Source: Pseudomonadota bacterium (GTDB taxonomy: Bacteria > Pseudomonadota > Gammaproteobacteria > Acidiferrobacterales > Acidiferrobacteraceae). Taken from it: a stretch of 39,716 bases of DNA. The DNA lies in the NCBI GenBank assembly GCA_021819125.1, contig JAKARW010000010.1:4120-43835 (forward strand), in the 5' to 3' direction. The notes beneath the pieces are model-generated. The model was given only the letters and a program-made list of their open reading frames with translations. It was not told where the DNA came from and did not search any database. Within the stretch, counting starts at the first letter, position 1, and the number at the start of each line of letters is the position of its first letter. The translations under genes and the position numbers were made by a program. Shown here one piece after another: positions 1 to 39,716 of this stretch.

Positions 1-73
1 GCGAAAAGGCCTGTCGGCGGGTACGCCGCATGCGGGTCGCGGGGAAGGGGGCACGACTATTGTCAAACGCCAT
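1..73 (-). CDS. hemB: Delta-aminolevulinic acid dehydratase (porphobilinogen synthase), N-terminal fragment
   Basis: An ATG on the minus strand at 73-71 opens a frame that runs off the window edge, giving 24 residues. They begin MAFDNSRAPFPATRMRRTRR and continue QAFS. This matches the start of proteobacterial HemB, where a short leader ending in a TRxRRxRR-type motif precedes the first helix. HemB condenses two 5-aminolevulinate molecules to porphobilinogen in tetrapyrrole synthesis. The Shine-Dalgarno is weak. The gene lies downstream of adk on the same strand, across a likely terminator, so it probably has its own promoter in the roughly 95-base gap. The call rests only on the N-terminus, with no catalytic residue in view. 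Confidence 0.55.
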   Translation of the reverse strand, partial: MAFDNSRAPFPATRMRRTRRQAFS

Positions 74-127
74 AGCGTGAGCCTAGCGCGCTTTGGGTTT
101 TCCGGGAAGGGGTTAGGGCGATCGCCC

Positions 128-161
128 AAAACGGCAAACGGGCCCGAAAGCCCGTTTGCCG
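128..161 (-). terminator. Intrinsic terminator after adk
   Basis: A 12-base perfect stem (132-143 with 150-161) closes a six-base loop. On the minus strand it is followed by four T (131-128). It lies 8 bases past the adk stop codon, separating adk from the hemB fragment. The T tract is short, so read-through is possible. Confidence 0.65.
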
Positions 162-168
162 GGGATTT

Positions 169-1215
169 CTAGCGACGGCCTTTGGATGCGGCCTTCTTCT
201 TCGGGGCAACCTTCTTCTTTGCCGCCGCCTTCTTCTTCGGGGCGGCCTTTTTGACCGCGACCTTCTTCTTTGCCGCCGCTTTCTTGACCGCCGCCTTCTT
301 CTTCGGGGCGGCCTTCTTCTTTGCCGCCGCCTTCTTCTTCGGGGCGGCCTTTTTGACCGCGACCTTCTTCTTGGGCGAAGCTTTCTTGACCGCCGCCTTC
401 TTCTTCGGGGCGGCCTTCTTCTTTGCCGCCGCTTTCTTGACCGGGGCCGCACTTTGCGGGGCGGTCTCATGGCGCGCGGGGCTTGCCGCCTGCGCCTTGA
501 CGGGGGCGCCCTTTGGTTTAGCGGGGGTCGGTGCCGTCATGGCCGGCCGCAGCGTGGCCAGAGGGTGGATATGGCCCTCGATGATCGCCACGACCGTTCG
601 GAAAATCTCCTGGACATCGCCCTCGCCGACGACCCGGCGAAGCTTGTTCTGGCTCTTGTAGTAGGTGATAAGCGGCGCGGTATGCTGCTCGTAGATCTCG
701 AGACGCTTGCGTATCGTCTCCTCGTTGTCGTCGGATCGCTGTTGCAGCTCCCCTCCGCACTTATCGCAGCGCCCCGGTATCCTGGGCGGCTGAAAATAGA
801 CGTTATACATCTGGCCGCATTTGGCGCAGGTGCGTCGCCCCGTCAGGCGCTTTAACAGGATCTCGGTGTTGACGTCGACAAGCAGCGCAAGCTGCAGCGG
901 CTGCCCTAAACGAGCGAGCAGTGAGTCGAGGGCCTGCGCCTGAGGGTTGCTGCGCGGAAAGCCGTCTAGGATAAAGCCGTTTTTGGCGTCGGGTTGGCTT
1001 AATCTGTCTTGGATCATCCCGAGCACGATCTCATCGCTTACGAGCTGGCCTTGGTCCATGGCCGCCTTGGCCCGTTTACCAAGTTCAGTCCCGGCCGTGA
1101 CGGCCGCCCTGAGAAGGTCGCCCGTGGAGATTTGGGGGATCTTGTACTTTTCGACCAGCAGTTTTGATTGCGTCCCTTTTCCGGAGCCCGGCGCTCCCAA
1201 TAGCACGATTCGCAT
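169..1215 (-). CDS. adk: Adenylate kinase with a Lys/Ala/Pro-rich histone-like C-terminal tail
   Basis: Catalyses ATP + AMP = 2 ADP in the cytoplasm. The core (about residues 1-215) has the P-loop GAPGSGKGTQ (7-16), the AMP-site STGDLLR (30-36), DGFPR (84-88) and a long LID with four cysteines (C130, C133, C150, C153), the zinc-binding LID of many bacterial enzymes. Family members are about 215-220 residues; this one has 348. Residues 216-258 form a Pro/Ala linker. Residues 259-348 are nearly all Lys, Ala, Pro and Val, built from two 34-residue near-identical repeats and a partial third, ending SKGRR. The frame is open throughout with no internal stop, so the tail is a real extension of the ORF. 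It resembles the tails of bacterial H1-like proteins; nucleic acid or polyphosphate binding is inference. Confidence 0.95.
   Translation of the reverse strand: MRIVLLGAPGSGKGTQSKLLVEKYKIPQISTGDLLRAAVTAGTELGKRAKAAMDQGQLVSDEIVLGMIQDRLSQPDAKNGFILDGFPRSNPQAQALDSLLARLGQPLQLALLVDVNTEILLKRLTGRRTCAKCGQMYNVYFQPPRIPGRCDKCGGELQQRSDDNEETIRKRLEIYEQHTAPLITYYKSQNKLRRVVGEGDVQEIFRTVVAIIEGHIHPLATLRPAMTAPTPAKPKGAPVKAQAASPARHETAPQSAAPVKKAAAKKKAAPKKKAAVKKASPKKKVAVKKAAPKKKAAAKKKAAPKKKAAVKKAAAKKKVAVKKAAPKKKAAAKKKVAPKKKAASKGRR
172..441. repeat. 102-bp tandem repeat encoding the adk lysine tail
   Basis: Two consecutive 102-bp copies (238-339 and 340-441) differ at only a few bases, followed by a partial third copy (172-237). 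Each encodes 34 residues. Within each copy there is a finer period of about 15-18 bases encoding KKKAA-type units. The unit length is a multiple of three, so expansion or contraction keeps the adk frame. Confidence 0.85.
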
Positions 1216-1261
1216 GGTTGTCTCGCTTTGGTTTTGAATTAACCTAGTGGAGGTGTTTTAT

Positions 1262-1339
1262 ATGTTTTCCCTGAGCAGGGCCGTCCCATATCGTAAGCTA
1301 CCCGCTGCATCTCTTGACGTCAATGTTTTTGGCGGATGA
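1262..1339 (+). CDS. Possible 25-residue small ORF or leader peptide
   Basis: An ATG lies 7 bases after a full GGAGGT Shine-Dalgarno (1249-1254) and opens a 25-codon frame beginning MFSLSRAVPYRK and ending in TGA. It sits in the gap between divergent adk and the pyrophosphate operon. No homology is recognised and there is no run of regulatory codons typical of attenuators. The ribosome binding site is the only support; it could be a leader of the operon or chance. Confidence 0.2.
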   Translation: MFSLSRAVPYRKLPAASLDVNVFGG

Positions 1340-1410
1340 AGATGAGGGGTAAAAAAAATCTGCGACGCATCCTGTATTACGGACGCTTTTGCGCTACGCT
1401 TACGACATTT

Positions 1411-1447
1411 TGCGGGGCCCCCGCAGGGCCTCGCCTCCGGAGAGGCG
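1411..1447 (+). promoter_or_regulatory. GC-rich hairpins covering the ribosome binding site of the 1454 gene
   Basis: Two short perfect stems lie directly before the ATG at 1454. The first pairs 1411-1415 with 1421-1425. The second pairs CGCCTC (1432-1437) with GAGGCG (1442-1447) around a CGGA loop. The Shine-Dalgarno GGAGAGG (1439-1445) falls inside the second stem, so folding would hide it. This suggests translational control at the head of the pyrophosphate operon, but short GC stems are common in high-GC DNA. Confidence 0.3.
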
Positions 1448-1453
1448 CTCTCG

Positions 1454-1822
1454 ATGTCGGGAATACCGGACTTTAATGATACTGAGCTCTGGCTGGCTCG
1501 TTCCGTGCTGGCGGAACGGTACGGCAAGGCGGTGGCGCCGGAGCTCGCCGACAGTGAGCTGCGGCTCGACCCCGAGTCGACGGTTTTGACGGCTTGCCCC
1601 ACCCTCTTCTGGTCCGAACGGGCCGCCAATTTCGTCGTTTTCAAGATCGGTGAGGGTCGCTACCGGTGCCAGTTTTTTTACGGTCCCAATGAACAATACG
1701 GGACCGGCCGGGATTCCTATGACGACATCGCCGAGTGCGTCACCCATGTGCTGCAGCTGCAGGCCGACCACGAAAGCCGCGAGGGTTTTGCGCCTCGCCC
1801 AAACGCAAGAGACCGAACTTAA
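1454..1822 (+). CDS. Hypothetical protein, first gene of the pyrophosphate operon
   Basis: A soluble-looking 122-residue protein with no signal peptide or membrane segment. I do not recognise the family. It is acidic overall, with an aromatic central block (TLFWSERAANFVVFKIG then YRCQFFYGP) and a hydrophilic, probably disordered C-terminus. The block looks like beta strands of a small alpha/beta fold. The start has GGAGAGG eight bases upstream. It ends 45 bases before the PPi-phosphofructokinase gene on the same strand with no terminator between, so co-transcription is likely. Its place suggests a link to pyrophosphate or sugar phosphate metabolism, but nothing in the sequence gives a reaction. 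Confidence 0.7.
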   Translation: MSGIPDFNDTELWLARSVLAERYGKAVAPELADSELRLDPESTVLTACPTLFWSERAANFVVFKIGEGRYRCQFFYGPNEQYGTGRDSYDDIAECVTHVLQLQADHESREGFAPRPNARDRT

Positions 1823-1867
1823 AGCCCTTTTTCTTATCTATTCAGTCCTAGGAGCGCAAAGAAAGTC

Positions 1868-3133
1868 ATGGCAAAGCCCAAGAACGCGTTTTATGCCCAG
1901 TCAGGTGGTGTAACCGCCGTCATCAACGCCTCCGCCTGCGGGGTCATAGAGACGGCGCGCCGGTATAAAACGAAGATTGGCAAGGTCTATGCTGGCCGCA
2001 ACGGGATCATAGGGGCCCTCACCGAGGACCTGATCGATACCAGCAAGGAGTCCGTGGCGGCCATACGCGCCCTGCGCCACACCCCGGCCGGGGCCTTCGG
2101 GTCATGCCGCTACAAGCTGAAGGGTCTCGAGGAGAACAAGGCCCAGTACGAGCGGCTTATCGATGTGTTCCGAGCCCACGATATCGGGTACTTCTTCTAC
2201 AACGGCGGCGGCGACTCCCAGGATACCGCGCACAAGGTCTCCCAGATCGGGGAGCGCTTGGGCTATCCGATCGTGTGCGTCGGGGTGCCAAAGACCGTGG
2301 ACAACGACCTACCGTTCACGGATTGCTCCCCGGGGTTCGGGTCGGTGGCCAAGTATGTGGCCGTATCGATCCGCGAGGCGGGGTTCGATGTCGCCAGCAT
2401 GGCCAAGACGTCGACCAAGATCTTTGTGATGGAGGTCATGGGGCGGCATGCCGGATGGATCGCGGCGGCGGGAGGACTGGCCGCCGAGAAGGCCGGAGAT
2501 GCCCCGCACATCATCCTGTTCCCCGAGCGCGTATTCGACGAGACGGCGTTTCTCGCGCGCGTCGACCAGGCCGTCAAGGCCTACGGCTATTGCGCCATCG
2601 TGGTTTCCGAAGGGGTGAAGGGTAAAGACGGGAAATTCCTGGCCGAGAGCGGCCTTAAGGACGCGTTCGGCCACGCGCAACTGGGGGGCGTGGCGCCGGT
2701 GGTGGCGCAGCTCATAAAGAACAAGCTTGGGTATAAGTACCATTGGGCGGTCGCCGATTATTTGCAGCGCGCCGCGCGCCACATCGCCTCCAAGACCGAT
2801 GTCGAACAGGCCTATGCCTTGGGGAAGCGTGCCGTGGAGCTTGCCATAAAGGGACATAACGCGGTCATGCCCATTATCGTTCGTAAGGCCAATCGCCCGT
2901 ACAAGTGGGAACTTGGGGTTGCGAACCTGGCGGATGTGGCCAATGTCGAAAAGAAGATGCCGGAAGATTATATTACCGAGGACGGCTTTGGCATCACTCG
3001 CAAGTGTCGTACCTACCTCGAGCCTTTGATCCAGGGAGAGGACTACCCGCCGTACAAAAACGGCCTGCCACAATATGTGCGGCTCAAGAATGTGGCCGTC
3101 AAAAAGAAGCTGGGCGGGGAATTCAAGGTCTAG
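1868..3133 (+). CDS. pfp: Pyrophosphate-dependent 6-phosphofructokinase
   Basis: Phosphorylates fructose 6-phosphate with PPi, or runs in reverse making PPi and fructose 6-phosphate from the bisphosphate. Family motifs are clear: AQSGG at the N-terminus, GGGDSQDTAH where ATP enzymes have GGDGS, PKTVDND and MEVMGRHAGW. The Lys in PKTVDND is the residue that separates PPi-using from ATP-using enzymes (Gly in the latter). Length (421) fits the PPi-dependent group. The ATG is preceded by AGGAG at a rather long 14 bases. It lies with two small genes and hppA; in methanotrophs and sulfur-oxidising symbionts the same pair is linked and proposed to save energy in sugar phosphate cycling. Some enzymes of this group also use sedoheptulose phosphates. 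Confidence 0.93.
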   Translation: MAKPKNAFYAQSGGVTAVINASACGVIETARRYKTKIGKVYAGRNGIIGALTEDLIDTSKESVAAIRALRHTPAGAFGSCRYKLKGLEENKAQYERLIDVFRAHDIGYFFYNGGGDSQDTAHKVSQIGERLGYPIVCVGVPKTVDNDLPFTDCSPGFGSVAKYVAVSIREAGFDVASMAKTSTKIFVMEVMGRHAGWIAAAGGLAAEKAGDAPHIILFPERVFDETAFLARVDQAVKAYGYCAIVVSEGVKGKDGKFLAESGLKDAFGHAQLGGVAPVVAQLIKNKLGYKYHWAVADYLQRAARHIASKTDVEQAYALGKRAVELAIKGHNAVMPIIVRKANRPYKWELGVANLADVANVEKKMPEDYITEDGFGITRKCRTYLEPLIQGEDYPPYKNGLPQYVRLKNVAVKKKLGGEFKV

Positions 3134-3135
3134 CA

Positions 3136-3360
3136 ATGACAATTGACAAAGCCCGCGAGCTTTTGCAGGTGCAAGCTAGCTTCGGGGGCTTTTACAACGG
3201 CAACGCCGCCAAGCTCATACTTTCGGAGGTCTTCCGCGAGCATGGGCAGGCGGCCGTCGATGCTCTGATCCGCGAGGTCGGATTGGATCATGTGTTTGGG
3301 TTTGAGTCAGGCACTCGGTTCGAGGGGGGGTTGGCGCTCAAGAAGTCAAAAGGTAAATAG
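3136..3360 (+). CDS. Small hypothetical protein between pfp and hppA
   Basis: A 74-residue protein starting at an ATG 2 bases after the pfp stop (MTIDKARELLQVQASFGGFY), ending LALKKSKGK. Longer versions of this frame extend back into pfp and are unlikely. It looks like a compact helical protein: an amphipathic first helix, FYNGNAAKLILSEVFREHG, then a second helix and a FGFESGTRFE turn. There are no cysteines, signal or membrane segment. I do not recognise the family. Its position, coupled to pfp and 57 bases before hppA, suggests a partner or regulator of the pyrophosphate enzymes. That is inference only. Confidence 0.75.
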   Translation: MTIDKARELLQVQASFGGFYNGNAAKLILSEVFREHGQAAVDALIREVGLDHVFGFESGTRFEGGLALKKSKGK

Positions 3361-3417
3361 GCGCCACCCCCGGGCATTACATATTATTTCAAGTTGTCAT
3401 CCTAGGGGAGCCATAGC

Positions 3418-5466
3418 ATGTCTGTCGATCTTGCGGTCGTGTTTGTTTGTGCCCTGTTAGCTCTGCTATACGGGGGGGTATCCATACTGTGGGTCATGAA
3501 GCAGCCGACCGGCACGGCGCGCATGGTGGAGATCGCGCACGCCATCCAGGAAGGGGCCCAGGCCTACCTGAATCGCCAGTACCGGACGATCGGACTGGTG
3601 GGTGTCGTCCTTTTCGTCCTGATCTTCGCTTTTCTGCAGCATCTCACGGCCATAGGCTTTGCGATCGGCGCCATTCTATCGGGGCTTGCCGGCTATATCG
3701 GCATGAACGTCTCGGTGCGTTCGAATGTACGAACCGCAGCCGCCGCCTCCAATGGCATTAACGCCGCCTTGCGCGTCGCCTTCCGCGGTGGTGCCATCAC
3801 CGGTCTGTTGGTCGTAGGATTGGGCCTCCTGGGCGTGGCCGGTTATTTCGCCGTCTTGCTCGCGCTCACGCCCGCCACCCGCCACATCGATGTCTCGCCG
3901 CTCGTGGGGCTCGCTTTTGGCGGGTCGCTCATCTCCATCTTCGCCCGTCTAGGCGGCGGGATCTTCACCAAGGGTGCCGATGTCGGGGCCGACCTTGTCG
4001 GCAAGGTCGAGGCCGGCATACCGGAAGATGATCCGCGCAACCCCGCGGTTATCGCCGACAACGTCGGGGATAACGTGGGCGACTGCGCGGGCATGGCGGC
4101 GGACCTGTTCGAGACCTATGCCGTTACCGTCGTCGCCACCTTGCTGCTCGGCCATCTGGATTTCCCGGGTTTTCGCGGGGCCCTGATCTATCCGCTGGCC
4201 CTGGGGGCCGCCTCGATAGTCGCTTCGATCATCGGCACCTGGTTTGTGAGCGCGCGTGAAGGGGGCAAGATCATGAATGCCCTGTACCGCGGGCTGATCG
4301 TCACCGGGGTCATTGCCGCCGGGCTTTTTTATCCCGTCACGCGCTGGCTCATGCACGGCATCGCCGCTCACTCGGGGGCCGGCGTGCCGCTTACGGTCAA
4401 CGACATCTACTATTCGGCCTTGACCGGGCTTTTGGTCACGGGTCTGCTCGTCGTCATCACCGAGTACTATACGGCGACGGAATACGGGCCGGTGCGCTAT
4501 ATCGCCCAGGCGTCCACCACGGGCCATGGCACGAACGTCATTGCCGGGCTTGCGGTGTCCATGAAGGCGACGGCCGCCCCGGTGCTCGTCATTTGTGGTG
4601 GCATAGGCCTTGCCTATCACCTGGCCGGACTCTATGGCATCGCGGTCGCCGCCAGCGCCATGCTGTCGCTTGCGGGCATGATCATAGCGCTTGACGCCTA
4701 TGGCCCGATCACAGACAACGCCGGCGGTATTGCCGAGATGGCCAATCTTCCGCCCGCGGTGCGTGCGGTGACCGATCCGCTCGACGCGGTCGGCAACACG
4801 ACCAAGGCCGTGACCAAGGGTTATGCCATCGGCTCGGCGGGGCTCGCGGCTCTCGTGCTCTTTTCCGACTACACGCATGAGCTTACGGCGCGCACGGGTC
4901 AGGCTATGGCCTTCGACCTATCCAACCACATGGTGATCATCGGCCTCTTTCTCGGCGGCCTTATACCTTACCTCTTCGGATCGATGGCGATGGAGGCCGT
5001 GGGCCGGGCGGCGGGCGCGGTCGTAGTCGAGGTGCGCCGTCAGTTCAAGGAAATCCCGGGCATCATGGAAGGTACGGGGCGGCCCGACTATTCGCGGGCG
5101 GTCGACATGCTGACCAAGGCCGCGATCCGGGAGATGATCATCCCCTCGCTCCTGCCGGTATTGGTGCCGGTGATCGTCGGGGTGCTGCTCGGTGCTCAGG
5201 CCCTGGGCGGGGTTCTCATGGGCACGATCGTCACGGGGCTCTTTGTGGCGATCTCCATGACCACCGGTGGTGGTGCCTGGGACAACGCCAAGAAGTACAT
5301 TGAAGACAATCACTTCGGAGGCAAGGGTTCGGAGGCCCACAAGGCGGCGGTGACCGGCGACACGGTCGGCGACCCGTACAAGGACACGGCCGGACCCGCC
5401 GTGAACCCGATGATCAAGATCATCAACATCGTGGCGCTCCTGCTAGTCCCCTTGCTCCATCTGTAA
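3418..5466 (+). CDS. hppA: Membrane-bound K+-independent proton-pumping pyrophosphatase
   Basis: Couples PPi hydrolysis to proton export across the inner membrane. The protein (682 residues) is almost entirely hydrophobic helices, about 16, as in the family. The PPi site is intact: [13 protein letters not shown], then [22 protein letters not shown], and near the C-terminus the [14 protein letters not shown] block. The subtype marker [10 protein letters not shown] carries Lys at 463 and Thr at 466. K+-dependent enzymes have Ala at these sites, so this is the K+-independent proton-pumping type. GGGGAG precedes the ATG (3418). It is the last gene of the operon and is followed by a strong terminator. 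It can use PPi from biosynthesis, or from reverse PPi-PFK, to build proton motive force. Confidence 0.97.
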
Positions 5467-5478
5467 CAGGTGATTCAT

Positions 5479-5508
5479 CCCGGGGCCTTTTCGAGGCCCC
5501 GGGCTTTT
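5479..5508 (+). terminator. Intrinsic terminator after hppA
   Basis: A nine-base perfect GC stem (5479-5487 with 5495-5503) with a 7-base loop is followed by CTTTT. It starts 13 bases after the hppA stop and closes the pyrophosphate operon. Confidence 0.85.
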
Positions 5509-5576
5509 ATGACGAGGCCCGTTTCGCGCGGCGCGCGTCCTTAAAGCGTCAGGATGTCGGCGTTTGCGGAAATTGC

Positions 5577-5582
5577 TAGACT
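5577..5582 (+). promoter_or_regulatory. Possible -10 element for a leaderless transcript
   Basis: TAGACT ends 6 bases before the ATG at 5589, so a start site at the usual distance would fall at the A of the ATG. There is no Shine-Dalgarno before that ATG. No good -35 is visible at 16-18 bases, so the call is weak. Confidence 0.22.
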
Positions 5583-5588
5583 GGGCGC

Positions 5589-6113
5589 ATGAAGATCTGC
5601 ATCGTCTCCGACAGCCACGACAATCGTGAACTCCTGAATGCCGCCGTAGCCGAGGCCAAGTCGCTCGGGGCCGAAGCCGTGCTCCATTGCGGCGACATCG
5701 TGGCACCCAGCACCTTGCGCACCTTGCGTCGCCATGCCCTCCCGATCCACGCGATCCACGGAAACAACACGGGCGACACCTTCCATATGTCGCGGCTGGG
5801 CCAGGAATCAGAGGCCCTGGTTCGCTATTACGGGCAGGACGCCGACATCGGGCTTGCCGGGCGGCGTGTGTTTCTCGTGCATTATCCGCACTACGCCTAT
5901 GCCCTTGCCTGCACGGGCGACTGGGACATCGTGTGCTGCGGCCATGATCATGTGGCCGAGGTCAAATCGGTCCCCAATGTGAAAGGCGGCAGGACCGCCA
6001 TGGTGAATCCGGGGACCGTGGGGGGTGTGGGGGCGGCGGCCACCTACGTCATGGCGGACCTGGAACAGATGTCCTTTACCATCCGCGAGGTGTCGCCGCC
6101 CAGGGTGCGTTAG
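5589..6113 (+). CDS. YfcE/MJ0936-type metallophosphoesterase
   Basis: A calcineurin-like phosphoesterase of 174 residues with all metal motifs in order: SDSHDN at the N-terminus (D8, H10), HCGDIV, IHGNN, LVHYPH and CGHDHV. It closes with NPGTVGG, typical of the YfcE group, and those enzymes hydrolyse phosphodiesters in vitro with Mn or similar metals. The cellular substrate is unknown and cannot be read from the sequence. There is no signal peptide, so it is cytoplasmic. It stands alone between the hppA terminator and a convergent cytochrome gene, whose 3' end it overlaps by 4 bases. No ribosome binding site is visible. Confidence 0.88.
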   Translation: MKICIVSDSHDNRELLNAAVAEAKSLGAEAVLHCGDIVAPSTLRTLRRHALPIHAIHGNNTGDTFHMSRLGQESEALVRYYGQDADIGLAGRRVFLVHYPHYAYALACTGDWDIVCCGHDHVAEVKSVPNVKGGRTAMVNPGTVGGVGAAATYVMADLEQMSFTIREVSPPRVR

Positions 6114-6565
6114 CGCGGCTTGCCGCCGATCATGACGCGCTGACCGTGTGCGAGCGAACCAAGATAGCTCACAAGGTCGGCCATCGTCTGGCTGCCGTAG
6201 GCCGGGGGATGCCCCAAAAGGCCGTTACGCACGCAGTGGCGAATCTGCGTCTCCAGCGTGATGACTTTATGCAGCTTTGGACTGTAGCGCGGGAAGATGG
6301 CGGCGGCATTGATGAGGCTTGGGATCCTCTTGCCGTTGGGCAGGCGGCCCATGATGCGTCCCCCGTCTATGTGGCAGCTGGAGCATGTGGTGTGCCGCCC
6401 ATGGAAGCTCTGCTCATGGCTGCCGAAGCTGTCGGTGTTGAAGATGCGCGCCCCGTTCTTGACGGCCTGCGACAGGGCGATGGAGGCGGGCGATGCAAAG
6501 GCCGTCGTAGCGAGCCCGAGGGCGACCGCGCCGACCACTATCCTTATGCGGGATTGATTTCTCAT
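6110..6565 (-). CDS. Exported mono-haem cytochrome c, SoxA/TsdA-like
   Basis: A periplasmic c-type cytochrome of 151 residues. Residues 1-24 are a Sec signal peptide (basic start, hydrophobic core, cleavage near AFA-S). One haem site, CSSCH, lies at 61-65 and is followed by HIDGGR. The later TLETQIRHCVRNG resembles the T-E-x-R-I-x-x-C segment of thiosulfate dehydrogenase (TsdA) and SoxA domains. Those proteins usually have two haems or a partner, whereas only one CxxCH is present here. C109-type Cys (in RHC) could be a haem or persulfide ligand, as in SoxA and TsdA, but this is inference. A role in thiosulfate or other sulfur electron transfer is plausible. No sox or tsd partner is nearby. 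Confidence 0.8.
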   Translation of the reverse strand: MRNQSRIRIVVGAVALGLATTAFASPASIALSQAVKNGARIFNTDSFGSHEQSFHGRHTTCSSCHIDGGRIMGRLPNGKRIPSLINAAAIFPRYSPKLHKVITLETQIRHCVRNGLLGHPPAYGSQTMADLVSYLGSLAHGQRVMIGGKPR

Positions 6566-6733
6566 TCAAGGCTCCATCCATCGGTTTTTTTGAGGTCTCT
6601 AGGGTAGCGAACGCCGACGAGCGGCGCAACCGCCTGTGAGGCCGTCGCAAAAGGTTCGTCTGCATCGCCCACCGGTCTGCCTTGTGCGGCGCATATGTGC
6701 TAACCTGCGGCCCAAACCCAAACGCCGTCTACC

Positions 6734-8410
6734 ATGTCTTCGATACCCGATACCACGCGCCCCCGCCCCCATTGGCTGTCCGATGTCGTTCTTGTCACGT
6801 TCGTGGCGGCCGTGTTTTTTGGGATCATGCTGGGGACCCGCGAGCTCGGTGTGCCCGACGAGGCCCGCTATTCGGAGATTCCGCGGGAGATGGTAGCGAG
6901 CGGCCACTACATCACGCCCAGGCTCGATGGCGTGCTGTATTTCGAGAAGCCGCCGCTCTTTTACTGGCTGCAAACCGTCTCCATCCACCTGTTTGGCCTT
7001 AACCAATGGTCCATGCGATTCTGGACCGCGTTCTTCGCGGTGCTGGGCTGCGTGGCGGTCTACGTCACCGGGCGGTCGCTTTACAACCGGCGCACCGGGC
7101 TTTTGTCGGCCCTGGTCCTTGGGACCTCACTGCTCTACTTCGGGATGGGGCACATAGTCACCCTCGACATGACCGTCTCGGTGCTCGTGTCCCTCAGTCT
7201 TTTCGCCTTTATGCTCGCCTACCGCGCGCCGCCTGGCCCGGCGCGGCGGTGGGGGATGTGGGCGGCCTTTCTGTGGGCGGCGCTTGCGACACTCACCAAG
7301 GGCTTGATCGGCATCGTGTTCCCGATGATGGCGATCGGTCTTTGGATCATCGCCCTCTGGGATTGGCCGATCTTAAAGCGCATGTATCTGCCGACCGGGT
7401 TCGCGCTCTTTTTGCTGGTGGCCGCGCCCTGGCATGTTCTGATGCAGTTGAGGCACCCGACCTTCCTGCACTACTACTTTGTCCGCCAGCATTTCGAACG
7501 CTACCTCACGAGCGTCGCGCACCGCTATCAGCCGTTTTGGTATTTTCTGCCCATACTCCTCGCGGGTATCCTGCCGTGGACGGCCTTCATCGTCCAGGCC
7601 GCGCGGCTCCATCTGGGCTTTGCCTGGCGCGATCGCCGCCGCCACGCCGAGACCCTGTTGCTCGTGATCTGGGTGGTCTCGATATTCGTTTTCTTCTCGG
7701 CCTCCGATTCCAAGCTCGTCCCTTACATCCTGCCGGTGTTCCCGCCGCTTGCCATCCTCATCGGCCGCTACCTCGATGATCGCTGGGATAAGGCCTTGGG
7801 ACGCGCCGACCGTTGGGCCTTTCGCGCGATCGCGCCCGTGGGTACGGCGCTCGGTGCCGCCGCCGCGTTCATCGTTCCGGCGACGCGACCAAGCCTCGAG
7901 CCGCACACCATGACGATCGCCATGGAGGTGCTTGGCGCCACCTTGGCCTTGAGCGCGATCGCCGCCACCTGGGCCGGTCTGAGACGCGGTTTTGCCTCAG
8001 GCGTGGTGGTGCTTGCGATCGGTTTCAGCCTTTTCCTGCTTGGCGTCAACGCCTCCGCCCCTTATCTCGATACGCGTACGGTCAAGGCCTTGGTGTTGAG
8101 GCTTCGCCCGCGCCTTACCCCAAACGCGATTGTCGCGTGTTATGGCTGGTACTATCAGGATGTGCCGTTCTACCTGCGCCGGCGGGTCGAGGTGGTGAAC
8201 TACAAAGGCGAGCTCGGTTATGGTACGACCTTGGAAAAGACCCCGTGGATCATGCGCGGCCCGGCGTTCTGGCGGCAGTGGGACAGCGACCGCGCGGTCT
8301 ATATGGTGACCAGTCGTCCGACTTATGAGCGGCTGCGCGCGCGCGGTATCCCCATGCACATGGTGGCGCAGAACGCCTTCAACGTCGTTGTCGGCAACAA
8401 GGCCTCCTGA
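6734..8410 (+). CDS. arnT: Undecaprenyl phosphate-alpha-L-Ara4N transferase (lipid A modification)
   Basis: A GT-C glycosyltransferase (558 residues) that moves 4-amino-4-deoxy-L-arabinose from undecaprenyl phosphate to lipid A phosphates on the periplasmic face. After the first membrane helix comes PDEARYSEIPREMVASGHY, the ArnT/PMT acidic loop, then FEKPPLFYW. About 12 hydrophobic helices follow, with a C-terminal periplasmic domain (YYQDVPFYLRRRVEVVNYKGELGYG) as in ArnT. The next six genes are all arn genes, which supports ArnT over other PMT-family proteins. No good Shine-Dalgarno is seen before the ATG. It opens the operon; no PmrA or PhoP box was recognised in the 168 bases upstream. Confidence 0.93.
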   Translation: MSSIPDTTRPRPHWLSDVVLVTFVAAVFFGIMLGTRELGVPDEARYSEIPREMVASGHYITPRLDGVLYFEKPPLFYWLQTVSIHLFGLNQWSMRFWTAFFAVLGCVAVYVTGRSLYNRRTGLLSALVLGTSLLYFGMGHIVTLDMTVSVLVSLSLFAFMLAYRAPPGPARRWGMWAAFLWAALATLTKGLIGIVFPMMAIGLWIIALWDWPILKRMYLPTGFALFLLVAAPWHVLMQLRHPTFLHYYFVRQHFERYLTSVAHRYQPFWYFLPILLAGILPWTAFIVQAARLHLGFAWRDRRRHAETLLLVIWVVSIFVFFSASDSKLVPYILPVFPPLAILIGRYLDDRWDKALGRADRWAFRAIAPVGTALGAAAAFIVPATRPSLEPHTMTIAMEVLGATLALSAIAATWAGLRRGFASGVVVLAIGFSLFLLGVNASAPYLDTRTVKALVLRLRPRLTPNAIVACYGWYYQDVPFYLRRRVEVVNYKGELGYGTTLEKTPWIMRGPAFWRQWDSDRAVYMVTSRPTYERLRARGIPMHMVAQNAFNVVVGNKAS

Positions 8411-8412
8411 CC

Positions 8413-8778
8413 ATGCGCTATCTGCCGATCATCTTCTTTGGCGTTTTTCTGAACGCCGCAGCCCAGCTCGTATTGAAGGAAGGGATGCGGCGTATCGGCT
8501 ACTTCGCCTTCGATTGGGCCAATATCATCCCTATCGGCCTACGCATCGCTTTGAACCCGTTCGTGTTCGCGGGTCTTGTGATCTATGTCATAAGTTTTGT
8601 GGTTTGGCTGCTCGTGCTCTCGCGCGTCCAGGTGAGCTTCGCTTACCCCATGCTGAGCCTTGGCTATATCATGAATGCGGTAGCGGCCTACTATCTCTTT
8701 CAAGAGGCGCTCACGCCGACCCGGCTTGCCGGGATCGGCGTCATCATCCTCGGCACTTACCTCATCACAAGGAGCTGA
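8413..8778 (+). CDS. SMR-type flippase subunit for undecaprenyl phosphate-L-Ara4N (ArnE/ArnF-like)
   Basis: A 121-residue inner membrane protein with four hydrophobic helices of the small multidrug resistance/EamA fold. In E. coli, ArnE and ArnF form a pair that flips undecaprenyl phosphate-L-Ara4N to the periplasmic side. Here a single gene sits in that role between arnT and arnB. It starts 2 bases after arnT and ends 1 base before arnB, so translation is coupled. The sequence starts LPIIFFGVFLNAAAQLVLKEGM, the usual helix 1 of this group. A homodimer is the simplest reading; a second subunit elsewhere in the genome cannot be excluded. Confidence 0.85.
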   Translation: MRYLPIIFFGVFLNAAAQLVLKEGMRRIGYFAFDWANIIPIGLRIALNPFVFAGLVIYVISFVVWLLVLSRVQVSFAYPMLSLGYIMNAVAAYYLFQEALTPTRLAGIGVIILGTYLITRS

Positions 8779-8779
8779 C

Positions 8780-9946
8780 ATGAGCGATTTTGAGGGCGAA
8801 TTTCTCCCCTTCTCGCGCCCCACCTTGAGCGAGGAAGCGATTGCCGAGGTCGTAGCCTGCCTGCGTTCGGGCTGGATCACCACCGGGCCTCGCGTCAAGC
8901 GGTTCGAGGAGGACCTTAAGGCCTATACCGGCGCACCGTTCGCGCTCGCCTTGTCGTCGGCGACCGCCGGCCTGCATCTTGCGCTCGCCGCCCTGCATTT
9001 GGCCCCCGGCGAGGAGGTGATCACCTCCCCCATGACCTTTGCCGCGACCCTGAACACCATTGTGATCGCCGGTGGTCGGCCGGTGCTGGTCGACGTCGAG
9101 GCCGATGGCTACAACATCGACGTCAGCCGTATCGAGGCGGCCATCACACCGCGCACGCGCGCGATCGTACCGGTCCATTTCGCGGGGGTGCCCGTGGATC
9201 TCGATCCTTTGTACGCGCTCGCCGCCCGACATGGTCTGCGGATCATAGAGGACGCAGCGCATGCCATAGGAACCGAATACAAGAACCGGCGTATCGGCGC
9301 TTTCGGCGACACCCAGGTCTTTAGCTTCCACCCCAACAAGAACATCACGACTGGCGAAGGCGGAGCCGTCATGACATCCGATGAGGGTCTTGCCGCCCAT
9401 GTCGCATTGGCGCGTTTCCATGGGATGGATCGCGAGGCCTGGAACCGGTTCGGCAAGCAAGGGTCCGCGCACTATGAGATCGTCGCGCCCGGGTTCAAGT
9501 ACAACATGATGGACATGCAGGCCGCATTGGGCCTGCACCAGCTGCCGGCCCTCGAGGGCTTCATTCGTCGCCGCACCGAGCTTGCCGAGCGTTACCGAAA
9601 GTCTCTCGCCGGCTGGCCGCAGTGGGACCTGCCGACTTCGCCCCATTATGACCATCGCCCAGCCTGGCATCTGTTCGCGCCATTATTGAACCCCACCGCC
9701 GCGGGTATGGACCGGGAGCGTTTCATGGCCGAGATGAAGGCCCGTAACATTGGCACGGCCATTCATTACCGCGCGGCCCACCTCTACCCCTACTACCGCG
9801 ACCATTATGGCTTTCAGTTGGGTGATTTCCCGCGCGCCGAAAGTATCTCCGACCGCATCGTAAGCCTGCCGCTCTTTCCCGCCATGACCGACGCCGATCA
9901 AGACCGCGTGATCGCGGCCATGGCCGACGTCTTTGCCCGGACCTGA
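8780..9946 (+). CDS. arnB: UDP-4-amino-4-deoxy-L-arabinose aminotransferase
   Basis: A PLP-dependent sugar aminotransferase of 388 residues (DegT/DnrJ/EryC1 family). It converts UDP-4-keto-arabinose to UDP-L-Ara4N with glutamate as donor. The N-terminal FLPFSRPTLSEEAIAEV and SGWITTGPRVKRFE are typical of ArnB. The PLP Lys lies at 187 in FSFHPNKNITTGEGG, preceded by EDAAHAIG. Length and Lys position match E. coli ArnB (K188). The start at 8780 has AAGGAGC directly upstream; longer frames would run into the preceding gene. Followed by arnC after 3 bases. Confidence 0.95.
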   Translation: MSDFEGEFLPFSRPTLSEEAIAEVVACLRSGWITTGPRVKRFEEDLKAYTGAPFALALSSATAGLHLALAALHLAPGEEVITSPMTFAATLNTIVIAGGRPVLVDVEADGYNIDVSRIEAAITPRTRAIVPVHFAGVPVDLDPLYALAARHGLRIIEDAAHAIGTEYKNRRIGAFGDTQVFSFHPNKNITTGEGGAVMTSDEGLAAHVALARFHGMDREAWNRFGKQGSAHYEIVAPGFKYNMMDMQAALGLHQLPALEGFIRRRTELAERYRKSLAGWPQWDLPTSPHYDHRPAWHLFAPLLNPTAAGMDRERFMAEMKARNIGTAIHYRAAHLYPYYRDHYGFQLGDFPRAESISDRIVSLPLFPAMTDADQDRVIAAMADVFART

Positions 9947-9949
9947 TCC

Positions 9950-10891
9950 ATGCGCCCGTACCTTAGCGTCGTGGTCCCTGTCTTTAACGAGGAGGAGAAC
10001 CTAAGACCCCTGTTCGCGCGCCTCGTGGCGGCCTTGGACGCCATGGGCCGGCCCTACGAGATCGTATTTACGAATGATGGCAGCGCCGACCGCTCGGGCG
10101 AGATCCTGCGGGAACTCCATGCGGCGCGCCCCGCGCAGGTGAGGGTGATCGATTTCAATGGCAACTTCGGCCAGCACATGGCGATCATGGCGGCCTTCGA
10201 GCATGTGCGCGGCGATGTCATCGTGACCCTGGATGCGGATCTTCAGAACCCGCCCGAGGATATCCCGCGGCTTGTCGAGAAGATCGAGCAGGGTTTCGAT
10301 GTCGTCGGTGGTTACCGGCGCGATCGCCAGGACACCTGGTTTCGGCGCAATGCCTCACGCCTCATCAACGTGATACGGGCGCGCATCACGCGCATCAAGA
10401 TGCGTGACCAGGGCTGCATGCTGCGCGCCTACCGACGCCACATCGTCGATAGCATCGCCACCAGTGGCGAGGTCTCCGCGTTCATCCCGGCGCTCGCCTA
10501 TAGTTTCGCGACCAATCCGACCGAGATCGAGGTGGCGCATGCGCCCCGCGCGGCCGGCCACTCGAAGTATCACATCTACAATCTCCTGCGCCTGAACTTT
10601 GATCTCATGACCGGTTTTTCGCTGGTCCCGTTGCAGGTCTTTACCATGCTCGGTTTCGCGGTGTCGCTGCTAAGCGCCGTCCTGGTCCTCTACCTCTTGT
10701 TGCAGCGCATCTTCGTCGGGCCCGAGGTCCAGGGTGTATTCACGCTCTTTGGCATCATGTATTTTCTCGTCGGGCTTGGGATCTTCGGGCTTGGGATCAT
10801 CGGTGAATACATCGGCCGGATTTATCTCGAGGTCCGCAAACGCCCGCGCTTTGTGATCCGCGAGGTCATACAGGCCGTCGATGACGAGTAG
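9950..10891 (+). CDS. arnC: Undecaprenyl phosphate-4-deoxy-4-formamido-L-arabinose transferase
   Basis: A GT2-family glycosyltransferase of 313 residues. It transfers formylated Ara4N from UDP to undecaprenyl phosphate at the inner membrane. The catalytic domain shows SVVVPVFNEEENL, NDGSADRSGE and the metal site TLDADLQNPPED. Two C-terminal membrane helices (about 230-255 and 265-290) anchor it, as in the DPM1/ArnC group. Unlike polyprenol mannose synthases it sits squarely in an arn operon, which decides the call. Its end overlaps the next gene by 11 bases. Confidence 0.93.
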   Translation: MRPYLSVVVPVFNEEENLRPLFARLVAALDAMGRPYEIVFTNDGSADRSGEILRELHAARPAQVRVIDFNGNFGQHMAIMAAFEHVRGDVIVTLDADLQNPPEDIPRLVEKIEQGFDVVGGYRRDRQDTWFRRNASRLINVIRARITRIKMRDQGCMLRAYRRHIVDSIATSGEVSAFIPALAYSFATNPTEIEVAHAPRAAGHSKYHIYNLLRLNFDLMTGFSLVPLQVFTMLGFAVSLLSAVLVLYLLLQRIFVGPEVQGVFTLFGIMYFLVGLGIFGLGIIGEYIGRIYLEVRKRPRFVIREVIQAVDDE

Positions 10892-11798
10892 CGCGCGCGT
10901 TATCGTTTTCGGCTATCACGAGGTCGGCTATTGCGGCCTTGAGTGGCTGCTGTCCCACGGTGTCAGCGTTGCGGCGGTCTTCACGCACGAGGATGACCCG
11001 CGGGAACGGATCTGGTTTAGGTCGGTTGCAGGCCTTGCGCGCGACGCCGGGGTGCCGGTTTTTACCCCCTCGTCCCTGAAAGATGCAGCGATTGTCGCGC
11101 GGATTTCCGAATGGCGCCCGGATGTGCTCTACTCGTTTTATTATAGGAACATGATTGCGCGCGAGATCTTGGCGATCCCGCGCCGGGGCGCCTTCAATAT
11201 GCATGGGTCGTTGTTGCCGCGTTATCGCGGGCGGGTACCCATCAATTGGGCGATCATTCACGGCGAACAAGAGACCGGAGCGACCCTCCATCACATGGTC
11301 GCGCGCGCCGATGCCGGTGATATAGTCGATCAGGAGGCCTGCCCTATCGATCCCGACGACACCGCCCGCGACGTCTTTATGAAGGTTACAAAGGCCGCGG
11401 TCACGGTGCTTGCGCGCACCCACGACGCCATCGTCGCCGGGTGTGCGCCGCGACGCGTCCAGGACGAAAGTCAGGCGACAACCTTTGGCGGCAGGAAGCC
11501 CGAGGACGGGCGCATAGACTGGGATCGCGACGCGGTCTCGATCTACAACTTCGTGCGTGCGCTGACCGAGCCCTATCCGGGGGCCTTTAGCGTGGTGCGC
11601 GGGGCGCGTTTCCGGATCTGGTGGGGCCGACCGGTCGTGCTCACCGCAAAGGACCGCAAGCCTCCAGGGTGTGTCATTTCCGTGGAGCCGCTGATCATAG
11701 CGACCCGGGATGGGGGGTTTCGGGTGGAGAGGTTCGAATGGGTCGAGCCAAACGCCCCGGGCGGTCGGGATTTCATCATTGGGGAGCAGGTCGGCTGA
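10881..11798 (+). CDS. arnA: UDP-L-Ara4N formyltransferase, stand-alone ArnA N-terminal domain
   Basis: A 305-residue protein equal to the formyltransferase half of E. coli ArnA. It adds a formyl group from 10-formyl-tetrahydrofolate to the amine of UDP-L-Ara4N. The catalytic triad is in place: N106 and H108 ([16 protein letters not shown]) and D144 (RADAGDIVD), matching N102, H104 and D140 of E. coli. The C-terminal OB-like domain follows and the protein stops at 11798. In enterobacteria this domain is fused to the UDP-glucuronate decarboxylase; here that half is the next gene, 38 bases on and with its own Shine-Dalgarno. It starts inside the end of arnC. Confidence 0.93.
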
Positions 11799-11836
11799 CG
11801 CGCGGCCGGACCCCGTCATCATCTTGGAGGAGCGTA

Positions 11837-12871
11837 ATGGCCTTGAAAGTCCTGATTCTAGGTGTCAATGGATTCATAGGTAACAGCCTGACCCAGACCA
11901 TTCTCGATCAAAAGGACTGGGAGGTCTACGGCATGGACATGCATAACGACAAGCTCGAGACTTGCCTTGGCAATCCGCGTTTCCATTTCGTGGAAGGCGA
12001 TATCACGATCAATCGCGAGTGGATCGAGTATCAGATCAAGAAGTGCGATGTCGTGTTGCCCCTGGTGGCTATCGCCACGCCCGCCACTTACGTCACAGAC
12101 CCCCTGCGGGTCTTCGAGTTGGATTTCGAGGCCAATCTCGATATCGTGCGCCATTGCGTGCGCTACAAGCGCCGCGTGCTGTTTCCCTCGACGTCCGAGG
12201 TCTACGGCATGAGCACTGATACCCCCTTCAACGAGGAAACGAGCCATCTCGTTTTGGGGCCCATCCATAAGCAACGCTGGATCTATTCATGCTCAAAGCA
12301 GCTCATGGACCGCGTCATTTATGCGTATGGCAAGGAGGGCCTGCCGTTTACTTTGTTTCGCCCCTTCAACTGGATCGGGCCCAAGCTCGACAACATTCTC
12401 GAGCCCAAGGAGGGGAGCTCCCGAGTGCTCACCCAGTTTCTTGGGAATATCTTGCGTGGCAAGGATATCCAGCTTGTCGACGGCGGCAATCAAAGGCGCA
12501 GCTTCACATACATCGATGATGGCGTCGACGCGCTGCTGCGCATCATAGAAAACCGCGACGGCTGCGCCGACGGCCGCATCTTCAACATCGGCAACCCGGC
12601 CAACGATTGCTCCATCAAGGAGCTCGCCGACGCGCTCGTGGCCCTGGTCCGGTCGTATCCCCGATATGCGGCGCTCGCCGAGCAGGTGAAAATCGTGGCG
12701 GTGAACTCGAAAGAGTATTATGGCGAAGGCTACCAGGACATCTTGACGCGCGTGCCCTCGATCGAGAATGCCCGCAATTACCTCGGCTGGGAGCCGCGCA
12801 CCGATCTTAACACCGCCCTGAAGAAGACCCTGGACTACCATCTGGGCCGCCCGTCGCAAGAACTGCAATAA
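11837..12871 (+). CDS. UDP-glucuronate decarboxylase, stand-alone ArnA C-terminal domain
   Basis: An extended-SDR enzyme of 344 residues equal to the dehydrogenase half of ArnA. It oxidises and decarboxylates UDP-glucuronate to UDP-4-keto-pentose using NAD. The Rossmann glycine motif is [10 protein letters not shown] near the N-terminus. Catalytic residues align with E. coli ArnA: S120, E121 (STSEVYG), Y150 and K154 (YSCSK), and the Arg in [11 protein letters not shown] corresponding to R619. The ATG at 11837 has TTGGAGG six bases before it. It is a separate gene, not a frameshifted fusion: a stop, a 38-base gap and a Shine-Dalgarno separate it from the formyltransferase. Its substrate comes from Ugd, encoded in this window. 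Confidence 0.93.
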
Positions 12872-12875
12872 CAGG

Positions 12876-13790
12876 ATGCCCGATATCGCAATCGCCATAA
12901 AGGTCGACGTGGACACCGAACGCGGCACACGCCTCGGTGTCCCGGCGCTCGCCCGGGTCTTCGATGAGCTCGGGATACGCGCCACCTTTTTCTTTTCCGT
13001 GGGCCCCGACAACACCGGACGGGCCTTGCGGCGGGTCTTTCGTCCCGGGTTCCTGAAAAAGGTCAGGCGCACGAGCGTCGTCGGTACCTATGGCGTACGC
13101 ACTTTGTTAAATGGCGTATTGTGGCCGGGCCCGCATATTGGCCGCCGCCATGGCGATGTCATGCGCGCCACCCGTGACGCCGGCCACGAGGTCGGCATCC
13201 ATTGCTACGATCACATCCGTTGGCAAGATGGCTTGCCCCGTATGCGTCTTGCCGAGGTGCGAGACGAGTTTGGCCGGGCGCGCACGGAATTCGCGCGTAT
13301 CTTCGGGGCGCCGGCGGCGGCCGCGGCGGCCGCCGGCTGGCAGGCTGATGCCCAGAGTCTTCAAATCTACGACGAGGCGGGACTTGCCTACGCGAGCGAC
13401 ACGCGTGGCAGCACGCCGTTTTTCCCGGTGGTCCGCGGCCGGCGTTTTCGCACACTTCAGATCCCCACGACCCTTCCGACCCTAGACGAGCTCATGGGCC
13501 GTCCCGACTTCCCCGACGAGCTGCTCGCCACGCACTACTTTTCCCTGCTCCATCGCAATGCGGTCAACGTCATGACCGTGCACGCCGAGATCGAGGGCAT
13601 GGCCAAGCGGGATTGGTTCCGCGAATTCCTGACGCGCGCCGTGTCCATGCGCGTCCAGTTCCTGACGTTGGCCGAGGTAGCCCAGACGGTATTGGCGGCG
13701 CCTGACGAGGTCGTCGTAAGCGAGCTCGTCCAAGGCGAGATCGACGGTCGTTCGGGGATGCTCGCCGTCCAAGGCGGCGCTATCGCGTGA
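12876..13790 (+). CDS. arnD: 4-deoxy-4-formamido-L-Ara-phosphoundecaprenol deformylase
   Basis: A NodB-type polysaccharide deacetylase of 304 residues. It removes the formyl group from undecaprenyl phosphate-linked formamido-arabinose before flipping. It has the metal-site Asp motif KVDVDTERG, then GHEVGIHCYDH with the two His ligands and the Arg/Trp following, and AAGWQADAQS. An alanine run (PAAAAAAAGW) just before GWQAD is longer than I expect for the family. It starts 4 bases after the decarboxylase gene and its TGA overlaps the GTG start of hrpB by 4 bases. With it the arn pathway from UDP-glucuronate to lipid A-Ara4N is complete. Confidence 0.92.
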   Translation: MPDIAIAIKVDVDTERGTRLGVPALARVFDELGIRATFFFSVGPDNTGRALRRVFRPGFLKKVRRTSVVGTYGVRTLLNGVLWPGPHIGRRHGDVMRATRDAGHEVGIHCYDHIRWQDGLPRMRLAEVRDEFGRARTEFARIFGAPAAAAAAAGWQADAQSLQIYDEAGLAYASDTRGSTPFFPVVRGRRFRTLQIPTTLPTLDELMGRPDFPDELLATHYFSLLHRNAVNVMTVHAEIEGMAKRDWFREFLTRAVSMRVQFLTLAEVAQTVLAAPDEVVVSELVQGEIDGRSGMLAVQGGAIA

Positions 13791-16261
13791 ACGATCCAAG
13801 GCCCGATGCGCTGCCGGTCGGTGCATGCATCGGCGGCCTCAGGGCCGCGCTGTCCGGCCATAACGTGGTTCTCCTGTCGGCGCCGACTGGCAGCGGCAAG
13901 ACTACGATCATTCCCCCCGCGTTGCTCGATCTCCCGGTCCTCGGCTCACGAAAGATCCTCATGCTCGAGCCGCGCAGGCTTGCCGCGCGGCTTGCGTGCG
14001 AATGGATGGCGGCCGCCATCCACGAACGCCCCGGTGCCACCATCGGTTACCGCACGGGCTATGAGACCGCGGTCTCCAAGGCGACTCGTATCGAGGTCAT
14101 GACCGAGGGCGTATTGACGCGCCGCTTGCAGCGCGACCCCGAGCTTGCCGACACCGGCCTTGTGATCTTCGATGAGGTCCACGAGCGCCATCTGGCGACA
14201 GACCTGGGTCTTGCCCTGGTTCGCGACATCCAATCGAGCCTGCGTCCGGATCTGCGCGTCTTGCTGATGTCCGCGACCCTCGCCGGCGCGGCGTTCGCCC
14301 GCCACTTCCCGGATGCCCCTCTCGTGGAATCGCAGGGCCGGCAATTTCCGGTGGCGATCGAGTACCTGCCAAAGGCCGTCAACGCGCGCCTCGATCGGCT
14401 TGTGCGCGACGGTGTAGCGCGCGTCCTTGCCGTCACTCGCGGCGATGTGCTGGTGTTTTTGCCGGGTATGCGCGAAATCGCGCAATGCGAGCGCGCATTG
14501 GCCGGCGATATGGCAGCCATGGGTATGGGGCTTGCCCGCCTCCACGGCGCGATGTCGGTGGCAGAGCAGGACCTGGTGCGGGAACCGGACGGGCCGCGAC
14601 GCGTGATCCTTGCAAGCGCCGTGGCCCAAAGCAGCATTACCTTGCCGCGCGTCGATGGTGTCGTGGATGCCGGTCTTACGCGCACCGCCTGTTTCGATCA
14701 TGCCAACGGTTTCGCGCGCCTCGTCACCTCTTTGGCGAGCCAGGATATCGCCGATCAGCGCGCCGGACGTGCCGGACGCGTGCGCCCCGGCCATTGCCTG
14801 CGTCTATGGACGCAAGAGGATCAGCGCGGCCGACCACGTTTTGCGCGCCCGGAGATCGAGCAGGCCGATCTCAGCGGATTGGCGCTCGACCTTGCCGCCT
14901 GGGGCACGCCGGACGCCACTGGCTTGCATTGGCTTACGCCGCCCCCATCCGCGGCCCTGACGGCCGCGCGCCGGGCCCTCCAGGAACTTGGGCTTGTCGC
15001 CTCGGACGGCTCCATCACGGCCGCCGGGGGCCGTACCGTAGATCAGGGGTTCACCCCGCGCCTGGGGGCGATCCTGGCTTGTGCCGAGCGCGCGCACCAC
15101 CCCCTGGTGTGTGCCCTGGCAGCCATTCTTGACGAGCGTAGCGCGATCCGTGATCGCGATGATGTCGCGATCGCGACCCAGTTGGCGTGGCTGCGGGAAC
15201 ACCCGGACTCGGCGGGGGCCGAACGCATGCGGCGTCTGGCCCGGCGGATCCACGCGCCCGCCTGGAATGGCGAAGGCGCAAGCGATGACGAGGTGGCGCG
15301 GCTGCTCATGGGCGCCTACGCCGATCGTATTGCCGTGCGCGTGGAGACCGGGGAGGCGGCGGTCTTCAAACTCGCCTGCGGCCCACGCGCGAGCCTTTCG
15401 CTGGCCGATCCATTGAGCCGCCAGGAGGCGCTTCTCGCGCTCGTGGTCGAAGAGACCGCTCAGGGCCCATGGATCCGCCTGGCGGCCCCGCTTTGCGGAC
15501 CGGCATGGGCGCGTGCACAGTCATCCGCAGTCGAGTGCCTGCGGGTGCGCTGGGATGAGCGCGCCTCTGTCTTTGCCGCGCACAAGGAACGGTGTCTGGG
15601 CGACATTCGTCTGCAGGTGCTTGCGTGCGCGGTTCCCCCGGATGCGGATTTCCTGGGGGCCCTGGAGGCCGCAGTGCGACGCACGGGTCTTACGGCACTG
15701 CCATGGACGGAGGAGGCGCTGGCCCTGCGCGCGCGGCTTACATGGATCGCATCCGTGCGACCCGAGGAGGGCTGGCCCGATGTCAGCGATGCCGCGCTCG
15801 TCTCTCACGCCGCCCGCTGGCTGGCGGCGGCTGTCGTTGCCTCTGCGGGAAAGAATGCCGGGGTGTCGGTGGATGTGGCCCGCGGCCTGCGGTGCGGGTT
15901 GCTTTCACCCACCCAGCAGCGCGACGCCGAGCGCCTGGCGCCGGGCATGGTGGCCCTACGTTCCGGCCGCCGCTATGCCGTGCGCTACCCCGAAGGCGGC
16001 CCTCCGGTGCTCGCCGCTCCCTTGCAGGAGTTCTTCGGGATGACCGAGACGCCGCGACTTAACGCCGGCCGGACCGCGGTCACGGTAGAGCTGCTGTCGC
16101 CCGCGCGCCGGCCGCTCCAGGTGACCTCCGACCTCTTGAACTTTTGGCGAACCGGCTATCCCGATCTCAGGCGCGCGCTCGCGGCTCGCTATCCACGCCA
16201 TGAGTGGCCCCCGGACCCGCTGTCTGTTCCGCCCTATCGGCCGCGGGAGAGGAGGTCTTGA
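13787..16261 (+). CDS. hrpB: ATP-dependent helicase HrpB
   Basis: A DEAH-type superfamily 2 helicase of 824 residues, the usual size for HrpB. Motif I is APTGSGKTT (near residue 30), motif II is DEVHERH, motif III is MSATL and motif VI is QRAGRAGR. The long C-terminal region with [11 protein letters not shown] and the late [10 protein letters not shown] and [17 protein letters not shown] is the HrpB-specific domain. The RNA substrate is not established. The start is GTG, overlapping the arnD stop (GTGA), so translation is coupled to an unrelated operon. Its last 95 bases overlap the 3' end of bioB on the other strand. Confidence 0.95.
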
Positions 16262-17177
16262 GGTCGAGCTTGGCAAACAACGCCTGATCAGCGGTGACGC
16301 TCGGGTTTGGTGTGGTGAGAAGCACGTCCCCGGCAAAGACCGAATTGGCGCCGGCGAAGTAGCACAACGCCTGCAGTTCCTCGCTCATGCCTTCGCGGCC
16401 CGCGGCGATGCGCACGCGGCTCGTCGGCAAACAGATGCGCGCCACAGCGACGGTGCGCACGAACTCGAAGGGTTCGAGACCGGGGCGGTCTGCAAGCGGT
16501 GTCCCCGGAACGCGGACCAGGAGATTGATCGGTACGCTCTCAGGTGGCGGATCGAGCGCTGAAAGCTCGGCGATGAGTCCGGCCCGGTCGCGCCGCGTCT
16601 CCCCCATGCCGACTATTCCCCCGCAACACACCTTAAGCCCGGCCTTGCGCACGCGCGCCAGCGTCTCCAGGCGGTCGTCGTAGGTCCGTGTCCCTATCAC
16701 CTCTCCATAGAATTCCGGACTGGTATCAAGGTTATGGTTGTAATAATCGAGTCCGGCCTCGGCCAGCTGCTCGGCCTGACCTTCGCCCAAAAGCCCGAGC
16801 GTGGCACAGGTCTCGAGTCCTAAGTCACGGATCGCGGCGATCATCTCCGCGACGCGTTTCACATCGCGCTCCTTGGGGCCACGCCACGCCGCCCCCATGC
16901 AAAAGCGCCCGGCCCCGCTCGCCTTGGCGCGCCGCGCCGCGGCCAACACCTCGTCGATACTGAGCAAGGGCTCGTCCTGAACGCTCGTGTGATGGCGCCG
17001 CGACTGCGGGCAGTATCCGCAATCCTCCGGACAGCCGCCCGTCTTGATCGAAAGCAGTGTGCTAATTTGAATCTCGTTAACGTCGAAGTGGTGTCTATGA
17101 ACCGTGTGCGCCTCAAACAGGAGATCAAAAAAAGCGTGCGCGAAAAGTCCCTCGACGGCCTGCGTTGTGTGAGCCAT
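16167..17177 (-). CDS. bioB: Biotin synthase
   Basis: A radical SAM enzyme of 336 residues that inserts sulfur into dethiobiotin. The radical cluster motif is C49, C53, C56 in [13 protein letters not shown]. The family blocks [20 protein letters not shown] and [11 protein letters not shown] follow, then [11 protein letters not shown]. The N-terminal helices ([16 protein letters not shown]) position substrate. A strong GGAGGG lies 4 bases before the ATG. The C-terminal 25 residues are Ala/Pro-rich and unlike the family; they are encoded in the 95 bases shared with hrpB. No other bio gene is in view. It lies 20 bases downstream of ugd and may be read from the ugd promoter. Confidence 0.96.
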
Positions 17178-17197
17178 AGTCCCTCCGTGCGCCCACG

Positions 17198-18586
17198 CTA
17201 CGGCGACCGCCGCTCCCTGTCAACTTTCGCCGCCCCCTGTGTTTGACAAATATTCGAGCGCCCGATGCCCGTATAGCGAAATCCCGCCTCTTTAAGCCGT
17301 TGCGGGTCGTATTGGTTGCGGCCATCGAAGATGCGGGGCTCTTTGAGGAGCCGGCCCATGCGTTCGAAATCCGGATGCCGGAAAGGCTTCCATTCCGTCA
17401 CCAGAATCAGGGCGTCGGCACCTTCCAGGGCCTGATATTGATCGGTCGCGATCACAAGCGAGCCCTTTTCGAACCAGGCCCCCGGGAGCTCGCGGCCCGC
17501 CACGTGCGTCGCCACCGGATCGTAAGCCGTGACCGTCGCGCCCGCCGTGATCAGGGCGCTTAAAAGTACGACCGACGCGGCCTCGCGCATGTCATCCGTC
17601 CCCGGCTTGAAGGCAAGCCCCCAGAGGGCGAAATGGCGGCCTTTGAGGTCGCGGCCGTATTCGTGGACGATGTGCGTAAACAGCAGATGCTTTTGCTGCT
17701 CGTTACGGGCTTCGACCGCCTTCAAGACCGTAGGCTCGAAACCGCAATCGTCAGCCATGCGAATGATGGCCTTGACGTCCTTTGGGAAACACGACCCGCC
17801 ATAGCCGCAGCCGGGATAGATAAACGAGTAGCCTATGCGGCTATCCGATCCTATGCCGCGCCGGACGCTTTCCACGTCCACATCCAGGCGCTCGCAAAGA
17901 TTCGCAATCTCGTTGATGAACGAGATCTTGGTGGCGAGCATGGCGTTGGCGGCGTATTTCGTCATCTCCGCCGCGCGCACGCTCATAAACAGCAGGCGCT
18001 CGTGATTGCGCATGAAGGTCGCGTAAAGGTCCCGCATCCGGTCGCGTGCAGTGTCGGATTCGCATCCAACGATGACGCGGTCGGGGCGCATGAAGTCGGA
18101 GACCGCATCGCCTTCCTTCAAAAACTCCGGATTGCTTACGACATCGAAGGGAATTTGGACCCCGCGGGATTCAAGTTCCGCGGCGATCGCTTGGCCTACG
18201 CGCTCCGCGGTCCCGACCGGCACGGTCGACTTGTCGACGATTATGGCGTAGTGGCGAAGGTGGCGACCGATGTCGCGGGCGACATCGAGAACATGCCGCA
18301 GGTCCGCCGACCCATCCTCGTTGGGCGGCGTGCCCACGGCTATGAAGTACACATCGCTTGTCGCAAGGGCGTCTTTAAGCGAGGTGGTGAACCGCAGGCG
18401 CTTTGCGCCCACGTTGCCGCGCACGATTGTCTCGAGCCCCGGCTCGTATATGGGCAGCACGCCCTGCTTTAGATTCTCGATCTTGCGTTCGTCTATGTCG
18501 ACGCAGGTGACCTCATTGCCCATCTCCGCAAAACATGCGCCCGTTACGAGCCCCACATAACCCGTGCCTATCACGGTCAATTGCAT
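17198..18586 (-). CDS. ugd: UDP-glucose 6-dehydrogenase
   Basis: Oxidises UDP-glucose to UDP-glucuronate with two NAD. The 462-residue protein starts [19 protein letters not shown], the Rossmann start of the family; the frame stays open upstream but those residues do not fit, so ATG 18586 is chosen. Further motifs are [21 protein letters not shown] (catalytic Lys) and [15 protein letters not shown] (catalytic Cys), then [14 protein letters not shown]. About 15 residues after FRYTGIGRS are extra. UDP-glucuronate is the entry substrate of the arn operon at 6734-13790; here ugd is nearby but on the opposite strand behind hrpB and bioB. It may also feed capsule or exopolysaccharide synthesis. Confidence 0.95.
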
Positions 18587-18863
18587 CGTCGTGTCCACCG
18601 CACCAAACGGCAACGCCTGCCGCGCGGGCCATTCTAGCAGATCACGCGATCCTGCTCTTGATCCACGCCGCCGCGAGGTCGCAGCCGCCACAAAGCGTCA
18701 CCCAGCGGGCCGCCGCCCCGGCCATGCCTAACGAAAGACCCCAAAAACCTCGTGTGCCGCGTCGCCTAAGCCCGCGTACCCCCGCGGGCGATCCGCCCGC
18801 GCTCTTAAAGATCACGGCTTCGGGGGGCCTTGATGCCCCGAGGTGTCCGTGTCGTCCGGCCCC
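18587..18863. other. Intergenic region between ugd and the DksA-like gene
   Basis: 277 bases with no supported gene. It should hold the ugd promoter and the end of the DksA-like transcript. A GC-rich inverted repeat lies around 18809-18840 (CTTCGGGGGGC with a GCCCCGAG partner), but no T run follows on the minus strand, so I do not call a terminator. Confidence 0.4.
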
Positions 18864-19262
18864 TTAAAGCGATGGCGTCCCGTCCTTTTCCCCATGGAGC
18901 GCTTCATAGCGCGTTTGACAATCGGTGCAGCGTTCAGCGGTCGGGTAGGCCTTGAGGCGCGCGTAGGGGATTTTGCCCCCGCACTCGCTGCAGAAACCGT
19001 AAACGCCTTCCTTCATACGCTCCAGGGCGCGGTCGACGGCGCGCAGCTCGCGCGTTTCGTTCTCCATTTCGGCAAAGTTCAGATCGGTTTGCTGGAGGGC
19101 CGCTGACTCGTCGCCCAAGTCCCGGACCTCGCCGGTTATCTGTCTAAGATTGTCATGACTGGCATCGTTTGCCCCGGTCTGAATCATGGCAATGAGGTCC
19201 TGACGCCGGCGGTTAAGCTCGTTTGTCAGTGTGTGAAGCTCGGTTGCGGTAAGGTGGGTCAT
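18864..19262 (-). CDS. DksA/TraR-type zinc finger protein
   Basis: A 132-residue protein of the DksA/TraR family, which binds RNA polymerase through the secondary channel and alters promoter response, often with ppGpp. The first part is a long coiled-coil-like stretch (TNELNRRRQDLIAMIQTG and after). The zinc finger is four cysteines in CSECGGKIPYARLKAYPT and CTDCQ. The short linker DRALERMKEGVYGFC just before the finger is typical. AAGGAG lies 9 bases before the ATG (19262); longer frames upstream lack support. It is shorter than E. coli DksA (151), so it is probably one of the accessory DksA-like proteins, with unknown targets. Flanked by gaps on both sides, it is likely monocistronic. Confidence 0.88.
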   Translation of the reverse strand: MTHLTATELHTLTNELNRRRQDLIAMIQTGANDASHDNLRQITGEVRDLGDESAALQQTDLNFAEMENETRELRAVDRALERMKEGVYGFCSECGGKIPYARLKAYPTAERCTDCQTRYEALHGEKDGTPSL

Positions 19263-19886
19263 AAGTGGCGCTCCTTTGGGTTCGGCAACAAACAAAACAT
19301 ACCTTATGGAGAATACTACGCCATCCAAACCCGGTTGGGGCGCGACACGCCGCCTATCATGCGCAACCCACGCCTGGCCCCCGGAAGTAGGCATGGGCGG
19401 CTATTCCTTTAAGGTCGCGAATGGTGCGTTGTGCCGGGCCAAGGCTTTTGGTGGTGGAGCGGCGAGCGCGCGAACGCCACGGGCGCGTGCGATCCCGGCC
19501 TTCCCGCACAAACGCCATGGAGGTGTGTTTTAAGCCGACTGCCCGACCCAGGCGCCCGTGTCGCCTCATGTGCGATGGCTGCCTGCTGGTGCATGCCGCG
19601 ATCAAAAACGAACTTTGGCGTGATTTCGCGCGGCTTCGCCCCGCAAATTGTTTGCAAATGTTGATATCGCTGTTACAGTTAGCCTTGACGGCCATGCGAT
19701 CTCGTGAAGTAGTCAACGTTTGCGCCGTTTGTGATGGGAACTGGGCGCGCCTCGAGATATCGCGCTCGCAATGCGCGGTCGATTCGGTCGCGCAATGGCC
19801 GGTTGGCTCCATGCCCCGACGCCCGAACTCAGGGAGGCGGAGAGTTGGCGGAGCGCAGCTCTTAACATGAACGAAGGAGTGAGCGT
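19263..19886. other. Long intergenic region between the DksA-like and H1-like genes
   Basis: 624 bases without a supported gene. Open frames exist on both strands (for example 19421-19870 plus and 19357-19944 minus), but they lack Shine-Dalgarno sites and recognisable folds. The region should hold the divergent promoters for the two flanking genes. It is less GC-rich around 19620-19690. No tRNA or clear repeat was found. A small RNA is possible but not shown. Confidence 0.4.
19652..19679 (+). promoter_or_regulatory. Candidate sigma70 promoter for the H1-like gene
   Basis: TTGCAA (19652-19657) and TACAGT (19674-19679) are 16 bases apart in the AT-richer part of the gap. The site is about 200 bases before the ATG, which would leave a long untranslated leader. 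Both boxes are imperfect. Confidence 0.25.
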
Positions 19887-20141
19887 ATGGCAATAAAGAA
19901 GAAGGCGGCGTCCAAAAAGGCGGTGCGAAAAAGCGCGCCGGCAAAGGCGTCGGTCAAAAAGGCCACCACTAAAAAGTCGGTGACAAAGAAGACGCCCGTA
20001 AAGAAGGCGCCGGTCAAGAAGGCCGCATCAAAAAAGACATCAACCCGGACGTCGGCGGTGAAGTCACGCGCCAAGACGGCGGGCAAGAAGTCGGCGGCCA
20101 AGACCTCGTCCACCAGAAAGAAGGCACGCTCCAAGAAGTAG
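19887..20141 (+). CDS. Histone H1-like, lysine/alanine-rich nucleoid protein
   Basis: An 84-residue protein made almost wholly of Lys, Ala, Ser, Thr, Val and Arg, with many KKA and KKS units (MAIKKKAASKKAVRKSAPAK and on to STRKKARSKK). It has no aromatic residue and no acidic residue that I can see. Such proteins resemble the C-terminal tail of eukaryotic H1 and the bacterial Hc1/AlgP class, and bind DNA by charge. GAAGGAG lies 7 bases before the ATG, and a strong terminator follows. Unlike the adk tail, it uses Ser and Thr spacers and is not built from a long DNA repeat. DNA compaction is the usual role; targets are unknown. Confidence 0.8.
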   Translation: MAIKKKAASKKAVRKSAPAKASVKKATTKKSVTKKTPVKKAPVKKAASKKTSTRTSAVKSRAKTAGKKSAAKTSSTRKKARSKK

Positions 20142-20160
20142 TCTGCATGGGGCCGTAAGA

Positions 20161-20187
20161 GGCCGTGTCTTTGACACGGCCTTTTTT
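20161..20187 (+). terminator. Intrinsic terminator after the H1-like gene
   Basis: A nine-base perfect stem (20161-20169 with 20173-20181) with a TTT loop is followed by six T (20182-20187). The stop codon of the opposite gene (20186-20188) lies within the T run. Confidence 0.9.
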
Positions 20188-20622
20188 ACGTCTCCTGGTC
20201 TTCCTCCAGACTCCCTTTGTTCAAGGCCTGAAGGGTGTCGGCCCAGGCGTTTTCGTGTTTTAGCAGCTCGGTTGTCATGATCTCATGGAGATCCACGAAG
20301 GTCTGGGACAGAACACTGGCATCGTGGCCGCCGGTCACGCCCTGGGCGGCACGTTCCGCGAGCGATAGCGTGTCGCGTGCGCTCAGGCATGACCCAAGCA
20401 GATTTTTGATGCGTTCGCGCTTCTTCGGAATCCATGAGCGGTCGGCATCGAGTGATTTAAGCCGTTCGCCGAGCTCCAGGATGCGCTTGCGCAGTCGGCT
20501 CAAAAGCCCCAGTTGGTCACTTTTTATGTCGCCCCACACCGCGATGTCGATCAAAAGCCGCCAACGCGCACGCAGTGCGGTAATGAGTGAGGCGGGTAAT
20601 GTCACGTCTTCGGAGGCATCCA

Positions 20623-20623
<1 letters not shown>
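20186..20623 (-). CDS. Hypothetical helical protein coupled to murU
   Basis: A 145-residue protein with no recognised family. It looks all-helical, with amphipathic heptads (ALRARWRLLIDIAVW, LLSRLRKRILELGERL) and an acidic end, EEDQET. There is no signal, membrane segment or Cys pattern. The ATG at 20623 overlaps the murU stop as TGATG, so it is translated with murU as the third gene after amgK. An upstream in-frame start within murU is possible but needs more overlap. A role linked to peptidoglycan recycling is suggested only by position. It ends within the T run of the terminator from the opposite side. Confidence 0.7.
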
Positions 20624-22265
<1,642 letters not shown>

Positions 22266-22354
22266 GAAATTTCTCCTTTTCCGCAAGCGAGGCCTTGCCT
22301 CGGCGGGCGATTGTATGCGATTTTAGCGGCCATTGACATTTGACCGACACCCCG

Positions 22355-24511
22355 ATGCCCCGGACCGTTGCCGCGCGCACTTCGACGGGGCTCCTGCTGT
22401 TATTTATCTATTCGTGCAGCGCGAGCGCCGCATGCCCCCCACCCGCCGTCCACCCGACGCCGTTTGTGGGCACCCGTGGGGGCCGCAAGATCGCCCATGT
22501 CGTGGCCGACAAGGCGCGCGCCTTTGCCGACGGTATAACCGTGTTCAGTGGGCGGGTCGTCTTGACTTACGGGACAGAGACCGTACATGCCCGGCGTATC
22601 CGCTACAATCGCCGGACCGATGCCTTTACGGCGATCGGGCATGTGCGTGTGACCAATGCCCGGGGTGGCGAGCTGCGCGCCCACTACCTTCACATGAACC
22701 GGATCACGGGTCGGGGCGTGGCGCGCGCGGTGCACTTTTCGCTCCCGGGCAGTAATGCGCGCGGGCGCGCGGTCCTGGTCATATTGAGAAGCCGCCATAA
22801 GTCAGACATCAAGGATACGCGTTACACGATGTGTCCCGAGGGCACCAAGGTCTGGTACATAGATGCCGATCATCTGCACTTGAATTACACGAAGGACGTC
22901 GGCGTGGCCACCAATGCGCGGGTGTATTTTCATGGCATCCCGATCTTCTACTGGCCCTACTTGAGTTTCCCCATATCGTCCAAACGCAAGTCCGGTTTCC
23001 TGCCGCCGCGCTATGGAACCGCGAGCAATTCGGGGATTATGTTGTCCGTCCCCTATTATTGGAATCTCGCGCCCAACTACGATCTCACCACGACCCCTGA
23101 GATATTGACGCGGCGCGGGGTGCTGTTTCGCAATCATTTTCGTTACCTGGGGTTGGGATATAGCGGCTCGGACCGTATCGACTACATCCCGGCCGATCGT
23201 GTCTACGGCGGCCCGCGCTATGCCCTGCATGTCGCCCACAATCAGGTCTTCGGCCCTTATTGGTGGGCGAACATCAATTACAATCGGGTCTCCGATCCGG
23301 CGTTTTATACAGACTTCAGCGCGAATTTTGCGCTGGCGAGCCAAATCGACCTGCCGCAGCTGGGCCAAGTCGGCTACTCGGGGCGGCGTCTGCGATTGCA
23401 GATCACGAGCAGCGCCTATCAACTCCTGGATACGAGCATCGGCGCGGCCTACGAGCCTTATGAAGAGCTCCCCGGCCTGTTTCTGAGGACACGCGGCACG
23501 GCCAAGCCCGATCGTCTCCACTATAGCCTGAAGGCGAGCGCCGCGCGCTTCGTGGGCGGGGGGACGGCGCCCGCCGATCGCCTCGACCTCGTCCCGGCCT
23601 TGAGCTATCCATGGCGTTGGCCCGCCGGGTTCATAACCCCCCGGCTTGCGGTTCGCGAGACCGACTATTGGATTGCAGGCGAGCCGGCCATACATAGGAC
23701 CACGCCGGTGGTAAGCCTCAATGATGGCCTGGTCTTCGAGCGCACCTACGCAGGCGGTGACCGCCAAACCCTGGAGCCGGAGCTTTCCTACCTCTACGTC
23801 CCCTATCGCAACCAGCAGGGGATCCCGTTCTTCGACACGGCGCCGGCACCCTTTACCTATACCAATCTGTTCCGGACCAACAGCTTTTTTGGACCGGACC
23901 GCCAGGTGGACGCAAATCAGCTGATAGCAGGCCTCACCACGCGCCTTTATTCCTTGGCGGGCCGCGAAAGATTGCGCGCGAGCGTGGGCGAAATCTATTA
24001 CTTCCACAAGCCCTCGGTCTACGCGACCTACCAGACCCAGGTTCTCAATCGCACCTCGGACCTGGCGGCCGAGGCCTACGCCCGCCTGAGCCGTCATTGG
24101 TATGTGCGCGGATCGCTCGCCTGGAACCCCAACAACGATGAGACCGACGAGGGCGACGCCTATGTCGAGTATCGCCCCAAGCCCAATGCCGCCATAACCG
24201 TCGGTCACCGGTATATCCGCGGGGTCCAGGAGCAGGTGGATGTGTCGCTCCAGTGGCCCGTGTTCGCGCGCTGGTCCACCCTGGTCGAGACCAGCTATTC
24301 GCTCATGCAGTCGGCAAGTTTGGAGTCTTATCTCGGTATCCAATACAATAGCTGCTGCTGGGGGCTTGGATTTTATGTCGGCAAGACCCTCGGTCTTAAC
24401 AACACCGAATTCACGACCGCGATGTTCGAGTTCACGCTAAACGGCTTGGGCGCGCTCGGGTCGGCGCCGGTCGTGCCCCTTAGCCAACACGGCTTTATGC
24501 TCGGTTCTTAA
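22355..24511 (+). CDS. lptD: LPS assembly outer membrane protein LptD
   Basis: The outer membrane beta-barrel that inserts LPS into the outer leaflet with LptE. The protein (718 residues) has a signal peptide to about residue 26, a jellyroll (OstA) domain to about 190 (ADKARAFADGITVFSGRV), then a long barrel rich in alternating aromatic strands. The disulfide cysteines are conserved in pattern: C27 after the signal, YTMCPEG, and the adjacent pair NSCCWG near the end. ATG 22355 is chosen because MPRTVAARTS then a hydrophobic run gives a proper signal; a TTG 15 bases upstream is also open. No clear Shine-Dalgarno is present. SurA, needed for LptD folding, is the next gene. Confidence 0.95.
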   Translation: MPRTVAARTSTGLLLLFIYSCSASAACPPPAVHPTPFVGTRGGRKIAHVVADKARAFADGITVFSGRVVLTYGTETVHARRIRYNRRTDAFTAIGHVRVTNARGGELRAHYLHMNRITGRGVARAVHFSLPGSNARGRAVLVILRSRHKSDIKDTRYTMCPEGTKVWYIDADHLHLNYTKDVGVATNARVYFHGIPIFYWPYLSFPISSKRKSGFLPPRYGTASNSGIMLSVPYYWNLAPNYDLTTTPEILTRRGVLFRNHFRYLGLGYSGSDRIDYIPADRVYGGPRYALHVAHNQVFGPYWWANINYNRVSDPAFYTDFSANFALASQIDLPQLGQVGYSGRRLRLQITSSAYQLLDTSIGAAYEPYEELPGLFLRTRGTAKPDRLHYSLKASAARFVGGGTAPADRLDLVPALSYPWRWPAGFITPRLAVRETDYWIAGEPAIHRTTPVVSLNDGLVFERTYAGGDRQTLEPELSYLYVPYRNQQGIPFFDTAPAPFTYTNLFRTNSFFGPDRQVDANQLIAGLTTRLYSLAGRERLRASVGEIYYFHKPSVYATYQTQVLNRTSDLAAEAYARLSRHWYVRGSLAWNPNNDETDEGDAYVEYRPKPNAAITVGHRYIRGVQEQVDVSLQWPVFARWSTLVETSYSLMQSASLESYLGIQYNSCCWGLGFYVGKTLGLNNTEFTTAMFEFTLNGLGALGSAPVVPLSQHGFMLGS

Positions 24512-24529
24512 AAGTCAGGAGATTACCCT

Positions 24530-25771
24530 ATGTCCGCCGCACTCCTCCAGGCCCCGGTCACCACTCCTCCGGTTACGATCGACAAGATCGTTGCGGTCGT
24601 GAATAACGAGGTGATTACGCAAAGTCAGCTCGATCGGCGGGTATCCCTGCTGATAAAACGCTTGGCGGCGCGTGACGTGACGGTACCCCCGCGGCATCTT
24701 TTGGCGCGTAAGGTCTTAAGCCAGATGGTCTTGCAGCGACTCGAGCTTCAGTATGCGCACAATATCGGGATTCGCGTAAGCGAAATCCAGGTAAAGCACG
24801 CCGAGGCCGCCTTGGCCGCCCGTAATCACATGACAGTGCCGCAGTTTGAGCAGGCGGTGGCATCCGAGGGGTTCACCCGCGCGGGTTTTCTGCGCCGACT
24901 GCGCACCGAGATCACGATCCGCACGCTCATCATGCAGCGCATCAGCCGTTCGGTGATCGTGACCCGGCGCGCGGTGGATCGGTTTCTCGCGCAGGCGCGC
25001 GCCGCCGATGGCACTCGTTACCACGTCTCCGAGATCACGCTCCAGCTTCCGGTAGCAGCGGACACAGCAGCGCGCCAGGCGGTCCGCAAGCGCGCACGCC
25101 GTATCCTGAAAAAGATTGAGGCCGGCGAACCATTCAGCCAGGCGGCAATCGCCTATTCCCAGGATCCCCATGCCCTCGAGGGAGGGGACATCGGATGGCG
25201 GACCGTGGCGCACCTGCGTCCGAGCTTTGCACGCGCGCTGCGCCAGATGAAGACCGGCGATGTGCGATTAGTGGCGGGACGCGGGGCTTACTATATCGTC
25301 AAGCTGAAAGGTAAGCGCGCGGGCGTAAAAGGGCCGGCGCGCGAGCAGGTGCGCCTGCGCGAGATCATGCTGCGGCCGTCGCGCCGGATGTCGGCGTTCA
25401 TCGTCCACGAAAAGCTAAAGGCCCTGAAGGTGCGGCTTGCGCACGGCGCCCACTTCAAGACATTGGCGCGCGCTTATTCAGAGGCAAGCACGGCCGTGCG
25501 CGGCGGATCGCTCGGCTGGGTGACGGTCGCGGGCCTCCCGCCCGCATTGGCCGAGGCCGTTCGCTATTTGCCCCTGCATACCGTGGGCGGGCCCTATGCC
25601 ACCACAGAGGGCCAGATGCTGATCGAGGTGGTGGCCCGGCGCATGCGCGCGGGCATCACGCGTAACGAGGCCCGCCGGCTTTTGCGCATGCGCCGGGGCA
25701 ACGCCCTCTATGTGCGCTGGCTGCAGACCTTGCGCGATGATGCCTATGTCCGCTACCCAAGCCATGTCTAA
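24530..25771 (+). CDS. surA: Periplasmic chaperone/peptidyl-prolyl isomerase SurA, no visible signal peptide
   Basis: Escorts outer membrane proteins, including LptD, through the periplasm. The 413-residue protein has the SurA N-domain (TIDKIVAVVNNEVITQSQLD), a first parvulin domain (about 163-265, with YSQDPHALEGGDIGW) and a second (about 277-375, with YSEASTAVRGGSLGW). It begins MSAALLQAPVTTPPVT, directly before the mature part, with no hydrophobic signal. The ATG has AGGAG eight bases upstream, and the same frame carries a TAA seven codons earlier, so no longer start exists. A frameshift that removes the signal, a sequence error, or an unusual export route could explain this. Confidence 0.92.
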   Translation: MSAALLQAPVTTPPVTIDKIVAVVNNEVITQSQLDRRVSLLIKRLAARDVTVPPRHLLARKVLSQMVLQRLELQYAHNIGIRVSEIQVKHAEAALAARNHMTVPQFEQAVASEGFTRAGFLRRLRTEITIRTLIMQRISRSVIVTRRAVDRFLAQARAADGTRYHVSEITLQLPVAADTAARQAVRKRARRILKKIEAGEPFSQAAIAYSQDPHALEGGDIGWRTVAHLRPSFARALRQMKTGDVRLVAGRGAYYIVKLKGKRAGVKGPAREQVRLREIMLRPSRRMSAFIVHEKLKALKVRLAHGAHFKTLARAYSEASTAVRGGSLGWVTVAGLPPALAEAVRYLPLHTVGGPYATTEGQMLIEVVARRMRAGITRNEARRLLRMRRGNALYVRWLQTLRDDAYVRYPSHV

Positions 25772-26735
25772 GCGCCCGGTCATCGCGATTACCCCCGGAG
25801 AGCCGGCCGGCATCGGGCCGGATCTCATGGCCGCGCTCGAGTACGATGATGACGTAGACTGGGTGTGCATCGCGGACCCGGATCTTCTGGATGACAGGGC
25901 GCGTCTGCGCGGGCGGCAGCGGCATTGGCCACGTTATGCGCCTGGTGTACATGGACCCTCGATCCTGCCGGTTGCGCTCGCCCACCGCGCGGTCCCCGGG
26001 GTCCTGGATCCGGCAAACGCCGATTACGTACTGTCTTGCTTGAGGCGCGCGACCGAGGGCTGCCTTGCAGGCGAGTTCGCGGCCCTGGTCACCGGACCCG
26101 TGCATAAGGCCGTCATCAATGAGGCGGGGTACGCGTTCACCGGCCATACCGAGTTTCTGGCACACGCGGCGGGTGTGGCCGAGGTCGTCATGATGCTGGT
26201 CGCCGGGTCCTTGCGGGTCGCCCTGGTCACCACCCATGTGTCGCTTGCGTCGGTGCCGGCGGCCATCACCGGCGCGCGCCTGGACGCGGTGCTTGGCATC
26301 CTCGATGCCGCGTTGATGCGTGATTTCGGTATCGCACGGCCCGCGATCGCGGTGTTGGGTTTAAACCCCCATGCCGGAGAGGGAGGGCACCTGGGGCGCG
26401 AGGAGATCGATGTCATAACCCCGGCCGTGGTGCGCGCCCAGGCGCGCGGCATTCGTGCCATAGGCCCGATCCCCGCGGACACCGCGTTCATCCCCGCGCG
26501 CCTGGCGCATGTCGATGCGGTGCTCGCCATGTACCACGACCAGGGCCTCCCCGTGCTGAAGGCTCACGGATTTGGGGGCGGCGTGAACGTGACCCTCGGC
26601 CTGCCTTTCCCCAGGATCTCGGTGGATCATGGAACGGCCCTCGACCGGGCCGGGACGGGGCGGGTCGATACCGGCAGCATGGCATCGGCCATGGCGCTCG
26701 CCAAGGCCTTGGCGAGCCGTCATGCCGGCCCCTAA
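25764..26735 (+). CDS. pdxA: 4-hydroxythreonine-4-phosphate dehydrogenase
   Basis: Acts in pyridoxal phosphate synthesis, oxidising 4-phosphohydroxy-L-threonine with NAD. The start MSKRPVIAITPGEPAGIGPD is the family N-terminus. The metal His residues lie in FTGHTEFLA, TTHVSLASV and YHDQGLPVLKAHGFG, and SVDHGTALD follows near the end. With ATG 25764 it overlaps surA by 8 bases and is 323 residues long, as expected; an ATG 18 bases upstream is possible. It overlaps rsmA by 14 bases. The surA-pdxA-rsmA order is the classic gammaproteobacterial arrangement. Confidence 0.96.
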   Translation: MSKRPVIAITPGEPAGIGPDLMAALEYDDDVDWVCIADPDLLDDRARLRGRQRHWPRYAPGVHGPSILPVALAHRAVPGVLDPANADYVLSCLRRATEGCLAGEFAALVTGPVHKAVINEAGYAFTGHTEFLAHAAGVAEVVMMLVAGSLRVALVTTHVSLASVPAAITGARLDAVLGILDAALMRDFGIARPAIAVLGLNPHAGEGGHLGREEIDVITPAVVRAQARGIRAIGPIPADTAFIPARLAHVDAVLAMYHDQGLPVLKAHGFGGGVNVTLGLPFPRISVDHGTALDRAGTGRVDTGSMASAMALAKALASRHAGP

Positions 26736-27501
26736 GAAACGTTTCGGCCAGCATTTCCTGCGTGATGAGTCGGTCCTTGCGCGTATTGCCGGGGTCTGCA
26801 TAAGCGTGCCCGGAGACCATACCGTCGAGATCGGCCCAGGCGATGGCGCGCTTACCGCTCATCTGTTGAGACAAGAAGGCGAGCTGCACGTAGTCGAGAT
26901 CGATCGTGATCTGATCGCAGGTCTCAGGCGGCGTTTTGCCAAAGACCCGGTCGTCGTGCACGAGGCCGATGCCCTGCGGTTTTCGCTGTGCGCGGCGGTT
27001 GCGGGCCGGCTGCGCGTCGTCGGCAATCTTCCCTACAATATCTCGAGCCCGCTCATTTTCCATTTCCTCGAACAGCCTTGTATCGCCGGCATGGTGTTCC
27101 TCTTGCAAAAGGAGGTCGTCGATCGTCTGGCGGCGCCCCCCGGGGGTCGTGATTACGGGCGACTGTCTGTCATGGTGCAGGCGCGCTGCGAGGTCGTGCC
27201 GCTTTTTGCCGTGGCAGCGGAGGCCTTCAGTCCGCCGCCGGCGGTCGAGTCGCGCCTCGTGGCCTTGCGTCCGGTCCCATCTTTGGTCCCGCCGCCGGCT
27301 GCGGCGCTGTTTGCCGAGATCGTCGCGCGCGCGTTCTCGCAGCGGCGCAAGATGCTTCGCCAGTCATTACGCGGGTATTTCGGGAATGAGGATTGGCGAA
27401 TGCTCGGTATCGACGCCACCCGCCGCGCCGAGACCCTGAGTGTCGCTGAATTCGTGGCGCTGGCGGCCCACGCCAAGACTCAGTCCCGTTCGTCTCCATA
27501 G
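26722..27501 (+). CDS. rsmA: 16S rRNA (adenine1518-N6/adenine1519-N6)-dimethyltransferase
   Basis: Dimethylates two adenines in the 3' hairpin of 16S rRNA late in small subunit assembly. The 259-residue protein has the start [15 protein letters not shown] motif [12 protein letters not shown] and the catalytic [10 protein letters not shown]. The C-terminal helical domain contains [13 protein letters not shown]. The start at 26722 follows the family N-terminus and overlaps pdxA. The last 22 bases overlap the end of queH on the opposite strand. Confidence 0.96.
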
Positions 27502-28139
27502 AAGCGTTCACCAAAGCGGATCTTGCCGTAGCCACGTTTGCGGCGGGCGCGGTTCGTGTCGCGCAGGGAATACACGCAGCCGCAGTACTCCTGCTGGTAG
27601 AAGCGCTGCTCCTTGGCGATTTGTATCATGCGCTGACTCCCTCCGCCCTTGCGCCAGTTGAAGGTCCAGTAGCGCAATCCGGGATAGCGGCTTGCGGCGC
27701 GCTCCCCGCAGGCATTGATCTGATTCATGTCCTTCCAGCGCGAGATACCAAGTGAACTCGTAAAGACCGCAAAACCATGTTCCACGGCATAGAGCGCCGA
27801 GCGCTCGAAGCGCATGTCAAAGCATACGGTGCATCTCGCGCCGCGTTCCGGTTCGTTTTCGAGGCCCGTCACGCGCGCAAACCAGCGGTCCTTGTCATAA
27901 TCGAGATCGACGAAGGGCACGCCAAGCTTATCGGCAAAGTGCTTGTTCTCGGTCTTGCGCAGCTCGTACTCTTTCAAGGGCTGGATGTTGGGGTTGTAGA
28001 ACAAGACCTCGAGGGCCACGCCCGATCGCTGCATCTCCCGCATGACGTCCGCCGAGCACGGCGCGCAACACGAATGCAGGAGTACGCGGCGATCGTCGGT
28101 CGGCGCTATGAGCTGCGGACGTTCATCTGGCTTATTCAT
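27480..28139 (-). CDS. queH: Epoxyqueuosine reductase QueH
   Basis: Carries out the last step of queuosine synthesis in tRNA, reducing epoxyqueuosine; it is the cobalamin-independent alternative to QueG. The 219-residue protein has the cysteine pairs of the family: [11 protein letters not shown] near residue 25, CTVCFDMR near 105 and [11 protein letters not shown] near 190, which hold an Fe-S cluster and a metal. Arg-rich C-terminus. The ATG at 28139 overlaps the plsC stop by 4 bases, so it ends the minus-strand operon that begins further upstream. The much longer open frame upstream overlaps plsC and is not used. Confidence 0.93.
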
Positions 28140-28885
28140 TGTGTCGCGGGGATCTTTTCGCGGCAGGCCCCCTCCGCCTTCTCGAGGATCTCCGTGGTCT
28201 TTGTGATCCACGCCTCGGCGCGCGCGTTCAGGGTCGCGGCCGTGAGGCCCTCTCCCGAGAGGGGTGTCCCGATCACGACCCGCACCACGCCCGGCTCCTT
28301 GATGAAGGCCCGGCGCCCCCAGAAGCAGCCGGCATTGTGCGCAACCGGCAGCACCGGGCAGCCGGCGGCGAGGGCAAGCCGTGCCCCCCCGAGCTTGAAT
28401 CGCCCATGGCGCCCGGCCGGCACTCGCGTCCCCTCCGGAAAGATGATGACATAGCGCCCGGCGGCCAAGCGCTCGCGCCCCCCCTGTATGACCTGGTCTA
28501 TGGCCTTGTGCTGCCGCTCGCGCGCAATGGCGATCGGTTGACTCAAGGCCATCCCCCAGCCGAGCAGGGGGATCCACAAGAGTTCCCTTTTGAGAACCCA
28601 GACGTGGGGCGGGAAGATCCACTGAAAGGCCAGGGTCTCCCACGTGGACTGGTGCTTGGAGAGGATGACGCATGGTGTGTCCGGGATGTTCTCGCGCCCC
28701 TCGACCTCATACGACAGTCCACAGGTAAGCTTGAGCCACCATATGTTGAAGCGTCCCCACTGGCTGATGACGCGGTAGCGCGGTATGGGGCGCAGCCAAA
28801 AGAGCGCCAGCACGACCGGTGCCCAGACGGCGATCGACAGGATGAAGCCCACCTGGAAGGCTGCGGCCGCGAGCGGCTTTTTCAT
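28136..28885 (-). CDS. plsC: 1-acyl-sn-glycerol-3-phosphate acyltransferase
   Basis: Adds the second acyl chain to lysophosphatidic acid in phospholipid synthesis at the inner membrane. The 249-residue protein has an N-terminal membrane helix (about 8-32). The active-site box is KHQSTWETL, an H-x4-E form of the usual H-x4-D; this form is common in the proteobacterial subgroup. The FPEGTR motif ([12 protein letters not shown]) binds glycerol phosphate, and [11 protein letters not shown] is the last block. Coupled to gmhB (ATGA) and queH. This subgroup could also acylate other lysophospholipids. Confidence 0.92.
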
Positions 28886-29436
28886 GCGCCGCCGCTGATG
28901 CCATGGGACAAGACGGCATCGGTGAATGCCGCAAGGTCGTCGTAGACGGGGACCCCGGCGAGACCCTCGCCCTCGATGATCGTCCGCATGCCCTTGCCGG
29001 TGCGCACCAGGACCGGGAGCGCTTGCGCCGCGCGCGCCGCCTCGATATCCCGGCGCGCGTCACCGACCGCGTATGTGCTGTTCAGGCTGGTCTTAAAGCG
29101 CGCCGCTATGTCGTACAGAAGCCCCGGTAGAGGCTTTCTGCAGAGGCAGCCGTCGCCAGGTCCGTGCGGGCAGAAGAAGATGGCCTCGATCTCCCCGCCC
29201 CGGTGATGAATCTCGTCTAGCATGCGATTGTGTATCCGGCCGAGTGTATCGACGTTGAAGAGGCCCCGGGCGATGCCCGACTGGTTGGTGGCGACCACCA
29301 CTTGAATCCCGGCGTGGGTCAGTCGCGCGATCGCCTCCAGGCTGCCCGGTATCGGGCGCCATTCCTCCGGTGTCTTGATGTACAAGTCGGAGTCCTCGTT
29401 GATGACGCCGTCGCGGTCTAAGATGACAAGACGCAT
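28882..29436 (-). CDS. gmhB: D-glycero-beta-D-manno-heptose 1,7-bisphosphate 7-phosphatase
   Basis: A HAD-family phosphatase of 184 residues in the ADP-heptose pathway for the LPS inner core. Catalytic LDRDGVINED is at the N-terminus, VATNQSGIARG follows, and the zinc-binding loop CPHGPGDGCLCRKP sets GmhB apart from histidinol phosphatase alone. VGDARRDIEAA completes the HAD motifs. The ATG at 29436 shares a base with the preceding stop (TGATG). The longer upstream frame lies within the MazG-like gene. It is linked with glyQ-glyS and plsC, a common order in gammaproteobacteria. Confidence 0.94.
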   Translation of the reverse strand: MRLVILDRDGVINEDSDLYIKTPEEWRPIPGSLEAIARLTHAGIQVVVATNQSGIARGLFNVDTLGRIHNRMLDEIHHRGGEIEAIFFCPHGPGDGCLCRKPLPGLLYDIAARFKTSLNSTYAVGDARRDIEAARAAQALPVLVRTGKGMRTIIEGEGLAGVPVYDDLAAFTDAVLSHGISGGA

Positions 29437-29774
29437 CACGAGTCCCGGAATTCCGATACCCGGATGCGCCCCGCGACCATGCGCGACGAGCGCTTCATGA
29501 GGGCGTCCATCTTGTCCCAGAAGGCGCGATCGAGCGCAAAGTCCGCGGAGATCGCCGTGCCAAGGAGGAGAATGAGCAGATCGGCGCACTCTTCGGCCAG
29601 CGCCTCCCGGTCCCGGCCCTTGGTGACGCAGGCCGAGATCTCGCCCAGTTCTTCGGCCATCAGCGCGACCCGATAGACGAGGTCCTCGCCTCCCAGGTTC
29701 TTCAGGTCATGCTTGTCGTGGAAGCGCTGTACGGCATCGCGCATGGCCGCAAAAGAGTCCTTCACGTCGTTCAT
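29436..29774 (-). CDS. MazG-like nucleotide pyrophosphohydrolase
   Basis: A 112-residue all-alpha NTP pyrophosphatase domain. The metal motif E-E-x-x-E followed by E-x-x-D is seen as AEELGEISACV and EECADLLILL. Proteins of this size hydrolyse nucleoside triphosphates to monophosphates and PPi; the substrate here is unknown. The ATG at 29774 overlaps the glyS stop (ATGA) and the end overlaps gmhB. Single-domain members are often tetrameric. PPi made here could feed the pyrophosphate-using enzymes elsewhere in the window, but this is speculation. Confidence 0.82.
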   Translation of the reverse strand: MNDVKDSFAAMRDAVQRFHDKHDLKNLGGEDLVYRVALMAEELGEISACVTKGRDREALAEECADLLILLLGTAISADFALDRAFWDKMDALMKRSSRMVAGRIRVSEFRDS

Positions 29775-31870
29775 CGCGCGTCTCCGGATATCTTCAAGCA
29801 TGATAGATCCCCGACCGTCTCACATAAGGCCGCAAGCCGCGTCAAGAGGTGCAAGCGGCCCTTGCGTGTCGCGGCGTCCTCACTCATCACGAGCACCTCC
29901 TCGAAAAACGCATCGACCGCCGGCCGTAATTCCCCAAGCGACGCAAGGGCGCTTTCGTAGTCGCCATCGCGGCTTTGTTCGGCGACCATTGTCTCGCGCC
30001 GCGCGACTTCCCGCGCAAGCCGCCTGTCGGCATCCTCAACCCCGACCCAGGATTCGTGGCCATCAAGGGGCTCGTGGTTTTGCCGCAGGATGTTACGGAT
30101 GCGCTTGTGGGCGCCGACCAAGGCCGGGGCCGCGGGACTTTGAGCGAAGGCCCGCAGTGCCCGTGCCCGCCGCGTCGTATCGTAGACCCGGTCGAGGCCC
30201 GCCGCCAGGGCCGCCGCCACGATGTCTTGAGGAAGCGTATTCTCGAGAAGATTGCGCAGGCGCTCGGCCAGAAAGCGGTGCACGGCATCAATCGTGTCGG
30301 ATGCGAGGAGTCCGGCCGGGTATTGGGCGTACGCGGCCTCGAGAAGCCAGGCGACCGGAAGGTCCTGACCATGGCGTTCGCCTTGCGCCTGCAAGAGGCG
30401 CAGTACGCCGATCGCCGCGCGCCGCAGCGCGAATGGATCTTTATCCCCGGTCGGGATAAGCCCCACTCCGAAGATGCCGACCAGGGTATCGAGCTTGTCG
30501 GTCAGCGCAAGAGTAAGACCCAAAGCGCCATCCGGCAGGATGTCGCCTGCAAAGCGCGGCCGATAATGGGTGGCAATGGCCGCGGCCACAGCCTCATGTT
30601 CGCCGTCGCGCCGTGCGTAATACCCACCCATGATCCCCTGGAGTTCAGGGAACTCGCCGACCATGCCGGTCACGAGGTCGGCCTTGCACAATGCCCCGGC
30701 GCGCGCCGCCTGTCCGGGATCTACGCCGAGGCGCAAGGCGATCACGCGCGCAAGCCGCGCAAGCCGCGCGGCCTTGTCGGCGAGACTGCCCAGGCGTTGC
30801 TCGAACGCCACCTGCGAGAGGCCCAGCGCATGGGTCTCGAGCGGCTTTTTGCAGTCGGTATCCCAGAAAAATCGCGCGTCGGCAAAGCGCGCCGCGAGCA
30901 CCCGTTCGTTGCCTTTGCGTATGGCGTCATCATCTCGTGGCGCGATGTTGGCGATCGTGATGAAGTGCGGCAATAGCCGTCCCTTGTGCTCCAGGGGGAA
31001 GTATTTCTGGTGGCCTTGCATGGCCGCGATCAACACCTCACGCGGTACCTCGAGAAAGCCTTGGTCGAACGAACCCAGTATCGCGTGCGGCCATTCGACG
31101 AGCGCTGTCACAAGATCGAGAAGTTCGCTGTCCACAAGGGGTTCGGCGGCGATCTTTACCGCAAGCCGGTCGATCTGTTCGCCGATTCGTTTGCGGCGCT
31201 CGGCAAACCCCGCGATCACTCGGCCCTCGGACTCAAGGAATGACTCATAGGCGGCCGCTTGCGGGATCGCAAGCGCGCGTGGAGCAAGGAATCTATGGCC
31301 GCGTGTTTGCCGTCCGCTCATAAGGCCGAGCACCGGGATGCGCAGGGCGCGCGCGCCATACAAGGCTGCCACCCAGTGGACCGGCCGCACGAATTCCGTG
31401 ACCCCGGCCCCCCAGCGCATACGACGCCGCGCCGGCAATCGTTGCAGGATGTCCTCGAGGATATCGGCAAGGACTTCGGCAAGGCCCCGTCCGGGACGCC
31501 GTTCGCGATAGCCCAAAAACTCACCGCGATCGGTGGTCATCCGCTCCAAATCCTCGACGCCGACTCCCAGGGAGCGTGCAAACCCGTGCGCGGCGCCGGT
31601 CGCAGAGCCGTCTTTCGCAAACGCGGCGGCGAGCGCCGGCCCCTTGCGGACGATGGTCTGCGCGCCTTGGCGCGCGGCCACCCCTGTTATGCGCGCACTG
31701 ATGCGCCGGGGTGCCGCAAAACTTTGTGTCGATGCGTCATCGGCCAGCAGCCGGTTGTCGGCAAGCGCGGCATGCAGGCCCTGGGCAAGCGCCTCTGCGA
31801 GTGCCACGATCTCCCCGGGGGGCAGCTCCTCGGTACCGATCTCAAGCAGCAGGTCGTTTCTCTTAGTCAT
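29771..31870 (-). CDS. glyS: Glycyl-tRNA synthetase beta subunit
   Basis: The large subunit of the bacterial alpha2-beta2 glycyl-tRNA synthetase; it holds the tRNA-binding parts. The 699-residue protein begins [20 protein letters not shown], a diagnostic start. Further blocks are [28 protein letters not shown] and FVTIANI-like text, then the HD-like and anticodon-binding parts with [16 protein letters not shown]. The ATG at 31870 overlaps the glyQ end by 8 bases. Upstream of it, the open frame lies in glyQ. Confidence 0.97.
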
Positions 31871-32741
31871 GGGTCGATCGCATCCGCGGAAATCCCAGCG
31901 CCTCGCGTTTCTGGTAATAGCCCTCGGCCACGCCACGCGCCAATGCGCGCACCCGGCCTATGGCGCGCGCGCGCTCGGTGACACTTAGCGCATGGCGGGC
32001 GTCGAGCAGATTGAAGGTATGCGAGGCGTGCAGGACATGATCGTAGGCGGCAAGCGGCAGGCCGATTGTAATCAAGCGTCGGCACTCATCCTCGAAGGCC
32101 TGAAAGCGCGCCTGCAGCGCCTCGACCGAGGCCTCCTCGAAGTTGAAATGCGATTGCTCGACCTCGTTTTGCCGGTAGAGGTCCCCGTAGCGGACGTCGG
32201 TATTCCAGGCGAGATCATAGACATTGTCGCGGCCCTGCAGGTACATGGCCAGCCGTTCCAGGCCATAAGTGATTTCGCCTGTTACCGGTCGGCACTCCAG
32301 GCCGCCGGCCTGCTGAAAATAGGTAAACTGACTCACCTCCATACCGTTGAGCCAGACCTCCCAGCCCAATCCCCAGGCCCCCAGGGTGGGGGACTCCCAA
32401 TTGTCCTCGACAAAGCGCACGTCGTTGGCCAGTAAGTCTATGCCGAGCGCCCGAAGGGATTTGAGGTAGAGCTCCTGGATATTGACGGGCGAGGGCTTGA
32501 GCACAACCTGAAACTGAAAATAGCGCTGCAGGCGGTTTGGGTTCTCGCCGTAACGGCCATCGGTCGGGCGTCGTGACGGTTGTACATAGGCGGCGCGCAA
32601 CGGTTCGGGTCCCAGGCTCCCGAGAAAGGTTGCGGGATGGAAGGTCCCGGCGCCCATCTCGACGTCATAACCCTGTTCGATAACGCAGCCCTGTCTTGCC
32701 CAATAGCGCTGCAGGGCAAAAATGAGTTCCTGGAATGTCAC
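31863..32741 (-). CDS. glyQ: Glycyl-tRNA synthetase alpha subunit
   Basis: The catalytic subunit, class II, of heterotetrameric glycyl-tRNA synthetase. With a GTG start at 32741 it has 292 residues and begins [19 protein letters not shown] after the initiator. AAGGA lies seven bases before this GTG, better than the upstream TTG at 32780, which would add 13 residues. Class II blocks include [26 protein letters not shown] and [14 protein letters not shown], and [18 protein letters not shown] for glycine adenylation. No terminator is seen between it and mtgA upstream (70 bases), so mtgA read-through is possible. Confidence 0.96.
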
Positions 32742-32810
32742 ATCGTAGTCCTTAAAAGAAAGATCGGGATGCGCGGGCAATCCCCGGTCGCGGCGCGGGT
32801 TTTTGCGTCA

Positions 32811-33578
32811 CTATAATGGGTGAGCGGCGCTTTCGGCAAACGCCGACCGCGGCGGTGCTGGCGTGCCGACGCGCCGATGTGCCGGGGTTTGGCGGAAGGT
32901 GGCGCGCAGGAGCCACAGGATCTTCGCGGTTCGCGCGCGGAAATAGCGGCTGCGCGTGGCCGGGTTCGAGCCCAGGGGGTCTGGTAGGGTCGCGGCGAGC
33001 TCTGCCGCCTGACGGACGGTCAGACGCGCCACGCTTTCGTGAAAGTAGTAGTGGGCCGCGGCGTCGGCCCCATAGAGGCCGCGGCCGAATTGCGCGTCAT
33101 TCAGGTAGATCTCGAGGATGCGGTCCTTGCGCACAAAGTGGGTGAGCGCGATCGTCAAAAGGGCCTCGTTGGCCTTGCGAAAGAACGTCCGGGACGGAGT
33201 GAGGAAGAGATTTTTGGCGGTCTGCTGGGTAATCGTGCTGGCCCCATAGACGATGTGCCCCGCGCGTAAGTCATAGCGGGCCGCCCATACGATGGCGCCG
33301 ACATCAAAGCCGTCATTGCTGTAGAAGGTCGCGTCCTCGCCTTGGATCACGGCGCGGCGCAGCACAGGGGGGATGGCCGTCAATGGCACCGGCCGCCATC
33401 GCAGAGGCGGGCCGCCGTGGCGCGCGCGTTGCCTCAGGTAGGCGGCCATGAATCGGGATCGGGGGATGGGGCCATGCGCGAGGTGGGGGACGGCCGCCCA
33501 GCGGGCCACGAGGACGGCAAGGTCCAAAGCCACGCCGGCCAGCAAGAGAGCGGACACGAGGCGTATGAGCCGGGCCAT
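32811..33578 (-). CDS. mtgA: Monofunctional peptidoglycan glycosyltransferase
   Basis: A GT51 transglycosylase that polymerises lipid II into glycan strands at the inner membrane. The 255-residue protein has one N-terminal membrane helix (about 8-28). The catalytic Glu is in VIQGEDATFYSNDGFD, followed by GASTITQQTAKNLFL and RILEIYLNDAQFGRGLYGA, all GT51 motifs. There is no penicillin-binding domain, so it is the monofunctional type. ATG 33578 is chosen; an ATG 27 bases upstream is also open. The last residues are Ala/Pro-rich. Confidence 0.93.
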   Translation of the reverse strand: MARLIRLVSALLLAGVALDLAVLVARWAAVPHLAHGPIPRSRFMAAYLRQRARHGGPPLRWRPVPLTAIPPVLRRAVIQGEDATFYSNDGFDVGAIVWAARYDLRAGHIVYGASTITQQTAKNLFLTPSRTFFRKANEALLTIALTHFVRKDRILEIYLNDAQFGRGLYGADAAAHYYFHESVARLTVRQAAELAATLPDPLGSNPATRSRYFRARTAKILWLLRATFRQTPAHRRVGTPAPPRSAFAESAAHPL

Positions 33579-33762
33579 TCTCAATGCGGCAATCCCCGCG
33601 AGCATCCGGCGGTTTGATGCAAGCTTACAAATGTCCGGCGTCTTGCATAGGGCCCCTGGGCCCTCCGCGCTTTGGCATCGTCACCGGGTGTTTTTAATCT
33701 CATCCATCATATCTCTTGGGCTTTACGCCCCTTTAAGGGTGCAGGACTGACGAATCCCGCGA

Positions 33763-33768
33763 TATACT
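33763..33768 (+). promoter_or_regulatory. Candidate -10 box for the thiolase-tusA-CDF operon
   Basis: TATACT lies 74 bases before the ATG at 33842 in the gap upstream of the operon. The matching -35 position (33740-33745, TGCAGG) is poor, so activation by a regulator or another start is possible. Confidence 0.3.
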
Positions 33769-33841
33769 GGCGGCCCGCCGAAAGGCTTTAAGAGGCGGGC
33801 GCGACAGCATACCGGCTGGAGGGGTGGCGCGCCAAGGACCT

Positions 33842-34885
33842 ATGGAAAACCGTAAACGCCAGGCGATCGTCCTGCTCTCGGGCGGTCTTGATTCGCTGCT
33901 CGCGGCCCGACTGATGCTCGATCAGGGCATCCACGTCGAGGGAATCAATTTCTTTACCGGTTTTTGCGTGGAGGGGCACACGCATGCCATACGCCGTGAT
34001 CGCAAGGATCGTGCCGTGCGCAATAACGCCCTTCATAGCGCAGAACAGCTAGGGATCAGGCTGCACATGATCGACGTGATCGACGACTACAAAGACGTGG
34101 TCTTGAATCCGCGCCATGGCTACGGGGCACACCTGAACCCGTGTCTCGATTGCAAGGCCTTCATGGTGGGCCGCGCGCGGTCCTGGCTCGAGGAGCACGG
34201 TTTCGATTTCATTGTCACAGGCGAGGTCTTGGGGCAGCGGCCGATGTCGCAGAGGCGGGACACGTTTCCGGTGGTGGCGCGCGAATCCGGCGCCCTGGAC
34301 CGGCTGGTACGGCCGTTGTCTGCGCGGCTCTTGCCGCCCACTCTCCCCGAACGCGAGGGCTGGGTGGATCGCGAGCGCCTGCTTGGTTTGAGTGGCCGCA
34401 ACCGTAAGCCTCAGATCGCCTTGGCGCGCGCCTACGGTTTTGATTATGCGCAGCCCGCCGGCGGGTGTTGCTTTTTGACCGACGAAAACTATGCCCACAA
34501 GCTTCGGGACCTGTGGGCAAGTCGCGGCGCGCGACGTTATGATTTTGACGACATCATGCTCCTGAAGATCGGCCGCCACCTACGGCCGCACCCGTCCTTC
34601 AAGCTCATTATCGGCCGCGAAGAGGGGGAGAACCGATTTCTGGAGGGTTATCGCCACCGTTTCGCGCATTTGTGGGCGACTGAACATAAGGGGCCGCTTG
34701 TGCTTTTGCAGGGCGATGCCAACGAAACGAATCTCGATCTCGCATGCGCCATCACCGCGCGTTTCGGACAAGGGCGGTCCAAGGCGCGCGTGCGCGTGGC
34801 GGTGGGCGAGCCCGGCGGGTTGACGCGCGAGCGCGATGTGACGCCGTTACCGGCGCACGCATTGGCCGCCGAGTGGTATTTATAA
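33842..34885 (+). CDS. PP-loop ATPase related to tRNA thiouridylases (ThiI/MnmA-like)
   Basis: A 347-residue protein with the N-type PP-loop ATP pyrophosphatase motif LLSGGLDSLLAA near residue 15. This fold adenylates a tRNA base before sulfur transfer. Conserved Cys sites suitable for sulfur carriage are NPCLDCKAFM near residue 105 and PAGGCCFLTDENY near 215, where MnmA and ThiI have their catalytic cysteines. The C-terminal third (HPSFKLIIGREEGENRFLE) looks like the NFACT-R/DUF814 RNA-binding domain. Such proteins are often annotated as tRNA 2-thiouridylate methyltransferase, which I regard as a loose name. A TusA-like sulfur carrier is the next gene. The exact tRNA position is unknown. A GTG 18 bases upstream is an alternative start. 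Confidence 0.8.
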   Translation: MENRKRQAIVLLSGGLDSLLAARLMLDQGIHVEGINFFTGFCVEGHTHAIRRDRKDRAVRNNALHSAEQLGIRLHMIDVIDDYKDVVLNPRHGYGAHLNPCLDCKAFMVGRARSWLEEHGFDFIVTGEVLGQRPMSQRRDTFPVVARESGALDRLVRPLSARLLPPTLPEREGWVDRERLLGLSGRNRKPQIALARAYGFDYAQPAGGCCFLTDENYAHKLRDLWASRGARRYDFDDIMLLKIGRHLRPHPSFKLIIGREEGENRFLEGYRHRFAHLWATEHKGPLVLLQGDANETNLDLACAITARFGQGRSKARVRVAVGEPGGLTRERDVTPLPAHALAAEWYL

Positions 34886-34888
34886 GTT

Positions 34889-35110
34889 ATGGATCTCGAT
34901 GCCCGCTACCTGCTGTGCCCCATGCCGGTGATCCGCGTCAGCTCAGTCATTGGCCGGATGGCAGCCGGCGATACTCTGACCGTGCATTGCACGGACCCGG
35001 GGGCCTTGCACGACATACCGGCCTGGTGTCGCCTCGAGGGGCACGAGGTCGTAGAAACGCGCACCGAGCCCTCCGGTGACATCGTGATCGTCATACGGGC
35101 CGGAGGCTGA
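34889..35110 (+). CDS. TusA/SirA-family sulfur carrier protein
   Basis: A 73-residue protein of the TusA fold. The sulfur-carrying Cys is in LLCPMPVIR at about residue 10, where TusA has CPxP. The C-terminal part (GDTLTVHCTDPGALHDIPAWC) is typical. TusA proteins take persulfide from a cysteine desulfurase or rhodanese and pass it on to tRNA thiolases or to oxidative sulfur metabolism. It starts 3 bases after the PP-loop thiolase gene, which makes that protein the likely partner. In sulfur oxidisers TusA also serves the Hdr-like pathway; no such genes are in view. Confidence 0.9.
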   Translation: MDLDARYLLCPMPVIRVSSVIGRMAAGDTLTVHCTDPGALHDIPAWCRLEGHEVVETRTEPSGDIVIVIRAGG

Positions 35111-35112
35111 AG

Positions 35113-36270
35113 ATGGCGGACAAGGGCGTGGCGCAGGCAGAAGACAAGGGTGCCACCGAGCCTCAAAGGGTCGTCTTGCGCGGACTGCTCGTCAATGTCG
35201 CGCTGGCCGCGGGTCAGCTTGTCATAGGCGTGATCGGGCGATCGGCGGCGCTGGTTGCCGATGGTTTCCATACCCTGTCGGACCTTTTGAGCGACACGCT
35301 GGTGCTGGCGGCCGCGCATTTCGGGGCCCAGGCGGCCGACGAGGATCACCCCTACGGGCATGCGCGCATCGAGACCGCCGGGACCTTCGGATTGAGCCTG
35401 GTGCTGGTCGGCGCCGGCGTCGGCATAGCGCTCCACGCGGCGGACGCCCTTAGCGCACCGGCGCGGCTTACGCGCCCCGATTTCCTGGCGCTCGCCATGG
35501 CGTTCGCGGCCATCGGCATCAAGGAAGGTCTATTTCGTTACATGCGCCGCGCGGGTTTGCGGCTGCAGTCCGAGCTTCTTCACGCCAATGCCTGGCACTA
35601 CCGAACGGATGTCTTTTCCTCGATAGTGGTGGCAGTCGGCGTGGCCGGCAGCATGATGGGTGTGCGTGATCTCGATGCGGTAGCCGCCATCGGTGTCGCC
35701 ATTCTCATCGTCCGCATGGGCGCCATGCTCGGCTGGCAGGCGATGCGCGAACTCGTCGACACGGGTCTTGAGACCGAGAAGCTTGAACGTATCCGCCATG
35801 TCATCTTGTCAATCGACGGCGTCCGCACCTTACATCTCTTGCGCACACGTCGCGCCGGGGGGCGGGCGTTCATCGATGTCCATATTCTTGTGGACGGGAC
35901 CATCAGCGTGTCGGAAGGCCACCAGATCAGCGAGATGGTGCGCGTAGCCCTCATGCGCCATATAAGTAATATCGCCGACGTGGTGGTCCACACCGATTCG
36001 GAAGATGATGAGTATGCCGCGACCAATGCGCGCCTGCCGTTGCGTGCCGAGGTCTTGAAGCGCCTCGAGCATTATTTCGCGGGTATCGAGGCGGCTCCCG
36101 CCATCGAGTCGGTGGTCTTGCACTACCTGCGCGGGAAAATCATGGTGGAGTTGCGGTTGCCACTCGATCTGGCGCCAACCGCGGCCGCCGCCCGGGCCTT
36201 GCAAGCGCAATTCGCGCAGGCGGCCGCGCGTGATCCGCAAATCGGGTTCGTGCACGTCTGCTTTCAATAA
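35113..36270 (+). CDS. Cation diffusion facilitator family transporter
   Basis: A 385-residue inner membrane exporter of divalent metal ions driven by proton exchange. It has six helices in the first 215 residues. The metal site is DGFHTLSDLLSD in helix 2 and WHYRTDVFSS in helix 5 (H-x3-D in each), a pattern seen in Zn, Fe or Mn transporters. DHPYGHARIET lies between helices 2 and 3 as usual. Residues 216-385 hold the cytoplasmic dimer domain plus an extra alpha/beta repeat (EAAPAIESVVLHYLRGKIMVE), so the C-terminus is longer than the family's. It starts 2 bases after the TusA-like gene. The metal cannot be told from sequence. Confidence 0.9.
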   Translation: MADKGVAQAEDKGATEPQRVVLRGLLVNVALAAGQLVIGVIGRSAALVADGFHTLSDLLSDTLVLAAAHFGAQAADEDHPYGHARIETAGTFGLSLVLVGAGVGIALHAADALSAPARLTRPDFLALAMAFAAIGIKEGLFRYMRRAGLRLQSELLHANAWHYRTDVFSSIVVAVGVAGSMMGVRDLDAVAAIGVAILIVRMGAMLGWQAMRELVDTGLETEKLERIRHVILSIDGVRTLHLLRTRRAGGRAFIDVHILVDGTISVSEGHQISEMVRVALMRHISNIADVVVHTDSEDDEYAATNARLPLRAEVLKRLEHYFAGIEAAPAIESVVLHYLRGKIMVELRLPLDLAPTAAAARALQAQFAQAAARDPQIGFVHVCFQ

Positions 36271-36271
36271 A

Positions 36272-36288
36272 TGCACCGCCATGGTGCA
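36272..36288 (+). promoter_or_regulatory. NtrC-binding site 1 upstream of glnA
   Basis: TGCACC-N5-GGTGCA is a perfect inverted repeat that matches the NtrC consensus. It begins 1 base after the CDF stop, about 116 bases before the inferred glnA start of transcription, a normal enhancer distance. Confidence 0.8.
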
Positions 36289-36301
36289 TAGGATACGCGA
36301 A

Positions 36302-36318
36302 TGCCCTGATATGGGGCA
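36302..36318 (+). promoter_or_regulatory. NtrC-binding site 2 upstream of glnA
   Basis: TGCCCT-N5-GGGGCA is a near-perfect inverted repeat of the same form as site 1. Its centre is 30 bases from the centre of site 1, close to three helical turns, as in the paired strong sites of the E. coli glnA enhancer. Confidence 0.65.
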
Positions 36319-36369
36319 CACGGATGGTATCGCATCCCCAAAAACGCGCGGCGCGCAGCGTTTGCTTGC

Positions 36370-36384
36370 TGGCATATTTCGTGC
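36370..36384 (+). promoter_or_regulatory. Sigma54 (-24/-12) promoter for glnA
   Basis: TGGCAT-N5-GTGC has the invariant GG and GC at the correct spacing and differs from the consensus TGGCAC-N5-TTGC at two positions. The inferred start of transcription is near 36396, some 56 bases before the ATG. Confidence 0.75.
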
Positions 36385-36451
36385 AAAATGGCCGCCTCAG
36401 GCATAATGACCGCCCCGGCGCCCCACAATAATTCAGAGTCAGGAGAAACGC

Positions 36452-37858
36452 ATGTCCGCGAACGTCTTAAAAATGATCAAGGATAACGACGTGAAGTTCG
36501 TCGATTTCCGGTTTACCGACACTAAAGGAAAGGAACAGCACGTATCCGTGCCATCGCATACCGTGGATGAGCGCCTCTTTGAGGAAGGGAAGATGTTCGA
36601 CGGTTCGTCCATCGCCGGCTGGAAGGCGATTAACGAGTCCGACATGGTCCTCATGCCCGACGCCGCCACCGCAGTACTCGATCCGTTCACCGAAGAACCC
36701 ACCCTGCTTTTGCGCTGCGATGTGCTTGAGCCTGCAACCATGCAGGGCTATGACCGTGATCCGCGATCCCTCGCCAAGCGCGCCGAGGCTTACATGAAGA
36801 GCACGGGTATCGCGGATACAGCCTACTTTGGTCCCGAGCCCGAGTTTTTCATATTCGACGATGTTCGCTGGAGCGTCGACATGTCCGGCTCGTCTTGCCG
36901 TATCGACTCCGAGGAAGCGAGCTGGAACACTGGCAAGGATTACGATGGCGGCAATCTCGGCCATCGGCCGGGAGTCAAGGGCGGCTATTTCCCGGTCCCG
37001 CCGGTGGATTCCGCGCAAGATATTCGCAGCGCCATGGCGCTTGCCATGGCCGAGATGGGGCTCATCGTGGAGGCCCATCATCACGAGGTGGCAACCGCCA
37101 ACCAGAATGAGATCGCCACCCAGTTCGGGCCGCTGGTGCGCAAGGCCGATGAGCTCCAGATTCTGAAATATTGCATTCATAACGTCGCCCGTAATCACGG
37201 CAAGACGGCGACATTCATGCCAAAGCCCATCGTCGGCGATAATGGCTCGGGCATGCATTGCCACCAGTCGCTGGCCAAGGGCGGCAAGAATCTCTTTACG
37301 GGTGATGGCTATGCCGGCTTGAGCGAGATCGCGCTTTTTTATATCGGCGGCATCATCAAGCACGCACGCGCCCTGAACGCCATTACCAACCCGCTCACCA
37401 ATAGCTACAAGCGGCTTGTCCCCGGCTTCGAGGCCCCCGTCATGCTCGCCTACTCCGCGCGCAACCGTTCGGCCTCCATCCGCATCCCGCACGTGGCCAA
37501 CCCCAAGGGCCGGCGCATCGAGGTTCGTTTCCCGGACCCGGGGGCCAACCCTTATCTCGCGTTTTCGGCCATGATGATGGCCGGCCTAGACGGCATCTTG
37601 AACAAGATCAATCCAGGAGACGCTGCGGACCATGATCTCTACGAGCTAAGCCCGAAAGAGGCGAAGAAGATCCCAACCGTCTGTCATTCCTTGGATATGG
37701 CCCTGGAGGCCCTGGACAAGGACCACAAGTTCCTGACCGTCGGCAATGTCTTCACGGACGATTTCCTAAGCTCCTACATCGCCCTTAAGATGCAGGAGGT
37801 CACGCGCCTGCGCATGACCACGCATCCTATCGAGTTCGACATGTATTACAGCGTCTAG
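36452..37858 (+). CDS. glnA: Glutamine synthetase type I (GSI-beta)
   Basis: Makes glutamine from glutamate, ammonia and ATP. The 468-residue dodecamer subunit has FDGSSIAGW, the metal-site block [22 protein letters not shown], and [10 protein letters not shown]. Tyr397 in [14 protein letters not shown] is the adenylylation site of the enzyme class controlled by GlnE. CAGGAGAAA lies before the ATG. Two NtrC-like sites and a -24/-12 promoter precede it and a strong terminator follows, so it is a single-gene nitrogen-regulated unit. No ntrBC is seen next to it. Confidence 0.98.
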
Positions 37859-37877
37859 GAAACCGCTGTCTATCACA

Positions 37878-37905
37878 AGACCCGGGTCCTCCCGGGTCTT
37901 TTTTT
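37878..37905 (+). terminator. Intrinsic terminator after glnA
   Basis: A nine-base perfect stem (37878-37886 with 37891-37899), TCCT loop, then six more T. It begins 19 bases after the glnA stop. Confidence 0.92.
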
Positions 37906-38352
37906 GCGCGATGATCGCCACCGTCCATCGCCATCTTGTGAACCGCAGGCCCTGGTGTTGATCAACCGGCCATTGTTTTCTGGGGGCATCGGCGGCCGCG
38001 GCCGTCGTCACTGTCCGCAAGCGTTTCTCCGACAGACACACAGGCCAGGCCACGCGCCTCCGTTGGCCCGGAATGGCCGCTCGACATGGTGGCCCGAGGG
38101 TCTCGTTTTGTCATCGGCCCGCTTGCCGGTCCTGCGGGCGCAAAAACGCTCGGTGCGCGCAAGGAGATGCCCCCGGCGGCCTTGGTGTTTACGGGTCACA
38201 TGCGCCCGGCCGGCGAGCTATGGCCCTATTGAGGCGTTCTTTGCGTATCGGCTCGGGTGGGTTGGGGCTCAATGAGTGGGCGCCCCTTAAGGTATCGGCT
38301 GCCGAATTCCCACACGGTGGGCTCTTTCCGCGAGGCGGGCATGGCCCTGAAG
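37906..38352. other. Intergenic region between glnA and fnr
   Basis: 447 bases between two converging genes. Several frames are open on both strands, but none has a good start, Shine-Dalgarno or recognised fold, and they are what GC-rich DNA gives by chance. No tRNA, IS end or repeat was recognised. Confidence 0.4.
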
Positions 38353-39099
38353 CTAGGCGTGCGCGGGTCCTCGCAGGCAGAGATCCCTGAGGGCTGTATA
38401 GTTGCGGATCTCGGTTTTTCGGCCTTCGGTGGCGATGAGCCCGTCGTCACGCAGCTTGGAAAACATACGACTCACCGTCTCAAGCTTAAGGCCGAGGTAG
38501 TTACCGATTTCTTCGCGGGACATGGGCAAGTTGATGATCGCGCGCCCCTGGCCACGGGCTTCGAGGCGGTCGGCAAGGTTCAGGAGAAACGCCGCGACCT
38601 TGAGCTCGGCGGTCATCGTTCCCAGCACCATCATAAGCCCGTGGTCGTTTCCGATCGCGCCGCTTAGGAGCTTATGGAACTGATGTTGCAGGCGCGGCAG
38701 GTCAGACAGCAGCCCCTCTAGCTTGGCAAACGGGATTTCGCACACCTCGCTATCTTCAAGGGCCAGGGCGTTGCCGCGATGCATATCCGCGCTGATGGCA
38801 TCTAGCCCCATGAGTTCGCCTTCCATGGGAAACGCTGTGATCTGCTCGTGGCCGCCGGCGCTCACCTCGTAAATTTTGAAGAACCCGGTGCGCACCGCGG
38901 CAAGGGATTGTAGGGGGTCGCCCGCGCGGAACAGGTGTTGGCCGGCAAATACCCGCCGCCGGCGCTTGACAAGTTCATCGAGCCTCCCCATCTCTTCGGC
39001 ATCCAGACCCAGGGGGAGACAGATTTCCCGCAGGCTGCAGTTTGAACACCGTTGCCTTAGGCTGCTCTCGAAGCTCGTAACCGCCATGCGTCGTGTCAT
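38353..39099 (-). CDS. fnr: FNR/ANR-type oxygen-sensing transcription regulator
   Basis: A Crp/Fnr-family regulator of 248 residues. The N-terminal Fe-S ligands are C18, C21 and C27 (CSNCSLREICLPLG), with the fourth at C120 in DSEVCEIPF. This is the pattern of E. coli FNR (C20, C23, C29, C122), so it should hold an oxygen-labile 4Fe-4S cluster and dimerise when oxygen is low. The cyclic-nucleotide-fold domain spans about 45-160. The recognition helix is LETVSRMFSKL, with the E-SR residues that read TTGAT half-sites. A perfect TTGAT-N4-ATCAA box lies 90 bases upstream, pointing to autoregulation. A second ATG four codons in is possible. Confidence 0.95.
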   Translation of the reverse strand: MTRRMAVTSFESSLRQRCSNCSLREICLPLGLDAEEMGRLDELVKRRRRVFAGQHLFRAGDPLQSLAAVRTGFFKIYEVSAGGHEQITAFPMEGELMGLDAISADMHRGNALALEDSEVCEIPFAKLEGLLSDLPRLQHQFHKLLSGAIGNDHGLMMVLGTMTAELKVAAFLLNLADRLEARGQGRAIINLPMSREEIGNYLGLKLETVSRMFSKLRDDGLIATEGRKTEIRNYTALRDLCLRGPAHA

Positions 39100-39153
39100 C
39101 CTATTTTATCGGTGCGGCGTCCCCGGCTGACCGCGTGCCATGCCGACCCGGAA

Positions 39154-39171
39154 AGACATTGCCAAATGTCT
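39154..39171. promoter_or_regulatory. 18-bp perfect inverted repeat upstream of fnr
   Basis: AGACATT-GCCA-AATGTCT lies 18 bases from the FNR box, within the fnr leader or promoter. It overlaps TATAGA on the minus strand (39174-39169), a possible -10 for fnr. It could be an operator for a second regulator or a small stem. Confidence 0.4.
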
Positions 39172-39188
39172 ATAAGGATAAGCTACTT

Positions 39189-39202
39189 TTGATTAGTATC
39201 AA
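39189..39202. promoter_or_regulatory. Perfect FNR/ANR box
   Basis: TTGAT-TAGT-ATCAA matches the FNR consensus in all ten defined bases. It is 90 bases before the fnr ATG. Relative to the candidate -10 (39174-39169) it would cover the -35 region, which favours repression; activation of a gene to the right is also possible. Confidence 0.8.
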
Positions 39203-39216
39203 GGTCTGCCCGTGAC

Positions 39217-39306
39217 GGGACGTAAGTTTACTCCCTGCCGGGGAGCGAGGGGAACGAATTATCCCCTTTGGGACGCGAGTTTATGCCTTTTGGGATAGAG
39301 AAATAT
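39217..39306. repeat. Cluster of four imperfect 15-bp direct repeats
   Basis: GGGACGTAAGTTTAC (39217), GGGAACGAATTATCC (39250), GGGACGCGAGTTTAT (39270) and GGGATAGAGAAATAT (39292) share a GGGA start and an AT-rich end. The first and third agree at 12 of 15 bases. They are 20-33 bases apart, near whole helical turns. On the minus strand they can be read as short SIPKG/NSRPKG/NSFPS peptide repeats, but no gene is supported. Confidence 0.45.
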
Positions 39307-39716
39307 CCCGACCCCATCCCCCCTGCACCAGATCGCCCCTGATCGCCTCTGATCCGTGGCCGCCCCGGGGCGCGCCCAGCTGTCACACGGCCTTTTTTCT
39401 GCCATCGGTTCACGCGGTTTCTCGTGCGTCCCATGTCGCAAAAGATCGCGCGAGTCCGAGCTTCCCATCCTTGAGCGCCCGCCCTTAGGTCAGAAAGACC
39501 CGCACCTGCCAGCGGTCGCTGGAATCGCGCCTTGGCGCACCCCATCGCGCACCACCCGGTCTAGGGTGCAGACGACCATCGCCTCACCGATCGGGATCCC
39601 GCGGCCCAATACCGTTTGCGAAAGTCCTTTTCCCTCCCAAAGAAACGAAAGAATGGCCACTGACCCCGGAGCGGCAGGCCCCGCCGTCATGGTGGGCAAC
39701 GGCCCATCAGGGCGGG
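39307..39716. other. Right-end region without a supported gene
   Basis: About 410 bases. Open frames on the minus strand (for example 39228-39545 and 39490-39699) have no recognised domain or ribosome binding site. A truncated gene continuing past the right edge cannot be excluded. Confidence 0.35.

Follow-up and report, generated by a model that had tools for sequence, protein, structure and literature searches.

The described systems closest to the locus analyzed here are the 4-thiouridine (s4U) synthetase ThiI, in which a THUMP domain precedes the PP-loop domain, and the PP-loop thiolases MnmA, TtuA and NcsA. An s4U pathway built from PP-loop, NFACT-R and TusA components is not a new idea: Burroughs and Aravind are reported to have predicted in silico, in 2014, an NFACT-R pathway for tRNA 4-thiouridylation with TusA-like proteins, and He et al. 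reportedly described archaeal Fe-S U8 sulfurases in 2022. The protein studied here has the architecture, the TusA-like neighbor and the predicted product of the PP-loop/NFACT-R and TusA family that was reportedly predicted, and to that idea we add a counted exclusion of ThiI, co-occurrence with the s4U eraser RudS, an invariant CxxC...C triad, the strength of the links to TusA and to a cation diffusion facilitator (CDF), and the CDF/glnA context. Among the titles and abstract openings listed for a few terms in the open-licence literature, there was no experimental study of the family.

MnmA proteins are divided by motif into C-DxxC-C and CC-CxxC-C types, with Asp99, Cys102 and Cys199 in the Escherichia coli enzyme, for which an Fe-S role is contested (excerpt of PMC11784392), and NcsA holds a [4Fe-4S] cluster by three conserved cysteines (excerpt of PMC10067955). 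RudS (TudS-DUF1722), described as s4U-specific, strips s4U from tRNA; most RudS genomes carry ThiI, and for two groups without the ThiI that was searched for, its authors suggest that s4U is either absent or made by ThiI homologues with a different domain layout (excerpt of PMC11417400).

The window analyzed here, a stretch of DNA of 39,716 nucleotides, holds three plus-strand genes at 33842-36270 (Table 1). We label the first of them PPN, for its ThiI/MnmA-type PP-loop domain and C-terminal NFACT-R domain. The initial annotation had grouped the three genes by their intergenic gaps of 3 and 2 nt, which the open reading frame coordinates confirm, and had read the first two as a sulfur relay to RNA in which ATP activation, two Cys motifs and an RNA-binding C-terminus are served by a dedicated carrier. 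PPN might instead begin further upstream, at the in-frame GTG found at 33824.

Table 1. Features of the PPN-tusA-cdf locus, in window coordinates.
Feature	Position	Strand	Details
PPN, proposed tRNA s4U8 synthase	33842..34885	+	347 aa; PP-loop (ThiI/MnmA-like HUP) + NFACT-R_2
PP-loop motif SGGLDS	33878..33895	+	PPN residues 13-18; invariant in 24/24 alignment rows
Cys42 of PPN	33965..33967	+	kept in 169/175 PPN rows
C101-x-x-C104 of PPN, proposed [4Fe-4S] ligands	34142..34153	+	175/175 PPN rows
C209-C210 of PPN	34466..34471	+	C210 in 175/175 PPN rows, C209 in 169/175
NFACT-R_2 domain of PPN, proposed RNA-binding part	34571..34879	+	residues 244-346
TusA-like sulfur carrier	34889..35110	+	73 aa; CPMP at residues 10-13
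CDF cation exporter	35113..36270	+	385 aa; H53, D57, H162, D166 (HxxxD twice)

From the computed domains and fold, the gene linkage, the invariant cysteines, the failure to find ThiI in this genome, the exclusion of ThiI across genomes and the co-occurrence with RudS, we infer with good confidence that PPN and TusA form a ThiI-replacing 4-thiouridine system, its most likely target being U8 of tRNA. In such a system the PP-loop domain would adenylate U8 with ATP and the NFACT-R domain would bind RNA, the role that THUMP has in ThiI. The adjoining TusA would deliver sulfur as a persulfide, presumably supplied by a cysteine desulfurase, and this sulfur would probably be activated on a [4Fe-4S] cluster bound by C101, C104 and C210, much as C-type MnmA, TtuA and NcsA do; C42 and C209 may act as a relay.

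The PP-loop domain of PPN matches both ThiI (PF02568, 5.4e-10) and the MnmA HUP domain (PF03054, 6.5e-10), and the C-terminal part matches NFACT-R_2 (PF18297, E 6.7e-30). PPN reaches none of the NCBIfam equivalog cut-offs: the ThiI model TIGR00342 gives 38.6 bits (cut-off 264.5) over model positions 174-299 of 373 only, and the MnmA model TIGR00420 gives 40.1 bits (cut-off 236.95) over residues 8-128 only. The domain profile search reported no rhodanese family in PPN and no THUMP family match at E <= 1, the PP-loop match starting at residue 7, and an hhalign comparison with a TtcA-like protein aligned the PP-loop only. PPN is therefore like ThiI in its SGGxDS PP-loop domain, and differs from it in the THUMP and rhodanese domains that were not found, in the NFACT-R domain at its C-terminus and in the adjoining TusA; from MnmA it differs in scoring below the full-length model and, again, in the C-terminal NFACT-R. 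The ATP activation and the domain order unlike those of MnmA and ThiI that the initial annotation had proposed thus both find support, and the proposed RNA-binding C-terminus is matched by an NFACT-R fold, for which RNA binding is suggested by the family name.

A fold model of PPN built from a 56-sequence alignment (mean pLDDT 87.6, pTM 0.84) was compared with solved structures by running VIA-align on Foldseek candidates; a single-sequence AlphaFold model (mean pLDDT 37.6) was set aside. For the PP-loop domain the top VIA-align match is the ThiI of a 4-thiouridine synthetase-RNA complex (4kr6; Z 16.0, rmsd 2.4, 161 residues), with which YcfA ties (Z 15.4). A second ThiI (2c5s, Z 15.3) is tied with MnmA (2hma; Z 14.4, rmsd 2.9, 163 residues) and LarE (14.4), and ranking by Foldseek E-value places MnmA, not ThiI, first. 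These rankings group the domain with the PP-loop enzymes that insert sulfur, ThiI and MnmA among them, and it leans slightly towards ThiI. The C-terminal domain (about residues 245-347) superposes on the equivalent end of RqcH (8s1u_H; Z 14.6, rmsd 2.0, 101 residues), with CCDC25 as a further VIA-align match.

The cysteines of PPN were examined in an alignment of 181 rows, comprising 175 PPN rows (a few incomplete), five MnmA-like proteins and one fragment; the sets that supplied the PPN rows overlap partly, and some genomes are counted twice. Across these 175 rows, which include the present locus, identity to PPN ranges from 46 to 100%. C101, C104 and C210, a CxxC...C pattern, are present in all 175, which bears out the two Cys motifs noted in the initial annotation. 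C42 and C209 are each kept in 169 rows, and the six without them are divergent proteins (L190-L195) from three families, 46-49% identical to PPN. When PPN is aligned with the MnmA of the same genome, C101 and C104 fall opposite the Asp and Cys of its NPDILC motif, and C210 opposite the Cys of GICF, the counterpart of E. coli Cys199. Set against the described motifs, this alignment of CxxC...C with DxxC...C gives PPN the Fe-S-type triad and makes the MnmA of the same genome D-type. PPN thereby shares with C-type MnmA, TtuA and NcsA three invariant cysteines, a CxxC and a distal C, on a PP-loop domain (excerpts of PMC11784392 and PMC10067955), and differs from them in its C-terminal RNA-binding domain and in that its cluster is putative. 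By this comparison, PPN probably binds a [4Fe-4S] cluster at C101, C104 and C210.

The same product could also arise without an Fe-S cluster, through persulfide-disulfide chemistry in which TusA passes sulfur to C210, C209 or C42 and C104 then resolves the disulfide. A TusA partner suits a persulfide relay, C42 and C209 are widely kept, and C104 and C210 align with both cysteines of the same genome's MnmA. However, the cysteines that are universal in PPN are those of the CxxC...C of [4Fe-4S] thiolases, set against DxxC...C in that MnmA, and six divergent members dispense with both C42 and C209, so that we regard the cluster-free route as less likely. A tracking of C42 and C209 with an adjacent TusA was considered and was not clean, one locus (L189) having both cysteines and no TusA seen.

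The second gene belongs to the TusA family (PF01206, 74.8 bits, cut-off 28.6) and carries a CPMP version of the TusA motif CPxP; against the E. coli-type TusA equivalog it scores 47.9 bits, below the cut-off of 78. We scored TusA and CDF genes downstream of PPN, TusA on the same strand and within 300 nt, in the best-scoring loci with enough downstream sequence, drawn from three partly overlapping sets. TusA follows PPN in 30 of 30 loci in the search of relatives (own locus included; 30 loci from 56 matching genomes), in 27 of 27 in the class search (29 new loci from 180 matching genomes, less two with too short a flank) and in 73 of 76 named loci (the 80 best out of at least 553 relatives, less four with too short a flank). 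Within those 80 named loci, the records nearest to PPN come from bins labelled Proteobacteria and Gammaproteobacteria, and the same search of named records also found PPN under the names Methylophaga, Sedimenticola and Thiohalomonas. In other classes TusA follows PPN in 18 of 27 loci (from 42 such genomes), the remaining nine having none within 300 nt, and seven PPN matches of the class that were picked as weaker (L189-L195) have no TusA in their available flanks, which for L190 extend only 383 nt downstream.

Given this adjacency among proteins only 46-100% identical, the pairing of PPN with TusA is not a matter of chance. The carrier of the initial annotation is thus a conserved neighbor, and the genes did not prove unlinked in relatives. 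Of the relay itself, the domains, the cysteines and the kept TusA stand, and direct transfer from TusA to PPN is suggested by the adjoining genes.

The initial annotation had left the modified base as unknown, and the distribution of PPN among genomes now points to s4U8. The source genome, listed as 99.7% complete, contains an MnmA (391 bits, cut-off 284), a TtcA-like protein (205.9 bits, below the cut-off of 272), one PPN and four TusA-family genes; ThiI was not found in it, PF02568 matching only PPN and MnmA and TIGR00342 matching nothing. With thresholds of E <= 1e-20 for both PPN and ThiI (TIGR00342), the class sample of 369 genomes has PPN in 180 and ThiI in 28 (25 of the 28 above the curated cut-off), with one genome holding both against 13.7 expected (Fisher p 1e-7), and the phylum sample of 398 genomes has PPN in 46 and ThiI in 139 (137 above the cut-off; one match, G676, interrupted by stops), with none holding both against 16.1 expected (p 7e-10); these p-values treat genomes as independent although they are related, and counts by family, our sole correction for relatedness, are the better guide. 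The only class genome with both (G275) has a divergent PPN without C42 and C209.

If ThiI homologues of other architecture serve the ThiI-less RudS groups, then RudS should track PPN in genomes without ThiI. DUF1722 occurs in 97 of the 369 class genomes, namely in 81 of 179 with PPN only, in 14 of 28 with ThiI (G275 included) and in 2 of the 162 that lack both (Fisher p 4e-25, comparing this last group with PPN only and again treating related genomes as independent); at the stricter cut of 1e-15 the counts are 74 of 179, 14 of 28 and 2 of 162. The PPN, ThiI and DUF1722 counts were taken as referring to the same genomes, since identifiers and sizes agree. By family, the 97 RudS genomes fall into 67, each of which has a sampled member with PPN (56) or ThiI (12), one family having both. 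The two RudS genomes with neither gene (G265 and G379), searched again at E 1e-3, yielded no more than an MnmA-like match in G265 and nothing in G379. All nine DUF1722 loci scanned, out of ten fetched, encode TudS-DUF1722 fusions (eight in PPN genomes, one in a ThiI genome), and the source genome itself has no DUF1722 match. RudS, an eraser, thus occurs with PPN, the proposed writer of its substrate, as it does with ThiI. The mutual exclusion with ThiI and the co-occurrence with RudS together argue for s4U as the product, and position 8 is suggested because s4U is known chiefly from U8 (PMC11417400, excerpt).

These counts also bear on the alternative that PPN thiolates RNA elsewhere, for example in rRNA by way of NFACT-R or at an additional s2U or s2C position, and that its avoidance of ThiI comes from a clade effect. 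The genome counts do carry kinship, the PP-loop domain resembles MnmA as well, and NFACT-R belongs to RqcH, a protein that acts on the 50S subunit (excerpt of PMC8012679) and whose C-terminal fold PPN matches. However, the source genome already has MnmA and a TtcA-like protein, and the enrichment in PPN-only genomes concerns RudS, an eraser described as s4U-specific (excerpt of PMC11417400); we therefore consider another base or site improbable.

An s4U8 writer made of PPN and TusA would have consequences beyond this locus. A second writer, nearly mutually exclusive with ThiI and present in 180 of 369 class genomes, would explain how such bacteria could make s4U, and RudS would gain a writer partner in ThiI-less genomes, a point left open in the excerpted RudS study (PMC11417400). 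It would also mean that NFACT-R replaces THUMP in tRNA thiolation, and it would assign a role to a conserved gene pair that lies below every NCBIfam equivalog cut-off. We see about an even chance that the proposal extends further, with PPN-TusA as the general s4U8 writer of many ThiI-less proteobacteria, Fe-S-dependent, using NFACT-R for THUMP and its own TusA to bypass TusBCD-E, and as the s4U writer that had been missing in at least some RudS bacteria in which ThiI was not found.

The third gene encodes a CDF protein (PF01545, 134.1 bits vs. 26.6; ZT_dimer, 76.1 vs. 26.7), and its H53, D57, H162 and D166 are kept in at least 95% of 101 aligned linked CDFs. About 90 more residues extend beyond ZT_dimer. 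In the three partly overlapping class sets, a CDF is found in 29 of 29 loci of relatives, 21 of 26 of the class search and 47 of 70 named loci, and in other classes in 4 of 27. The recurring gene order is glyS-glyQ-(mtgA) facing PPN-tusA-cdf, followed by glnA. In the 49 named loci whose downstream flank reaches 5 kb or more, CDF and glnA occur together in 27, glnA alone in nine, CDF alone in three and neither in ten; the order PPN-tusA-glnA persists in loci without CDF. Because the CDF occurs mostly inside this conserved block ending in glnA, its link to PPN is weaker than that of TusA, which, being kept in many loci that lack CDF, is the steadier partner. The linkage of the trio claimed in the initial annotation accordingly holds firmly for TusA and is real but looser for the exporter.

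The CDF is thus a frequent operon neighbor within a conserved block, and shared ancestry explains much of its presence, although the four cases in other classes disfavor shared synteny as the whole account. Whether the exporter contributes functionally, protecting Fe-S or thiol chemistry from metals or balancing their supply, has to be weighed against this. Its regular presence after PPN in the class sets, together with those four cases, is what such a role would predict; yet the CDF tracks the glnA context, TusA is retained in many loci without it, and one linked CDF in another class (L154) has changed metal-site residues. We therefore think a functional part for the exporter improbable, and the suggestion in the initial annotation that it shields the thiol chemistry from metals gains no specific support, the CDF going with the glyQS-mtgA/PPN-tusA-cdf/glnA block. 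Scans for promoters and terminators gave one promoter-like site (0.6 expected) and seven terminator-like sites (2.8 expected), several of the latter lying within genes.

Both C42 and C209 (gene 1 numbering) are absent from the aligned proteins of a divergent subfamily of PPN, the proposed tRNA s4U8 synthase, and TusA was not seen in the flanking sequence examined at these loci, L190 to L195, which for L190 comprises only 383 nt downstream. This joint absence suggests that the two cysteines may be tied to the TusA partnership, with L189, another weaker-matching locus, as a counter-example, since its PPN keeps both cysteines, yet no TusA is visible in the flanking sequence examined.

The CDF exporter of the window continues for about 90 residues beyond ZT_dimer (past residue 296), a stretch in which a Pfam scan placed no family above its cut-off, and H337 and Y338 are among its residues conserved in the alignment of linked CDFs. 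At L154, from another class of the phylum, a CDF-like gene adjoins PPN-tusA; all four metal-site residues (H53, D57, H162 and D166, gene 3 numbering) are altered, and its product, judged by sequence, may therefore no longer be a transporter.

PPN and ThiI are both absent from 162 of the 369 genomes of the class sample, where either s4U may be missing or a third writer may be present. In a ThiI-type genome, G375, ThiI is directly adjoined by a match to DUF1722, an operon-like arrangement that would link s4U writer and eraser.

Locations of the features discussed
Feature	Location	Genome
Divergent PPN subfamily	L190-L195	G275, G159, G150, G368, G110, G270
CDF exporter	35113-36270	window
ThiI with DUF1722 match	contig C25, about 27078-28575	G375
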